64,000 nt of DNA, from contig NZ_FNQY01000016.1 in NCBI RefSeq assembly GCF_900107765.1, positions 1 through 64,000 on the forward strand, in the 5' to 3' direction. Shown piece after piece: positions 1-64,000 of this stretch. This DNA is from Arachidicoccus rhizosphaerae (GTDB lineage Bacteria > Bacteroidota > Bacteroidia > Chitinophagales > Chitinophagaceae). Each line of letters opens with the position of its first letter. Position 1 is the stretch's first letter. The notes beneath the pieces were generated by a model. It had not been told where the DNA came from. It made no database searches and worked only from the letters and a program-made list of their open reading frames with translations. A program made the translations under genes and the position numbers.

Positions 1-245
1 AGATGTTTGATCATTAGACTGCCAAGGACGAGTCGCCCACTGAGAGGTTTTCTCCCTTCCGCAGAGCTGAATACTTTATCGTATACACCAACGATCCGGT
101 CCCAGGGAATATTCCTGGCCAGGAAAACCCACCGGTTATTCAAGTCCAGCTGCTGCTCGAATGGGGTCTCAAAACCCTCGAAACTTAGCTGGTTGGGACT
201 GCTATAAACCGGAGATGGTGCACGCTTTTTATAACTTCCACGCAT
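1..245 (-). CDS. IS5-type transposase, N-terminal part (runs off window edge)
   Basis: The minus strand reads an open frame from an ATG at 245 to the window edge (81 codons). It begins MRGSYKKRAPS and continues with LNNRWVFLARNIPWDRIV and GRLVLGSLMIKH. The pattern of an asparagine-arginine-tryptophan block, an IPWD motif and a GALIIK-like helix is typical of the N-terminal domain (DUF772/InsH type) of IS5-family transposases. AAGG lies a few bases before the ATG. The catalytic DDE part is outside the window, so activity cannot be judged. The family call is from recalled motifs, not a search. Confidence 0.75.
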   Translation of the reverse strand, partial: MRGSYKKRAPSPVYSSPNQLSFEGFETPFEQQLDLNNRWVFLARNIPWDRIVGVYDKVFSSAEGRKPLSGRLVLGSLMIKH

Positions 246-411
246 AAAACCTTGCACTTTTTTAATGAAAAATCCACTGAAACCTCAATTTACATATAAT
301 TTGGCAGTTGTTCAGCAGACTCTATTTAAACGTCATCAAGAAAATTGAAATCCCTGACAGCAAATTTATTTAAACTAGTTGCTTTCACACACCTTATCAC
401 AAATACAGATT
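246..411. other. Intergenic region, probable IS flank
   Basis: This stretch, together with the terminator and the short tail after susD, separates the transposase start from susD. It is AT-rich and I see no gene in it. The insertion-sequence end should lie here. The block TTGGCAGTTGTTCAGCAGAC near 301-321 is a candidate terminal repeat, but the partner end is outside the window so this cannot be verified. Confidence 0.3.
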
Positions 412-446
412 AAAAAGCAGCCCTCCAATTATTTCTGGAAGGCTGC
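412..446 (-). terminator. Rho-independent terminator of the susC-susD operon
   Basis: On the minus strand an 11-bp stem (446-436 with 427-417, GCAGCCTTCCA against TGGAGGGCTGC, one T-G pair) encloses an 8-nt loop and is followed by five T (complement of 416-412). It lies about 100 nt after the susD stop codon and is the natural end of the 5654-548 operon. Confidence 0.8.
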
Positions 447-547
447 GCTATTAATCAGTATTACATTGGACACTCAATAATTGTACTTACGGCTATCAAA
501 AAGTCGGTCCTAATGACGGCTTTAAATCGTCATCCAGGGCCTATTTA

Positions 548-2218
548 TTACCAGCCCGTATTTTGCATACCGTCCTGTATTTCTGTAGGATATAAAGAAA
601 TCTGTCCGGTTGGAACGGGTGACAAATAATTTTTATCCGCAAATGTCCGGTTACTGCTGGAACTATAGGGTTGCAGATAACCATCACTGGTTAAGGTGAT
701 GCCTTCAGCCGCGGGCACCTTAGCTCCCAGGAAGATATCCGGATTTACCGTATTATCCAGTTTTTCACCTTTTTTCCAACGCATCAGGTCATAAAACCGG
801 AATCCGCACATCATCAGTTCTGCCCTTCTTTCTCTTCTGATTTCCCAAATAAGAGAAGGCACGTCACTGTCCTTATCCGGATCGGTAAAACTGACGCCGT
901 CAATAGCAGTACCCTGATGCCCCGTTACCTGTAAGGCAGCGACTCCTGATCTTGCCCTTAACAGGTTGACAGACTTATCCAGGTCGGCCTGGGTCATGGT
1001 ATAGGCACCTAAATCATCCAGTTCCGCACAGGCTTCGGCGTAGTTGTCCAGGATTTCAGGCAGCCAGAAAATCGGCGCATCCGTGCTATTATAAGGGGCC
1101 AATTGATTTTCATCAGCAGGCTGCAGGAACTTAGCCGGCCTGTAACCTGTGGAAGCACTCAGCCCACCGACCAGGTGAGTTTTATAACAAAGAAAATCGC
1201 TGATGGATTCCAGTAATCGATGGTCCCGGTTGGCGCGGGTATGGTCTAAATCCGCATCCCCTTCATATTCACTGGAAAGACCAATCGGAAGACCGTCTGT
1301 GCAGACAAAAGATTCCACTGCATTTTTACTGAGACCAGCCATCGTAGTACTGCTATTGGTATAACCAATAACAGAATGGGTCAAAACACCCGGCTCATAT
1401 TGTTTATACAAGATACATTCTTTATCTCCGCTTAAATCCAGTGAGCTGTAAACCGTTCTAAAATCAGCATTCAGGCTATATCCGGCCGACATCAATTTTT
1501 CACTGGCATCTTTTGCGTCCTGTAAATACTTTTTAGCGTCCGGCAAATTAAGTTCCGTATGATATTTACGGTAAGTTCCCGCGTATAATCCCACTCTGGA
1601 AATCAGTGCCAGGGCAACATTTTTATTTACTGTATTATCCTGGTCCTCGTCCCTTAAATTCGCATAGGCATATTGCAGATCAGCCATTACGCTATCCATA
1701 ACCAGGGCTCTTGAATCCCTGGCCTTATAGATCACATCCGTTTCAGAGATATCCAGAGATTTATTAATCCAGGGTACATCCCCGAAAACTTTTACCAACC
1801 TAAAATAAGACAATGCTCTGAAAAAACGAGCTACGCCTTTCCAATGATTTTTGGCTTCCTCATCCATCGGCACATTATCCACATTTTCCAGCATAATATT
1901 CGCTTTGCGGATATAGGCAAAAGTCCATCTGGAATCGCTGGCCGGAGCGGTCAGGGTAAAGTTGGTAAATCCGGAAGGAGTCTGATCATCAGACAGCCAG
2001 CTGAAATAAAAATCCCCATTGGTGCCTGTTCCAAAACCGGTAAAGAGTTCATAAAAGCCCCAATTATAGGTTCTGACATTGGTCTCACTGGTCCAATACT
2101 CATCATTGGAAAAGTTATCCAAGGGCGGCTTGTCCACAAACTTGGCACATCCGGTAAAAAGGCCGGTAATCAATAAGGACAGACCCAGTAAATAATATTT
2201 ATTGATTGAAAATTTCAT
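548..2218 (-). CDS. SusD/RagB-family outer-membrane lipoprotein (pair 1)
   Basis: This is a 556-residue SusD-like protein, the surface lid that captures oligosaccharides or other nutrients for its SusC partner. The signal peptide ends in a lipobox with the lipidated Cys at residue 24 (LFTGC). The N-terminus (FVDKPPLDNFSNDEYW), the helical TPR-like middle (FFRALSYFRLVKVFGDVPW) and the C-terminal block (IWEIRRERRAELMMCGFRFYDLMRWKKG, quoted only as a landmark of the family) are diagnostic. It starts 28 nt after the upstream susC stop, so the two are co-transcribed. No catabolic enzyme accompanies this pair, so its substrate is unknown. It lacks the 24-bp dyad that marks the pectin genes. Confidence 0.93.
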   Translation of the reverse strand: MKFSINKYYLLGLSLLITGLFTGCAKFVDKPPLDNFSNDEYWTSETNVRTYNWGFYELFTGFGTGTNGDFYFSWLSDDQTPSGFTNFTLTAPASDSRWTFAYIRKANIMLENVDNVPMDEEAKNHWKGVARFFRALSYFRLVKVFGDVPWINKSLDISETDVIYKARDSRALVMDSVMADLQYAYANLRDEDQDNTVNKNVALALISRVGLYAGTYRKYHTELNLPDAKKYLQDAKDASEKLMSAGYSLNADFRTVYSSLDLSGDKECILYKQYEPGVLTHSVIGYTNSSTTMAGLSKNAVESFVCTDGLPIGLSSEYEGDADLDHTRANRDHRLLESISDFLCYKTHLVGGLSASTGYRPAKFLQPADENQLAPYNSTDAPIFWLPEILDNYAEACAELDDLGAYTMTQADLDKSVNLLRARSGVAALQVTGHQGTAIDGVSFTDPDKDSDVPSLIWEIRRERRAELMMCGFRFYDLMRWKKGEKLDNTVNPDIFLGAKVPAAEGITLTSDGYLQPYSSSSNRTFADKNYLSPVPTGQISLYPTEIQDGMQNTGW

Positions 2219-2246
2219 AATAGTAATTTTTTACGTCAGGAAAAGG

Positions 2247-5200
2247 TTAGAGACTGAGTTGTACACCAAAAGAATACATACGCTGTATCGGGAAAGTCCT
2301 ACCGGTGGAAGAGCTATATCCATCAAGGGCTTCCGGATCCAGGGGTACCCCTAAATCATCGAATGTAAACAGGTTTTCCCCGCTGACATATAACCGGACT
2401 GATTTAATACTATAACGGCTCAGCCACTGACGAGGCAGTGTGTATCCAATGGATACATTTTTCAGACGCAGATAAGCGGTGTTGAGCAAATATTTAGATT
2501 GTGGATAAAAGTTATTCCCGCCTGCGGCAAGTCCGGGGATTTTGCCACTGGCATTCCCGGAATAAGGATTAGGATATTTGGCGTCCGTATTATCCGGTGT
2601 CCAGTAATCCAACTGGTGGGCATATAGGATATCGCCTCCTCTAAAGTTTGGCATGGCCACATCGCCTGTCCCCCAGTAACTTTGTTTACCTACTCCCTGG
2701 AAGAAAAAGTCAAAATCCAGATTGCGGTATACTCCGCCGATTCTGAAGCTATACATATAGCGGGGTTGCGTATTACCAATAACTTTCAGGTCACCAGGAT
2801 TATTGGCGGAGAAATCTCCCCCATCTATCACCCCGCTTCCGTCCAGGTCCTTATATTTAATATCACCGGGGCCGTATTTAAAGTTGCCGCTGGCAAGCGC
2901 TGACTGATCCGCCACGCCGGAAGCAAAACTGCCATCTGCATTAAAATCAGCATCAGTAAAATAACGGTCTGTTTCAAAACCCCAGATATCACCATAGGTT
3001 TCACCGGAATAATTCTGAGACAGTAACTTGGACGCATTATCCCATTTGGTAATTACCGTTTTATAGTCCGTCAGGGTCAGAGATCCGTATAGTGCCAGTT
3101 CCTTACTAACGGGCAGATTACCGTTCACTGAAAGTTCCCAGCCACGGGTCCGCATGCTGCCTCCGTTAACCCAGGGGGCAGAAGTACCAAAGGTACTTGC
3201 CACAGCATTTTGGGTCAGCATCCCGTCATTAGAACGCTGGAACCAATCAAAGCTCAAAGAAAGATTATCATGTAGCATACTGATATCCGTCCCAAGGTTC
3301 AGCGTAGTAATTTTCTCCCAGGTCAGAGAAGCGGCTACAGCGTTAGGAGAACCAACTCCTTGCGCTTCCACTCCGTCTACGACCCAGGCCACTGCACCCG
3401 CTGACATCAGCGGCAAATAACGATTTGATCCACCCAGATCCTGGTTGCCGATAGCTCCATAAGAAGCTCTGAACTTCCAGTCAGAAATAAAGGGTCTGAT
3501 AAATTCCATGAAGTGCTCTTTACTGATTCTATAACCGGCAGAGGCAGAACCAAACATTGACCAGCGGTCTTTGGCAGCAAAGGAGGAGGAACCGTCATAA
3601 CGCCCGTCCAGTTCCAATAGGTATTTATCTTTATAGTCGTAGTTGATACGGCCAAAATAACCTGCAAATGCACTCTGCGCATTGCCTCCTGAAGCGCTCA
3701 TATCTCCGGATGCCAGATCCAGATATCCTTTAGTCGGATCCAGCACATTTTTACGATCCGCGTAAAAATAAATATTACCATCTTTTTGCGCATTGATACC
3801 GGCCATCAGTTTCAAATGATGGTCTGCGCCAAAATGCTTGTCATAGGTGGCATAGATATTAAACACATCTATATTATCTCTGTTTTGGGAGGCCGAAGTA
3901 TAATCATAACCGGATGAAGATATATTCTCATAAGGAGTCCCTGAGGTCCAGCTATCCCAGGCCATCACCGGGCCGCCGGTTGACTGATTGATGGCATTGT
4001 CACGTACGATGCTGTAATCCGCATGCAGGTTTAAATCCTTAGTGATTTTAATATCAGAGCTCAGATCCACCCTGCTGTAATTATCAATGGTTTTATTATC
4101 CTGAGCCGCATTCAGGTAAGCGGGTATATTACGAAAATACTTTCCCTGGTAGGTACCGTATGGCCAGTAAGCCCCCCAGCGCCACATGTAGTAAAAATAG
4201 TTCTGCGTGGCTCCGTAATAGCCAAATGGATAATCATATTCAAAATTGCGATATAGCATCTTTACATTCAGCTTCCACCAGTCAGTGACGTTGGCAGTGA
4301 CGCCGGTGGAGATATTGTATTTTTGTACCTGATCTGGATGCACCCGCATAATACCCCCTTCCTTGCTATATCCTGCGGAAACGTAATAGGCGATATTTTC
4401 GCTACCTCCGGAAACCCGGATATTATGCTGCTGCCCGGGCTGCGTGCGAAGCATCATTTTTTTAACATCCCAGATCCGGTAAAAATAAGGGACCGTACTA
4501 TCTGTCATATCAAAATCTTCTCCCAGCACCATTTCATCTGACGTGCGTTTACCCGCATATTTTTCCTTCCAGTTCTGAATCCCGGTCAACAGTTGATTTA
4601 AGTCCATCCCAAAGAGTTCCGGGGTAACACCGGCTCTTTCGTCTGCTTTAATAATGCCGGGCAGCTCCTGTGTGGGATCTGCAAAATCCGGTAAGGTAGT
4701 CGGATTACTCCAGTAAAAATTATTAGAATAAGTCACTTTAGTCGGCGTGTTCATCCGGCCGGATTTTGTTTTAATCAATATCACACCAAATGCGGCCCTC
4801 GCTCCGTAAATGGCGGTGGAGGCCGCATCCTTTAATACAGAAACACTTTCTATATCATCCGGGTTAATAACCGATAAATCATCTGTTTCTACATTATCCA
4901 CCATGATAAGCGGACTGCCAGATCCGACTAAAGAACCGATGCCTCTGATTCTGACGCTGGCAGGCGCCGTTAATCCTCCATTGGAATAACTAATGGATAA
5001 ACCGGGTGCCACCCCCTGTAACCCTTTAATCGGGTCATTTAAAGGGCGGTCTCTGAAAGTCTTCGTGACATCTACCGTACTGACGGCTCCGGTAACCTGA
5101 CCTCTTTGCTGTTCTCCATACCCCACCACCACTACGTCATTGAGGCTCTGTGACGCGGCCTGTAACCCTATACTGACCGGTTTGTCCTCATTGACCGGAA

Positions 5201-5654
5201 TCTCCTGAGGTAAATGCGCAATATCTGTCACAGACAGGACAACAGGCAATTTAACCTGCAACTGAAAATTCCCTTTGGCATCTGTGAGTGTTCCCTGCGT
5301 CGTCCCTTTAATAGTGACTGAGGCGCCTTCTATGGGCGTACCATCCGCCTGATTATAAACATTCCCGTGTATTTCCACCACGGCGCCGGTATTGCCGGTT
5401 TGAGCAAGTACTTTCACCGGACACAGAACCGTACCCAGCAAAAAGCAGGCGATCAGTACAAAGACAATGCTGAGTTGACGATTCACTCCAATGGCCACAT
5501 TTTTTGTTAACAAAGGAGCAAGAGTATTCGCCCGTATATTCCCAACAACTGCGTCTGACATAGGATCTTCCATTGGCAAAGTATGAGATAGCCTGGCTCT
5601 TTGTATTTTGGCCAAACATAACGCCCTGACAGTTTTCTTTTTTGGTAAGTGCAT
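2247..5654 (-). CDS. SusC/RagA-family TonB-dependent transporter (pair 1)
   Basis: This 1135-residue outer-membrane TonB-dependent transporter belongs to the SusC family. In order: a long N-terminal lead, a hydrophobic signal segment at about 62-85 ending in VLAQ, a carboxypeptidase-D-like beta-sandwich (about 93-170, EIHGNVYNQADGTPIEGASV), the SusC linker LNDVVVVGYGEQQRGQVTGA, a plug domain with VRIRGIGSL and LKDAASTAIYGARAAFGVIL, and a beta-barrel ending in an aromatic-flanked strand (MYSFGVQLSL). The N-terminal lead of about 60 residues before the signal core is unusual; later starts at Met28 or Met32 would shorten but not remove it. It pairs with the following susD. The substrate is unknown. 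Confidence 0.93.
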   Translation of the reverse strand: MHLPKKKTVRALCLAKIQRARLSHTLPMEDPMSDAVVGNIRANTLAPLLTKNVAIGVNRQLSIVFVLIACFLLGTVLCPVKVLAQTGNTGAVVEIHGNVYNQADGTPIEGASVTIKGTTQGTLTDAKGNFQLQVKLPVVLSVTDIAHLPQEIPVNEDKPVSIGLQAASQSLNDVVVVGYGEQQRGQVTGAVSTVDVTKTFRDRPLNDPIKGLQGVAPGLSISYSNGGLTAPASVRIRGIGSLVGSGSPLIMVDNVETDDLSVINPDDIESVSVLKDAASTAIYGARAAFGVILIKTKSGRMNTPTKVTYSNNFYWSNPTTLPDFADPTQELPGIIKADERAGVTPELFGMDLNQLLTGIQNWKEKYAGKRTSDEMVLGEDFDMTDSTVPYFYRIWDVKKMMLRTQPGQQHNIRVSGGSENIAYYVSAGYSKEGGIMRVHPDQVQKYNISTGVTANVTDWWKLNVKMLYRNFEYDYPFGYYGATQNYFYYMWRWGAYWPYGTYQGKYFRNIPAYLNAAQDNKTIDNYSRVDLSSDIKITKDLNLHADYSIVRDNAINQSTGGPVMAWDSWTSGTPYENISSSGYDYTSASQNRDNIDVFNIYATYDKHFGADHHLKLMAGINAQKDGNIYFYADRKNVLDPTKGYLDLASGDMSASGGNAQSAFAGYFGRINYDYKDKYLLELDGRYDGSSSFAAKDRWSMFGSASAGYRISKEHFMEFIRPFISDWKFRASYGAIGNQDLGGSNRYLPLMSAGAVAWVVDGVEAQGVGSPNAVAASLTWEKITTLNLGTDISMLHDNLSLSFDWFQRSNDGMLTQNAVASTFGTSAPWVNGGSMRTRGWELSVNGNLPVSKELALYGSLTLTDYKTVITKWDNASKLLSQNYSGETYGDIWGFETDRYFTDADFNADGSFASGVADQSALASGNFKYGPGDIKYKDLDGSGVIDGGDFSANNPGDLKVIGNTQPRYMYSFRIGGVYRNLDFDFFFQGVGKQSYWGTGDVAMPNFRGGDILYAHQLDYWTPDNTDAKYPNPYSGNASGKIPGLAAGGNNFYPQSKYLLNTAYLRLKNVSIGYTLPRQWLSRYSIKSVRLYVSGENLFTFDDLGVPLDPEALDGYSSSTGRTFPIQRMYSFGVQLSL

Positions 5655-6253
5655 AGGATCAATTTTGGATAATTAGAATAGATAAAGGAGAGCATTTTTT
5701 AAAAATTCTCTCTTTCAAATGGTTGTTGGATAGGCCCTATCTGTACAGACATAAGCTAACAATCCCTAGTTTACTAACCGGATTGCAATAAGCCTTGCTC
5801 CTGTTTGTGCATTTTATTGCAAACTATTTGCATTTTTCGGATAAAATATTTTCTTAAAAAATCACAATTCCGCAATAATTATCTTACATAATTACAGAAT
5901 TAAAGTTAAATAAAAAATAATTTTTGCACAAATTTTAATCATTTAAACTGACAGAATTTATAATTAATTAATTATCATCTATTTAATAAATAACTCCGAT
6001 TATCTTAAATCGCCATAAGTTAACAATATCATTCAATAAAACACGCACAAAACCGCATAACCCAATTTTGAAAATTAGTGCTGCTATATGCCATTTATTG
6101 AACCTGGGGCGCGTATTAGCGGGCTTATTCAATAGGCTTTGTTAGTCAGATATCTTTTCACCGGGATTTTGTCGCAGGATTTACCCGTTTGGTATCAAAG
6201 CCGTTTTATTACTTAATCCAACCAGGTAATTTTACGGTCCATAAGTAAAATAA
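5655..6253. promoter_or_regulatory. Divergent intergenic region between susC and tolC
   Basis: This 599-nt AT-rich gap separates susC (minus) and the efflux operon (plus), so it must hold both promoters. The clearest element is a dyad at 5818-5832, TGCAAA-CTA-TTTGCA (6-bp arms, 3-nt centre), about 165 nt upstream of the susC ATG and a possible operator. I found no exact TAnnTTTG box for either gene. There is no coding potential. Confidence 0.4.
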
Positions 6254-7699
6254 ATGGCTATGGCAATAAAACAATCTCATAATAAAACCAGCCTTTGCAC
6301 TGCCGGCAGCAAATTTAAATTCGTTGCCTTACTCGTGGCAGCAGGCTTTCTGGCGGCTGCGATTCCAAACCCGGCCCAGGCGCAGGTACCCCAGACGACC
6401 CAGGACAGCATCACGGTCACCGACAGTGCCGGGATCCGGCCAATAGATGCAGCTGTTTCCTTAAATACTGCTGACTCCCTGATCTGGGATCTTAAAACCT
6501 GTCTGGAATATGCCCGTGCGCACAATATTACCATTCAGACCATGCAACTGACCGAGCAAAGTGCGGGCAAGGACCTGGAACAATCTAAATATAACAGACT
6601 CCCCTCTGTGGACGCGAGCATCTCTCAGAACTTAAATCACCAGCACAGCGGCACCGGAATTAATGGCACCTACGGCGTGAATGGAGACATGACGCTATAT
6701 CAGGGCGGTTACCTGAAAAATGACATCAAATCCAAACAACTGAGTTTACAGGCAGCAGGCCTGGATATCCAAACCACGGAAAATGATATCACCCTGTCCA
6801 TTACTCAGGCCTATTTAAATATCCTGCTCGCCAAAGAGAACATTACTTATTATAAAGGTCTGATTGAGTCCTCTCAGGCCTTGGTTGATCAAGGTGCACA
6901 GTTTTATAAAGTGGGTACGGTGGCTAAGAAAAATCTCCTGGAGCTTCAGGCAACGCTGGCCAGCGATAAATATCAACTGGTTAACGCAGAAAATACGGCC
7001 AAACAGTATATCCTCACCCTCAAACAAATACTGCAGCTTCCAACCGGGACCAATTTTGATATCAGCAGTGACGCTAATTTACAGGATGTCCCTGCCCTGC
7101 TGCCTTTAACAGAAGCCCAGAACAGCGCGCTTAATACCCGTCCTGAAGTAGCCAGCAGTGCCATCAATGTTGAGGTTGAAGAGGCCGAACTCGCTAAGAT
7201 CAAAGCCGGCCTGAAACCTACTTTATCGCTCGGAGGTTCCGTAGGTTCCAGTTACGGTTCCACCATCTCCGGCGGATATTTCCCTCAACTCAATAATAAT
7301 TTTTATCAGCAATTAGGCCTTACGCTGAGTATTCCCATTTTTGACAGAAAGCAGACCAGGATCAGTGCTTCCAAAGCAGACATTGCGATAAAACAGGCGC
7401 AATTATCGCTGGAAAATACCAAACTGCAATTAACCCAGCAGGTTGAACAGGCTTACCTGAATGTCAATAATGCGCTCAGTCAGTATGAGGCAGCGCTGCA
7501 GCAGTTAACCTACGCGCAGGAAGCTTACAGAGTCGCCGGCGAGGAAATGAAAGTCAGCAACTATGTGACCGCAGATTACCTGCAGCAAAAAACGGTGTAC
7601 GTACAGGCTGAACAAAACTTCATTCAGGCAAAATATACCGCGGCCCTACAGGCACGAATTTATAACTTCTACGCCGGCATTCCGGTGGTCAACAAATAA
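6254..7699 (+). CDS. TolC-like outer-membrane efflux protein
   Basis: This 481-residue protein has a signal peptide ending at about residue 43 (NPAQA|Q). Two OEP repeats follow, with long amphipathic helices (about 80-260 and 280-475), for example ITQAYLNILLAKENITYY and QVEQAYLNVNNALSQYEAALQQL. This architecture forms the trimeric outer-membrane channel of type I or tripartite pumps. It is the first gene of a plus-strand cluster with a periplasmic adaptor, an ABC ATPase and a MacB-type permease, so the cluster encodes a complete MacAB-TolC-like export system. Starts at 6254 and 6260 are both possible (MAM). The cargo cannot be told from sequence. Confidence 0.9.
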   Translation: MAMAIKQSHNKTSLCTAGSKFKFVALLVAAGFLAAAIPNPAQAQVPQTTQDSITVTDSAGIRPIDAAVSLNTADSLIWDLKTCLEYARAHNITIQTMQLTEQSAGKDLEQSKYNRLPSVDASISQNLNHQHSGTGINGTYGVNGDMTLYQGGYLKNDIKSKQLSLQAAGLDIQTTENDITLSITQAYLNILLAKENITYYKGLIESSQALVDQGAQFYKVGTVAKKNLLELQATLASDKYQLVNAENTAKQYILTLKQILQLPTGTNFDISSDANLQDVPALLPLTEAQNSALNTRPEVASSAINVEVEEAELAKIKAGLKPTLSLGGSVGSSYGSTISGGYFPQLNNNFYQQLGLTLSIPIFDRKQTRISASKADIAIKQAQLSLENTKLQLTQQVEQAYLNVNNALSQYEAALQQLTYAQEAYRVAGEEMKVSNYVTADYLQQKTVYVQAEQNFIQAKYTAALQARIYNFYAGIPVVNK

Positions 7700-7759
7700 T
7701 AAAGGCAACCAGTAACAGCCTTAAAACATTTAAAAACAATCACTTCAAAAATCATACGG

Positions 7760-8956
7760 ATGAAAAAGAAACCCATTATTATTACACTGGCCGTCATCAT
7801 CCTGGCATTTCTGGTCTGGTTTTTCTTTCTGAAACCCAGCCCGGTGGTCACTACTTTTACTTCTGAAAAACCTACCACCGGTCATATCGCAGAAACCGTA
7901 ACCGCTACCGGAACCATCCAGCCTGTGGACACGGTGGCTGTGGGTACCCAGGTATCCGGTACCGTTCAGGCCATTTATGCAGACTATAACTCTGTCGTTA
8001 AAAAAGGACAGTTGCTCTGCGTATTAGATCAGTCATTATTTATCGCTTCTGTGGATCAGGCTAAAGGAAATCTGGCAGCTGCTCAAAGTAACCTGACCTA
8101 CCAGACCAGTAATCTTTCCAGACAAAAGCAGCTCTTTGAAGTCGGAGCCATCAGCAAAGCGGACTATGACAATGCGGTGTATGCTTATAATTCAGCCAAG
8201 GCCAGTGTCAATTCGCAACAGGCCAGTCTGGCGACAGCAGAAAAGAATCTGTCTTTATCTAAAATATATTCTCCCATTGACGGTACTGTACTTTCCAGAA
8301 ATGTAAGCGAAGGTCAGACAGTGGCAGCCAGTTTCAGTACGCCTACTTTGTTTACCATTGCCAAAGACCTGAAAAAAATGCAGGTTCAGGCCTCCGTAGA
8401 CGAAGCTGACGTTGGAAATATTAAAGATAAAGAGCGTGTAACTTTTACCGTTGATGCCTTCCTTGGAGAGACATTTGAAGGATCTGTTCAGGAAATCCGT
8501 TTGAGTCCGACCACTTCTTCCAATGTGGTTACCTATACCACCATTATCAACGCCCCTAATGACAGCCTCCAATTAAAACCTGGTATGACAGCCAGTATTA
8601 TCATCTATACAAAGGAAGCTGAAACAGCGCTGTTAATACCGGCCAAAGCAGCAACTTATACACCTGCTACTCCGGCTAAGGATGCACTTTATACGCTTAA
8701 ATATGCAGCTGACACTTCAGCTTTAAAAGACAATGAACGCTTTGTCTGGGTGAGAAAAAATGCAGAGCTGGAACAAAGAAGAATCACCATCGGACTGGAT
8801 GACAACACGCAGTTACAGGTGCTTTCAGGACTCAGCGCAGATGATCAGGTCGTAACGGCAGAAGCGCAAACTTCCCTGAAGCAGGCGAGCGCACAGGCCG
8901 ACGGCTCCAGTCCATTTATGCCGCATCCGCCCAGAAGAAACAACAAAAAGAAATAA
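7760..8956 (+). CDS. MacA-like periplasmic adaptor (HlyD/membrane fusion protein)
   Basis: This 398-residue adaptor bridges an inner-membrane transporter to TolC. One N-terminal membrane anchor spans about residues 5-23. A biotinyl-lipoyl-like first half follows (TVTATGTIQPVDTVAVGTQV), then a coiled-coil hairpin (QAKGNLAAAQSNLTYQ to SQQASLATAEKNLS), the second lipoyl half (IYSPIDGTVLSRNVSEGQTV) and beta-barrel and membrane-proximal domains. The C-terminal tail is short and rich in Pro, Arg and Lys. It lies 60 nt after tolC and 97 nt before the ATPase gene, in the order tolC-macA-ATPase-macB. The MacA assignment rests on the following FtsX-type permease rather than an RND pump. Confidence 0.9.
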   Translation: MKKKPIIITLAVIILAFLVWFFFLKPSPVVTTFTSEKPTTGHIAETVTATGTIQPVDTVAVGTQVSGTVQAIYADYNSVVKKGQLLCVLDQSLFIASVDQAKGNLAAAQSNLTYQTSNLSRQKQLFEVGAISKADYDNAVYAYNSAKASVNSQQASLATAEKNLSLSKIYSPIDGTVLSRNVSEGQTVAASFSTPTLFTIAKDLKKMQVQASVDEADVGNIKDKERVTFTVDAFLGETFEGSVQEIRLSPTTSSNVVTYTTIINAPNDSLQLKPGMTASIIIYTKEAETALLIPAKAATYTPATPAKDALYTLKYAADTSALKDNERFVWVRKNAELEQRRITIGLDDNTQLQVLSGLSADDQVVTAEAQTSLKQASAQADGSSPFMPHPPRRNNKKK

Positions 8957-9053
8957 GCGTATCCGAAAAGCAACCGGATAGACCGATAGTCCCTAAGAGC
9001 GATCTCAGCATACGCGTTAAGATACTTTGGTACATTACAGTAAAATCAGACCA

Positions 9054-9806
9054 ATGGCACAAGAAATATTAAACATCCAACATCTGAAAAGGTCCTTTGC
9101 CATGGGAGGAGAAACGGTGCACGCCTTAAAGGATGTATCTTTTTCCATCCAGGCAGGGGAATTTGTTACCATCATGGGTAGCAGTGGCTCCGGTAAAACC
9201 ACCATGTTGAATATCCTGGGTTGTCTGGATAATCCGACCAGTGGCACTTATATGCTGGACGGTCAGGATGTCGGCAAACTGGACCGTAACCAGCTGGCCC
9301 GGGTCCGCAATTCAAAAATCGGCTTTGTATTCCAATCCTATAATCTGCTGGCCAGGACCACAGCACTGGAAAATGTGGAACTACCCTTGTTCTATAATAA
9401 AAAGGTAAACGCTGCAGAAAGAAAGCAAAGAGCCATCAAGGCCCTCCAGGCCGTTAAACTGGATGGCCGGATGGATCACCTGCCCAATCAGCTCTCCGGC
9501 GGTCAGCAGCAGCGTGTGGCCATTGCCCGGGCCCTGGTAGGTGAACCGGTCATGATACTGGCCGATGAGGCCACCGGTAACCTGGATACCCGCACCTCTT
9601 ATGAGATCATGGCCCTGATGCAGGATCTTAATAAAGAAGGTAAAACCATCGTATTTGTCACCCATGAGCCGGATATAGCTGCCTTCAGCAGCCGGACCAT
9701 CATGCTCAGGGACGGCTCGGTACAAAAGGATCTTAAAAACGAAAAAGTCCGCTCAGCCAGACAGGCACTGGAAGAATTGCCTCCGGCAGACAGCTATTCG
9801 ATTTAA
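9054..9806 (+). CDS. ABC transporter ATPase, MacB/LolD type
   Basis: This is a 250-residue nucleotide-binding subunit. Walker A GSSGSGKTT is at 42-50, the Q-loop FVFQS at 91-95, the LSGGQ signature at 147-151, Walker B VMILADE at 166-172 and the switch His at 204 (VTHE). The order and spacing match MacB/LolD/FtsE-type ATPases. The ATG at 9054 is chosen over an in-frame TTG at 9027 because homologues start just before the EILNIQHL strand. It couples ATP hydrolysis to the mechanotransmission permease encoded 69 nt downstream. Confidence 0.93.
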   Translation: MAQEILNIQHLKRSFAMGGETVHALKDVSFSIQAGEFVTIMGSSGSGKTTMLNILGCLDNPTSGTYMLDGQDVGKLDRNQLARVRNSKIGFVFQSYNLLARTTALENVELPLFYNKKVNAAERKQRAIKALQAVKLDGRMDHLPNQLSGGQQQRVAIARALVGEPVMILADEATGNLDTRTSYEIMALMQDLNKEGKTIVFVTHEPDIAAFSSRTIMLRDGSVQKDLKNEKVRSARQALEELPPADSYSI

Positions 9807-9875
9807 GGACATGCTTTATCCAGACAGGACTTAAGGGAGCCAAAGCAAGGCTAACTCAAATAAAATTTTACAGCA

Positions 9876-11099
9876 ATGGCTATATTAAATCTGATTAAAC
9901 TCGCTATAAAAGCCCTGCAGCGCAACAAGCTAAGGGCGTTTCTGACCATGCTTGGTATCATCATTGGAGTCGCGGCAGTGATTGCCATGATGGCCATCGG
10001 ACAAGGTTCCAAGGAGAGCATCCGCAGCTCTTTGTCCGGCATGGGCTCCAACATGATTACCATCTTCCCCCAGAGTAACCTGGAAGGCGGCGTGAGAATG
10101 GGAGGCAGCAGCTTTCAGTCACTGACCATGAAAGACGTGAACGCGATAAAAAAACAGGCGACCAAAATTGACGGTATATCACCGGTGGTCAATGCCAGCG
10201 GCCAGGCCGTCAACGGCGGGCAAAACTGGCCTACCAGCATATACGGAGTCAGTCAGGATTATCTACATATCCGCCAATTCAGTCTGAAAGACGGGGTTAA
10301 TTTTACGGACAAGGATATCCTTACCTCTGCCAAAGTATGCCTTTTAGGCCAGACGGTCATCGATAACCTTTTTGCACCAGGCGTAGACCCCGTAGGCAAA
10401 TACATCCGCTTTGGCAAGACGCCCTTTCAGGTAATCGGTATTCTGAACCCTAAAGGACAAAGTAACTTTGGTCAGGATCAGGATGATATCATCCTGGCGC
10501 CTTACACCACCGTACAAAACAGAATCACTGCCAGTACCGTTTATCTCAATCAGATCTACGTATCTGCCATCAGTGAGGCGGCCAGTGACTCTGCCACCAA
10601 TGAGATTACGTCCATATTAAGGGCCAATCACCATCTTACTGATCAGCAGGAGGATGACTTCAACGTCAGAACACAGGCGGAGCTGATCAGCACCATCAGT
10701 GCAACAAGCAGCATGCTTACAGTGCTACTGACCTCTATAGCCGGGATTTCCCTCTTCATTGGGGGGATCGGCATCATGAATATCATGTACGTATCCGTTA
10801 CGGAAAGAACCAAGGAAATTGGTCTTAGAATGGCTATAGGTGCCAGAGGCTCCGACATCCTGATGCAATTTTTAATTGAAGCCATCATTATTAGTATCAC
10901 AGGCGGATTGATTGGTGTGGGACTGGGGCTACTCTCCTCCTTTTTAATCACCAAACTGGCCCACTGGCCGGTACTCATATCAGAGACCTCCATTATGATT
11001 TCATTTTTGGTATGTGGCATTACAGGGGTATTTTTTGGTTACTATCCGGCGCAAAAAGCGGCAAGGCTCGACCCGATTGAGGCGCTGCGTTATGAATAG
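9876..11099 (+). CDS. MacB-type ABC permease (FtsX domain)
   Basis: This 407-residue inner-membrane permease has the MacB topology. One transmembrane helix (about 20-44, AFLTMLGIIIGVAAVIAMMA) is followed by a large periplasmic MacB_PCD domain (about 50-270) and three C-terminal helices of the FtsX domain (about 280-400), including SVTERTKEIGLRMAIGA and the YYPAQKAARLDPIEALRYE ending. The ATPase is a separate polypeptide, unlike E. coli MacB where the two are fused. A very long perfect hairpin lies just after its stop codon. Confidence 0.93.
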   Translation: MAILNLIKLAIKALQRNKLRAFLTMLGIIIGVAAVIAMMAIGQGSKESIRSSLSGMGSNMITIFPQSNLEGGVRMGGSSFQSLTMKDVNAIKKQATKIDGISPVVNASGQAVNGGQNWPTSIYGVSQDYLHIRQFSLKDGVNFTDKDILTSAKVCLLGQTVIDNLFAPGVDPVGKYIRFGKTPFQVIGILNPKGQSNFGQDQDDIILAPYTTVQNRITASTVYLNQIYVSAISEAASDSATNEITSILRANHHLTDQQEDDFNVRTQAELISTISATSSMLTVLLTSIAGISLFIGGIGIMNIMYVSVTERTKEIGLRMAIGARGSDILMQFLIEAIIISITGGLIGVGLGLLSSFLITKLAHWPVLISETSIMISFLVCGITGVFFGYYPAQKAARLDPIEALRYE

Positions 11100-11118
11100 C
11101 ATACCTAATAAACAATGA

Positions 11119-11166
11119 CGGGGTATACTGACAGCCTTTTAAATAAAAGGCTGTCAGTATACCCCG
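11119..11166. terminator. 22-bp perfect hairpin after the efflux operon
   Basis: Arms 11119-11140 and 11145-11166 are perfectly complementary over 22 bp with a 4-nt AAAT loop; the inner stem ends CCTTTT / AAAAGG. There is no T-run afterwards on the plus strand, so it is not a classic Rho-independent terminator. It may stop or protect the 3' end of the efflux mRNA, or partly insulate the following two-component genes. Confidence 0.6.
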
Positions 11167-11197
11167 AAGATACAGGCTCATAAAAAGCCTGATTTAA

Positions 11198-12337
11198 ATG
11201 ATGAAAACCGACGATCAACATAGTATAAACACGCAGTACAAACCAAATAATGGCTATCTTCATACGATGATACAAAGAGCCATGCGCATCAACTTTTCTG
11301 ATAAAAGGGTGATTATCCTGCTGCATATCATCATGTGGATTGCGATATTATCCCTGCCATTTATTCAGTATAACAGCGATCGCCACCGGGTGCCGGGCCC
11401 GCCCAGCGAAGAGTTGAGGTTAGCTTTTTTACACCTCTCCCTGTTAAATAATTTGGTGTGGATTGTCATATTTTATCTGAACAGTATCCTTTTGATTCCA
11501 AGGCTGGCCACTCCTAAAAAGTGGACGGCTTATACCATCAGTATTTTTATCCTTTTCTTTTTTGCGTTAGGTGTTAATTATCTTCTGGTAAAGACAGTCA
11601 TCCATGACGGTCATTATAATTTTATTCGCTCCATTACTTTTAGCCTGCCCCCTTTTATACTGGCCATACTGTCCAGTTCTCTATGGCAGATCTGGCGTGA
11701 TAAGACCAAGACCGCTCAGCTCTTGCAGCAACAAAAAGAGGAGAATCTCAAAACAGAACTTTCTTTTTTACGGTCTCAGATCAGCCCGCATTTCATATTC
11801 AATATATTAAATAATATCACGGCACTGATCCGCATGAAAAGTGAGCAGGCAGAACCCACGATTATTCAGCTTTCCGCGTTGTTACAGTATATGCTCTATG
11901 ATACGCGTGAGGAAAAGGTGCTGCTTACCACCGAAGTCAGCTATCTGAAGACCTATATTGAGCTCCAGCAGCAACGCTTTGGAGACAGGGTCCAGATTCA
12001 CCAGGATATAGCGTTAGAGAACAACTGGGCAGAAATCGAGCCCATGTTGCTAATCCCCTTTGTGGAAAATGCCTTTAAACATGGCAGTGGTTACCTGCAG
12101 CATCCGGAAATTGACATACACCTGATTACAAAAAGCGGACGGCTGATTTTTGAAATCAGCAACCGGTATGATCCGGTTAGTACGGAAATCAAGGACCGCG
12201 TATCCGGCATCGGTCTTTCCAATGTCCAAAGAAGAATTGAACTTTTGTATCAGAATAGAAGCAGCTTTTTTATTCACCGGGATCAGGACACTTTTACCGT
12301 ACATTTGGAACTGGAATTAGGTCCCGCAAAACAATAA
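11198..12337 (+). CDS. LytS/YehU-type sensor histidine kinase
   Basis: This is a 379-residue kinase of the His_kinase (PF06580) class. Four predicted membrane helices occur at about 38-57, 76-100, 112-132 and 147-165. A short coiled coil (AQLLQQQKEENLKTELSFL) leads into the phospho-acceptor motif LRSQISPHFIFNILNN with His198. The N-box is IPFVENAFKHG (Asn291) and the G-box GIGLSN is at 336-341. No separate extracellular sensor domain is visible, so sensing is probably within the membrane. It is followed two nucleotides later by its LytTR response regulator. Placement directly behind the efflux genes suggests it controls or responds to them, as an inference. The start could also be Met2 or Met24. 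Confidence 0.9.
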   Translation: MMKTDDQHSINTQYKPNNGYLHTMIQRAMRINFSDKRVIILLHIIMWIAILSLPFIQYNSDRHRVPGPPSEELRLAFLHLSLLNNLVWIVIFYLNSILLIPRLATPKKWTAYTISIFILFFFALGVNYLLVKTVIHDGHYNFIRSITFSLPPFILAILSSSLWQIWRDKTKTAQLLQQQKEENLKTELSFLRSQISPHFIFNILNNITALIRMKSEQAEPTIIQLSALLQYMLYDTREEKVLLTTEVSYLKTYIELQQQRFGDRVQIHQDIALENNWAEIEPMLLIPFVENAFKHGSGYLQHPEIDIHLITKSGRLIFEISNRYDPVSTEIKDRVSGIGLSNVQRRIELLYQNRSSFFIHRDQDTFTVHLELELGPAKQ

Positions 12338-12339
12338 TA

Positions 12340-13131
12340 ATGATGATGAGATGTCTGGCAATGGATGACGAACCGCTGGCCCTGGCCCTGCTGGCCGATA
12401 ATATCAGTAAAGTGCCTTTTCTGGAGCTCGTCGCGTCCTGTAATGATCCCTTCAAGGCTATTGAGATCATGCAGACTGCCTCCATTGACCTTATTTTCAC
12501 GGACATACAAATGCCGGGACTCACAGGTTTACAGTTTATTGAAGGGCTGGTAAACCGGCCCATTGTGATATTGATTACAGCCTATAAGCAATACGCTTTA
12601 CAGAGCTATGATCTGGATGTGGTGGATTATCTGGTAAAGCCCGTGGCACTGGACCGGTTTATCAAAGCCTGTAATAAAGCGCATGAACTCTTTTTACTTA
12701 AAAAAGCCATGCAATCCAGACAGCAGTCAGATCAGAGCGGACAAACCGCCGGCGCTCAGCAAGCACAGCCGCCATCCGGCCCCTCCCCGGCAGGCAGCCC
12801 TGTTCCGGACTATCTTTTTGTAAACGTCGGGTATAGTCTGGAAAAAGTGATGCTGTCTGACATTATTTATATTGAAGGGTTAAGATCCTATATCAATATT
12901 CATCTATTAAGCCAGCCACAGCCCTTACTGACAAGAGCCACCATGAAATCCATTGAGGCCTACCTGCCGGCTCCGGACTTCATGCGCATTCATAAATCCT
13001 ATATCATCGCCACCCGTCAGATACAGCGCATGAAAAAAAATGACCTGACACTGATCGGAGGAACCGAATTACCCATCGGGGAAATATACCGGCCAGCCGT
13101 TAACGACCTGATTAAAAACCAGCTGGGATAG
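12340..13131 (+). CDS. LytTR-family response regulator
   Basis: This is a 263-residue response regulator. The receiver domain (about 3-120) has acidic Asp9/Asp10, phospho-acceptor Asp55 (FTDIQMPG), Thr80 and Lys100 (LVKP). A Gln/Pro/Ser-rich linker (about 128-155) leads to a LytTR DNA-binding domain (about 160-260: VMLSDIIYIEGLRSYINIHL, MRIHKSYIIATRQI). The gene starts two nucleotides after the kinase stop with three consecutive ATG codons, so translation is coupled. It ends before the bidirectional terminator shared with atpC. Confidence 0.92.
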   Translation: MMMRCLAMDDEPLALALLADNISKVPFLELVASCNDPFKAIEIMQTASIDLIFTDIQMPGLTGLQFIEGLVNRPIVILITAYKQYALQSYDLDVVDYLVKPVALDRFIKACNKAHELFLLKKAMQSRQQSDQSGQTAGAQQAQPPSGPSPAGSPVPDYLFVNVGYSLEKVMLSDIIYIEGLRSYINIHLLSQPQPLLTRATMKSIEAYLPAPDFMRIHKSYIIATRQIQRMKKNDLTLIGGTELPIGEIYRPAVNDLIKNQLG

Positions 13132-13188
13132 GCTGATCCTTGAGGCTGCCGGGCAAACGAAGACCGTCTTTTTCATTCATTACATATC

Positions 13189-13206
13189 GTGCCTGCAGGC
13201 AGGCAC
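13189..13206. repeat. Small palindrome after the LytTR gene
   Basis: GTGCCTG-CAGG-CAGGCAC forms a 7-bp stem between the LytTR stop and the following terminator. It may add to 3'-end structure of that mRNA; no other role is visible. Confidence 0.35.
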
Positions 13207-13210
13207 AAAA

Positions 13211-13252
13211 AAATAGGAACCCGCTGTTATTAAGTTGGGTTCCTATTGTTTT
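13211..13252. terminator. Bidirectional Rho-independent terminator
   Basis: An 11-bp stem (13212-13222 with 13237-13247, AATAGGAACCC against GGGTTCCTATT) with a 14-nt loop is flanked by an A-run on the left and a T-run on the right. It can end the LytTR transcript on the plus strand and the atpD-atpC transcript on the minus strand. Confidence 0.85.
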
Positions 13253-13289
13253 TTATCTTTTCCAAAACGCTGCAGGCAGCGCTAAGATG

Positions 13290-13550
13290 TTAGACGATTT
13301 CTGTTGCACCTTCAACCAGTACGGTAGCTTTATTATCCAGGATTTCTACAAAACCTCCTTCAATAGTAAACTGCTGGTTATTGGTACCTTTTGCATTAAC
13401 CAGTACTTTAATCTGGCCTTTAGTTAAAGCACTTACCATAGGTGCGTGACGGTTCAGGACTTCAAATAAACCGCTGACGCCTGGTAACTGAACGCCATAC
13501 ACGTCGCCGCTATAGATTCTTCTTTCTGGTGTTAATATTTCTAAAAGCAT
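13290..13550 (-). CDS. atpC: F1Fo ATP synthase epsilon subunit, short form
   Basis: This 86-residue protein starts MLLEILTPERRIYSGDVYGVQLPG and contains the epsilon beta-sandwich (GLFEVLNRHAPMVSALTKG and FTIEGGFVEILDNKATVLVE). It carries only the N-terminal sandwich; the C-terminal two-helix inhibitory domain of the roughly 135-residue enterobacterial protein is absent. Short epsilon subunits of this kind are known in Bacteroidota. The ATG at 13550 is used because a longer reading would overlap atpD with unrelated sequence. It follows atpD by 46 nt. Confidence 0.93.
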   Translation of the reverse strand: MLLEILTPERRIYSGDVYGVQLPGVSGLFEVLNRHAPMVSALTKGQIKVLVNAKGTNNQQFTIEGGFVEILDNKATVLVEGATEIV

Positions 13551-13596
13551 GAGTATCAATTTAATTAGGTAAAATATTGATCCGTCCGGGTTTGAA

Positions 13597-15168
<1,572 letters not shown>

Positions 15169-15185
15169 CTATTTTCAATTTTTGG

Positions 15186-15193
15186 CAAAGGTA
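15186..15193 (-). promoter_or_regulatory. Candidate -7 box for atpD-atpC
   Basis: The minus strand reads TACCTTTG, an exact match to the Bacteroidota TAnnTTTG box, 84 nt upstream of the atpD ATG. No clear TTTG -33 element lies at the usual 19-21 nt spacing. Confidence 0.4.
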
Positions 15194-15340
15194 AGGGTTT
15201 AGAATTTTTTAAAGGAAAAAAATAGAGAATAAATTTAACATGAACCAATTTTTTTTGCCAATGTTTGTCTGATTTTTGCGCCAATCACCGGAATGCCAAC
15301 AAAATGCCAAAAAAAATATTTTTTCACAATTATTTTATTG

Positions 15341-15348
15341 TAGATTTG
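15341..15348 (+). promoter_or_regulatory. Candidate -7 box for the first DUF3857 gene
   Basis: TAGATTTG is an exact match to TAnnTTTG, with its last base 41 nt before the ATG at 15390, within an A/T-rich stretch. No exact TTTG -33 partner is seen. Confidence 0.5.
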
Positions 15349-15389
15349 TTATTGCTTACTAGAGACTAACAAGTAATAAAAATTATAAT

Positions 15390-17312
15390 ATGAGAAAACC
15401 ACTGCTTCTGTTCCTGTTGTTTGCAATAAGCTTATACGGCTTCGGGCAAAAAAAATTGCCTAAATTGGGCCATTATACGGATGAAGAAATGGCCTTTACG
15501 GACTGTTCCTTTGATCCGGGCTCCGATATTGTTTGTCTTTTCGAGGAAAGTGTGGTTCAGTTTAACCTTAACGGCTCCACGCCAATGCTGGAAACCTATA
15601 TTCGTAAACGGTTTAAAGTGCTAAAGACACCAGGCGTTGAAAGTGCCAATGTCAAACTCTCCTATTACAGTAAGGACGGCTTTGAAGATATCAGCGGTGT
15701 GGAAGGTTACGTATATAATTTAGGATCAGATGGTAAGGTGACCACCTCTAAAATGAAAAACAATGAGACCTTCCGGAAAAAAATAGACGGGGAGTATTCT
15801 GAACTTAGTTTTGCCCTGCCAGAGGTGAAGGTCGGAAGCGTATTTGAATACAAATACCGGGTGTACAGACGTACCATTGGCGGGATAGCCCCCTGGAGAT
15901 TCCAACATGAATACCCTACGCTCTATAGCTGCTGCCACCTGATGATCCCTGAATATTTTGATTTCACCTATTCCGCGGTCCGGCGCCAGCCCATGGAAGT
16001 GAAGGCCGACGGTTCTGTCAACGGCAGTTTTTATTCAATGAGTGATATCCCGGGGATTCATGACGAGCCTTATATGGCAGGCACCAATGATTTTATCCAG
16101 CGCGTTGATTTTCATCTAACCAGAATCAACCCTCCGGGTCAGTCCCCTATCCTTGTGGGTACTACCTGGGACAACATATCCAAACAGTTACAGGAAAACA
16201 ATTATTTTGGGCAACAGCTGCATAGAAATATAAAAGGAACGGATTCCCTGAAAACTGCCCTTGCCACCTGCCATACCCAACTGGATAAATTAATCGCCAT
16301 TTATCAGTTTGTACAGCAGTATATGGCCTGGAACGGCGATAATGAAATTTTCTCCTCCGATGCAGGCATTAAGGATGCCTGGGATAAAAAACAAGGCAAT
16401 TGCGCGGACATCAATATGATTCTGATTGATTTACTGAAGGATAATGATATAGACGCTTATCCTATTTTGGTGAGTACCCGCGATCACGGAAGTGTTCAGA
16501 AATCCTATCCTAATCTGATGCAGTTTAATGCAACCATGGCCGTTGCCAAACTGGATTCTACCGTTTATGTTATGAACGCCTCAGACAAATACAACCCGTA
16601 TGATCTGGTGCCCTATGATGTTCAGTATACTTATGGATTTATAGTGGACAGGAAAAATTCCGATTGGCTGACTATTTATGATAACCGTAAAAAAGAAAAG
16701 TCCTTTATCACGGTTTCCCTTAATCTGGATAAGGAAGGCAAACTTTCCGGAATAGGCAGAGCTGCCTATAGTGACTATGCCAGAAATATGCGGCTGAATG
16801 ACTATAGAAAAAAACAATTAAAGGACAGATTGACGCTAAAGGGAGATATCAACCTGAATATTGATTCGTTAATTGTCCAGAACGAGAATCTGTGGCAAAA
16901 ACCCCTGGATGTTCAGATTAATTGCAGCGGTAAGGCCAAAACATCCGGCAAGTATACCTTGATTCCTTATGATTTGTTTATGGGCCTGGAAGACAATCCG
17001 TTTACGGCAGACAAAAGACAAACCAATATCAATTTTGGTTATCTGCAGGACGTCCAGGTCACCGGCTATATTAATTTACCCGAAGGTTATACCGTAGAGT
17101 CCCTTCCGAAATCCATGAAAATGCAGATGTCAGACAGTTCCATTCTATTTAAACGCATCTTCCAGCAGTCATCTGCCACCCAACTGGCCTTCCAGCTCCG
17201 CATTCAGCATTTGCGACCTGAATACGCCACCGTGGAATATGAAGATCTAAAAGCCTACTATAAAAAAATGTATGAGCTTTTAAATGAAAGAATCGTACTG
17301 AAAAAAATGTAA
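15390..17312 (+). CDS. Exported DUF3857/transglutaminase-fold protein, probably inactive triad
   Basis: This 640-residue protein has a signal peptide (about 1-19, LLLFLLFAISLYGFG). An N-terminal DUF3857 domain (about 45-200) is followed by a transglutaminase-like core (about 290-430) and a C-terminal DUF3858-like region (about 520-635). The nucleophile Cys338 is present in QGNCADIN, but the position where relatives have FNH or FDH reads QFNATM (Ala381), so the catalytic His appears to be lost. The later VMNASDKYNP block could hold the Asp. It may be a structural or binding paralogue rather than an enzyme. The function of such proteins is unknown. A related gene follows 111 nt downstream. Confidence 0.85.
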   Translation: MRKPLLLFLLFAISLYGFGQKKLPKLGHYTDEEMAFTDCSFDPGSDIVCLFEESVVQFNLNGSTPMLETYIRKRFKVLKTPGVESANVKLSYYSKDGFEDISGVEGYVYNLGSDGKVTTSKMKNNETFRKKIDGEYSELSFALPEVKVGSVFEYKYRVYRRTIGGIAPWRFQHEYPTLYSCCHLMIPEYFDFTYSAVRRQPMEVKADGSVNGSFYSMSDIPGIHDEPYMAGTNDFIQRVDFHLTRINPPGQSPILVGTTWDNISKQLQENNYFGQQLHRNIKGTDSLKTALATCHTQLDKLIAIYQFVQQYMAWNGDNEIFSSDAGIKDAWDKKQGNCADINMILIDLLKDNDIDAYPILVSTRDHGSVQKSYPNLMQFNATMAVAKLDSTVYVMNASDKYNPYDLVPYDVQYTYGFIVDRKNSDWLTIYDNRKKEKSFITVSLNLDKEGKLSGIGRAAYSDYARNMRLNDYRKKQLKDRLTLKGDINLNIDSLIVQNENLWQKPLDVQINCSGKAKTSGKYTLIPYDLFMGLEDNPFTADKRQTNINFGYLQDVQVTGYINLPEGYTVESLPKSMKMQMSDSSILFKRIFQQSSATQLAFQLRIQHLRPEYATVEYEDLKAYYKKMYELLNERIVLKKM

Positions 17313-17423
17313 GCATAAAGTTCAGGGCAGTATATCTAAGGCAAATGGAGGATTCACTTTCTTGTCTGCCTGGATGCTGTCCGGCTTTACCTATCAATTT
17401 CCTTATTTAAAACTGCAGTTCTC

Positions 17424-19358
17424 ATGTATAGTTGTATGCGTCCCTTTACGCTGTTATTTACCCCCTTGCTTTTACTGAGTCATCCTTGGGGGGCCAAGGC
17501 TCAGCCGGCCCCGCCTCAGTATCCGGTTTCCGCCATTGCGGACAGCTTACTGGAAGATGCCAACAGTGTAGTACGGCTGAGTTCCACGGAACTTACTGTA
17601 AAAGATCCCCAGAACGCAACCGGTCATTTTCATAAGGTTTATACCATTTTAAACAAAAAGGCGGACCGCTACCTCATTTTCAGCTCTTATAATTCCAGTT
17701 TCCGGCAACTAACGGACGTGAATATCCGGGTCTATGATAAGCAGGGACTGCAGATCCAGAAATACAATAAAAAGGATATGATGAGTACCAGTTTTGGAGA
17801 AGAACTGGTGGATGACGGCAGCCTTACTTATTTCAGAGTCAGCCCTCCCTCGTACCCGGTTACCGTTGAATTTGACTATTTTGTTAAATATAAGGGTATC
17901 CTGGTCTATCCGGGTTTTGAAATGCAGGCTGCAAGTCAGGCTTTGCAAAAGGGTGCTTATCAGATTACCCTGCCTGCAGATCTTGGATTCAGGTATAAGA
18001 ATATCAATACACCCATTCAGCCCCGAAAAAATACTGCCGGCCTGCTTACCACTTATAAGTGGGAAGCAGGCAATTTACCAGCCATTTCCCTGGAATCCCA
18101 TTCAGGTCCTGACTATCAATACCTGCCGATGATTTTAATGGCTGCAGATAAGTTCAGCATGGATGATTATGCCGGCCAGATGGACAGCTGGAGCCATTTT
18201 GGGGACTGGGTGCGCCTGCTTAATAAAAAAGACGCTGCCTTAAAACCCGAGCAAATCGCCTTTTATCAGAACCTCACAGCAAGTGCCGCTAGCCAGCAGC
18301 AAAAAGCAAGAGTGATCTATGATTATCTGCAGCGTAATATGCGTTACGTAAGCATTCAACTCGGCATAGGTGGTTACAAACCACTCCCGGCAGCCTTTGT
18401 CAGCACCAAAAAATATGGGGATTGTAAAGCCCTCAGCCATTTTATGCAGGCCGCACTTGCAAGCGTTGGCATCGAAAGTTTTCCCGCACTGATCAATGCA
18501 GACCGCCCGGAAATTCCGGTGGAACCGGATTTTCCTAATGGATATTTTGACCATGAAATTTTATGCATCCCTCATTTGGACGGGAAAAGTGATACGACCT
18601 GGCTGGAATGTACCAGTAAATTAATTGACTTTGGCACGCTGGGTTATTCAACGGCTGGCAACTATGCCTTACTGTTAACACCAGATGGGGGCAAGCTGAT
18701 TCAGGCGCCCGCTACCACCTGCCAGGAAAATATACTTTCCATCCATGATACCATTTTACTGCACGCGGATGGCTCTGCCACCCAAAAGTCAAGATACGCG
18801 GGACAGGGCGCATACAAGGATATGTTTTTATATGGATTTTATCAGCATGCCGACCGGGATAAAAAGGACTTTATTACGGATTATCTGGGCTTAAAGTCTA
18901 CAGATTCTCTACAATTTGGGGAGCAAGCCAGAACGACCGGCCCCTATACATTTGACATGGACCTTAAGTATGACAATTTTCCTGATTTTGTATCCGGCAC
19001 AAAGGTCTTTGTCCGTTCCAGACCTTTTAGCAGGTTTATTTACACCCCGGATGAGGATTCTTCCAGAACAGCCGATTATTATTTTGATTTCCCGCATACC
19101 ATTGTTGATACAACTGTCTATCAGCTGGATGCAGACATGCATCCCGAATCCATTCCTGAGGACCGGACTATTTCCTATGATTTTGGCACTTATGCCAGTC
19201 AGTATCATTATGATGCAGATAACAGAAAACTTAGTATTATCAATCAGTTAGTCATTAATAAGGATATCGTTAAGGCGGATAAATTTAATGACCTGATTGA
19301 TTTTACCGGTAAAGTCGCCGGTGATGTGGAGGAGAAAATTGTCTTTATCAAGGATTAA
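17424..19358 (+). CDS. Exported DUF3857/transglutaminase-like protein, triad intact
   Basis: This 644-residue paralogue has a signal peptide (about 1-26, ending GAKAQ), a DUF3857 domain (about 40-230) and a transglutaminase core with Cys334 in YGDCKALS, His377 in FDHEIL and an acidic WLECTSK block that could complete the triad. A beta-rich C-terminal domain follows. Fold and triad suggest a periplasmic cysteine peptidase or transglutaminase-like enzyme; no substrate is known. Tandem occurrence with a His-less paralogue suggests the two may act together. Starts at 17424 and 17436 are both possible. Confidence 0.87.
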   Translation: MYSCMRPFTLLFTPLLLLSHPWGAKAQPAPPQYPVSAIADSLLEDANSVVRLSSTELTVKDPQNATGHFHKVYTILNKKADRYLIFSSYNSSFRQLTDVNIRVYDKQGLQIQKYNKKDMMSTSFGEELVDDGSLTYFRVSPPSYPVTVEFDYFVKYKGILVYPGFEMQAASQALQKGAYQITLPADLGFRYKNINTPIQPRKNTAGLLTTYKWEAGNLPAISLESHSGPDYQYLPMILMAADKFSMDDYAGQMDSWSHFGDWVRLLNKKDAALKPEQIAFYQNLTASAASQQQKARVIYDYLQRNMRYVSIQLGIGGYKPLPAAFVSTKKYGDCKALSHFMQAALASVGIESFPALINADRPEIPVEPDFPNGYFDHEILCIPHLDGKSDTTWLECTSKLIDFGTLGYSTAGNYALLLTPDGGKLIQAPATTCQENILSIHDTILLHADGSATQKSRYAGQGAYKDMFLYGFYQHADRDKKDFITDYLGLKSTDSLQFGEQARTTGPYTFDMDLKYDNFPDFVSGTKVFVRSRPFSRFIYTPDEDSSRTADYYFDFPHTIVDTTVYQLDADMHPESIPEDRTISYDFGTYASQYHYDADNRKLSIINQLVINKDIVKADKFNDLIDFTGKVAGDVEEKIVFIKD

Positions 19359-19462
19359 AGTAAACGGACCAGTCAGCTAACGGGTACGGATCATTGACAA
19401 TACGCATACCCTGCACAGTTTTTGTGGCCTGTAAAACATACTTGAACAAAATATACTCAGTT

Positions 19463-19756
19463 ATGACCTTCCAGGAAATGATTCATAGTGACAAACCCGT
19501 TTTGGTCGATTTTCATGCCACCTGGTGTGGACCTTGTAAAACCATGGCTCCTATCTTGGAAGACCTTAAACGACAAATTGGAGAAAAGGCGCGCATTATC
19601 AAAATCGATGTGGATAAAAACCCCGAGGCTGCCGCCAGCTATCAGGTTTCCAGTGTACCTACCCTGATATTATTTAAAAATGGTAAAATGCTATGGCGCG
19701 CTTCGGGTGTAACGCCGACAGGTCAACTCAGACAATTGATCGAGCAGTATGGGTAA
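19463..19756 (+). CDS. Thioredoxin
   Basis: This is a 97-residue thioredoxin with the redox motif WCGPC (Cys22, Cys25), the cis-proline in [10 protein letters not shown] (Pro66) and the usual FKNG turn. No signal peptide is present, so it should act in the cytoplasm as a disulfide reductase. The ATG at 19463 gives the canonical length; an upstream in-frame non-ATG reading adds 23 residues without family similarity. It is the last intact gene before a decayed region. Confidence 0.93.
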
Positions 19757-19789
19757 AAACACATCGTCTTCCCGTTTTTTCCAAAGGAG

Positions 19790-20362
19790 GTAAGCGTTCG
19801 GCAAGAACCGTCAGTGTATTTATGAGTAGCTGGATAAGATTTGCCGGCTAATTATTGGAATATGATCTCTTATTCAAATACTTGCCGCTACTACGTTTAT
19901 CAAGAATCCCGCAATATGCGATACAGCTTCGATCAGCTGGGTGGTATTGTGAAGCCTATATGTGGGGGAATTTATTGTCGGGAGATATTTTTATGTTTAT
20001 CAACAAACGAAAAAATCAGTGCAAGTTGCTTAGCTGCTCAGAGGATGGCTTTGAGATTTTCCACAAACGCCTCGTAAAAGGTACATTTGCCGTACCGCCC
20101 CATGGACAGATAGAAGCTTACGAGCTGCAATTAATGATCAGTGGTGTGCCCTGATTAAAAAGGTAGATGACCTGACCGCAGAAGTAAGGAGGGTGTGGGC
20201 AGAGAATGCTGCTTTGCTGGACGAGAACCGAGGTATTAAGATTAAAGTAGCGGAACAAAAAGAATTATTGACAAGCAAAACAGGGTGATCTATAGCATTA
20301 CCGAGCAGGAAGAGCGGGAATTGCTGCAGCAACATAAAGAACAGTTAGCTTCTGGTGGGCGC
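19790..20362 (+). mobile_element. IS66-family remnant
   Basis: The segment begins with GTAAGCG at 19790, the usual start of IS66 terminal repeats. It contains a frameshifted tnpB and the coiled-coil beginning of a tnpC-like frame (about 20134-20288, LIKKVDDLTAEVRRVWAENAA). A last short open piece (ITEQEERELLQQHKEQ) ends at about 20362. The catalytic part of tnpC and the right terminal repeat are missing, so the element is dead. Confidence 0.65.
19841..20154 (+). pseudogene. tnpB: IS66 tnpB, frameshifted
   Basis: One frame carries the TnpB N-terminus (YYVYQESRNMRYSFDQLGGIV). After about 19960 the family resemblance continues in another frame (GDIFMFINKRKNQCKLLSC, then EDGFEIFHKRLVKGTFAVP). 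The two halves together match the conserved TnpB accessory protein, so a single frameshift has broken the gene. Confidence 0.7.
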
Positions 20363-20958
20363 TAATTTGTCAACTCCCAATAAGCATTTTTTTTCTTATC
20401 AAATCGAATCAGTCCTTTTGATTTGCTCCAATAGATTTTGGTAACAAAATCATATCGATCGCGAAAATAACCCGAATAATCTTCTCCGTTTATTACAAAA
20501 ACATCTTTATATCGGTTCTTTTTTGTTTCTAGTACAATGGGGGTTACCTTATTAAGGCTATCTAAATTAATCGGTCCAAGCCTATAAAAAACCGCATCCT
20601 TTGTTAATAAATTCACTTTTAATACAGTGTGGCCATTTTTTGATTTTTGGATAGAACAAAAATCATTTTCTAAATATCGAATACTTTTGTCCTGAATAAC
20701 GGAGTCAGTGTGCCGACAAAAAATTCTCACACCCTCGCATTGCGGAGCAAAAATTGATTGTGCATCGGGGAAACCCCATAGTGTATCTTTTTTTAGAAAA
20801 AAAACACTATCAAAGTCTCCCTTATTAGAGGTAAATATAAGCGTTTCATTTCCTTTATAAGGCATCCATTCATAATCGCTTGCAGAAAGCTTCATTTCTC
20901 GAGAACATGAAGCTATTAATATTAACATCAGCAAAATAAAAAGAAATAATTTATTCAT
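20362..20958 (-). CDS. Small lipoprotein, candidate immunity protein for the adjacent RHS effector
   Basis: This is a 198-residue protein of unrecognised family. A short hydrophobic signal ends in a lipobox with Cys18 (LIASCSR). The mature part is rich in charged and aromatic residues (KNRYKDVFVINGEDYSGYF, KIYWSKSKGLIRFDKKK). The frame is intact, while the RHS gene immediately upstream is broken. The original stop of that RHS gene (20969-20971) lies only 10 nt before this ATG, the usual effector-immunity layout. Immunity proteins to lipase effectors are often periplasmic lipoproteins, which fits. The immunity role is inference. Low-complexity AT-rich codon use suggests acquisition. Confidence 0.6.
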   Translation of the reverse strand: MNKLFLFILLMLILIASCSREMKLSASDYEWMPYKGNETLIFTSNKGDFDSVFFLKKDTLWGFPDAQSIFAPQCEGVRIFCRHTDSVIQDKSIRYLENDFCSIQKSKNGHTVLKVNLLTKDAVFYRLGPINLDSLNKVTPIVLETKKNRYKDVFVINGEDYSGYFRDRYDFVTKIYWSKSKGLIRFDKKKNAYWELTN

Positions 20959-20968
20959 ATATAAGGTA

Positions 20969-22400
20969 TTATTCTATTATATTTACCCTAATTCCCAATC
21001 CTCTCCAATAATCAATTAGATTATTTAACCAAGTGTTTACCATATGCCCCCCATTCCTCCATCAAAATTATCTCTTACATGATATTCTGACGTTCCATTG
21101 ATTCGTTCCAAGTCGGACCCTCCATTAAACCAATTAAGAATTTTTCCCAATAGACCTCCCCGAGAAGAAACTCGATCGCTCTTAGTAGAAAACTGTCGCC
21201 CTTTAATTTTAGAAGGATTAGAAAAATCGCCGGGTTGGTGTGGGGAAAGATAATCTACAAATTCGACGAGACCCTCATATTTAGAATTGGCAAGTGCTGT
21301 AGCAATACCTGCTGCATATGCTGCACCTTGACTATGTCCGACAATTTTTATAGTCTCTCATGAAGCTAATTTGATTTCCCCTGCATCAAATTGTGAAATT
21401 AAATTTGATCCGGCTTTTTATCCTTCTTCAAATCTTATGCTTGCTTTAGATTCAGGAGTGAAGGAGCCATTTGTATAATAAGCATTATGATAAGGTTCTT
21501 TATACGCATCGTCTTCACCATCCCAGTAATTATTAAATTCTTTACCATTATTATGAGGTCCATCAGTATAAAAAACTCTATCTGGTGCATACACATCCTT
21601 TTGAGAATATTGAACCAGGTAGGGGCCAACACCGATTGCAGAAGTACTACTTTGCCCCCAAACATATTGACTTGGTACAAAACCATTTGCGAACACAAAA
21701 AGATGGCCATCTACTTCAATCGAATTTACAGGATTGTTTCCCGTGTAGCTATATGGAGTAAGAGAATAATAAACTTCAGAATACTTATCTTCTACCTCCC
21801 ATCGTCCAATCTATGCATCATAAAAACGTGCGCCGTAATCATATTGGTCAAGTCCCAGGTCTTCCTGGAGTTCTTTGCCGTTGTAAGTATACTTGTTATG
21901 CAATGGGTTTGTTTCCTGCGTTAATCTTTTCCCTTTTTGTTGGAGACTGAACGGATAATAATAAGTTGTTTCGAGAATAGGAATCACCACATTATAATCA
22001 TCTGTAATGACCATCCGGGTATTACCCAGATGATCTTTCAAAAAATAATCATACACCCAGCCTGAGCTGTCCGCGTTGTGCCGCATCCTGCCTTCCGGCG
22101 TGCCAAAGAACTGCAAAGTGTCATTCTGATAGACGGCGCCACCGATATAAGTCGTGACAGTGGTTTTAGAAAGACTGGCAGTAATATCCGTGGTGCGCTT
22201 CCTTAATTTATTGCCTGCCGCATCATAATAATACCCGATCGCCCACCTTACTCGCTACCGTAATAACACCCGGTAAATTTAAGATATTATACGTGATCTG
22301 GGTGATTTTTTTGTTCCGGTCAGTAATCATATTGCCGTTGCCGTCATAGGTATAAGCTGCCGTTGTATCGGTTTTAGTGGTCATGGCAATGCCATTTACT
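20969..22400 (-). pseudogene. RHS-repeat effector with lipase-like C-terminal domain, degraded
   Basis: Reading on the minus strand, RHS repeats appear (TYDGNGNMITDRNKKI), then after a frameshift near 22250 YYYDAAGNKLRKR. The RHS core follows (DHLGNTRMVITDD, KYTYNGKELQEDLGL, YDYGARFYDA). An amber codon at 21811-21813 interrupts it where relatives read Q, and IGRWEVEDKYSE and TPYSYTGNNPV continue in frame. The variable C-terminus contains a lipase elbow VGHSQGAAYAAG (GxSxG at 21325-21339). Further stops occur at 21418-21420 and 21358-21360, and a frameshift in a C-run at 21047-21052. After that frameshift the end GHMVNTWLNNLIDYW is readable to a stop at 20969. The 5' part is missing. Confidence 0.75.
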
Positions 22401-22414
22401 TAAGGAATTCTGTA

Positions 22415-22473
22415 GGAAATTTGCGCCCAAGTTCTTAATTTTGATTGTCCTTAAGAATGGGGGCGAACTTTCC
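22415..22473. repeat. Imperfect inverted repeat at element junction
   Basis: 22415-22438 (GGAAATTTGCGCCC...TTCTTAA) resembles the reverse complement of 22451-22473 (TTAAGAATGGGGGCGAACTTTCC). The two copies face each other across 12 nt exactly where RHS similarity stops and transposase debris begins. They look like two insertion-sequence ends brought together. Confidence 0.45.
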
Positions 22474-22678
22474 CAAAGCCAATCCAAGTTTATTCGAAAA
22501 AGTCATTAAATTAATAAATATTACCCTCAGCGATGAAGAATTCAAGCGACAAAACAAGGACTGCGAAACGTCCTTTACTAGGAATCGGGTATTCTCATTC
22601 AAAGTTTTACTAATATTTATGATATCCTATGGGGTACAAGCCAATTTGAATCTTAAATTAATGACATTGTATGATTAG
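22457..22678 (+). pseudogene. Transposase N-terminal fragment (IS4-like)
   Basis: A 73-codon frame from ATG 22457 reads MGANFPKANPSLFEKVIKL and later SFTRNRVFSFKVLLIFMIS. The FTRNR-hydrophobic block resembles the start of IS4-type transposases (FxRNRKLxF). It stops before any catalytic DDE motif, so it is a remnant. The family assignment is tentative. Confidence 0.4.
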
Positions 22679-22694
22679 CTATCAATAAATTATT

Positions 22695-23317
22695 ATGAAA
22701 CCATTGCTGTCAACCTTATTAATCCTGTTACTTGCGTGTGGCTTTTCAGCAGCACAAACATATCAAAAGGAGGACGCAACATTAAATATTTTTACAATTA
22801 ACGATACGCTTAAATATTTTGAATTTTATACACCAGAATTTCTTCATACCAATGTTGAAGTTGGTATATTATCCAAATCGTCAATTAATACATACGATTT
22901 AAAATACACTGATGGCCCCTTTTTTTCTACTTTTGAGTTGTTATTTAAAGATTCCAATCTTAGAGTGTTGAATATAGAAAATGAAGGTTGGATTGCTTTA
23001 GATCTAAAAGGTTCATTCTTTTTGCGGGGAAATCAACCCCAACAAATCTCTCACTTCAATCTTAATCATTCTATTTTTTATAGCGCTAAAAAGAAAGATT
23101 TGATAAAAGCATATGAATTTCCTTGTTTGAAGCAAAATCCAAGCAAATTTCTTTTAATAAGGGAAGCAAAATTGAAGAAAAATGGAGTGTTGGTCTATAC
23201 AATAAATATAAGCCCATCGAAAACAAGACTTGGATAGCTGCTGTTTGTGGTAACAAGTTTATTGGTTGGATTTTATTGTCTGACGTTGAAGATTCATTTG
23301 AACAAACAGAGCAATAA
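22695..23317 (+). pseudogene. Secreted or lipoprotein of unknown function, one frameshift
   Basis: The first 140 or so codons encode a signal peptide (MKPLLSTLLILLLACGFSAAQ; Cys15 could be a lipobox) and a beta-rich domain ending near AYEFP. Close to 23120 the plausible coding continues in another frame (EAKSKQISFNKGSKIEEKW, then WIAAVCGNKFIGWILLSD) to a stop at 23317. A single indel would restore a protein of about 207 residues. No family is recognised. Position within the RHS island makes a former accessory or immunity protein possible. Confidence 0.5.
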
Positions 23318-23385
23318 TTTAGAGGAATTAACTTGTCTTGGTTTAGGAAAATCAATCAATTGGAGGCGGTTAGTGCATCCTTTAG

Positions 23386-23502
23386 GCCAAGGATCCTAAC
23401 AGCAGTTTAGGGGATTTTAAATATACAGATAGCTCTAAACCTGCAACGACGGTCGATTATACCTATGACGGTAATGGCAATATGGTTACCAAAGGAGCAT
23501 AA
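23386..23502 (+). pseudogene. RHS-repeat fragment, plus strand
   Basis: The frame reads KDPNSSLGDFKYTDSS and then VDYTYDGNGNMVTKGA before a stop. The YTYDGNGNM unit is the hallmark of RHS/YD repeats. It is in the opposite orientation to the larger RHS pseudogene and similar to its repeat, so the region has been rearranged. Confidence 0.6.
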
Positions 23503-23655
23503 ATACAAGAACCGCCCCGCTCTGTTACTGGCAAAGTCTACATGTCCCGATGTAAAGTATTTACCTGAAAACAGCGCACAAGGGCGGCTTCTTTTCACAA
23601 ACTGATTCAAACAAAAATCCAAAACTTATAATCAAACAAAACCTTTAAAATCTGC
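23503..23655. other. Intergenic, no gene seen
   Basis: This stretch follows the RHS fragment and precedes the uxaA stop codon. I see no convincing terminator or gene; a GC-rich pair (CCGCCC near 23511 and GGGCGG near 23581) is too far apart to call. Confidence 0.3.
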
Positions 23656-25302
23656 CTATAGGCTGATTCCGCGTTTCCATGGTATAAAATCATCCTGACC
23701 ATTGATAACGGCTCTCACCTTTTTGCCGCTGGCCACCTCACAGACAAAATCCAGGATTCTGGCCCCCGCCTGCTCAATGGTCTCTGTGCCTTCTATGATC
23801 GTCCCCATATTCAGATCAATAATATCCGTCATTTTTTGATAGAGCGGTGTATTGGTCGCCAGCTTGACAACAGGTGCAATAGGGTTGCCGGTCGGCGTTC
23901 CAAGACCGGTGGTAAATAATACAATTGAGGCCCCGCTGCCCACTTCTGCTGTCGTAGACTCCACGTCATTACCAGGCGTACAAAGTAAATTAAGCCCCGG
24001 CCTCGTGACAGGTTCCGGATAATCCAGGACGGCCGCCACCGGTGAGGTCCCTCCTTTTTTGGCTGCTCCCGCACTTTTAATGGCATCTGTGATCAGGCCG
24101 TCTTTAATATTACCCGGTGATGGATTCATATCAAAACCAGAGCCCGCTTCTGTAGCCCTTTGGCTGTACATGCCCATGAGTGCTGCAAACCTCTTGGCAT
24201 CCCCTTCATCCTTACACCGGTCACTCAGATTCTGTTCCACGCCGCAGAGTTCAGGAAATTCCGCAAGGATCACAGAACCGCCTAATCCAACCAGTAAATC
24301 CGAACAGTACCCAACGGCCGGATTGGCAGAAATACCGGAAAAACCATCTGAGCCACCACATTCCAATCCAAGCACCAGTTTATCCAGGGATGCCGGCTGC
24401 CGCTGTTGCTTACTGGCATCCACCATACCGGCGAAGGTTTTTTTAATCGCCAGCGCCAGCAGGTCTGTTTCTTTGCCGATTTGTTGTTGATCCAATAAAA
24501 AAAGTGGTTTATTAAAACCTGCATCTCTTTTTTTAATTTCATCCATCAATATGCTTACCTGAGCATTCTGACAACCCAGACTCAGCACTGTGGCGCCTGC
24601 CACATTCGGATGGGTGATATATCCTGCCAGCAGCCCGCATAAAGTGACGGAATCCTGTCTGATGCCACCGCATCCCCCCTGATGGGTTAAAAATTTAACG
24701 CCGTCTATATTGGGCAGCAAAGGTTCTTCCAGCCCCTCATCAGCCCCGTTAAAATCTGCATCCAGAATCTCGGCCGTTGACTTCCCTGCCTTATACAGAC
24801 TGCTCAGACGATGCGCAAAATCATTATATTTATCATGCGACTTATAACCCAGTGCCTGGGTTAATGCCTGGCGCATTACCTCTACATTTCTATTCTCACA
24901 GAACACCATTGGAATCACCAGCCAGTAATTGGCTACTCCGACTTTGCCATCAGATCTGTGGTAGCCCATAAATTTTCTGTCCTGCCACCTGGTGGTATCC
25001 GGGGCCTGCCAATTAAAATGACTATCCCTGACCTCAAAGCCCGAAGCCGCATGATGGACATTGGCTGTTGTAATCACGTTCCCCTTTAGAAGATCCTCAT
25101 TTGCAATGGCCACCAGCACGCCGTACATGATGATTTTGTCTCCTTTTTTAAGATCTGACAGTAAAAATTTATGCTTTGCTTTTACGTCATCCAGCAGTGT
25201 TATCTGGTTTCCGCCAACCAATATCTCCTCTCCAGCCTTTAAATCCTGTAAAGCCACCACTACATTATCGGCAGGCTGTACTATTAAAGTTCTCTGTCCC
25301 AT
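23656..25302 (-). CDS. uxaA: Altronate dehydratase
   Basis: This 548-residue enzyme converts D-altronate to 2-keto-3-deoxygluconate in galacturonate catabolism. An N-terminal SAF-like domain (about 1-95, ending in the TTANVHHAASGFEV region) is followed by the UxaA/GarD catalytic part with HQGGCGGIRQD, LGLECGGSDGFSGISANP and CTPGNDVESTTAEVGSGA. Conserved Cys residues near HQGGCGG and LECGG fit the family's metal site. It is the last gene of the GH28-GH105-uxaB-uxaA unit, 37 nt after uxaB. The cytoplasmic location fits the absence of a signal peptide. Confidence 0.95.
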   Translation of the reverse strand: MGQRTLIVQPADNVVVALQDLKAGEEILVGGNQITLLDDVKAKHKFLLSDLKKGDKIIMYGVLVAIANEDLLKGNVITTANVHHAASGFEVRDSHFNWQAPDTTRWQDRKFMGYHRSDGKVGVANYWLVIPMVFCENRNVEVMRQALTQALGYKSHDKYNDFAHRLSSLYKAGKSTAEILDADFNGADEGLEEPLLPNIDGVKFLTHQGGCGGIRQDSVTLCGLLAGYITHPNVAGATVLSLGCQNAQVSILMDEIKKRDAGFNKPLFLLDQQQIGKETDLLALAIKKTFAGMVDASKQQRQPASLDKLVLGLECGGSDGFSGISANPAVGYCSDLLVGLGGSVILAEFPELCGVEQNLSDRCKDEGDAKRFAALMGMYSQRATEAGSGFDMNPSPGNIKDGLITDAIKSAGAAKKGGTSPVAAVLDYPEPVTRPGLNLLCTPGNDVESTTAEVGSGASIVLFTTGLGTPTGNPIAPVVKLATNTPLYQKMTDIIDLNMGTIIEGTETIEQAGARILDFVCEVASGKKVRAVINGQDDFIPWKRGISL

Positions 25303-25339
25303 ATCACTATTTGTTTATTTTAACTTAAAGCCCCTTCCA

Positions 25340-26902
25340 TTACAAACGAATATTATTCCCAAAATCAGCTGCCTGTAAAGCGGTGGCGGCGCTAACCGCG
25401 AGGCCATCCATTTGTCTGACAGCTTCCAGTACCGCCTGCGGCCAGATACTTTCATCCAACAAGATATCTGCAATGACAGCGTCCAGAGGCGCCCCGTCAC
25501 GCAGCTTGTCCCAATGCGCAGCCAAAGCAGCGGCCTTCGCATCCGTCAGGCTAAATTTAGCACCATTCAGGGTGGTCTGCCTATTATTATCTGACCCGTG
25601 ATCTGAAAATTGATTTTTCAAAAAGGCCAGATAAGCGGCAAATCCTTTCACCATCCTTTCAGGCAATTTACCGAATTTTTCAAAAAAATCACGCATCAGC
25701 GGCAGACAGCGCATGCCCATTTTAAGGGTCATTTGTTTACTGATATCCGACCAGCGGTGGTCTATATAGGGATTTTTAAAACGGTCCAGCACCTGTTGAG
25801 CAAAATCAGTTGCTTCCTGCTTACTGATCGTATCTCCTAATACTGCCGGTACCGCCTCTTCCATTAATAGTTCCGAGATAAACCCATAAAACCCCTCATC
25901 ATTCATCGCCTGATTAACAAACTGAAAACCCAGGGCCTGGGCGATAACGCAGCTAAAAGTATGAGGAGCGTTCAATAAAAACAGTTTTAGATGGCGGTAC
26001 TTTTCAATATCTGCCGTCACAATAACGCCCTTGTTAACCTGACTGAAACTGAGTTGCGCTGCACTGTGTGGACGGGAGGTCTGAATCGCCCAAAGCCCGT
26101 ACACCTCGCTCATTATCATCAATTTATCGGTATACCCCAGTCTTCCCATTTCTTCAGCCTCCTGTTTAGGCTGCATCCTGCCGGAAACGATTCTGTCCAC
26201 CAGTGAATCGCAAAAATCATTGGCCTGGTCTAACCACTGAATAAAGGCCTCTGACAATTGATTGATCCTGGCCAGTTCAAGGCAGATTTTTTTAAGCGTA
26301 CTGCCATTATCCGTAATCAGCTCAGTTGGTACGATTACCATACCTTTGGAGCCGTCCGGATCTCCCTTAAACTTTTCAAATCTTTCCAGCAAAAATGCCA
26401 GCAGCTTTCCCGGGAAAGATCTGGGCGTTTGTCCCTTCACTAAAATATCTTCCTTATCCAATACGATTCCCACTTCTGTCGTATTAGAAAAAACGATCTG
26501 CATATCCGGGCTTGCGGCGGCTTCCAGCACCCGCTGCCAGTCACGCTGGCTATCCAGGACCCGGCTGATCGCCCCATTGATAATATCCTCACTGGTCGCC
26601 TTGCCCTTACTCCAACCTCTTAAACAGAGGGTAAAAAGTCCGTCCTGTTCTTTAAAATCATCCGCTTTATTTTGTGCTGTTGATTTAACTACCAGAATCC
26701 GGCCATTAAAAACACCTTGTTTATTGGCTTGATCAATATAATAATCCGGTAATCCGCGCAGTAATACGCCTGTGCCGAATTGCAGCACTTTTTCCGGTAA
26801 GGCCAATATCTTTTCACCTGGTGTGGGTATAGATTTAATAGCAGCCAGGCTGTCTCTATTTAATCTGCTATTAACAGCTTTATTACCCAGTATCTCTTGC
26901 AT
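25340..26902 (-). CDS. uxaB: Tagaturonate reductase (altronate oxidoreductase)
   Basis: This is a 520-residue member of the mannitol dehydrogenase family. The nucleotide-binding motif VLQFGTGVLLRG (GTG at 43-45) opens the Rossmann domain. The C-terminal catalytic domain contains KLFLLNAPHTFSCVIAQ. Its length, the SNTTEVGIVLDKED block and the neighbouring uxaA point to UxaB, which reduces tagaturonate to altronate with NADH. It is separated from the upstream GH105 gene by 125 nt that hold a hairpin. Confidence 0.93.
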   Translation of the reverse strand: MQEILGNKAVNSRLNRDSLAAIKSIPTPGEKILALPEKVLQFGTGVLLRGLPDYYIDQANKQGVFNGRILVVKSTAQNKADDFKEQDGLFTLCLRGWSKGKATSEDIINGAISRVLDSQRDWQRVLEAAASPDMQIVFSNTTEVGIVLDKEDILVKGQTPRSFPGKLLAFLLERFEKFKGDPDGSKGMVIVPTELITDNGSTLKKICLELARINQLSEAFIQWLDQANDFCDSLVDRIVSGRMQPKQEAEEMGRLGYTDKLMIMSEVYGLWAIQTSRPHSAAQLSFSQVNKGVIVTADIEKYRHLKLFLLNAPHTFSCVIAQALGFQFVNQAMNDEGFYGFISELLMEEAVPAVLGDTISKQEATDFAQQVLDRFKNPYIDHRWSDISKQMTLKMGMRCLPLMRDFFEKFGKLPERMVKGFAAYLAFLKNQFSDHGSDNNRQTTLNGAKFSLTDAKAAALAAHWDKLRDGAPLDAVIADILLDESIWPQAVLEAVRQMDGLAVSAATALQAADFGNNIRL

Positions 26903-26965
26903 GTTCTAATCTTGTTTTATGATGTAGTTATATTTTCAGTTTTATTTTGAAATGATTTTGAGTTA

Positions 26966-27003
26966 AATCCGGTAACAGAAAGTGGGTGACCCGTTACCGG
27001 ATT
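26966..27003. repeat. Intercistronic hairpin between GH105 gene and uxaB
   Basis: Perfect 11-bp arms, AATCCGGTAAC (26966-26976) and GTTACCGGATT (26993-27003), enclose a 16-nt loop. There is no T-run, so it is more likely an mRNA processing or stability element that lets the exported enzymes and the cytosolic uxaBA part be expressed at different levels. Confidence 0.55.
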
Positions 27004-27027
27004 ATATGATTGAATGTTTATTTTGAC

Positions 27028-29085
27028 TTACCGGCTGTTTTTTAACAGCCATTTGCTCAGGGCACGCATGGCCTTATAGTTTTCAAACTGCAGCGGCAAT
27101 TTTCTCCCATCCACATATTCATTATACAACCAGGGATCTCCGATAGCCAGTACCATACCTTTACCGAAATGACTCAGAGAACCGGCAACATGACCGTCTT
27201 TGGTCTTTAATATCGCCTGAGCGGGGTCCTTTAAGGTAATCGAAGAAAGTTCTTTAATATAGACTTGTTTTACGCCAGAGAAAATACTGTCATCCGGAGC
27301 AATGTCAATGGCGCCTTGTTCATACTGATGGCCCTGGACTCTGTTTAAGCTGTTGCCGTCAAAATGCACCCCAAAGCTTTCTGCCAACTGGTTAAAATGA
27401 TCAAACTCTGCATTCAGGGAGTCATTTTCCATAAGTACCAGGATACCGCCTTCTTTAACCCAGGCCTTAATATTTTCTATGGCCGCCTGGTCAACGTAAT
27501 TTGGTGACGAGGTTTCCTTGTCCGTATCAGGATCGACGATCATGTATACAGCAGCGCCTTTCAGATTCTCCCTTGTGGGAGCAGCTCTGAGCGTTGCGGT
27601 TCTGGCACCCAGAGATTCAAACACATCTCCCCATAAGGAAAATCCGCTATTTTCTCTGTCATTAAAAGTATAGTGCATGGCCTGGGTAATACCCGCCAGA
27701 TTCACCTTGGTCTCATTGTTATAGAAATTATCCAGTAAAACCTTGGTCGTTTTTCCGGCTTTAACACCGTAATTACGATCTGCGGCCATCTGGATCTCCG
27801 TAGCAGCCAAAAGGAAGGCGCCTACCCCTTTGCCGTCGTTCACTTTTGTTTTCTCACCAATATAGTACTGATAAGTGCCGTCTCTATAAGGCTTTCCGCC
27901 TAGTCCGGCCACCTCACAGGTTCCGTTAAGTACCGTATTGCCTGCACTGTCCCTGGCGACAAATTGCTTCACGACTCCCTCAAATCCGTCCAGGGCTGCC
28001 TTATCATAACTGGCCGGCAGGTATCCCTTTCTGACCCCTTTAGCCAGGGTATACACAAACATGCAGGACGCGGAGGCTTCCTGATAGTTACCGGCATCCC
28101 CCGCTTTATCCAATACCTGCCACCATACATGACTTGTCCGGTCCTGTACCTTTACAACGGCTGTAGCATAACGGTTTAAAATCTGTACCAGACTATCTTT
28201 ATAGGGTTGATTTTCGGGGAAATAATCAAGCGCATCGACCAGCGCCATGCCATACCAGCCCATGGCCCGGCCCCAGAAATTCTCAGACAGACCCGTTTGT
28301 TTATTGGCCCATTTTTGTTCTTTTGAAGCGTCCCAGCCATGATATAAAAGGCCGGTTTTGCTATCTCTGGCATGTCTTTCCATTAATACAAACTGCTTTC
28401 CAATATCATTAAATGCAGTATCCTCGCCACTGACCATCGCATACTCTGCATAAAAAGGGGCGGCCATATACAATCCATCCAGCCACATTTGGTTAGGATA
28501 AATTTTCTTATGCCAGAAACCTCCGTCAAAGGTTCTGGGCTGCCCGTTTAATTGATTACGCAAACTGGTCGCCGCTTTCCAATACTGTTTTTTTCCGGTC
28601 ACACGGGCAAGCGTCAGCAACAGCTTTCCGTTGTTAATATCATCCAGCTTATAGGACAGAGAATCATAATCTCTTATGACCCCGTTTTTATCAACAAAAT
28701 CATCCATACTATGCTGGATGTAATTAAAGTACAGCGGGTCACCTGAAAGCATCCAGATATTTTCAAATCCTTTTAACACAACGCCTTCATCATAGCTCCA
28801 TTTTTTATAAGCATGCTGACCGCTCTGGGTGGGATCTTTCCAGATGGTCATCACTGTTCTGGCCATTTGACGAGCCAGAGAATCGGCCTGAATACCCTGC
28901 GAAGGGCTGACGACCGCAGCTACTGTTGAGTGCGCTGCCTGGCGGGCAGACCCCGCTCCTTGTCCGCAGGACGTCAGCGCCATAAATGACATAAACGGTG
29001 CCACATAAACTGCTCTGCGCCAGCCAGGTATGGGACCACTGTTCAGAAGCATCTTATGTTTACCGTTGAAGCGATTTTTAAACAT
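27028..29085 (-). CDS. GH105 unsaturated rhamnogalacturonyl/glucuronyl hydrolase with C-terminal extra domain
   Basis: This is a 685-residue lipoprotein (Cys40 in ALTSCG). The (alpha/alpha)6 GH105 domain spans about 65-445, with MWLDGLYMAAPF (catalytic Asp203 by analogy with YteR), the Asp pair LDDINNGKLL, and FWGRAMGWYGMALVDAL. It should remove unsaturated galacturonosyl residues from the ends made by pectate or rhamnogalacturonan lyases. The C-terminal 220 residues form a second alpha/beta domain (VYMIVDPDTD, WVKEGGILVLMEND, GKGMVLAIGDPWLYNE) resembling DUF4350/ThuA-like folds of unknown role. It is co-transcribed with GH28 upstream (73-nt gap). The in-frame Met12 is an alternative start. 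Confidence 0.9.
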   Translation of the reverse strand: MFKNRFNGKHKMLLNSGPIPGWRRAVYVAPFMSFMALTSCGQGAGSARQAAHSTVAAVVSPSQGIQADSLARQMARTVMTIWKDPTQSGQHAYKKWSYDEGVVLKGFENIWMLSGDPLYFNYIQHSMDDFVDKNGVIRDYDSLSYKLDDINNGKLLLTLARVTGKKQYWKAATSLRNQLNGQPRTFDGGFWHKKIYPNQMWLDGLYMAAPFYAEYAMVSGEDTAFNDIGKQFVLMERHARDSKTGLLYHGWDASKEQKWANKQTGLSENFWGRAMGWYGMALVDALDYFPENQPYKDSLVQILNRYATAVVKVQDRTSHVWWQVLDKAGDAGNYQEASASCMFVYTLAKGVRKGYLPASYDKAALDGFEGVVKQFVARDSAGNTVLNGTCEVAGLGGKPYRDGTYQYYIGEKTKVNDGKGVGAFLLAATEIQMAADRNYGVKAGKTTKVLLDNFYNNETKVNLAGITQAMHYTFNDRENSGFSLWGDVFESLGARTATLRAAPTRENLKGAAVYMIVDPDTDKETSSPNYVDQAAIENIKAWVKEGGILVLMENDSLNAEFDHFNQLAESFGVHFDGNSLNRVQGHQYEQGAIDIAPDDSIFSGVKQVYIKELSSITLKDPAQAILKTKDGHVAGSLSHFGKGMVLAIGDPWLYNEYVDGRKLPLQFENYKAMRALSKWLLKNSR

Positions 29086-29158
29086 AATACTGATTTTTGT
29101 TATGAATAATTTGTTTGTGATATTGTGTTTGTGAATTTTATACGTTTAATTACTTGTT

Positions 29159-31003
29159 TTATTTAAATTCCAGGGCAGCATCCGAAACGTCGGCCCCGAA
29201 TTTTATAGCTGACCGGTCCTTACTGGCAGCCTCCCCATTTATCCGGACTTCTTTCAAAACAATCGCTTTACTGTCGGCTCCAGATACCACAATATGCGGC
29301 GCACTGCCCCTTTGGGTTACTGCGGCTGTCTGTGCCAAATCCAGATTTTCAAAAAGGCTGCTGCTTGTATTGCTTAAGGTGATCATAGCTTCCCCGGGAC
29401 GGGTCAGCACGGCTTTCAGGTTTGCAACGTCTATGCCCTTAGCCTCAATCAGCTCTATTCCTTTTTTAGTACGCATGACCAGATTACGCAAATGAATATC
29501 CTTAATGGCCATCTCCGGCAGACCTCTGAAAAACAGGCTGTGATCGGCGCCGTTGCAATTAATATCACTTATATAAAAATGCCTGAACTGCGGCGTACCG
29601 GCCGTAACGGGCTGCCGCTCTTCTTTAGGCGACTCGGTCTGCTCGCCATTGAGCGGCACCGGATCTTTCGCGGCGTAGTACATATTAAAACGGATGGCAT
29701 CACCCTTAATGCCTTGCATATTAATCTGGCTGGCATATATATTTTCAACAACCCCGCCTCTGCCCCTGGTCGTCTTAAAACGCAGTCCGATATCTGTTCC
29801 CAAAAAGCTGCAGCGACGAATGGCCACATTTTTAACGCCGCCGGACATTTCTGAGCCGATGACAAAGCCGCCGTGTGCATGATAAACGGTTGCGTATTGT
29901 ACCAGGACATTTTCAGTGGGGACGCCCCGCTTTCTGCCCTCTTCATCCCTGCCGGACTTCATACAGATGCCATCATCTCCTACGTCAAAGCTACTGTGCT
30001 CGATCAGGACATTTTTACAGGACTCCAGATCAAGGCCGTCCCCATTTTGAGCATACCATGGATTTTTAGCATAAATACCCCGTATGATCACCTGCTCACA
30101 TAAAAGCGGATGCAGACACCAGGCCGGCGAGTTCTGAAAGGTGACCCCTTCCAGTAATACTTGTTTGCAATTGATCAGCGACAATAAATTAGGCCGCAGG
30201 TAATCCTTGATATCTTTATAATCCGCTGCCGTCTTGCCAGCTTTCAGCACCCCTGCATCTTTAACAGTGGAACCTTTTAAGGATCCTTTGGAAGGATACC
30301 AGGTGGTTCCCGCCTTATCCACCACCCCTGTTGAGCCAACCAGTGTTTTCCACTGCGATTCGGTCAGTTTTCCTTTTTTCACCATACGCCAGCTGTCCCC
30401 GGCCCCATCGATGATTCCATTGCCGGTAATTCCAATATGGGTTGCATTTAAGGCAGAAACAGGCGCCTGACAACGGACAGCCTCCACCCCTTCATAACTG
30501 GTTTTTACCATCGGGTACTGATCAAAATCACTGGAAAATTGCAGTAATCCTCCGGCAGCTACATGGAGATTGACATTGGATTTTAATACCAGGGGTCCGG
30601 TCAGCCATTGACCGACACCCACATAGACAACCCCGCCACCGTTAGTACTCAGCTGATCGATCGCCTTTTGAATCACCGCTGTGTTTAAAGTAATACCATC
30701 GGGCGAGCCGCCGCTTTGTTGAATGAATATAGTATCTCGTTTAAAATCCGGTAAGCGCAATTGTTCCAATGCCAGTAGTGAGGCAGGTATGGCAAACTCA
30801 TCTGGCAAAGCGCTCTTAATGAAGCTTTGCTGTTGCGCGTAAGTAGATACGGGCGAAAATAAATGCATACCCAGCGCTGTGGCCGCCATCACCAGTCCTC
30901 GTTTCCATTTTCTGGAAAAGGCTGATTTGGACAAGTCACCGTGCTGATCAAAATGATTTTGCAGTTCTCCTTTGTTGATTGTTTGCGGCCTGATTTTTAT
31001 CAT
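29159..31003 (-). CDS. GH28 polygalacturonase, exo-type (GH28-1)
   Basis: This 614-residue exported GH28 has a signal segment at about 36-56 (ending STYAQ) after a 35-residue polar lead. The right-handed beta-helix carries the family residues: NGDGLD (320-325, for NTD), GDDGI (342-346), HGG (377-379) and RFK (408-410, for RIK). The long insert at about 205-265 and the WYAQNGDG form are typical of bacterial exo-acting enzymes attacking oligogalacturonides or rhamnogalacturonan. It heads the unit that continues with GH105, uxaB and uxaA. A 24-bp dyad and a -7 box lie upstream. Confidence 0.93.
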   Translation of the reverse strand: MIKIRPQTINKGELQNHFDQHGDLSKSAFSRKWKRGLVMAATALGMHLFSPVSTYAQQQSFIKSALPDEFAIPASLLALEQLRLPDFKRDTIFIQQSGGSPDGITLNTAVIQKAIDQLSTNGGGVVYVGVGQWLTGPLVLKSNVNLHVAAGGLLQFSSDFDQYPMVKTSYEGVEAVRCQAPVSALNATHIGITGNGIIDGAGDSWRMVKKGKLTESQWKTLVGSTGVVDKAGTTWYPSKGSLKGSTVKDAGVLKAGKTAADYKDIKDYLRPNLLSLINCKQVLLEGVTFQNSPAWCLHPLLCEQVIIRGIYAKNPWYAQNGDGLDLESCKNVLIEHSSFDVGDDGICMKSGRDEEGRKRGVPTENVLVQYATVYHAHGGFVIGSEMSGGVKNVAIRRCSFLGTDIGLRFKTTRGRGGVVENIYASQINMQGIKGDAIRFNMYYAAKDPVPLNGEQTESPKEERQPVTAGTPQFRHFYISDINCNGADHSLFFRGLPEMAIKDIHLRNLVMRTKKGIELIEAKGIDVANLKAVLTRPGEAMITLSNTSSSLFENLDLAQTAAVTQRGSAPHIVVSGADSKAIVLKEVRINGEAASKDRSAIKFGADVSDAALEFK

Positions 31004-31266
31004 AGCATTTACATCTGATTCTGAATAATTTTAAATACCCGGCTGACCTCTTTCATCTGACAGTGCTTCAGTCCGGCATAGGATATCCCAAACTGAAGAT
31101 ACGGCTAATGAATATTTAATTGTTTAATGAGTGCCCTTCCTATATCATCCGCTCCCCTTTTGAAGCGGGTCCTGTTTATATCCCGTATTCAGGAGCAATG
31201 ATTGCGGGTTTAATCCCATCTTTATCTTGTGGCATATCTACAAAGTTGCCCCTAACTACCTGTTAT

Positions 31267-31274
31267 CAAAACTA
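31267..31274 (-). promoter_or_regulatory. -7 box of the GH28-1/GH105/uxaBA unit
   Basis: The minus strand reads TAGTTTTG (exact TAnnTTTG), 263 nt before the GH28-1 ATG. No TTTG -33 element occurs in the next 45 nt, and the 24-bp dyad follows exactly 45 nt away. Confidence 0.6.
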
Positions 31275-31319
31275 TATATTCATTGTTTATAATATCAGGG
31301 TTAACTTCTATTTATTTAC

Positions 31320-31343
31320 GCAATGGTTCCCGGAAACGATATC
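31320..31343. promoter_or_regulatory. PUL dyad site 1
   Basis: GCAATGGTT-N6-AACGATATC: the left arm matches the consensus GCAATCGTT at 8 of 9 bases and the right arm at 7 of 9. The central dinucleotide is CG, as in many LacI-family operators. Confidence 0.6.
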
Positions 31344-31393
31344 AAAGTCGTAGGGTGCGCCTCATTGCATATTTAGCCTGTCCTTGGAGCCCC

Positions 31394-32449
31394 TTAGTGT
31401 AAATGGTTGACCCAGTCTCCTAATACGGCCCGGGCCGTATATCTGTCCGCCTCCGGCTTTTGCAGCTGGTGTGACCAGCCGGCTCTGTTTGCGACAGGTA
31501 ATTTACCCTCCGGCCCCTGGCTGTTATATTCTGCATAATAAGCGGTTGACTCATTTGCTTTACTGCTCCAGTTATTCCATCCCGCCGGCTGAATGAAAGG
31601 CCCCATCCTGGTATTCAGGTACACCGTCTTTGCATAAGGACGCCACGGCCTGCCCAGATAAACCTCTTTAACCCCCGTTGCAGCTAAAATGGTACAATGA
31701 TCCAATACAAATCCAAAAGCCTGTCCCTGACTAGTGGAAGCGGCTACAATATATGAGTTCGCCTGGCATAAAATCGTACTGTGGTGGACCAGGACAGTCG
31801 CGTCTCCGAATAGAAAATCCGTCGTTCCCGAAATAAAACAATTGTTTAGATAAACATGGGTCCTGCGGCCTGTAGCAAAAAAGGTATCCTGATTGCCTTT
31901 TATATTACAGTCTTCAATCAGGCACTGGTCCTGGGAAACAGATAAGGCAATGGCCTGCCCTACCGGACCCGCATCATTGACGATACTCAAATGTTTAAGG
32001 ATAACGCGCGGGGCTTCCACGCTGAGCGTAGCGGTATAAAAGGTACTGTTTCTTCCTTTTGCCACCTGATCAAAAAAACTGCCGAATTCAATGACGGTCT
32101 TTTCTCTGTCTTCTCCAATTAAACTGATATCCGGATTCCAGGCTGGAATACGAACCTGTTCTTTATATATTCCTGCTTTAATATAAATCACCGTCCTGTT
32201 TAAAGGATAGGCCTTGGCGGCTTCAATTGCTTTTTGAATACTGGTAAATGCTCCGGATCCATCGGGGGCAACAATTAAGGTATCCATTTTAAGTGAGGAT
32301 AATTTTTTTGTTCCATCCGGGTGACCTTCGGCATGCAGACTCCCTATAGCCCCTATCAAACAGGCCAGCTGTAATAGTAATTTCCTAAGGACGCTTCTGC
32401 CGGCTATTATGCTCAGCTGACCGGAACGGCTTTTAATTTCCCCTGTCAT
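31394..32449 (-). CDS. CE8 pectin methylesterase (CE8-1)
   Basis: This 351-residue exported pectinesterase hydrolyses methyl esters of homogalacturonan. The signal segment is at about 22-40 (LHAEG). The beta-helix motifs are VGQAIAL (QA at 165-166), GNQDTFF (acid Asp188), GTTDFLFGDA (nucleophile Asp211) and LGRPWRPYAKTVYLNT (Arg/Trp 267-269). Its start overlaps the end of the upstream SGNH gene by 17 nt, indicating translational coupling. It is the last gene of the CE12-GH28-SGNH-CE8 unit. Confidence 0.94.
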   Translation of the reverse strand: MTGEIKSRSGQLSIIAGRSVLRKLLLQLACLIGAIGSLHAEGHPDGTKKLSSLKMDTLIVAPDGSGAFTSIQKAIEAAKAYPLNRTVIYIKAGIYKEQVRIPAWNPDISLIGEDREKTVIEFGSFFDQVAKGRNSTFYTATLSVEAPRVILKHLSIVNDAGPVGQAIALSVSQDQCLIEDCNIKGNQDTFFATGRRTHVYLNNCFISGTTDFLFGDATVLVHHSTILCQANSYIVAASTSQGQAFGFVLDHCTILAATGVKEVYLGRPWRPYAKTVYLNTRMGPFIQPAGWNNWSSKANESTAYYAEYNSQGPEGKLPVANRAGWSHQLQKPEADRYTARAVLGDWVNHLH

Positions 32450-33119
32450 AACTGTTTATTTTTTTATCAATTGCTTTATATAAGGCCTGCTGCCCCTTTG
32501 CATTGGGATGAAGTCCGTCTGCATAGGCCTTTCTGGGCACGACATTTAACAAGGAAAGAAACCCGGTCTTATTTTGCTGTGCAAGTTTTTTGTAACCAAA
32601 GGCTAATTTTTTCAGACTGATCCTTGTATTTTCATTATACAGCTTTCCTTTATTGATATCATTCATGATCTTTGTATTGATATCAGAGGGAGACAAAATA
32701 AGGATTTTGGCGGTCGGATCTTTTTTGCGAACCTGATCAATCATCCATTGCATATTTTGAATACAGCTGGCCACCATGGCATCATTGCCGTTTTTTAAAT
32801 CATTCACTCCTAAAAAGAACACATACATCTCAGCATGTGGATACTTATTTAACACAGGTAATAATTCTGATTTATCGGCCGTCTTACGACCGCTCCTACC
32901 TGCATTGATATAAGCAAAAGCGGTACCCGACTGCTGTTGCTCAAGATACCAGACCCAGCTTTTCCCGTCTACCTGTGCACCATAGGTAATGGAATCCCCG
33001 AAACAGACAACCGTCTTTTTTTTCTGAATAGAAAGATTGACAAAGCTCAGTAGCAGTAATAATCCGCATCCCGTTAAAAGGATATTTGTCATCTTTGAAG
33101 TCATTTTCTTTACCTGCAT
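32433..33119 (-). CDS. SGNH/GDSL-type esterase
   Basis: This 228-residue hydrolase has an N-terminal hydrophobic anchor or signal (about 12-31). SGNH blocks: GDSI with nucleophile Ser43, GRSG (Gly73), GVND (Asn106) and DGLHPN with Asp201 and His204. It is distinct from the CE12 enzyme in the same operon, so it may remove acetyl or another ester from pectin oligosaccharides; the exact substrate cannot be told. It lies between GH28-2 (43-nt gap) and CE8-1 (17-nt overlap). Confidence 0.85.
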   Translation of the reverse strand: MQVKKMTSKMTNILLTGCGLLLLLSFVNLSIQKKKTVVCFGDSITYGAQVDGKSWVWYLEQQQSGTAFAYINAGRSGRKTADKSELLPVLNKYPHAEMYVFFLGVNDLKNGNDAMVASCIQNMQWMIDQVRKKDPTAKILILSPSDINTKIMNDINKGKLYNENTRISLKKLAFGYKKLAQQNKTGFLSLLNVVPRKAYADGLHPNAKGQQALYKAIDKKINSYDRGN

Positions 33120-33162
33120 ATGAATGATTAAAAGCGTTTGGTTTTACAACAGATGAATGGAA

Positions 33163-34728
33163 CTATTTCTTCGCCGCATTTTTAGAATCGGCTATAATCT
33201 GGGCAGCATTCACCGGTTTTCCATTGACCGTGGTGCTTGTGATTTCTATCTGGTCTACGTTTTTGATAATACTTTCTTTTTCAACATTTTCAAAACTGCA
33301 ACTGTCAATGCTAATATGTGTCACATGTTTGTCGTCTCTGCCCTGCAGGTTAATAGCGTATTCGCTTTTATGGCTGTTCACGTGATCTATAAATACACTG
33401 TCCAGTGTCGGTGTATAGGTGCATCCTGCCGTATTTTTCTCATCATAAAACATATTAATTTTAATAACCGCCTCATGCACCTGCCCCACTTCAATATTTC
33501 TAAAATAAAAACGTCTCATCACGCCCCCTCTGCAACTATTTGATTTTATACGAATGGCTCTGTCAAGGGACGGGCTGTTCATTTCCAGGTTCTGTCCGTA
33601 TATATCTTCCGCGCCACCGGAAGCCTCACTGCCGATTACCACGCCGCCATGGCCATCTTCCATTTTACAGTTCTCAATAATAATATTCTTGGAAGGTACG
33701 TTAAAAGCCCTGCCGTCCTGATCCCTGCCGCTTTTAATGGCAATGCAGTCGTCCCCGTTGGCAAAATGGCAGTTTTTAATCCAGACATCCCTGCAGGATT
33801 CCGGATCGCAGCCATCATTATTAGGACCATAACTAAGGGTGCTGACTCCATCTATCGTTATATTTTGGCTAAGGGTCGGATGTAAGATCCAAAAAGGCGA
33901 ATTAATCAGGGTAACGCCCTGGATCAGGATATTTTTGCATCCATAAAATTCTACAAAAGTAGGCCTTAGGTAATGTCCTTTCCCAAAAACACGCTGTTCA
34001 ACCGGCACCTGGTCTTTATTCATTTGGTTTAACCTGGGTTTATCTTCTGGTTTTTCCTGCTGTGGCATCCCTTCTTTCCAGCCAAACCTTTTAGAACCAG
34101 TCCACCACCACCAGTGTTCATTGTTGGCCTGACCGTCTAAAACACCCGCTCCCGTGACCGCTATATCTGTTTGATGATAGGCATAAATTAATGGGGAATA
34201 GTTCATCATCTCTATTCCTTCGTATCTGGTGTGTACAACAGGCAAAAAGTCGTTTGCATCGGTAGAAAATTTAAGACGTGACCCTTTTTCCAGGTGTAAC
34301 TCTACATGACTTTTCAAATGGACCGGCCCCTTCACAAAAAAGACCCCAGCCGGCACAACGACTCTTCCGCCTCCGGGATGCTGGCTGGCAGCATCTATGG
34401 CCCTGGTCAGTGCCGGTAGCGCATCAAAGCTGCTGTCATTTTTAGCTCCGAAATCCAAAATGGAGAAATCTGTCTGCGCAAAAGTAGGTGCAACAATTCT
34501 TTCTTTGATGCTGTCAAGTTTATCCCATCCTGAACTGGCTGCACTTTTATTGTTTTTAACGGATTGGCAACTCACAAGTCCCGTCACCGCACCTAATGTA
34601 CTGAGTGCCAAGAGCCCTGCGACTCCGCATCTGGAAATCGTTTTCAGCCCGCCTACCATAAATCCCGGGCTTTTATATTGTTTCTTATGATTAAACTTAA
34701 GCGACCCGCTAAAATTTCTTTTTTGCAT
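33163..34728 (-). CDS. GH28 polygalacturonase lipoprotein (GH28-2)
   Basis: This 521-residue GH28 has a probable lipobox at Cys54 (GLVSC) after a charged lead. Catalytic blocks are NNDGCD (303-308), GDDCIA (325-330), GHGG (359-362) and RIK (393-395). A tryptophan-rich insert (NNEHWWWWTGSKRFGW, about 202-217) is characteristic of a bacterial exo-polygalacturonase subgroup. The lipidation signal suggests it is held in a membrane, acting on oligogalacturonides. It follows CE12 by 93 nt. Confidence 0.93.
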   Translation of the reverse strand: MQKRNFSGSLKFNHKKQYKSPGFMVGGLKTISRCGVAGLLALSTLGAVTGLVSCQSVKNNKSAASSGWDKLDSIKERIVAPTFAQTDFSILDFGAKNDSSFDALPALTRAIDAASQHPGGGRVVVPAGVFFVKGPVHLKSHVELHLEKGSRLKFSTDANDFLPVVHTRYEGIEMMNYSPLIYAYHQTDIAVTGAGVLDGQANNEHWWWWTGSKRFGWKEGMPQQEKPEDKPRLNQMNKDQVPVEQRVFGKGHYLRPTFVEFYGCKNILIQGVTLINSPFWILHPTLSQNITIDGVSTLSYGPNNDGCDPESCRDVWIKNCHFANGDDCIAIKSGRDQDGRAFNVPSKNIIIENCKMEDGHGGVVIGSEASGGAEDIYGQNLEMNSPSLDRAIRIKSNSCRGGVMRRFYFRNIEVGQVHEAVIKINMFYDEKNTAGCTYTPTLDSVFIDHVNSHKSEYAINLQGRDDKHVTHISIDSCSFENVEKESIIKNVDQIEITSTTVNGKPVNAAQIIADSKNAAKK

Positions 34729-34821
34729 AGAGATGACCTTTTAGTTTTTGTTGTATCAATCACTTTTCACCTGATGGCAGTGACTCCTATTAAAATAGCT
34801 TTATTTTTTATTACACCTGTC

Positions 34822-35634
34822 CTATCTCTTAGGACTTAAATGCTGCGCAATAGGCAGTTGGAGTTCCACCAGCTGATGCAACACCATTTCTGCCATTTTC
34901 CGGGCACCGAGTTCATTAAAATGGGTATCATCGTGAACGCCTTTAGGATAATGAGGATGTTCACCGGGTTCTAACTGGTTATATAGCAACTTAGAGGTTT
35001 CCGGTCCCATTTTTTTCAGTAAATCCATACTGAGCTTTTCTAAATCAATTAAATCCACCTGCTCTTCCCTGGCAGTTTTAATAACTAAAGGCCCATATAC
35101 CGGATGCGTATCTATCAGACGGCCGGAAGAATCAAAATGCCGGCGCGCTACGGGGGTGAGTAACACCGGAGTCGCCCCCTTTTCCCGCGTATCCTGAATA
35201 AAGGTTTTCAGATTTGCGACAAACTGGGGAGCAGGCGTGTAACTTCTTTTTGTAGGCACTTCGTCATTATGGCCAAACTCAATGAAGACATAATCGCCTT
35301 TTGAAAGGGTTTTCAGTACATCTTTCCAACGGCCCTCTGCAATAAAAGTGCTGGTGCTGCGTCCGTTTTGTGCCCGGTTATCCACGACTACGGTGGAGTC
35401 AAACATATAGTGAAACGGCATTCCCCATCCCGTTTCCGGATACGCCCGCACCGCCTTATCCGCCATGGTGGAATCTCCTATCATATAGATGGTCGTCTTA
35501 TGTTGTAATAACCAGGTAAAAGACATACAAGTCATTAGCAACGCCAATATAATAATATTGCGTCCCCTGAACAGGGCGCTGCCTTTTGATTTAAAAAATA
35601 CATTATTAAAGCGTTGTCGGCTGATCTTCGTCAT
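34822..35634 (-). CDS. CE12 rhamnogalacturonan/pectin acetylesterase
   Basis: This is a 270-residue SGNH-fold acetylesterase. The hydrophobic signal is at about 26-43. Motifs: IGDSTMAD (Ser55), QNGRSTSTF (Asn90), GHND (121-124) and the DDTHFNELG block with Asp236 and His238. The pattern is that of the YesT/RhgT CE12 enzymes, which remove O-acetyl groups from rhamnogalacturonan. It is the first gene of its unit, divergent from the LacI-type regulator, with dyad sites between them. Confidence 0.93.
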   Translation of the reverse strand: MTKISRQRFNNVFFKSKGSALFRGRNIIILALLMTCMSFTWLLQHKTTIYMIGDSTMADKAVRAYPETGWGMPFHYMFDSTVVVDNRAQNGRSTSTFIAEGRWKDVLKTLSKGDYVFIEFGHNDEVPTKRSYTPAPQFVANLKTFIQDTREKGATPVLLTPVARRHFDSSGRLIDTHPVYGPLVIKTAREEQVDLIDLEKLSMDLLKKMGPETSKLLYNQLEPGEHPHYPKGVHDDTHFNELGARKMAEMVLHQLVELQLPIAQHLSPKR

Positions 35635-35738
35635 TGCGTAATTTTAGAATTTTAATTCCCTTAGAACAGGGATCCTGCAGATAAACACCCTTGTGAATTT
35701 AACATCCATCCACAAAAATTTTCCGCCTTTTGTTACAG

Positions 35739-35746
35739 GCAAGTTA
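35739..35746 (-). promoter_or_regulatory. Weak -7 box candidate for the CE12 unit
   Basis: The minus strand reads TAACTTGC, matching four of six fixed positions of TAnnTTTG. It is placed 45 nt from dyad site 2 as in the other units, about 105 nt before the CE12 ATG. On its own it would not be called. Confidence 0.3.
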
Positions 35747-35791
35747 ATCGCATCTACTAACAAATGAATGTAAATCTCGTAATTAATTTAC

Positions 35792-35815
35792 GCAATCGAT
35801 ACCAACCAAAAGGCT
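35792..35815. promoter_or_regulatory. PUL dyad site 2 (half site)
   Basis: The arm nearest the CE12 gene is GCAATCGAT, preceded by TTTAC; the far arm is not conserved. The half facing the minus-strand gene is the conserved one, as at the PL10 promoter. Confidence 0.45.
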
Positions 35816-35876
35816 GAAATCCACCCTTCTCCGGAATATTTATTAAAGGAAGAGCTATTAAAATGCTAATAAACTT

Positions 35877-35900
35877 GCAATCGATAGCGCATTAGTTGTG
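35877..35900. promoter_or_regulatory. Additional half site
   Basis: GCAATCGAT at 35877-35885 with CG at the expected centre, 27 nt from the perfect site 3. Two close sites in the divergent region could allow cooperative binding. Confidence 0.35.
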
Positions 35901-35903
35901 TAC

Positions 35904-35927
35904 GCAATCGTTATCGGCAACGATTGC
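35904..35927. promoter_or_regulatory. PUL dyad site 3 (perfect)
   Basis: GCAATCGTT-N6-AACGATTGC, with perfect 9-bp arms and a central CG, lies in the divergent region 103 nt before the lacI-type ATG. It is the best candidate autoregulatory operator. Confidence 0.65.
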
Positions 35928-36029
35928 AAGCACGTTTATGATAAAATATATACATGGTTTTTTGCCAAAATGGCTTATCTTTCGTCCGCTGTTTGAATGC
36001 ACAATAAATTTAAAGTCAGATAAGGCATC

Positions 36030-37058
36030 ATGAAATTTGAGTCAGTTACTATTAAGGATATAGCAAAAGTACTCCATTTGTCCACGTCAACGGTGTCCCG
36101 GGCATTAAGGGATAGTTATGAAATCAGCGAAGAAACTAAAAAGTTGGTTGTTGATTATGCAAAAAGTGTCAATTATCGGCCCAACCCTTCTGCGCTTAAC
36201 CTGAAAAAACGCAGAAGCCGGACCTTAGGGATTACCATTTCTGAGATTGCCAATAGCTTTTTTTCCCAGATTATTGCCGGGGTAGAATCCGTAGCCAAGG
36301 AAAAGGGATACAATGTTATTATAAGTCAGACCTTTGAAAACTTTGAAAGAGAACAGGAAGCCGTCCGTAATCTGAGCCAATCCGTAGACGGTATGCTCAT
36401 ATCTCTGAGTTCCGAAACCAAAAGCCTGGAACATATAGAAGAATTGCAGCAAAGAGGTATGCCCATCGTTTTTTTTGACAGGATTGCTAAAAACCTCGAA
36501 GGACATAAAGTCAGGTCCAATAATCATAAAGGAGCCTTTGATGCAACGGAGCATCTCATCCATAATGGTTATAAAAGAATCGCTTTTATCGGAAACCCCG
36601 ACAATCTGGCCATCATTAAAGAACGCAAAAGAGGCTATGACGAGGCGCTGGAGTTCCATCAGATCCCCCACAGGGAAGATTATGTCAAATACTGTCAGCA
36701 CGGAGGCCTGTCTTACGAAGAAGTAGAAATGGTCATGCAGGATCTGCTGTCTCTGGATGAACCGCCGCAGGCCATCTTATCCTGTGCCGATAAGATCACC
36801 ACGAATTGTTACCGTTACTTATATAAGCATCATATTAAGATCCCCGATCAGATGGCGCTTATCGGGTTTTCTAATCTGGATCTGACGGAGTTTCTGAACC
36901 CCTCTCTTTCCATTATACAGCAAAAAGCGGTCACCATGGGCACGCAGGCGACTGAACTATTAATCCAGCAAATAGAAAGTAAAAGACCGGTAGTCGATTA
37001 TAGTGAAATCGTTTTGGAACCCGATTTTTTTGCCAGGGACTCCTCCAAAGGACACTAA
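36030..37058 (+). CDS. LacI-family transcriptional regulator of the pectin locus
   Basis: This is a 342-residue LacI/GalR-type regulator. The helix-turn-helix is at 7-26 (TIKDIAKVLHLSTSTVSRAL) and the hinge at about 50-60 (NPSALNLKKR). A periplasmic-binding-protein-like effector domain (about 65-335) follows, with ISEIANSFFSQIIAGVE, RIAFIGNP and LIGFSNLDLTEFLNPSLS. It is the only DNA-binding regulator inside the pectin locus and is divergent from the CE12 unit. Probable ligands are pectin-derived sugars or acids; not shown. The 24-bp dyads with central CG upstream of all PUL units are its likely targets. It ends before a shared bidirectional terminator. Confidence 0.92.
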   Translation: MKFESVTIKDIAKVLHLSTSTVSRALRDSYEISEETKKLVVDYAKSVNYRPNPSALNLKKRRSRTLGITISEIANSFFSQIIAGVESVAKEKGYNVIISQTFENFEREQEAVRNLSQSVDGMLISLSSETKSLEHIEELQQRGMPIVFFDRIAKNLEGHKVRSNNHKGAFDATEHLIHNGYKRIAFIGNPDNLAIIKERKRGYDEALEFHQIPHREDYVKYCQHGGLSYEEVEMVMQDLLSLDEPPQAILSCADKITTNCYRYLYKHHIKIPDQMALIGFSNLDLTEFLNPSLSIIQQKAVTMGTQATELLIQQIESKRPVVDYSEIVLEPDFFARDSSKGH

Positions 37059-37133
37059 GAATCAAGCCTTTGCGTAAAGAATCTTTGTGAAGCAGCAAAG
37101 CTTTCCGGCTGAAAGCGCTCGGTCTTAGATTAA

Positions 37134-37194
37134 GATAAAAGCAATGGGGTGACGGTTTAGCAGATTGCTAAACCGTCACCCCATTGCTTTTATC
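37134..37194. terminator. Bidirectional terminator with a 29-bp perfect stem
   Basis: Arms 37134-37162 and 37166-37194 are perfectly complementary (29 bp) with a 3-nt GAT loop. AAAA and TTTT lie symmetrically within the outer stem. It sits between the convergent lacI-type gene and the GH43 gene, so it can end both transcripts. The stem is much longer than an ordinary intrinsic terminator. Confidence 0.85.
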
Positions 37195-37228
37195 AGGTTC
37201 AATGTACCTAGTCTGTTGATGCGGATCT

Positions 37229-38896
37229 TTATTTTGCCTGCTCACTGAGCGGCAATACCCTGAAAAAGTCAAAATCCGCATATCCCGCATCATTAGTCGT
37301 CTTCTCTGCAGTGGCATAGATGCCGATTTTAGCACCGGTCCACTTTCCTGGCGTTGGGGTAAAATCCTGTGGTACCGCCGTATATTTTTGACCGTCCAGG
37401 CTATAATAAAACTTACAAAGCGCATGGTTAGGTTGAGGATTATGTACATCTACCCGGATCCACACTTCTGGTTTTTTAAGGATGGTAACCGTGGTTTTCT
37501 TTTCCGGATTTCCTTTATCTGAGGCCTTACAAATTCCTTGTTCCAACCGGTAAGCGGTGCCGTCACTGGCAATAGCCAGCTTGGCATAATCCAGGCCCAG
37601 TACCACAAGCCCCGCCTCCTGACTGCCATTTTTCTCATTTGCCGAAAATTGCAGTTGGGTGATTACGGAAAAACTGTCTGCAGGAAATTTCTGCGCCAGG
37701 ATATTGGGAATTTCCCATAAATTCGTAGCCGTTTGGGTATGAAGTGCATATAACCTTAAATGCCCATCATTACCTGTCATCAGCCATCTTCCGCTGCCAT
37801 TGGCCTCCCATTGCCATTGCAGTCCTAAAGAATGCTCATTAAATTCATCGGACTGCTGCGGTGTAAGCCTTGGATATGCTTTGCCTACATCAGGCTTTTT
37901 GTAGGTCATTACCGGCTGCCCTTTGCCATCCCCGTCTTTATCCTCCCCAATAACAGGCCAGTCATGAACCCATTTCATGGGTTGTAAATGCAGGACCCTT
38001 CCATAGGCTTCTTTATCCTGAAAATGTAAAAACCAATCCTGATTTGTCTGGGTGGTTACCCATGCACCCTGGTGAGGTCCGTTAACCGGACTTTTACCCT
38101 GATCCATAACGACTTTCCTCTCATAAGGTCCCATTAGCGTTTTAGATCGCAAAACCAACTGCCAGCCGGTAGATACCCCTCCTGCCGGCGCAAAAATGTA
38201 GTAGTAACCGTTCCTCTTATAAATCTTGGGGCCTTCGATGGTCGGGTCATCTATATGACCGTCATATACAATATGATCTTCTCCCACAACCTTTGACCCG
38301 TCTTCGTTCATGGGGGCAATGGCGATCACGCTTTTAATGCCCGCCCGGCTGCCTGCATAAGCATGTACCAGCCAGACCTTACCGTCATCGTCCCATAAAG
38401 GACATGGGTCAATGATTCCTTTACCAGGAAATACCAGGACCGGATCTGACCATTTTTTTGCGGGATCATCCGTTTTTATCATGTAAATGCCGTAATCCGG
38501 ATCCGGATAATAAATATAGAATTCCTTATTATGGTACCGAATAGCGGGCGCCCAGACACCATTGCCATGTTGAGGGATATTAAATACATCCTCCGGAATC
38601 TGTTTTTGCAGACCATGATTGATAATGGTCCAGTTGACCAGGTCTTTGGAATGCAAAATAGGCAACCCCGGAATATCCTCAAAACTGGAAGCGACCAGAT
38701 AATAGTCCTCCCCTACGCGAATGGCATCGGGATCTGAATAATCGGCATTGATGATCGGATTTTTATAGGTTCCATTACCCTGGTCGGCAACCCAGACTTT
38801 GGATACATAGTTATTTTGTCCAAAACAAGGAGCGCCCAGACTCGCAGAACCAAGAACAATTGACAAAAAATATTTGGGTAAATGACGATGCTGCAT
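37229..38896 (-). CDS. GH43 glycosidase with C-terminal beta-sandwich
   Basis: This is a 555-residue exported enzyme. The signal peptide is at about 1-26 (CFGQ). The five-bladed propeller (about 45-335) carries ADYSDPDAI (base Asp55), IIDPCPLWDDDGK (pKa-modulating Asp) and IEGPKIYKRNGYYYIF (acid Glu). The C-terminal jelly-roll (about 350-550; FSANEKNGSQEAGLVVLG, YATAEKTTNDAGYADFDFF) is the GH43 C2-type domain found in GH43 subfamilies such as 12. In a pectin locus it probably removes arabinose, galactose or xylose from side chains; the specificity is not readable. It ends the PL10-GH95-GH43 unit, 69 nt after GH95. Confidence 0.9.
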   Translation of the reverse strand: MQHRHLPKYFLSIVLGSASLGAPCFGQNNYVSKVWVADQGNGTYKNPIINADYSDPDAIRVGEDYYLVASSFEDIPGLPILHSKDLVNWTIINHGLQKQIPEDVFNIPQHGNGVWAPAIRYHNKEFYIYYPDPDYGIYMIKTDDPAKKWSDPVLVFPGKGIIDPCPLWDDDGKVWLVHAYAGSRAGIKSVIAIAPMNEDGSKVVGEDHIVYDGHIDDPTIEGPKIYKRNGYYYIFAPAGGVSTGWQLVLRSKTLMGPYERKVVMDQGKSPVNGPHQGAWVTTQTNQDWFLHFQDKEAYGRVLHLQPMKWVHDWPVIGEDKDGDGKGQPVMTYKKPDVGKAYPRLTPQQSDEFNEHSLGLQWQWEANGSGRWLMTGNDGHLRLYALHTQTATNLWEIPNILAQKFPADSFSVITQLQFSANEKNGSQEAGLVVLGLDYAKLAIASDGTAYRLEQGICKASDKGNPEKKTTVTILKKPEVWIRVDVHNPQPNHALCKFYYSLDGQKYTAVPQDFTPTPGKWTGAKIGIYATAEKTTNDAGYADFDFFRVLPLSEQAK

Positions 38897-38965
38897 GCTT
38901 AATGGTGTTTTCTGAAATGATGAAGTTAAAAACGATTTGCTGTAATACAGGTATACATAGAGCGC

Positions 38966-41455
38966 TTAAGGGTAAAAAGTGTAACTCTTTCCCTTTTCAG
39001 TGGTAAAATCAAAGAGCGTCGTTGCAGGAAATTGAGGTATGCTTAAGTCTGCACTATCCGCCTTTTTGCTGATTAAAGGACGACTGATGGCAGCTATTTT
39101 ATAAAACGGATTGGCGTTCTTCTGATTCCTCGTGACAGCAGTTAAGGCAACATTTCCTTTAAGTGTTAAACCGGCAGGCAACCGGAGCCGGCAATTACCA
39201 CCCAGGGCGGAATAAATTTTCAAATAAGTGACTTGCCCCTTATCCCAGTCAATATCCACCTGAAAACCGCCTCTGGCCCTGAGCCCTTTAATACTTCCTT
39301 TACGCCACTGATCCGGTAAGGCCGGCAGAATCTCCAGGGCTCCGTCCTGAGACTGAAGCAGCATCTCGGCAATCCCTGAAGTACACCCAAAATTTCCGTC
39401 AATCTGAAAAGGAGGATGTGCATCAAATAAATTCGGGTAAGTGCCTCCGCCTTCTCCTTTTTTGAGTTCAGGTGCCGGGCGCAGCTGATCCTGAATTAAT
39501 TTCCAGCTGTGATTACCATCTTTCATACGCGCCCACCAGTTGACTTTCCAACCCATGGACCAGCCGGTAGACACATCTCCTCTGCTGATCAGCGTTCTTG
39601 TGGCAGCTGCAAATAATTCCGGATGATCATAAGGTGAAATCTGATTACTGGGGAACAGGCCGTATAAATGAGAGATATGCCGGTGCGTATCATGTTGCTT
39701 ATCCCAGTCCTCCAGCCATTCCTGCAACTGACCATACTGACCTACCTGCATCGGAGGCAGTCGTTGAATCATCTTTTTTAAGGTATCGGCCAATAACTGA
39801 TCCTTATTCAGAAACTGACTGGCTGCAATCGCCTGGGAGAATACATCAAAAACAATCTGGTTATCCATGGTCGTGCCCGCACTAAGTCCTACATCCTTCA
39901 TATATTGATGCTCAGGTGACATGGAAGGAGCAACCACCAGATAATGATGATCAGGTTCCTCTTGTAAAACATCCACAAAATATAAAGCAGCACCTTTTAG
40001 TATATCATAGTTTTTTTCCAGAAAGCGCTGATCTCCTGAATATAAAAAATGCTGCCATAAATGGGTACTGAGCCAGGCACCCCCCATGGGCCACATACCA
40101 TAAAAACCTCCATCCACCGGGCCGGTAATGCGCCATATATCCGTGTTATGATGGGCATTCCATCCTCTGGCATGGTACATCTGACTAGCGGAAGCTTTCC
40201 CGGTCACAGATAAGTCACGCAGCATTTCAAAAAGCGGCCCTGACATTTCCGGTAAACCGGTCACCTCAGAAGGCCAGTAATTCATCTCTGTATTAATATT
40301 AATGGTGTATTTGCTGCCCCAGGGCGGCGCTATTTTATCGTTCCAGATTCCCTGTAGGTTAGCCGGCTGCCCTCCCGGCTGGCTGGAGCTGATCAAAAGA
40401 TACCTGCCAAACTGAAAATAAAGGGCCACCAGTGACGGATCATAATGCTGATCAAAATCTTTTATTCGCCGGTCCGTGGTAGCAGTGGCGGTATCGGGGG
40501 TTTCTAACTGAAAACTGACCCGGTCAAAAAATTTGTGATAAATCGCTTTGTGTGCGTTTAAGGCCAGGTTATAATCTTTGGAGATGGCCCTATTCAGGTA
40601 GTCGGCCGCCCGCTGATCCGGATTTAAACTTATGTCGTGGTAATTTTTAAAATTTGTTCCGATCGAGATATAAATAGTTGCCGTACTGGCTCCCTCAATA
40701 GTTAGCGTTGAGTCACTTACAGTCAGCTGTCCACCCTGAAGGACCGGTTTTACAAGCGTAGTAAAACGAACCTTTCCTTTTTTGCCTTCTACGCTCCCGC
40801 TGTGACCTTTTAAAACCAACATCTTATCTGAGGTAGAAACTTCGTGCACGATCTGCGCACTGCTCATGCCCAGTGTACAGTTTATGGCTCCCGGAGCATC
40901 TGCACTTAACCTGACAATGATGACATCATCTGAAAAGGAAGCAATTACCGTTCTTTTAAAATGCACGCCGCCTGCCTCATAACTTGTTTGCGTGACGGCG
41001 TCACTGATATTTAAACTTCTATGGTACTGCTGTATATTTTGCTGATCCTTGAACCGGATATATAAATCACCTACCGGTTGATAAGGCATTCCATAATCAC
41101 TGTTAGCCGGGGCTTCTCGTGGGAAGACACGGTTGGACATATCCTGAGCGGCCTTGTATTGTTTTGAAAATAACAATTTACGAATCGCTACAATACTGTC
41201 ATAAACATGGGGTAAAATATTATTACCAGGCTCACCGGCCCAAACGGTTTGTTCATTTAGCTGGAGATGTTCCTCTGGCACACCTCCAAACACCATGGCC
41301 CCCAACCGGCCGTTACCTACCGGCAATGCCTGATTCCAGTTGCTTGCCGGATGATCATATTGCAGTAATAAAGGCTGCTGCGCAAAGCTGCCAGCCATAC
41401 CTAATAATAACAGGGCAAATAAACAAACACTTTTAAGCCTACAATTGTAACCCAT
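38966..41455 (-). CDS. GH95 alpha-L-fucosidase/alpha-L-galactosidase
   Basis: This 829-residue exported enzyme has a signal peptide ending GSFAQ (about residue 26). The GH95 N-terminal block [15 protein letters not shown] and [10 protein letters not shown] is followed by the catalytic (alpha/alpha)6 part with [12 protein letters not shown] (the two Asn that activate water), HHNTDIW and QIDGNFG (Asp). The ATG at 41455 is preferred over a longer reading, which would overlap the transposase gene. The likely job is trimming alpha-L-fucose or alpha-L-galactose from pectin or xyloglucan side chains. An IS4 element is inserted only 11 nt before its ATG and separates it from PL10. Confidence 0.92.
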
Positions 41456-41461
41456 ATTTTT

Positions 41462-41466
41462 AATTT
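41462..41466. repeat. Target-site duplication, left copy
   Basis: AATTT directly outside the left end of the IS4-type element, matching AATTT at 42820-42824. Confidence 0.5.
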
Positions 41467-42819
41467 CAATAGTTCGGTAATTAATTAAGCGGCCATTGAG
41501 CCGATATTTAAGCATTTTGAATAGAGCTTTTTTATTTTATTGCAATTCAGCTCTAGACCCAAGTTTGAAAAAATAGTTTCCGTGAGGTATTTGTTGTAGT
41601 ACCATGTTTTGATACTCCTCATGGAAAACGGGATGTCTGATTTGTCTTTCAGACTAGCCCAACAGGTTAACTTCATAAGTGATACGGACATGAGCGATAA
41701 ATTAAAATGGTTATATAATTTGTTTTCACTGACCGCCTGGCACTCTTCCAGGCCGGTATATTGTTTTGCGTCTCGTATTAGAAACTCAATCTGGAATCGT
41801 AATCCATAATATTGCATGATCTTCTTTCCACTCATATTAATGTCGGTACTTAAGAATACGGTATGTCCTGTACCCTGTTTGTGTTTCAGATACACCACTT
41901 TAGCTTCTCGTTTTAAGGTGACACACCATACTACTAACTCAAAGGCCAGAATATGATCATCTTCATAGAACAATTTCCATCTACGTTTATCGATATTGTT
42001 CATATCGACTTTTCCTGCGTAACGGCGTTTTCTGCCCCGGCCTGTCTTCTGTGGCCCTTTATACAAGTACTGAAGGTTCGCGTCTGGTCGCATACGGGTA
42101 ATCACCTGCAAACCCATTTTCAACATGGGTTCAATAAACGTTTTCTTCATAAAGTAGCCGTCTACCGCCAGATAATCAGTAAAAGACTTAATTCGACCAA
42201 TGTTGTTTCGGATAATACCCACGTAATGATCCATCAAGGCATTTTTCATTTCTCCAGGTGTCTGTATCGCTTCGATGGAATAGGCTGTTGCAGCCTCAAC
42301 ATCAACCAGTGCCAGACAGCCTATTTCCAGTCCCGCTTTAGCCCGCTGGTCCTTGCCGCTCCAGAACCTGCCTTTGCCAAAGGTCTTTTTTCCACTTTTC
42401 GGGATGAAGCTCGGATCAAAGGCTGCGATACACTCTTTAGCCTTGAGGCCGCCAAAGGAGCTGTCAAACAATGCCCGGAAGTTCATTTTCTTACTAAACT
42501 GATTCCGAATGCTTTTTTCAGAATACTGACCGTCAGCATACCGGAAAAGGTTCAGGAAATTGTGCCTTACCGGCAACATGATCCATTTTTCAAAGATCCA
42601 GCCCAGAAATTTCTTCTGGGGTTTGGTCAATTCATTAACTTGATTTATTCTTGCACTGATAAAGCGCATCGCTTTATTAAAGGCGGCGGTTTTATTTTTC
42701 ACACAATATTCTACCGCCTTTTTTCTTCTCTTTCTCCGCCTGTGAATAAATTCCCTACAAAATCAAGAAAATTTTATTTTATCCACATTTTTCCGGCCTT
42801 AAAAACTACCGGAGTATTG
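41467..42819 (-). mobile_element. IS4-family insertion sequence, complete (about 1353 bp)
   Basis: The left end reads CAATAGTTCGGTAATT. The reverse complement of the right end reads CAATACTCCGGTAGTT, giving imperfect inverted repeats of about 25 nt (CAATAsTyCGGTArTT, then TTAAG and GGCC). The element carries a single intact transposase and is flanked by AATTT on both sides. It sits between the PL10 and GH95 genes. Confidence 0.75.
41485..42702 (-). CDS. IS4-family transposase
   Basis: This is a 405-residue DDE transposase. The first catalytic Asp lies in [13 protein letters not shown] and the second in [13 protein letters not shown]. The signature Y-(2)-R-(3)-E-(6)-K of IS4 transposases is perfect in [16 protein letters not shown]. 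The frame is intact, so the element may be active or recently inserted. It is transcribed in the same direction as the PUL genes, so read-through into GH95 is possible. Confidence 0.93.
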
Positions 42820-42824
42820 AATTT
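42820..42824. repeat. Target-site duplication, right copy
   Basis: AATTT directly outside the right end of the IS4-type element. Confidence 0.5.
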
Positions 42825-42886
42825 AATAATTTTCAAATAATTAATCATAAACAGGACTCAAAGTCCCCGCTATCACCATCCGGCAC

Positions 42887-43957
42887 CTAATCCCCATACT
42901 GCTCCAGCCATTTAGCATAGTCTTTTGTTATAATCCGCTCCGGCCAGCTGCCGTACCAGCTATACCCAAGCCTTCTTTCCGTTTCAATTTCTTGTAAATT
43001 ATATTTTTTCTGCCCGTCTCTGCCACAAAAAAATGGCCGGTTGGTGCCGATTTCATAATACCTGGCCCATATCCTGCTGTTTTCAGTTTTTTTAAGGACC
43101 ACATTCTTACCCCCGCCGGGTTCATTCGGATCCTCCACCTTTTGAACCGTATACCCTTCAATAGCCACCGACTTAAGCCAATCAACGGCACCTGTAACGG
43201 CAGCTTTAACCGCTGCACCGGGACGTGGTTGATTCATCAGAAATTCAACGATCGCCGCCGATTCGGCCGATGCAAGACCTACCAGTTCAAATGACCTGGC
43301 TTTTTCAGGCAATAAGGTATTTTTATTATATTGTTGATTCCAGCCGGTTCTCTTACCATTAACCTTTATCTGTGTTTTCAGGATGCAGCCTATTCCCTTT
43401 TGCAGGGCAGTGGCACAACGTGGCTGATACTTAGGATCCACCCATTCATAACCATTTTTTTGCAGTACTACATTATCTAATACGTTTAAAACATTGACAA
43501 TGGCATTATCATTAAAAGTCACCTGACTCCGATATAAACTGCTATCCGGATAGTACTGCGGCCAGCCTCCGTTGTCATACTGAGCTTTCAGCAAATAGTC
43601 TATCCCTTTTTGAGCAGATAGCAAATAAGCACTGTCCCTGGTTTTATCAAAAGCCTTTACCAAATAATTAATTTCCCTTGAGGTCGCTTTATTATCAATG
43701 GTGGCATCCTTTAACCCCTTTTCCTGTTTTATCTGGTATTTTTGGGCCTCTGTGAGGGAAATATCATAAACTATTTTCCTGCCATGAACGGCTTTTGCCC
43801 AACCACCGCTTAACCGCTGATACAGCAGCATATTTTCTGCTACCTGGTCTTGAGCCGCAGGTCTTTTATTGGATTGGGCATAATTGAACATCGCAACACC
43901 CGCAAATAGCACACTCAGACTCATGCATCTGATTATCCTTTTTAAATGGTTATTCAT
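42887..43957 (-). CDS. PL10 pectate lyase
   Basis: This is a 356-residue exported pectate lyase of family 10. The signal peptide ends FNYAQ (about residue 28). Typical blocks are ENMLLYQRLSGGWAK, ATIDNKATSREINYL, YDNGGWPQYYPDSSLYRSQ, TFNDNAIVNVLNVL, FELVGLASAES and WARYYEIGTNRPFFCGRDG. It should cleave polygalacturonate by beta-elimination with calcium, making the unsaturated ends that GH105 later removes. It heads unit C with its own -7 box and dyad. The IS4 element begins 67 nt after its stop codon. Confidence 0.93.
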   Translation of the reverse strand: MNNHLKRIIRCMSLSVLFAGVAMFNYAQSNKRPAAQDQVAENMLLYQRLSGGWAKAVHGRKIVYDISLTEAQKYQIKQEKGLKDATIDNKATSREINYLVKAFDKTRDSAYLLSAQKGIDYLLKAQYDNGGWPQYYPDSSLYRSQVTFNDNAIVNVLNVLDNVVLQKNGYEWVDPKYQPRCATALQKGIGCILKTQIKVNGKRTGWNQQYNKNTLLPEKARSFELVGLASAESAAIVEFLMNQPRPGAAVKAAVTGAVDWLKSVAIEGYTVQKVEDPNEPGGGKNVVLKKTENSRIWARYYEIGTNRPFFCGRDGQKKYNLQEIETERRLGYSWYGSWPERIITKDYAKWLEQYGD

Positions 43958-44054
43958 AATCTATTATTGAGCCGGCACATTCGTAGTTGCGCCATACTTT
44001 TATTAATGATAAAAAGGGATGCATTTGGGATTGTCTACCAAAAAATGATTCATC

Positions 44055-44062
44055 CAAATTTA
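44055..44062 (-). promoter_or_regulatory. -7 box of the PL10 unit
   Basis: The minus strand reads TAAATTTG (exact TAnnTTTG), 97 nt before the PL10 ATG. No -33 TTTG is seen; dyad site 4 follows exactly 45 nt away. Confidence 0.6.
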
Positions 44063-44107
44063 ATTACTTGCATCCAGCAATTTAAAAGAACGCCTTAAAA
44101 AAATTAC

Positions 44108-44131
44108 GCAATCGATGACAATACCTTATAT
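44108..44131. promoter_or_regulatory. PUL dyad site 4 (half site)
   Basis: GCAATCGAT, preceded by ATTAC; the promoter-distal arm is not conserved. It has the same position relative to the -7 box as sites 1, 6 and 7. Confidence 0.55.
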
Positions 44132-44174
44132 ATCACTCATAATCTATCTATTATACTTAAAACCGTCCACATAT

Positions 44175-45521
44175 TTACCGGCCTTGCAGGGTAGCACTTT
44201 TACCCAGGGAGCCATTATTTTTCACGCCGGTAACGGTCCAGACACCAACGGCGGACCCTGATATTTTAAAAAAATTATGAGTGGTAACGCCTAAAATTTG
44301 TCCGTTTAAAGCAACTAGGTATCCGCCGGCTTCCTTTAGCCTTTTCCATTTTAAATCCTGCTTATCCAGCATTAAATGTTCCGGCGCCCGAATTTGTTCA
44401 AAAAACTTACGCGGGTCCCACCGGTCCTTTCCCTCCACAACATTTGTATAAGTATATGCAGCTGCTTCCTTTTTTGTGAGTACTGCCTGCAATCCTTGTA
44501 TGATCCTACCTCCTTCCCCCTTACTTTGCTTATACCAGGTCCTTCTTTTGGATAAATCAACCAGCCTTCCATTTTGGTCTCTGGTATTATATTCTGCAAA
44601 TAATTTTGCGGCCGGCCCCATATCTGTCCAACCCTCAGGGTTAATTGGAATTTTAAGTATCGTATTCAAATAAACGGCCATAGGCGCATCATGCCATGGA
44701 CGGCCCAGTTTTGTGCGGCCATCAGCCGCAGCCTTATTCCCATCTATTATGCAGTGGCTAAAAACATACCCCCATTTTGTCCCCTCCAAATGTCTGGGCG
44801 CCACAATGACCGATCCGCCTCTTACATTATAAAGCGTACAATGATCTATAAACGCATTGCCTCCACCGTAAAAATAATCCACGGCACCTTCAATCCAACA
44901 GTCATTCGCATAGGTCCTGTCATTTAACCCTTTGGTACTTGTCATCCAGGTATCCTGAAAAGAGCGAAATCGGCAGTTGAAAAAGGCAGAACGGTCAGCC
45001 GTGACCTTCATGGCCAAAGCCTGAGGTCCTTTTTGCGCCGTTACGCCATAGGCATTAACGAAACTGATATTCTGCGCATAAAAGTCCGGCGCGTTCACTA
45101 CCACTACCGCGCAGTCCTGCTGATCGTATCTGAGCTTTGAATATTGCTGTCCGGCGTCACCCGTATTAGCCGGGTCGGCACAATTGATTTTAAAACTTAT
45201 AATCGTTTTATCCTTATCTTCTCCTATTAAATAAATATAGGGTTTGTTTTCAGGGATTCTGATCAGCCCTTCGTAGTCCCCCTTTTTTATAAAGATGCGC
45301 CATGGGCGGGTAAGATGCTGAGGGGCGTGATCAATGGCCTGTTGAACATCCGTATAATCTCCCTGCCCTGAGATATCCACCACCGCGTCAAATACTTTAA
45401 GGGCGGTATCCTTTTGCTGTCGAAAACTCGTTCCCGCGGCCCCTAACTGAGCATTAGGCAAAAAAGTAGCCCATACAACCAAACACAAAAAAGTGCTTAT
45501 AAAAAATTTATTTATTTTCAT
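44175..45521 (-). CDS. CE8 pectin methylesterase with C-terminal extension (CE8-2)
   Basis: This is a 448-residue exported pectinesterase. The signal peptide ends near residue 29. The CE8 beta-helix spans about 43-345, with KGPQALAM (Gln-Ala), FQDTWM (acid Asp190), GAVDYFYGGG (nucleophile Asp215) and KLGRPWHDAP (Arg274, Trp276). After residue 350 a roughly 100-residue tail (WDPRKFFEQIRAPEHLML, then a beta-rich segment) is absent from CE8-1. The ATG at 45521 is used rather than an in-frame TTG at 45542. It follows GH28-3 by 40 nt and ends unit D. Confidence 0.92.
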   Translation of the reverse strand: MKINKFFISTFLCLVVWATFLPNAQLGAAGTSFRQQKDTALKVFDAVVDISGQGDYTDVQQAIDHAPQHLTRPWRIFIKKGDYEGLIRIPENKPYIYLIGEDKDKTIISFKINCADPANTGDAGQQYSKLRYDQQDCAVVVVNAPDFYAQNISFVNAYGVTAQKGPQALAMKVTADRSAFFNCRFRSFQDTWMTSTKGLNDRTYANDCWIEGAVDYFYGGGNAFIDHCTLYNVRGGSVIVAPRHLEGTKWGYVFSHCIIDGNKAAADGRTKLGRPWHDAPMAVYLNTILKIPINPEGWTDMGPAAKLFAEYNTRDQNGRLVDLSKRRTWYKQSKGEGGRIIQGLQAVLTKKEAAAYTYTNVVEGKDRWDPRKFFEQIRAPEHLMLDKQDLKWKRLKEAGGYLVALNGQILGVTTHNFFKISGSAVGVWTVTGVKNNGSLGKSATLQGR

Positions 45522-45561
45522 CCGATCGTCTTTTATGTACAAGTAATTATTTAACGGACGC

Positions 45562-46986
45562 TCACTCTTGTGCTCCGGTTAATAAATTAATCCCGGAAAT
45601 ATTTGAATGATACGTACTGGTAAATGCCGCCCCGGAACTTACTGATATGCTGGATCCGTGAATAAAAGCGGCGCTGTCAATATTATTGAATTTCATGCCG
45701 GCATTCGCGTTGATTCTAACGCTATCAAAAATAATATTTTTTAAGGGTAATTCCGGGACCGCCCAGACCATTCCTGCATAATCCGCACTATTTACCAGAA
45801 TATTTTTTAAAACAATATTTTTCCAGACCGGTGTCGTTGCGGTAATAGCGGCCCCCGGATCACTACTAGCCGTAGACGGAATGGTATTATCCGGATAATA
45901 TTCACATATATTCACAGGATACTTTACCTTTTCCATCGTCAGATTTTCATAAACCAAATAGCCAACTTCCCCACTGCGCTCCCTGCTGGATTTTATATGT
46001 ATTCCATTATCTGTTCCATTGAATGAACAATTATTGACATAAATATGATCAATATTAGCAGTATAACTTCCTATAGACAGTCCATGACCGGCGCCAAAGG
46101 CGCAACCACTAATGGTTACGTATTTGGTATTATTGTTCATGGCAATATTATCATCTCCACAACTGATCGTACAATCATAAATATTGACGTAAGGTGTCCA
46201 GACATCTATACCATCTGTATTCGGCGAATCTTCCGGAGAATCAATCGTCACATCAGAAATCGTAATATTCGTATTTTCCTTATGAATGCTGATATGTCCG
46301 TTCGGGGCATTTTTAATGGTTATCCCGGCAATTTCTATTATACTTGCTTTATCAAAAGCAATCATAGGTGGACGGGCTATGGCGGCTGTTGCCTTTGTCG
46401 CTCTGTAAGCTGCCCACCAATCTGCGCCTTGCCCATTAATCGTTCCTGCTCCATCAATCAATACATTGGTCGTATTAGACAGATCGATGAAGGGTTCAAC
46501 TGAATTTGCCGTCCCTGAACCTGGGTAATCAGCATAGGACAATACGGTCAGTTGAGCATTTTTTTCAAAATGGAGTCCGACATTTGAAACAAGCCTGATG
46601 GGACCGCAACGGAAATTGCCTTTAGGAATTTGTACGGTGCCACCCCCATTTTTGCCAGCCGCATCAATGGCCGCTTGAATAGCGACTGAATTATCGCTTT
46701 TCAGGGTGTCTGCCCCGTACTCCATAATACTTAAACTGCCACTTGGAATTGCAGGCGTTTTAACAGACTTCCCCCAATCTGTCTCAAAACTTGGAACTTT
46801 TATATCCGCGATACTACTGCTATCAGTAGTATCAACACCAGTACTTTTCAGGGTATGTATTCCATTGGAGGCTACTACCGGAAACAGAGAATCATTACGT
46901 TTACAACCTGAACTGAGCAGTAGCGCAAGGCCTCCCACAAAAACCACCCGCAGGCACTTGTAGCCAAATTGAAGTATTTTTATCAT
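45562..46986 (-). CDS. GH28 polygalacturonase lipoprotein (GH28-3)
   Basis: This is a 474-residue lipoprotein (Cys28 in SSGC). It has the most canonical GH28 active site of the four in this window: NTDGID (256-261), GDDNIA (277-282) and GAGHGLSIG (GHG 300-302). The RIK position reads HIK (330-332). It may therefore be endo-acting, cutting homogalacturonan at the cell surface for the SusCD pair encoded upstream in the same unit. The substituted Arg of RIK is odd, since it normally binds the substrate carboxylate. Confidence 0.9.
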   Translation of the reverse strand: MIKILQFGYKCLRVVFVGGLALLLSSGCKRNDSLFPVVASNGIHTLKSTGVDTTDSSSIADIKVPSFETDWGKSVKTPAIPSGSLSIMEYGADTLKSDNSVAIQAAIDAAGKNGGGTVQIPKGNFRCGPIRLVSNVGLHFEKNAQLTVLSYADYPGSGTANSVEPFIDLSNTTNVLIDGAGTINGQGADWWAAYRATKATAAIARPPMIAFDKASIIEIAGITIKNAPNGHISIHKENTNITISDVTIDSPEDSPNTDGIDVWTPYVNIYDCTISCGDDNIAMNNNTKYVTISGCAFGAGHGLSIGSYTANIDHIYVNNCSFNGTDNGIHIKSSRERSGEVGYLVYENLTMEKVKYPVNICEYYPDNTIPSTASSDPGAAITATTPVWKNIVLKNILVNSADYAGMVWAVPELPLKNIIFDSVRINANAGMKFNNIDSAAFIHGSSISVSSGAAFTSTYHSNISGINLLTGAQE

Positions 46987-47041
46987 TGCATTAAATTTTC
47001 ATTTTAATGAGCCATACATTTTAAGTCATGTTGTGATCGGG

Positions 47042-47081
47042 TTTTACAGGGCGTCACGGGACTTTCTCACGCCCTGTGAAA
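47042..47081. repeat. Intercistronic hairpin before GH28-3
   Basis: Arms 47042-47054 and 47069-47081 (core ACAGGGCGT / ACGCCCTGT plus a T-G pair and three A-T pairs, 13 bp) with a 14-nt loop lie between the beta-helix lipoprotein and GH28-3. No T-run follows on the minus strand. It could stabilise the susCD part of the mRNA relative to the enzyme part. Confidence 0.55.
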
Positions 47082-47122
47082 AACGGTCTACCTGTTACCA
47101 ACAAAATCATCTGAAGTTGCTG

Positions 47123-48727
47123 CTACCACCATCTCGGATCACCTGCAATGCCTGTTCCGCCAAAGCCGGCTCCTTCTTTAATATGAAAGTCGCCATTTAC
47201 CGGATTTACAAACAAATCTCCAGCCGCTCCCGGGTAAACCGTAATTTCTGGAAAATCTGTATTGATACTCATTTCACTAGTCCGGTAGCTACCTGCGAAG
47301 GAACCCTCATAGGACAGGCTAAATGATTTAAGGTCAGCGCCGGCGTTATTGCCTGAAATAATATTATTGCCGCCTTCAAATAATCCCGGCAAATTATTTT
47401 TATCCAGGCGAATTAACTGCGTAAGTGCTGAATTGACATTATAGATTGTATTATTGGTTACTGCTATCAGAGGAACAACAGCGCGAACATCCATCAGTTG
47501 GGTATTCATATCAATAAGTGTACTATTCGTTACTTTAATAGAATCCAGAGAAACGGAACTGCCACCGACATTGATAACACCATAACCGCCTGTCGCATTC
47601 ACCTGACTATTATTAATAAGAATCTGACCTAACTTAATCACCTTATTCTGAACCCGGATAACACCTTTATAGTTTTCCATTAAACAATTCAGGAAGTCAT
47701 ATTCATCAATCTGAAGGTTATCCGTGGACAGATTTACCAGAAAGTCGCTGGAGCCTCCCACTAAATCAACTTTTTCAAAGATCATTTTACCGATACTCGT
47801 ACCGGTGAAAGCAACATTACTGCAATTCAGTACTGCCGGCTGCGCATTGGTACCTATTGCCGCCTTCTCACCGGTAAAACTTATATTAGCCAGTCCGGAA
47901 GGCAGCGTCACGGATCCCAGGTTATACACCTGGTTGGCTTTAAATAACAAGGTCACATCGGGACGCCCCTGATTTATCGCAGCAGCAACAAGACTCCCTA
48001 TATCATCCCCCGGATTCACTGCAATAAGCAAAGCGCCCTTAATGCCGGATGTGGTAAGTATTTTTGTCCCCCGTAACACATCACCGTTATAGATAGCGAT
48101 CTGATACTGCGTGCCGGGGCTTAAGCCATCCAGCACAATCGTCCCCTTGGATTTGGCATCAGCCGTTATAGGCACTTTTTTGATTTGCGCCCCCGTCACA
48201 GGATCACTTATCAGCACATCTGTCACCCGGTCCGTTACGGTCCAGTACATTTGTATATTGTCCGTGGAGACCTCCCAGCTATCAAATAATTGTTCAGCAG
48301 GCGTCTCAAAATAAGCTTCTGAATATTTAGATTCACTTCCCGTACTGGTATCCACACTTTTCATTCTGACAGAATACCCTGAAGTGCCGTCCAAATCGCC
48401 AAAATCAGTCCGATACTCCACCCTGGTTGGCGTGGTAGAAGTGGCAAAAGGAGTCAGGGTATCGGCCAGCACCTCAACGGTTTTCACTATATTATTAAAT
48501 TCCAGGCTATCCTTACTGAATTCAAAAACGTATTTAGTAGCGCCAATAGATTTGGTATATCTCAGTTTCACTGAGGTGGCCTGGGTATTTGACACTTCGA
48601 AAACCAGTGATTTAAATAACCTGTTATGTGATGAATCAACCTCCCAGTCATTTACCTTTTTTTCACAGCCAAAGGCCGCTATTACGATGAGCCCGAGGGC
48701 CATCCATTTTATTATCAAATTCTTCAT
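47123..48727 (-). CDS. Surface lipoprotein with fibronectin-like and beta-helix domains (DUF4957/DUF5123 type)
   Basis: This is a 534-residue lipoprotein (Cys21 in AAFGCEKK). Two fibronectin type III-like segments (about 40-130 and 135-225, the second with LDGLSPGTQYQIAIYNG) precede a right-handed parallel beta-helix (about 230-520: IGKMIFEKVDLVGGSSDF, VIKLGQILINNSQVNATGGYG). The protein ends GTGIAGDPRWW. The arrangement matches DUF4957/DUF5123 proteins that follow susCD in pectin loci. No lyase catalytic residues are recognisable, so a surface pectin-binding role is inferred; a lyase cannot be excluded. It follows susD by 53 nt. Confidence 0.8.
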   Translation of the reverse strand: MKNLIIKWMALGLIVIAAFGCEKKVNDWEVDSSHNRLFKSLVFEVSNTQATSVKLRYTKSIGATKYVFEFSKDSLEFNNIVKTVEVLADTLTPFATSTTPTRVEYRTDFGDLDGTSGYSVRMKSVDTSTGSESKYSEAYFETPAEQLFDSWEVSTDNIQMYWTVTDRVTDVLISDPVTGAQIKKVPITADAKSKGTIVLDGLSPGTQYQIAIYNGDVLRGTKILTTSGIKGALLIAVNPGDDIGSLVAAAINQGRPDVTLLFKANQVYNLGSVTLPSGLANISFTGEKAAIGTNAQPAVLNCSNVAFTGTSIGKMIFEKVDLVGGSSDFLVNLSTDNLQIDEYDFLNCLMENYKGVIRVQNKVIKLGQILINNSQVNATGGYGVINVGGSSVSLDSIKVTNSTLIDMNTQLMDVRAVVPLIAVTNNTIYNVNSALTQLIRLDKNNLPGLFEGGNNIISGNNAGADLKSFSLSYEGSFAGSYRTSEMSINTDFPEITVYPGAAGDLFVNPVNGDFHIKEGAGFGGTGIAGDPRWW

Positions 48728-48780
48728 CTGTTTTATTTTTTATTATTCAGACAATACATTGTCGGTTAACTTACTTAATC

Positions 48781-50808
48781 TTAATAACCATAACTGCTTT
48801 GGATAGCGCCTTTGGATTCATAAATATCCTCATAATATACAGCATATGGATAGCGGTAATAAATCCCGCCGTTACCCATAGGATATTGAGCCAATGATTC
48901 CTGTATTTCAGACCCATTGGTCATACTTCCTAAGAAAGATCCATAGTCATAAGATGGGTATAATCCGGTACCGGTAACAAGTATCCGTATGGGATAGATG
49001 ATATAATTAGAAGTCGGCTTAGGATTTTTCTCAGGCTTAGCCATCGTTGTCGGAAACCAATCCAGCTCCGTATACGGAGTGCCCGGATCTGCGGGGAGAT
49101 CTGCATAATAATTCGGCGAAGAAGGATCAATATATTGATTATCAGAAAATTTATAATAAATCTTTTTAGGAAATGAGGAAGGCTGATAAGTTTTATCCAT
49201 AATGGTTACAGACTTTGAATCATCCAGCATTAAACAAAGGGCTTTTTTCATTTCTTCCACCTTATCATAGAGTAGCCCCCACCTTATTAGATCCTGTTTG
49301 CGTATGGACTCACAACCAAATTCCCAGGCTCTTTCATTCACAATCGCCTTGAAGAAATCCGGATCATATTTGGTAATTTCCGCAGAGCCGGCGCCAAAGG
49401 CTCTTGCCCGAACGGTTTCTAATGCCTGCCTTGGCGTAAGACCATTTGCAAAATCATTTGCCACATCCGGACCTGCCAATTCATTCTGAGCTTCAGCATA
49501 CATCAAATAAATATCTGAATACCGCATAAGAATCCAGTTTATACCCGTGGCAATCCGTGAGGTGGCTGTTTTCTGCATGGCAAGAAAAGCATCGGTTGTC
49601 CAGTATATCCGCCATTTGGCAAAGGAGACATTTATCGGATTATTGCCCATGGTTTCTTTATTCTCAGCGGTATAACTAAACCATGTCAGCGTAGCATCTC
49701 TTCTGGTATCCTCCTTATCAAAGGAGTAAAAATAATAAGCCGTAGAAGTCACATAGCTACCGCCAAAACTGCGTGTTCCATATTTGGAATTACCGGCCAC
49801 ATTATATCCCATTAAAGAGCCGATATCACCATTATTGCCCATTCCAAAAGCAACCTCAAAGAGATTTTCATTATAGGGGTTTGGAAGTTGCCCGCATACT
49901 TTTTGCCAAATATCAATATAACTGGGGTCCAGTTTATGAGGATTATCTGTGGAAGCAAGCATTTGCGCGGTTATATCCGCAGCAATCTTATAATAGTCCT
50001 TCCAGTTTTGTGGCCTGCCGACATAGTATCCGCCTTGTTCAGGAATGTTATTATTATGCACTGCTTTAGAATCAGGAAAAAGATTTCCGTCTCTTAAAGA
50101 CCACCCTCCCGCAAATAAAGCAACCTTTGCCAGTAATCCCATAGCATATCCTTTGGTGATCCTTTCCGCTGACCCGTATTCGGAGCTGGTACCCAACCAT
50201 GGCAATAATTTTACTGCTTCCTGAAGATCTTCCACAATATAATGGTAAATCGTATCAATATCCGTTCTGCCCGCATATACATTGGAAAGATCCGATCTGG
50301 AAGTTTCTCTTTTAAAAGGTACGGCTCCCCAATAGCGAACCAAATTAAAATAAGCCAGGGAACGCATCACCAGCGCTTCCCCCAGTAATGGTTTCATGGT
50401 AGCCGAATCTGATTCCAGAATCGGAGACTGCCGGATCCCTTCTACCGCGGCCGTTGATATTTCTGCATAGTCATAAAGACTGGACCATCTGGTGGTTGAA
50501 TTATACTGGCTACCATAATAATTTCCAGCTCCTGCATCTGAGCTAGTTGAATTATAGCCAGATTCCGTAAAGGCGCCGTTACTTTCAATATCAGTCACTC
50601 CCTGCCAGTTGACAGAAAGTTTTTGACCATATATATACGTATTTGTCATATCTCCATAGAGTCCCATCACCGCCGCCTTGGCCATGGAAGCGGAACTAAA
50701 CACTGTTTGGGAGCTTAGGGACGAGGGAGAAGACGTTTCTAAAAATTTCTTACAGGAGCTCAGCCCAAAGAAAATCAGGGTGGCTAATATCAGAAAAATA
50801 TTTTTCAT
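48781..50808 (-). CDS. SusD/RagB-family lipoprotein (pair 2)
   Basis: This is a 675-residue SusD homologue. The lipobox Cys is residue 19 (FGLSSCKKFLE). Family landmarks are ALVMRSLAYFNLVRYWGAVPF, ITKGYAMGLLAKVALFAGG, ILMRYSDIYLMYAEAQNEL and IVNERAWEFGCESIRKQDLI. The ATG at 50808 is used because the extra upstream codons start with TTG and would spoil the signal peptide. It partners with the preceding SusC to bind and import pectin oligosaccharides. Confidence 0.95.
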   Translation of the reverse strand: MKNIFLILATLIFFGLSSCKKFLETSSPSSLSSQTVFSSASMAKAAVMGLYGDMTNTYIYGQKLSVNWQGVTDIESNGAFTESGYNSTSSDAGAGNYYGSQYNSTTRWSSLYDYAEISTAAVEGIRQSPILESDSATMKPLLGEALVMRSLAYFNLVRYWGAVPFKRETSRSDLSNVYAGRTDIDTIYHYIVEDLQEAVKLLPWLGTSSEYGSAERITKGYAMGLLAKVALFAGGWSLRDGNLFPDSKAVHNNNIPEQGGYYVGRPQNWKDYYKIAADITAQMLASTDNPHKLDPSYIDIWQKVCGQLPNPYNENLFEVAFGMGNNGDIGSLMGYNVAGNSKYGTRSFGGSYVTSTAYYFYSFDKEDTRRDATLTWFSYTAENKETMGNNPINVSFAKWRIYWTTDAFLAMQKTATSRIATGINWILMRYSDIYLMYAEAQNELAGPDVANDFANGLTPRQALETVRARAFGAGSAEITKYDPDFFKAIVNERAWEFGCESIRKQDLIRWGLLYDKVEEMKKALCLMLDDSKSVTIMDKTYQPSSFPKKIYYKFSDNQYIDPSSPNYYADLPADPGTPYTELDWFPTTMAKPEKNPKPTSNYIIYPIRILVTGTGLYPSYDYGSFLGSMTNGSEIQESLAQYPMGNGGIYYRYPYAVYYEDIYESKGAIQSSYGY

Positions 50809-50876
50809 CTGTTTTATATTTAATACATTATGCAACTAAAAAGTAAAATCTTATTATTTCTTACCATGAGTAACCT

Positions 50877-53800
50877 CTAAAATTTGATATTCAGGCCAAA
50901 TATAATTTTCCTGGCCTTCGGATACGCTGAATAATCTACACCCTGCGTTAGGGGATTATTTCTGGTACTCACCTCAGGATCCTGACCAGAATAGTGTGTC
51001 AGAACAAAAATGTTATATCCGGCTACATAAAACCTCAGGTTACTCATCAAAAACCGTTTGGATATATTTGCAGGTAAAGTATAACCCAGCGTTACATTAC
51101 TCAACCTGAGAAAAGATCCGTCCTCAATGGCCCAATCTGTCAGAATAGAAGAATTAGCACCCATAGGATTCCAGATTTTGGCGTTTTTATTCAGCTGCTC
51201 AAATAATTCCGGATTCGCATTGTCTCCGAACATGATATTGGCACCGGTTGCCGGGTCAATAGTGGTAAACCTGTTTTTCAGACTCATTAAACTACTGACA
51301 TTCTGATATTTTTTTGAAAGTGCATAGGAGGTATAGTCAATCTTATCCGCATTATAGATATCGTTTCCGTAGGACCAGTTAAACATAGTGGTCAAATCAA
51401 ATCCCTTATAGGTTGCATTAAAGGAAAAACCTCCCGTATGTTTAGGCTGAGCATTACCGATAACACGCCTGTCATCATCCGCATTTATATAATAATCACC
51501 CTCCTGCGTGCTGCCCAGCTTCTTTAATTTGATATGACCGGGGCCGAAGTAATTACCGGACCTGTCTAAAACCTTCGAATCATCAGCCACTCCAGGTTTT
51601 ATCACCCACCTTTTAAGGTCGGTTGAATATTCAAAATCATCAAAGCTGTAAAATCCATCACTCACATACCCATACATTAAACCTACCGGCTGTCCGACAA
51701 TGGCTCTATAATCATCAGAACCGATATTCACCCCCCAGCCGGAAGAAACAATCATCTCATCTGAGCCGTTTAATTCAAGCACCGTATTGCGGTTAAAGGC
51801 GATATTAAAGGAGGCCGACAAGGAAAAGTCCTTCGTATTTACGATATTCCCATTCAGGGTCAACTCTAATCCTTTATTACGCGTACTGCCGATATTCTGA
51901 TACTGAGTAGTGTACCCGGAATTAGAAGGCAGATCTACATTTAAAATCAGATTTTTTGTCGTATTATTATATAAGTCCATGGTAAAGTTTACCCGATTTT
52001 TAAACAAACTGACATCTAATCCAAGGTTTGCAGAAGTGGTACTTTCCCAGGTCAGGTTTTCATTTTTCAAGGTGGTTGCCGTCCTTAAAGCACTCTGCGG
52101 ATCATCATCAAAATAAATTAATTTGTTGGTACCCGTAATAAAAGTATACTGTTGTCTCCAATAGGAGCCCACCCTTGCATTACCCACTTCACCATAACTG
52201 AGTCGCACTTTAGCATCATTGAGCCACCCCTTAGTACCCTTCATAAAATTTTCCTGTGAAAGCCGCCAGGCACCAGCTACTCCGGGGAAAAATCCCCATT
52301 GATGTCCGGGAGCAAATACATTCTTGCCATCTGCCCGGCCAATAAGGGTAAGAATATATTTGTCGTCAAGCGTATAATTTATACGACTGAAAAAAGATGA
52401 CAGCCTGGATGGCTCTCCGATGGTCGTATAAGTAGGATCAGGCGTTCCATAGTTCCACATCGCCAGTACATCTGAAGCAGAAAAGTCTATTGGGAAAAAT
52501 TTAGAACTTAATGCGGTCTGATCCGTCTGGCTATTACTCATTTCCTGGCCGACAAGCGCCGTTATTCTGTGTTTTCCACCTTCCAGATTTAAATTATAAT
52601 TAAGCACATTGCTTACAGACCACATAGAACCTTTCTGATCCGTTCTATCGGCAACAGGTTGCCCTCCATAAGCACTGGATGCACCTGTTTTATTCAGATA
52701 AATATCATCTGTATTATTTTTCACAAAGGCATAAGCCCCCTTGGATGAAAAGGAAAGATTTTTCAATATTTTCCAAGTCACCCCTAAATTGAAAGAAGAA
52801 TTAAATCTGGTTTGTTTTTTATACTCATTGACTACATTGTAAATTGGATCATTTAAAGCACTTAATGCTTCTGCCGAACTGGCATCTTCATCAGAACCCA
52901 ATCCGCCTAAGCCTGGATTGGTCAGACTTCTAACGGGTGCATACTTAACAGCATCTCTTAATTTTTTTCCGCTGGATACACTAGGACCGGTGATGACCGT
53001 ATTATACATTCTGGTATTAAAATCCACCGATAATTTATTAGAGATCTTTTTATTGATCTTGGCACTAAAATAATCCCTCTTGTAATGCGAGTTCAGCATA
53101 ACAAAGTCCTCATCATCGTGCGTATAACCCAAATTATAAGTAAGACTTTTATCTCCGCCACTCATCCCCACATTATAACTCTGCTGAACACCTGTATTGC
53201 CAAATAAACTGTCCTGCCAATTAATGCCCGGTTTAGATTTATATATATCGATATCATCCCAGTTACCATAAGAGCCAATAAAACTTGAATTCTGACTAAG
53301 GCTGGGGTCCACTTCTCTTTGGTAATATACATACTCATAAGGTGATAATACATCCGCTAACCGGTAGACATTACTCAAGGCCGTATAATTATTAAAGGTT
53401 ATATCAGAGCGACCGGCAGTCCCCGAAATTGTGGTAATTAAAATAACGCCGTTGGCTCCCTGAGCACCATAGATGGCAGTCGAGGCTGCATCTTTTAAGA
53501 CATCAATGGTCTTAATATCCTGTGGCGCAATATCATTAATATTAGGCACCTGAAATCCGTCTACAATATAGAGCGGAGAATTATCCTGAGTAATAGACCC
53601 GCCCCCTCTCACTCTGACATTGATCTCAGCATCGGGCGAACCTTCCGTAACCGTTACGTTCACACCAGCAAGCCGTCCCTGAATAGCCTGTAAGGCAGAA
53701 GTCGCAGGCAAATCCTTTAAAGCCTCCTCACTTACAGAAACCACGGATCCGGTCAAATCCTTTCTTTCCACAGTACCGTAACCAATAACCACTACATCAT

Positions 53801-54116
53801 TTAAAGCATTTTCATCTTCTTTCAAAACCACTTTTATTGAATCCATGCCGGATTCCAAGGTTCTTTCTGTAAAGACATACCCTGCCATGGAAAAAGAAAG
53901 TGTTTGGGGGCGGTTATCCGAAGAATACTTTAAATAGAACTTACCCAGTATATTGGATATTGTTCCTTTCAAAACCTGACCGTCTGTACGCTTTGCCTTG
54001 ATCGTTACACCTTCAAGGGGTGTACCTTTCTCATTGACGACGCTCCCGGTAATTGTCTGAGCGAAGGCCGACAGGCAAAAAACAATAGCCATTAAAAATA
54101 CAAATACATGCTTCAT
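50877..54116 (-). CDS. SusC/RagA-family TonB-dependent transporter (pair 2)
   Basis: This is a 1079-residue transporter. The signal peptide ends SAFAQ (residue 20). The carboxypeptidase-like domain is at 21-95 and the linker ALNDVVVIGYGTVERKDLTG follows, then a plug with VRVRGGGSITQDNSPLY and LKDAASTAIYGAQGANGVIL, and a barrel ending ARKIIFGLNIKF. It heads the largest transcript of the locus, with an unusually long leader of about 450 nt counted from the best -7 box. Confidence 0.95.
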   Translation of the reverse strand: MKHVFVFLMAIVFCLSAFAQTITGSVVNEKGTPLEGVTIKAKRTDGQVLKGTISNILGKFYLKYSSDNRPQTLSFSMAGYVFTERTLESGMDSIKVVLKEDENALNDVVVIGYGTVERKDLTGSVVSVSEEALKDLPATSALQAIQGRLAGVNVTVTEGSPDAEINVRVRGGGSITQDNSPLYIVDGFQVPNINDIAPQDIKTIDVLKDAASTAIYGAQGANGVILITTISGTAGRSDITFNNYTALSNVYRLADVLSPYEYVYYQREVDPSLSQNSSFIGSYGNWDDIDIYKSKPGINWQDSLFGNTGVQQSYNVGMSGGDKSLTYNLGYTHDDEDFVMLNSHYKRDYFSAKINKKISNKLSVDFNTRMYNTVITGPSVSSGKKLRDAVKYAPVRSLTNPGLGGLGSDEDASSAEALSALNDPIYNVVNEYKKQTRFNSSFNLGVTWKILKNLSFSSKGAYAFVKNNTDDIYLNKTGASSAYGGQPVADRTDQKGSMWSVSNVLNYNLNLEGGKHRITALVGQEMSNSQTDQTALSSKFFPIDFSASDVLAMWNYGTPDPTYTTIGEPSRLSSFFSRINYTLDDKYILTLIGRADGKNVFAPGHQWGFFPGVAGAWRLSQENFMKGTKGWLNDAKVRLSYGEVGNARVGSYWRQQYTFITGTNKLIYFDDDPQSALRTATTLKNENLTWESTTSANLGLDVSLFKNRVNFTMDLYNNTTKNLILNVDLPSNSGYTTQYQNIGSTRNKGLELTLNGNIVNTKDFSLSASFNIAFNRNTVLELNGSDEMIVSSGWGVNIGSDDYRAIVGQPVGLMYGYVSDGFYSFDDFEYSTDLKRWVIKPGVADDSKVLDRSGNYFGPGHIKLKKLGSTQEGDYYINADDDRRVIGNAQPKHTGGFSFNATYKGFDLTTMFNWSYGNDIYNADKIDYTSYALSKKYQNVSSLMSLKNRFTTIDPATGANIMFGDNANPELFEQLNKNAKIWNPMGANSSILTDWAIEDGSFLRLSNVTLGYTLPANISKRFLMSNLRFYVAGYNIFVLTHYSGQDPEVSTRNNPLTQGVDYSAYPKARKIIFGLNIKF

Positions 54117-54178
54117 AAACGATGGTTTAAGTATTTACAATAATCATTATGCATTCAGGGAATAACAAAGCATCCCCG

Positions 54179-54213
54179 GTACAAGTGCCAATCAACACTT
54201 GTACATTTTTTTT
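54179..54213 (+). terminator. Hairpin with plus-strand T-run in the susC-2 leader
   Basis: GTACAAGTG (54179-54187), spacer CCAATCAA and CACTTGTAC (54196-54204) form a perfect 9-bp stem, followed on the plus strand by A and eight T. On that strand it looks like an intrinsic terminator, although no plus-strand gene precedes it. It could end an antisense RNA covering the start of susC. On the minus strand it is a leader hairpin 63 nt before the susC ATG. Confidence 0.5.
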
Positions 54214-54466
54214 AATATAAATGGGTAGGGAATAAATAAAACTTATCTATCCAAATAGAATATTTTACGCGCTCCTACAATTCTTTGTGCCCTTCTATTA
54301 TTCAATTTAACCTGCCGATAAACAGGGCCCGCTATTTTTTTTCTTGTGTCCTTATTGTTTCAGTTGCCAAGGACAATTTTGAAAATAAAATCACCTACTG
54401 TTTCATTTTATCAGACCTATTCCAATGAATGAACCCAGTCTCATATAGTTTTATTTACTAATTTGT

Positions 54467-54490
54467 GCAATCGATAAACCAAACAGGTTT
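54467..54490. promoter_or_regulatory. PUL dyad site 5 (half site)
   Basis: GCAATCGAT preceded by TTTGT; the other arm is not conserved. It lies between the -7 box at 54572 and susC. A weak box (TAGGTCTG, minus strand, 54412-54419) lies 47 nt away, so a second promoter is possible. Confidence 0.4.
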
Positions 54491-54571
54491 AAAAAAAAGC
54501 AACCTTAAAATGTGGGCTATTTTCACAACAGGTTTACTTACACAAATCGTTAAATATTTTCTACTTGATAA

Positions 54572-54579
54572 CAAAAATA
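54572..54579 (-). promoter_or_regulatory. -7 box of the susC-2 unit
   Basis: The minus strand reads TATTTTTG (exact TAnnTTTG). There is no -33 TTTG, and dyad site 6 begins after exactly 45 nt. It implies a leader of about 450 nt before susC. Confidence 0.5.
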
Positions 54580-54624
54580 TAGTTTATGAGGAATATAAAA
54601 ACATACGTTAGGTGATTTAATTAC

Positions 54625-54648
54625 GCAATCGTTGCCATCACCGATTGC
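54625..54648. promoter_or_regulatory. PUL dyad site 6
   Basis: GCAATCGTT-N6-ACCGATTGC: the arms match each other at 8 of 9 positions. The centre reads CA instead of CG. Confidence 0.65.
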
Positions 54649-54867
54649 ATAAAAACCGATTTTAAATATAAAAAAGAATGTATGCTAAAGACCATATAAT
54701 ATTATTTAATAAATGTTTATAAATATTTTATATTTTTATATTAAATAACAACCGTTTGCGAAACTTCTGTCAGATGGATTTAAAAGCAATTTCTCTGTAC
54801 AATTTTATCCTTAAATCTATTTAACATTACCATAGAACAATGCCTTAAATTATTCATAACAGCATAC

Positions 54868-54902
54868 AAAAAACCCCCTTCAGTAATGAATACAGAAGGG
54901 GG
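54868..54902 (-). terminator. Rho-independent terminator of the susC-3 unit
   Basis: On the minus strand CCCCCTTC pairs with GAAGGGGG (8 bp) around a 13-nt loop, followed by six T (complement of 54873-54868). It lies 34 nt after the GH28-4 stop codon. Confidence 0.85.
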
Positions 54903-54936
54903 CCAAACACCACATACACCATTTCAAAACAAATTC

Positions 54937-56391
54937 CTATAATTTACTGCCGTTTACCTCTACATCCTTAAAATATATATCCTTTGCATCAACCGCATGA
55001 TAATCCTTGTCTGCCAGAATGCGTACATGCTCAAAATAAATATGGTTAACAGGATATTCAGGCAATCCGGTCAGACTTATACTTTCAGATGCACTACTGC
55101 AGTAAATATTACTCAGTTTGAAATACTGGAAACGAGGCGTTGTCCGGGTCACAGGAACATTTGTTCTAGCATTGTCTTTTTGTTCGTAATAGCTATTAAA
55201 TACAATAGCAGGCCCTTGAATATTTTCCATATAAATACCATCCAGAAAAATGTGTTGCACCAGACCACCGCGATCCCGACTGCTTTTCACTCGGATGCCC
55301 GCATCCGTCCCAATAAAACTACAGTTATGAACATAGATATTCTCCATGCCGCCCCCTTCATTACTGCCGATTACAAAGCCGCCATGTCCGTGATAAACTT
55401 TACAATCTGAAATAATCACATTTTGCAAGGTCGCGGCGTTACTATCTTTCGCTGAATAATTGGATTTCATACAAATGCCATCATCGCCCGCGGTTACCGT
55501 ACATTTATATACGATCACATTTTTACTATCTCCGATATCCATTCCATCGCCATTTTGCGCATACCACTCATTATTGATCGTAACGTCCCGGATAATCAAA
55601 TCTCTGCATCCTTTGGGGACAAGCCCGAATTTGGGGGAATTCATTAAAGTAGGCCCGTCAATCAGTACTCTTTTGCAATGATTAATCAATACCATATAAG
55701 GACGCAAAAAATCCCTGGCGGGCACAAAATCTTCTGCCAGTGCAGATTTTTTCTTATTTTTTAAGTTTTTCAGATAAGTCTCTGCTTCTTTCGCCGCTTC
55801 ACTGGGCCACCACATCCCCCCGTCGCTTGTGACCACTCCCCCGCTTTTAGTTAAAGCTTTCCATTGACCTTCCGTCAGCTTCACCTTTTTCACGGGTCGC
55901 CAGGATGCGCCATTTCCGTTTATAATGCCCTTACCGGTAATCGCGATGTCATGAAGATTATTAGCGTATATGGGTGACATTACCGTGTACTTGCCATCCT
56001 TTCCGATCAAAGGATACTGAGTATGATCTTTTGTAAATAACAAGATTGCCCCTTCCATTAAATGCAGATTAATATTGCTTTTTAAGGCGACAGGCCCGGT
56101 TAGCCAGATGCCGGGAGGTATAACCACTTTCCCACCTCCTTTGGCCGCAGAGCTGTCTATGGCGTTTTGAATAGAAATAGTATTTAAAAACGTTCCATCC
56201 CCAATGGCTCCAAACTTTGTAATGGTATCAGCATTTGCCCCGATTTCGGGTAGTTCAGGTGCACCCATTTTAAAGGGTGCTTCCTGAACCAGTTTCCCGA
56301 TTTCTTCATGAATTGGTGGTTGGGCATGAATATCTGACATGATTAAACCCAAAATAACCAGTCCGAAAAAATTTAGAAATTTAGGTTTCAT
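54937..56391 (-). CDS. GH28 polygalacturonase, exo-type (GH28-4)
   Basis: This is a 484-residue exported enzyme. The signal peptide ends IHAQ (residue 24). The active-site blocks are NGDGMD (280-285), GDDGICMKS (302-310), HGHGGFVIG (334-342) and RVK (367-369). It resembles GH28-1 closely in layout (WYAQNGDG, the RPVKKVKLTEGQWKAL insert), so the two are probably paralogues with related exo-activity. It is the last gene of unit E, 16 nt after the beta-helix lipoprotein gene. Confidence 0.92.
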   Translation of the reverse strand: MKPKFLNFFGLVILGLIMSDIHAQPPIHEEIGKLVQEAPFKMGAPELPEIGANADTITKFGAIGDGTFLNTISIQNAIDSSAAKGGGKVVIPPGIWLTGPVALKSNINLHLMEGAILLFTKDHTQYPLIGKDGKYTVMSPIYANNLHDIAITGKGIINGNGASWRPVKKVKLTEGQWKALTKSGGVVTSDGGMWWPSEAAKEAETYLKNLKNKKKSALAEDFVPARDFLRPYMVLINHCKRVLIDGPTLMNSPKFGLVPKGCRDLIIRDVTINNEWYAQNGDGMDIGDSKNVIVYKCTVTAGDDGICMKSNYSAKDSNAATLQNVIISDCKVYHGHGGFVIGSNEGGGMENIYVHNCSFIGTDAGIRVKSSRDRGGLVQHIFLDGIYMENIQGPAIVFNSYYEQKDNARTNVPVTRTTPRFQYFKLSNIYCSSASESISLTGLPEYPVNHIYFEHVRILADKDYHAVDAKDIYFKDVEVNGSKL

Positions 56392-56407
56392 AATTATTTA
56401 TTTTAAT

Positions 56408-57970
56408 TTATTGCCACCTGGGATCTCCGGCAGTTTTACGTCCCTCAAAATTATCATCTATAATACTAAAATCACCTGCCACAGGGTCCTTAAACAGACT
56501 TGCAGCAGTTCCTGAATAACTGGCCACTCCTGAAAATGCGTTTGCACTAAATATGCAATCAGAAGTCTGATAGCAGCCATCAAAAACGGCACCCTGGGAG
56601 GACTTAATACCATTTGAGCTGGAAGGATCCAGCGTACTGCCGAATATTGAATTATTTATTTTAAAGGTCGCAGGTGCCGTTCCTGAATAATTGATAAAAT
56701 AACCCGCCTGATTAATGAAATTATTAAAGGTGCAGGCATCTATTTTTAAAGATGCCGGCGCCACGCCGTCTTCTCTGACAAAATAATAAATGTTATAGAA
56801 GGTGCTGTTGGTAACATTAATATTGTTGATGATTGCGGAGCTACTGGCATTGGCGTATACAACAGCATATTTGGCACCAACGCCGATACTATCGAAAATA
56901 CAACCATCCATTTCCAACGTTCCAATCTGATCTCCTGCGGTTTTAAGTCTTACCAGGGAATTAGAAAATTCGCCGCTGGTCGTACAATTAATGAAGCTCA
57001 TAGTTCCGATATTTGCCACGTTCCCGATATTAAATACATAACCTGATCCTATGGTCGCAAAATTAATATCAGAGAATGTAAGAGAATCAAAACTACCGGA
57101 AGCATCAAAATTAGCGCTCATAGAAATTATGGCCGGATCACCGAAGCCCAGTCCGCTTCGGATGGTTACACTTTGATTAAAGACATAACCGGTACTGGGA
57201 ATATTATATCTCATTGCTCTTTTTAACAATATAATACTTCCAGGGGCTGCCGTAGGTAAGGTTTCTATTAATACCATGGAATCCGTCGAACTTCTAAGAT
57301 CAATCACATTGCTGCCTGAAACAGCTAACTGTGTGGTAAAATTCAGGGACCCCATCGTTTTTGAACCAGACAGCAACTGGGCGTTATAGGTTGTATTGGC
57401 CTTTAAATTATAAACGGTATCTACCCCTTCCGAAATAATAGCATCTGTCAGGTCATAATCGGTAGCCTGATTATCTTCATCCGTTAAAACCAATTTTGTC
57501 AATCCAGCCGTAGGCGTCCACTTTAAGATGGCGGCCACATCAATAATATCAGTACTTGACGGCGTTTTAAATATCTGCCTTCCGGTCAGTTTGAAAGAAG
57601 CAGTATCAGTTAACCAATAAGAATCTGCTCCGGCTGCATTTTGATTGGCTTTAACGCGCACAAAATATTTCGTATTATCGGCGATTGAATCATCTGTCAC
57701 CATCACCTTGATAGCATCGGTTATAAAAGATAATGCAGCAGTGCCATCAAAAGAAGAATCCTCAGAAATCTGCACCGTATAGGTTTGCCCTGAAGCAGAA
57801 TTTACGGAAGCAGGCCAGGAAATTGTAACAACCGTATCTGAGGCAGAAATGGATAGGCTGGTTGGGGTAAACTCCCTGGCAGGCTGAAACACTTCGGCCG
57901 ATGGCTTATTACAGGAAAATAAAATGCATACAATTTGCATCAAAGCCGTATATAAAATAATTTTTTTCAT
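56408..57970 (-). CDS. Surface lipoprotein with fibronectin-like and beta-helix domains (second copy)
   Basis: This is a 520-residue lipoprotein (Cys20 in ILFSCNK). Fibronectin-like N-terminal segments (about 35-130 and 135-215) precede a beta-helix (about 220-505: NIGTMSFINCTTSGEFSNS, INNINVTNSTFYNIYYF). The end GRKTAGDPRWQ parallels GIAGDPRWW of the copy in unit D, confirming that they are homologues at the same operon position behind susCD. I infer a pectin-binding surface protein; no catalytic motif is recognisable. Confidence 0.78.
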   Translation of the reverse strand: MKKIILYTALMQIVCILFSCNKPSAEVFQPAREFTPTSLSISASDTVVTISWPASVNSASGQTYTVQISEDSSFDGTAALSFITDAIKVMVTDDSIADNTKYFVRVKANQNAAGADSYWLTDTASFKLTGRQIFKTPSSTDIIDVAAILKWTPTAGLTKLVLTDEDNQATDYDLTDAIISEGVDTVYNLKANTTYNAQLLSGSKTMGSLNFTTQLAVSGSNVIDLRSSTDSMVLIETLPTAAPGSIILLKRAMRYNIPSTGYVFNQSVTIRSGLGFGDPAIISMSANFDASGSFDSLTFSDINFATIGSGYVFNIGNVANIGTMSFINCTTSGEFSNSLVRLKTAGDQIGTLEMDGCIFDSIGVGAKYAVVYANASSSAIINNINVTNSTFYNIYYFVREDGVAPASLKIDACTFNNFINQAGYFINYSGTAPATFKINNSIFGSTLDPSSSNGIKSSQGAVFDGCYQTSDCIFSANAFSGVASYSGTAASLFKDPVAGDFSIIDDNFEGRKTAGDPRWQ

Positions 57971-58018
57971 CAGTAATCATTTAAAATTCAAAACAAACTA
58001 ATACCTGTCTGGTTATAC

Positions 58019-59782
58019 CTAATAGCCAAAATCCTGGGTTAATTTAGGATTTGCATCAATGGCCGCCTGAGGAATGGGCAATAATTCACTATGCCCATCC
58101 TGGAACCCTTCCGCAAAATACTGCAGGTTTCCGTTCAATATACTGTTTCCTACCCAGCTAACACCAGTGGCTCCACTTGGGGTCGATCCCGGAGCTGGAG
58201 TATAAAAGGAAGTCACCCAGGTAATATCCGTTGTAGAGGTGGAGGGCAGATAATACATTTTCTGAGGATATTTATCATATGGGCTCTCATTAGCATTCAT
58301 AGCAGCCAGCGCGGTTTTAGTTGCGGCCAGTTTTGAGGACAATAAATTCCAGCGGATTAAATCATATTTTCTGATGCCTTCTGTTCCAAATTCCAAGGCT
58401 CTTTCATTAACAAGGGCATCAAAAAAGCCATCTTTGGTGGTTGGAACTGTTTGCGGGTCTGCATTATTAAAGGCACGGTTACGTACTTTCTGATAAGCCT
58501 CTATTGCGTCTGCAGTCGGCCCTCCATTTAATTCATTTTGAGTTTCGGCATACATCAATAATACATCCGAATAGCGCAGTATCGGCCAGTTAATACCGAA
58601 ATTCTGGGCCTGATTACTAATATCTACAGATGGATTTGTAAACCAGTTCCTTCTAAACTTTCCATCATAAAGCCCGTTTAAAGAAGCAGCCGTAAGAGTA
58701 TTATCTGAGGCAATTTTGTAAGGAGCAATGGTAACATCTCTGCGCCTGTCCGTAGAATCGAACATATAAAAATAGGTGGGCAAAATAGTTAAACTCCCCC
58801 CAGGCCCATTGTATTTACCTAATTTACTATCCGTGGTAGAGGTTGCACCGCCCATCGCCACTTCAAACATCATTTCCCCATAAGGATCAATCTGATGAGC
58901 ATCTACCTGGTTGCGCCATAAATCTTCAAAACTAGGATCCAGGGCATGTTCACCGGAGTGTATAATGGACGCACACTCCGTATCGGCAATCTTATAGAAG
59001 GTTAAATAATCAGCATCTCTCTGCATGGCATTCGTTGCTCTTCTAAGAGAATACCCTCCTCTGAATAACGCTATTCTGGCTCTGAGCCCCTTTACCGCAC
59101 CTTTTGTTATTCTCTCATCCGTGGCGTCTCCTAGCGCACTGATTTCTGAACGCCAGGGCACCAACTGTTCAGCGGTAGCCAAATCATCCAAAATGTGATC
59201 ATAAATACTGTCGCGATCCGTTTTGGCCAGAAAAAGATCCGGCACATCGCTGGAAGGTTCCCATTCAGCAGGTACATCTCCCCAGTTTCTCACCAGTTCA
59301 AAGAAAAACTGTGCCCTTAAAGTAAGCGCCTCCCCATATAATCTTTGCAACTCTCCTTTCTGGCTAGCTGTTCCATTAGCGTACAAGTCCATTTGAGGAA
59401 TATATTTAATACACTGATTCGCATTTTCTATTCCTTGATATAATCTATTAAAAGGATTATAAAGTTGGGCATTGGAAGCGGTGACATTATAACGACTTAT
59501 ATCTCTGCGATCACCATCTCCGTGCCCGCCGGCACCCATCATACAGTCATTATCATAAGGAAAATACATGCTTATCCTGATTCCATATCCATTATCGCCT
59601 GCTAAATCCTGATAAGCCCCTAAAACCGCTTTCTGGGCATTTTCCACAGTCCCGAATACAACATCCGGTCCAAAGGAAGATACTGGATTTAAATCCAAAT
59701 AATGCTTACAGGATCCCATTAAAAGTACAGCCGTACTAAAACAGGTCAACCAATTGGCAAATGATTTTATTTTTATATTCAT
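58019..59782 (-). CDS. SusD/RagB-family lipoprotein (pair 3)
   Basis: This is a 587-residue SusD homologue with lipobox Cys25 (LLMGSCKHYLDL). Landmarks are EALTLRAQFFFELVRNWGDVPAE, ILRYSDVLLMYAETQNEL, LVNERALEFGTEGIRKYDLI and the ending LLPIPQAAIDANPKLTQ. It begins 25 nt after the susC-3 stop. With the following lipoprotein it forms the outer-membrane capture complex of unit E. Confidence 0.95.
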   Translation of the reverse strand: MNIKIKSFANWLTCFSTAVLLMGSCKHYLDLNPVSSFGPDVVFGTVENAQKAVLGAYQDLAGDNGYGIRISMYFPYDNDCMMGAGGHGDGDRRDISRYNVTASNAQLYNPFNRLYQGIENANQCIKYIPQMDLYANGTASQKGELQRLYGEALTLRAQFFFELVRNWGDVPAEWEPSSDVPDLFLAKTDRDSIYDHILDDLATAEQLVPWRSEISALGDATDERITKGAVKGLRARIALFRGGYSLRRATNAMQRDADYLTFYKIADTECASIIHSGEHALDPSFEDLWRNQVDAHQIDPYGEMMFEVAMGGATSTTDSKLGKYNGPGGSLTILPTYFYMFDSTDRRRDVTIAPYKIASDNTLTAASLNGLYDGKFRRNWFTNPSVDISNQAQNFGINWPILRYSDVLLMYAETQNELNGGPTADAIEAYQKVRNRAFNNADPQTVPTTKDGFFDALVNERALEFGTEGIRKYDLIRWNLLSSKLAATKTALAAMNANESPYDKYPQKMYYLPSTSTTDITWVTSFYTPAPGSTPSGATGVSWVGNSILNGNLQYFAEGFQDGHSELLPIPQAAIDANPKLTQDFGY

Positions 59783-59807
59783 TGCTATAATAATTTAAAG
59801 ATGGTAA

Positions 59808-62800
59808 TTAAAAGGAAACATTTACACCGAAAATAAAGGACCTGGCTCTCGGATAAGCCGAGAAATCAACGCCGGCAGTCATGGGCGTACTTCTTCTTGT
59901 ATTGACTTCTGGATCATATCCGGAGTAACCGGTAATGACTGCGACATTATTGACCGTAGCATACATCCTGAATTTCTGAATATGCATTTTTTTAGTCAGG
60001 GTCTGTGGCAAAGAATAACCCAGCGTTATATTATTCACCCTCAAGAAAGACCCATCCTCAATAGCCCAGGACTGAGGTGTCCAGGAATAGGCCGTTTTGA
60101 GCGGCGTCCATAAAGTAGCATTCTTATTGAGTGCTGCCAGCGCAGTCGGATCTATGACGACTTCTCCCTGAGCATTTACATTACGCCAGCGATTTTTTTC
60201 AATAGCCAGCAAATTCGCATTATCAGTATATCCACTGGTAAACTCCAGTTTATTATCATTCACAATGTCATTGCCCACCTGGAAATTAAGGAAAACGCTC
60301 ATATCAAAATTCTTGTAGACGAACTGTTGATTAATACCACCAAAATAGGAAGGATTCGCATTGCCAATAACAGTTCTGTCATCATCTATAGTAACTTTTC
60401 CGTCCCCGTTTAAATCCTTGAATTTAATCGTGCCTGGTTGTATCGTGCCGGCAATATCCGCATCACTGACAATACCGTCTTTCAGAGTATAGGCTCCGGT
60501 GGAGGCATCATAATTAAAATCATCTATTTTGTAATAACCATCGTTGACCAGTCCGTACATCGTTCCTACCTCTGAACCTACTTTGACTATATAATCAAAT
60601 GCATTGGCACTTCCGGCCCAGTTGGAGGTAACCAAAAATGATTCCTGATTTCCCAGGCTCAGAATTTTATTTTTATTGGTGGAGATATTAAAACTTACAT
60701 TCCAGCTAAAATTCTTGTTTTGAATCGGCGAACCGCTTAACTGCAGTTCAAAACCATTATTAGCCGTTGCACCGACGTTCTGCACCTGTGAGGTATATCC
60801 AGAAGAAGTCGGCACGGTAACATTGACCAACAGGTCTTTTGTTTTATTTCTATAGTAGTCGGCTGACAGTTGTACCTTATCATGGAACAAACCCAGATCC
60901 AGACCGATATTCCTGGAAATATTTGCTTCCCATTTAAGGTTTGCATTGGTAAGAGAGGCTGGTGCAAAAGCGGTCACCAGGTTGTCTAACAGACCGTAAT
61001 ATTTACTTGTGGTGACAAACTGAGTCATATACAAAAACGAAGAGATCCTGTTGTTACCTGCTGTACCGTAACTCAAACGCAGCTTACCGCTGGAAATAAC
61101 AGGCTTCAGGGATTTCATGAAATTTTCTTCAGAAAACTTCCAGGCGAATGATCCGGCCGGGAAATAACCCCATCTGTTTTTTGCAGCAAATACCGTGGAT
61201 CCGTCTGCTCTTACACTTACAGAAGCCAGGTATTTATTATCCAGTTCGTAATTTAACCGCGTAAAAAATGACCAAATTCTTTGTTCATCAAAATCGCTGG
61301 TCGGAGAAGGTTGGGTATAACCATCGGGCGCACTGGCCAGGTTTAAATTCGCCAGGGCCTGATCAGCCGTGGTGCCATAAGGAAAATACCTTTGAATCAG
61401 CGTTTTGGAGTCATTTTTTACCTGATAGGTTTCCTCTCCGAAAATCCAATCTATTTTATTGTGTTTACTAAAATCACCTTTCAGGCTTCTGTTACTGAGT
61501 GTCAGTACATTGGAAATATCCAATGTCGTCTTTTTTGTATCCGCTATGGTGGCTATAGGCATTCCGTTGCCATTAGAAATCGCATTGGAAGTCAGACTGT
61601 CATCATATGATTTGGTGGTAGTGGGATACAGATCATAACCGAAAGTCGTTCTGAAGGACAGAAACTTAGTCAGTTTGATATCCGCATAAGTACTTAACCC
61701 TATTCTGTACTGGTAGGCCCTTTTGTATTGTGATTGAACCAATAACAGAGGATTCACCAGATAGAGTCCGTTACCATTGGTTTCATCAATAGATTCCGGA
61801 TCATAATAAGTCAGCGATTGTCCGGGAGACAAATAAGGGGTGTAACGAACGGTTTGTCTTAAGAAGTTAAGTCCGCTACTGCCGGGATTTGAGGTACCCT
61901 GCCCATTGACCACCTGGTTATTGAAACGCACATTCAGACCAGTGGTAACATAATCACTGATTTTGTGCTTTAATTGAAAATTGAGCAGCTGTCTGTTGTA
62001 GTCCGATCCGACCATAACGGCCTTAGTAGCGTTTTCCGTCAGGCTTAAATTAAACTGGGTTTTAGCATCTCCGCCTGATACGCTCACATTATGCGTTTGC
62101 ATGGCGGCATTTCTGCCAAAGAGCTGCTCTTGCCAATTGACAAAAGGCGCATCCTTATACAGATCAATATCCTGAAAAGAACCGAAACGGCTCGCAAAGC
62201 TCTTTTCAGTAGTAGAATTCCCCTGAGCCCTTTCATATTGATAGAAGACATACTCATACGGATCTAAGACGTCCAAAGTTTTATACACTTTCTGGTTGCC
62301 GAAAAAACCATTATAAGTAACCACCGTTCTGCCAGCCGTTCCTTTCTTCGTTGAGATAATGACAACACCATTGGCTCCGCGGGCACCATATATTGCCGTA
62401 GCGGAGGCGTCTTTCAAAACATCTATAGACTGAATATCCTGCGGAGATAAAGTAGCTAAAGCATTATCCATTATAATTCCATCCACAACATATAATGGCG
62501 AATTATCCTGGGTAATAGAACCGCCCCCTCTTACTTTAATACTTACCTGGGCATCAGGAGAGCCTTCTGAACCTACTACTTGTACCCCTGCCAGACGACC
62601 AGCCAGCGCCTCTTCGGCAGAGTTGATGGGAATATCCTTTAAATCTTTGGCAGAAACAGAGGACACGGACCCCGTGAGATCCTTCCTGAGTACGGTTCCA
62701 TACCCTACGACAATGACATCATTTAAATTACTTACAGATGGTTTTAAAGTTACTTCCACCACCTTTTTGTCAGGCTCAATCGTAACTGATTTTGTTTCAT

Positions 62801-63035
62801 AGTTGACGTAGCTGAATACAAATATCTGGGCGGGGCTTTTTACATCAGGAATTTTAATTTTAAAATTGCCTGCATTATCAGTAAAGGTTCCCATGGGTGT
62901 CCCCTTTACCTGAATGGAGACTCCGGAGAGCCCATCGCCTTTTTCATCCTGAACATGGCCCGTTATGGTTCTGGTCTGGGAAAATACCGTCGTAACTGCC
63001 ATAAGACAGAAAATGAGCAAAGGAATTTTTTTCAT
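59808..63035 (-). CDS. SusC/RagA-family TonB-dependent transporter (pair 3)
   Basis: This is a 1075-residue transporter. The signal peptide ends TVFSQ (residue 20). The carboxypeptidase-like domain (about 22-100) is followed by NLNDVIVVGYGTVLRKDLTG, a plug with VKVRGGGSITQDNSPLY and LKDASATAIYGARGANGVVI, and a barrel ending ARSFIFGVNVSF. The ATG at 63035 is chosen because it gives a proper signal peptide; a reading 16 codons longer adds a polar lead. It is similar to SusC-2 in length and plug motifs, suggesting duplication and divergence for related pectin products. Confidence 0.95.
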   Translation of the reverse strand: MKKIPLLIFCLMAVTTVFSQTRTITGHVQDEKGDGLSGVSIQVKGTPMGTFTDNAGNFKIKIPDVKSPAQIFVFSYVNYETKSVTIEPDKKVVEVTLKPSVSNLNDVIVVGYGTVLRKDLTGSVSSVSAKDLKDIPINSAEEALAGRLAGVQVVGSEGSPDAQVSIKVRGGGSITQDNSPLYVVDGIIMDNALATLSPQDIQSIDVLKDASATAIYGARGANGVVIISTKKGTAGRTVVTYNGFFGNQKVYKTLDVLDPYEYVFYQYERAQGNSTTEKSFASRFGSFQDIDLYKDAPFVNWQEQLFGRNAAMQTHNVSVSGGDAKTQFNLSLTENATKAVMVGSDYNRQLLNFQLKHKISDYVTTGLNVRFNNQVVNGQGTSNPGSSGLNFLRQTVRYTPYLSPGQSLTYYDPESIDETNGNGLYLVNPLLLVQSQYKRAYQYRIGLSTYADIKLTKFLSFRTTFGYDLYPTTTKSYDDSLTSNAISNGNGMPIATIADTKKTTLDISNVLTLSNRSLKGDFSKHNKIDWIFGEETYQVKNDSKTLIQRYFPYGTTADQALANLNLASAPDGYTQPSPTSDFDEQRIWSFFTRLNYELDNKYLASVSVRADGSTVFAAKNRWGYFPAGSFAWKFSEENFMKSLKPVISSGKLRLSYGTAGNNRISSFLYMTQFVTTSKYYGLLDNLVTAFAPASLTNANLKWEANISRNIGLDLGLFHDKVQLSADYYRNKTKDLLVNVTVPTSSGYTSQVQNVGATANNGFELQLSGSPIQNKNFSWNVSFNISTNKNKILSLGNQESFLVTSNWAGSANAFDYIVKVGSEVGTMYGLVNDGYYKIDDFNYDASTGAYTLKDGIVSDADIAGTIQPGTIKFKDLNGDGKVTIDDDRTVIGNANPSYFGGINQQFVYKNFDMSVFLNFQVGNDIVNDNKLEFTSGYTDNANLLAIEKNRWRNVNAQGEVVIDPTALAALNKNATLWTPLKTAYSWTPQSWAIEDGSFLRVNNITLGYSLPQTLTKKMHIQKFRMYATVNNVAVITGYSGYDPEVNTRRSTPMTAGVDFSAYPRARSFIFGVNVSF

Positions 63036-63190
63036 TCGCGTTTTTTTATGGTTATGAATAATGGATAAGTGCTTGTATACCAATCAACTTTAATACTGTA
63101 GCGTCTGGATAGTTCATTTTTTTGTTAATCAAATTCATTCATCAAAACCGAAGCAGCCAACAATACGCTATTATTAGTTAATTTAGTTAA

Positions 63191-63198
63191 CAATACTA
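63191..63198 (-). promoter_or_regulatory. -7 box of the susC-3 unit
   Basis: The minus strand reads TAGTATTG, matching five of six fixed bases of TAnnTTTG. It is placed exactly 45 nt from dyad site 7 and 155 nt before the susC ATG. No -33 TTTG is seen. Confidence 0.5.
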
Positions 63199-63217
63199 GT
63201 ACAATACCACCAATAAC

Positions 63218-63232
63218 TAACAATAGTTGTTA
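63218..63232. promoter_or_regulatory. Small dyad in the susC-3 promoter
   Basis: TAACAA-TAG-TTGTTA (6-bp arms) lies between the -7 box and the 24-bp dyad, in a stretch rich in AACAAT/GTTAA repeats. A role is not known. Confidence 0.3.
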
Positions 63233-63243
63233 ATAAAATCTAT

Positions 63244-63267
63244 GCAAACGATACCGACATCGTTTGC
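63244..63267. promoter_or_regulatory. PUL dyad site 7 (perfect)
   Basis: GCAAACGAT-N6-ATCGTTTGC, with perfect 9-bp arms and a central CG. It is the same architecture as site 3 with an A-for-T change in each arm. Confidence 0.65.
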
Positions 63268-63406
63268 AACTCCCTTTCTTTGTGAATTTCACGGCAATTC
63301 CTGGCCGAAATAATGGATTTCAGGGCTCTTTGGGAAAAAGATCGACTGCCTGTAAGCGCCTTTTTGCAGGTCAGCTGACGAGGTAGAATGGAGCCGTTGG
63401 CCAAAC

Positions 63407-63461
63407 AAAAAGTCCTTGAATAAGTGAGATTTACAGCCAAACCTCTGCTTAAACAAGGACT
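63407..63461 (-). terminator. Candidate terminator of the sulfatase gene
   Basis: On the minus strand AGTCCTTGTTTAAG (63461-63448) pairs with CTTATTCAAGGACT (63424-63411) at 12 of 14 positions. The loop is 23 nt and a short T-run follows. It lies just after the sulfatase stop and before the susC-3 promoter. Confidence 0.45.
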
Positions 63462-63481
63462 ATCTAAGAAAATACCCTCTG

Positions 63482-64000
63482 TTATTCTCCCTTAAACGGG
63501 AATAAGGCGGAAGGCGTATGGGCTTCTTTCATGATGCCCTCCATTTGTTTTACAATTTCAGGGTATTGACCTGAAAGGTCTTTGGTTTCACCGGGATCTT
63601 TTTTAAGGTCATAAAGTAGTAATGGGCCGTTGGGATTTTTATCGACATGTAGCCGGATGGCTTTCCAGTCTCCTTTGACGACTGCCTGCTTGCCTCCTTG
63701 CTCATGTAATTCAAAATAGAGATAATCATGACTTTTTTGTCCTGACTTTCCGACTAAATCGTCCACCATGGAGATACCATCAATATTTGCGGGAATTAAT
63801 TGTTTTGATCCTGCCAGGCTGATAAAAGTTGGATAGAGATCCCAGAAAGTGCTTACATGATTAGAGACCGTTGCCGGTTTTATTTTTCCCGGCCAGCTGA
63901 TCAAAAAAGGTTCTCTGATGCCTCCTTCGAATAAATCTCTTTTAACCCCGCGGAAAGGCCCGTTTGAATCAAAGAATTCAGGATCAGCCCCTCCCTCTAT
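63482..64000 (-). CDS. Sulfatase, C-terminal part (runs off window edge)
   Basis: The last 172 codons of a formylglycine-dependent sulfatase enter the window. The frame is open from 64000. Family blocks are [60 protein letters not shown] and [15 protein letters not shown]. The active-site Cys/Ser and metal ligands lie upstream outside the window. It is transcribed towards the PUL but separated from susC-3 by a probable terminator, so it may belong to another locus. Confidence 0.9.

Follow-up and report, generated by a model that had tools for sequence, protein, structure and literature searches.

The pectin cluster and the element inserted into it

The window, i.e., the whole stretch of 64,000 nucleotides that was analysed (G000:C16:1-64000), is taken from a 4.87-Mb draft Arachidicoccus (Chitinophagaceae) genome in 54 contigs and includes a gene cluster for pectin utilisation. 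On the minus strand this cluster encodes, in order, SusD, a DUF5123-like protein, GH28, a pectinesterase, a pectate lyase, GH95 and GH43; the gene after GH43, which codes for a LacI regulator, is on the plus strand. The pectinesterase and the pectate lyase are hereafter referred to by the CAZy names CE8 and, following the sequence-only reading, PL10. Three of these genes are PL10 (42887–43957, minus strand; Pfam Pec_lyase, 5.5e-100), GH95 (38966–41455, minus strand), which encodes an enzyme of 829 aa with full-length domains and no stop (match to the solved GH95 structure 4ufc, E 2.9e-249), and GH43 (37229–38896, minus strand; Pfam Glyco_hydro_43, 4.8e-68).

Between the PL10 stop, which ends at 42887, and the GH95 ATG at 41455 lies an insertion sequence (IS) of 1353 bp (41467–42819, minus strand), whose edge is 11 nt from this ATG; the element breaks no reading frame and has the same orientation as the operon. 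Its transposase gene (41485–42702, minus strand) begins with GTG and constitutes a single open frame for an intact DDE transposase of 405 aa (Pfam DDE_Tnp_1, 2.5e-10) in which the motif Y-2-R-3-E-6-K (YREK) is complete and matches perfectly. The terminal inverted repeats, CAATACTCCGGTAGTTTT on the transposase 5′ side (42802–42819, minus strand) and CAATAGTTCGGTAATTAA directly 3′ of the transposase stop (41467–41484, plus strand), are matched but imperfect, since 13 of their 18 positions agree and the unbroken run comprises the first 5 only. The element is bordered by a target-site duplication, AATTT, one copy of which is on the GH95 side (41462–41466) and the other on the PL10 side (42820–42824). 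The boundaries of the element, the duplication and the integrity of the transposase, all proposed by the sequence-only reading, were confirmed on rechecking, as were the matched ends, with the qualification just given. Likewise, recalculation bears out that removal of the IS and of one AATTT leaves a PL10–GH95 gap of 73 nt.

That the IS entered a PL10–GH95–GH43 unit, as had been claimed, is borne out by another species of the genus, Arachidicoccus species G004, in which PL10 and GH95 are adjacent, 67 nt apart and without an insert, in a flanking order that matches that of the window (CE8 before, GH43 and LacI after). This is the sole congener in which close counterparts to the two genes were seen (identity 66% for PL10 and 75% for GH95, in searches of 147 genomes of the family each); in the same family search, congener G001 lacked a match to PL10 at E 1e-60, and its GH95 is 53% identical. 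The PL10–GH95 intergenic DNA of the window and that of G004 are too diverged for confident alignment, so that what G004 shows is the arrangement and not the ancestral letters. Because of the duplication and of the G004 arrangement, it is well supported that the insertion took place on this lineage, after its split from G004. Dating the insertion against G004 was abandoned, the synonymous sites being saturated, a condition that makes the identities to G004 (GH95 73.7%, GH43 79.2%, PL10 64.1%, CE8 60.5%) uninformative on the time since insertion.

The two clusters differ in another respect. Between GH28 and CE8, G004 carries two genes, one GH2-like (1024 aa) and the other for a GDSL hydrolase (272 aa) (L042:5120-9044; Pfam), that are missing here, where GH28 and CE8 are separated by 19 nt (45543–45561); no close match to either gene was found in this genome, the best being 27% identical and a partial one, at 35257–35550 in the window, 43%.

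Expression of GH95 and GH43 downstream of the element

The sequence-only reading held that the insertion takes the native leader and the ribosome-binding region from GH95. This statement is not fully supported: GH95 has indeed lost the sequence beyond 11 nt, but the 11 nt adjoining its ATG, the A-rich AAATTAAAAAT, are unchanged by the insertion and retain an A at both −3 and −6, as in the empty site. According to passages of PMC6847099, Bacteroidetes lack Shine–Dalgarno sites and initiation is promoted by A at −3, −6, −12 and −13. At positions −12 and −13 the T,T of the empty site has become G,T, neither state offering an A. The mean unpaired probability around the start is 0.58 after the insertion vs 0.47 before it (one fold each, with no control), so that, by prediction, the insertion has not made the GH95 start less open. 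The GH95 frame is also open upstream for 20 codons (41456–41515, minus strand), back to an ATG at 41515 within the IS, from which a GH95 protein with a 20-residue N-terminal extension is possible.

As to transcription, a terminator scan returned 2 sites vs 1.4 expected, one between PL10 and the IS and the other within the IS on the strand opposite to the genes; no terminator-like site was found within the IS on the coding strand. The former site is a weak hairpin in native DNA (42853–42867, minus strand), and the region folds no better than shuffles (z −0.78). Promoters were sought with both the sigma-70 and the Bacteroidota consensus. Exact TAHHTTTG, the Bacteroidota consensus, does not occur in either of the two full IS copies of this genome on either strand and, in the window as a whole, is not enriched (36 found vs 42.5 expected). 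A single site with one mismatch, TATTTTTT, is present in the last part of the IS, at a distance of 120 nt from the GH95 ATG. When a −33 element was demanded, 2 sites were found vs 1.8 in shuffles, and both lie downstream of the GH95 start. A promoter within the IS was thus set aside, nothing being above chance under either consensus, and the earlier proposal of a promoter in the element is not fully supported. Upstream of the IS, the nearest exact match to the Bacteroidota −7 element on the coding strand is TAAATTTG (44055–44062, minus strand), located in the CE8–PL10 gap (43958–44174), which is 217 nt long here vs 86 nt in G004. Since this gap is longer than its G004 counterpart and holds TAAATTTG, PL10 may begin its own transcript there; at the corresponding place in G004 the match is not present.

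Because neither a terminator-like site on the coding strand nor an exact promoter consensus was found in the IS, the simplest view is that transcription reads through from upstream, and a dependence of GH95 and GH43 on such read-through is plausible. The account that we consider likely as a whole is that the 73-nt PL10–GH95 gap of the cluster received a DDE insertion sequence after this species' lineage had separated from that of G004, and that both downstream genes, GH95 and GH43, probably remain expressed. Most of their transcription would start upstream of the IS, most likely at or before PL10, and run through it, with translation presumably initiating at the native GH95 ATG. Expression of both genes would probably be lowered, not lost. 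In favor of this account are the duplication and the paired ends of the IS, the second copy with its own duplication, the uninterrupted G004 arrangement, the absence of stops from GH95 and GH43, their identities to G004, which are higher than those of PL10 and CE8, the preserved start context of GH95 and the lack of a terminator-like site on the coding strand of the IS; the weak native hairpin between PL10 and the IS, not above shuffles, counts against read-through. Furthermore, Rho-dependent polarity could cut GH95 expression if ribosomes did not translate the read-through RNA over the 184 nt that precede the start of the transposase, or over the transposase frame.

Two other outcomes were weighed. 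GH95 and GH43 might now be driven by an outward promoter supplied by the IS and hence be free of the pectin signal. The transposase gene does point at GH95 and ends only 29 nt from the GH95 ATG, so that a transposase transcript would enter GH95, and the one-mismatch TATTTTTT speaks for this possibility; yet the lack of an exact TAHHTTTG in both copies and the finding that promoter-like sites are no commoner than in shuffles make such a takeover unlikely. Alternatively, the insertion could have acted as a polar mutation, silencing GH95 and GH43 and sending both toward decay. The position of the IS between genes of one unit and the weak hairpin ahead of it would agree with silencing, as would a cluster that is not static, judging from the GH2-like and GDSL genes missing here, which however G004 may have gained; but both genes are of full length, their domains are intact and no terminator-like site was found within the IS on their coding strand, so that silencing is decidedly improbable.

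Copies of the element and its wider group

The genome harbors a second full copy (L002, G000:C9:14990-16343) of 1354 bp, 92% identical to the IS of the window, which has similar ends and a 6-bp duplication of its own, CTTTTA. An assembly error or a chimera in place of a real insertion, conceivable in a draft of 54 contigs with two copies of the element, can be practically dismissed, for the two copies show 8% divergence and are bordered by separate duplications, and the flanking DNA is collinear with that of G004. Between the transposase genes of the two full copies dS is 0.30 and dN 0.034; these values, together with the 92% identity, indicate that the copies diverged mostly as working elements and are not the products of a single recent burst. 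This divergence gives no date for the insertion at 41467.

The C9 copy is also situated between two genes and runs in their direction, GH2 preceding it and an aldo/keto reductase gene, found in 5 of the 5 congeners searched, following 72 nt after it; no clean empty site for this copy was found in the congeners, the upstream DNA being unrelated by eye. In addition, two end fragments of a related element (L003/L004, G000:C27:311866-313028) lie on opposite strands, separated by 779 bp of other DNA that includes small ORFs.

Relatives of the transposase were collected from related genomes, from the phylum and from plasmid records. Matches, the genome under study included, were obtained in 4 of 59 relatives and in 4 of 395 genomes of the phylum (E 1e-30), and among the 295 genomes searched within the class, this genome alone gave a match at E 1e-50; a phage collection contained no DNA similar to the IS, and the literature collection searched contained no paper pairing Arachidicoccus with a transposase. 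Members of the group occur in Arachidicoccus, Bacteroides, Persicobacter, Leptolyngbya and Deinococcus. Each of the 24 loci that were compared (23 distinct elements) has a frame of 356–467 aa with the YREK pattern, a count in which the script chose the frame by looking for that very pattern.

Among the 19 distinct copies with paired CAAT ends, a duplication was found in 11 (5 bp in one, 6 bp in seven, 7 bp in two and 8 bp in one) and none was seen in the remaining 8; L091, L092, L099 and L041, which lack a convincing end pair, and L098, which as scanned repeats L088, were left out of this tally. When flanks were paired across different IS copies as a control, matches over at least 4 bases arose in 6 of 342 pairings, two of these six, both 6 bp long, being the reciprocal pair L093/L097. 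In light of this control, of the separate duplication of the C9 copy and of the uninterrupted G004 arrangement, the insertion seen in the window is more than a chance pattern. L093 and L097 reside on opposite strands of a Deinococcus plasmid (CP094464.1), and the left flank of each repeats 6 bp of the other's right flank, for which the best reading is that recombination swapped the flanks of two insertions, a sign of an inversion between the two IS copies. Another plasmid record, that of Parabacteroides distasonis (L076, NZ_OY725802.1), is a 1477-bp circle whose sole annotated feature is a related transposase gene; it could represent an IS excised in circular form.

Near the 5′ end of the IS there is an inverted pair of the DnaA-box-like site TTATNCACA (42741–42749, minus strand, and 42779–42787, plus strand), 38 nt apart from start to start. 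The pair is kept in three Arachidicoccus elements, i.e., that of the window, the C9 copy and L041, and is absent as a pair from all other loci of the 24-locus comparison. L041, an element of Arachidicoccus ginsenosidivorans Gsoil 809 whose transposase is 66% identical, has the same 38-nt spacing, but differs in that it has no convincing right end, being perhaps truncated, and occupies a different site. Passages of PMC3347997 report a DnaA site at the ends of Tn5 as well. A straightforward DnaA-box reading of the pair was set aside since the DNA up to 1.5 kb from the match to the host dnaA contains no TTATNCACA site and the pair is missing from the other loci. A protective hairpin at the 5′ end of the window IS was likewise dropped: when 13 elements were folded against shuffles, four were clearly above them (L082, L083, L086 and L093; z −2.9 to −4.8) and L084 and L087 slightly so (z about −2), and the folding was unconvincing for the window copy (z −1.55, or −1.78 over another span), the C9 copy (−0.52) and L041 (−1.08), as well as for L085, L088, L089 and L007.

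Family assignment and meaning of the insertion

The sequence-only reading placed the element in IS4, a label that is doubtful. In the scheme given in passages of PMC2266710, IS4 combines a complete YREK with duplications of 7–13 bp, whereas in IS701, ISH3 and IS1634 YREK is mostly incomplete and the duplications are of 4–6 bp. The full YREK and the -AATR end of the window element fit IS4; on the other hand, its 5-bp duplication and the 6-bp one of the C9 copy fall outside the range of Table 1 in that source, its ends fit IS701 equally and the best IS4 model of NCBIfam scores 58.8 bits against a cut-off of 250. More specifically, it resembles subgroup IS4, as described there, in its complete YREK and its DDE_Tnp_1 domain, and differs from it in the duplication, which is 10–13 bp in that subgroup vs 5–6 bp in this genome; its ends agree with the pattern -AATR--------WTW of the subgroup at 6 and 7 of 7 positions. 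The three copies of the wider group with duplications of 7–8 bp would by length fit subgroup ISPepr1 or others of the same source. Taken together, the group couples YREK with a duplication of ~6 bp, a pairing not listed in Table 1.

As regards IS701, the window ends agree with its pattern ---YACT-Y--YR at 7 and 6 of 7 positions (3 of 7 at both ends of the Deinococcus copies), and the best NCBIfam score is that of IS701_3 (101 bits, below the cut-off of 170). Since the window ends fit IS4 and IS701 about equally, they do not decide the family. IS701, as characterized in PMC2266710, differs by duplications that are almost always 4 bp, as opposed to 5 and 6 bp in this genome, by the YREK tyrosine, found in only 4 of its 27 elements, and by a size of 1400–1550 bp vs 1353 here. 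IS1634, according to the same passages, shares AT-rich duplications of 5–6 bp (here AATTT and CTTTTA) and an end pattern with which the window ends agree at 2 and 3 of 3 positions; its differences are that most members lack the YREK arginine and that they measure 1500–2000 bp, as against a complete YREK and 1353 bp.

A further comparison is offered by IS2621, which in passages of PMC11219805 is an active element with a length of 1,322 bp and perfect repeats of 19 bp; the passages on IS2621 give no family for it and no length for its duplication. L089 of Deinococcus radiodurans, with 1322 bp and a 19-bp perfect run at its ends, looks like IS2621 from its size and ends. The IS of the window resembles IS2621 in its DDE transposase with full YREK, its CAAT ends and its size of ~1.3 kb, and differs in a transposase about 32–34% identical over the match and in imperfect ends; in the Deinococcus copies the duplication is 6–8 bp in 5 of 10, vs 5 bp at the window IS.

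A single composite reading of these data can be advanced tentatively and remains doubtful: the group would join a complete YREK, CAATR ends and a half-turn duplication of ~6 bp, features that the published IS4 scheme does not combine, which would mean that YREK and long duplications are not tied to each other; jointly with this, the conserved DnaA-box-like inverted pair of the Arachidicoccus branch could tie transposition to replication.

Overall, the observation from which this analysis started is right, the mechanism attached to it is half right and its importance is modest. The IS is uncommon and intact; the event itself is ordinary, one more IS in a sugar-utilisation operon. Its main use is as a natural test of polarity for an IS inserted in the direction of the operon in Bacteroidota, in which initiation needs no Shine–Dalgarno sequence, and the wider point is one of classification, the duplication length of the group being at odds with the criterion by which IS4 is told apart from its sister families.
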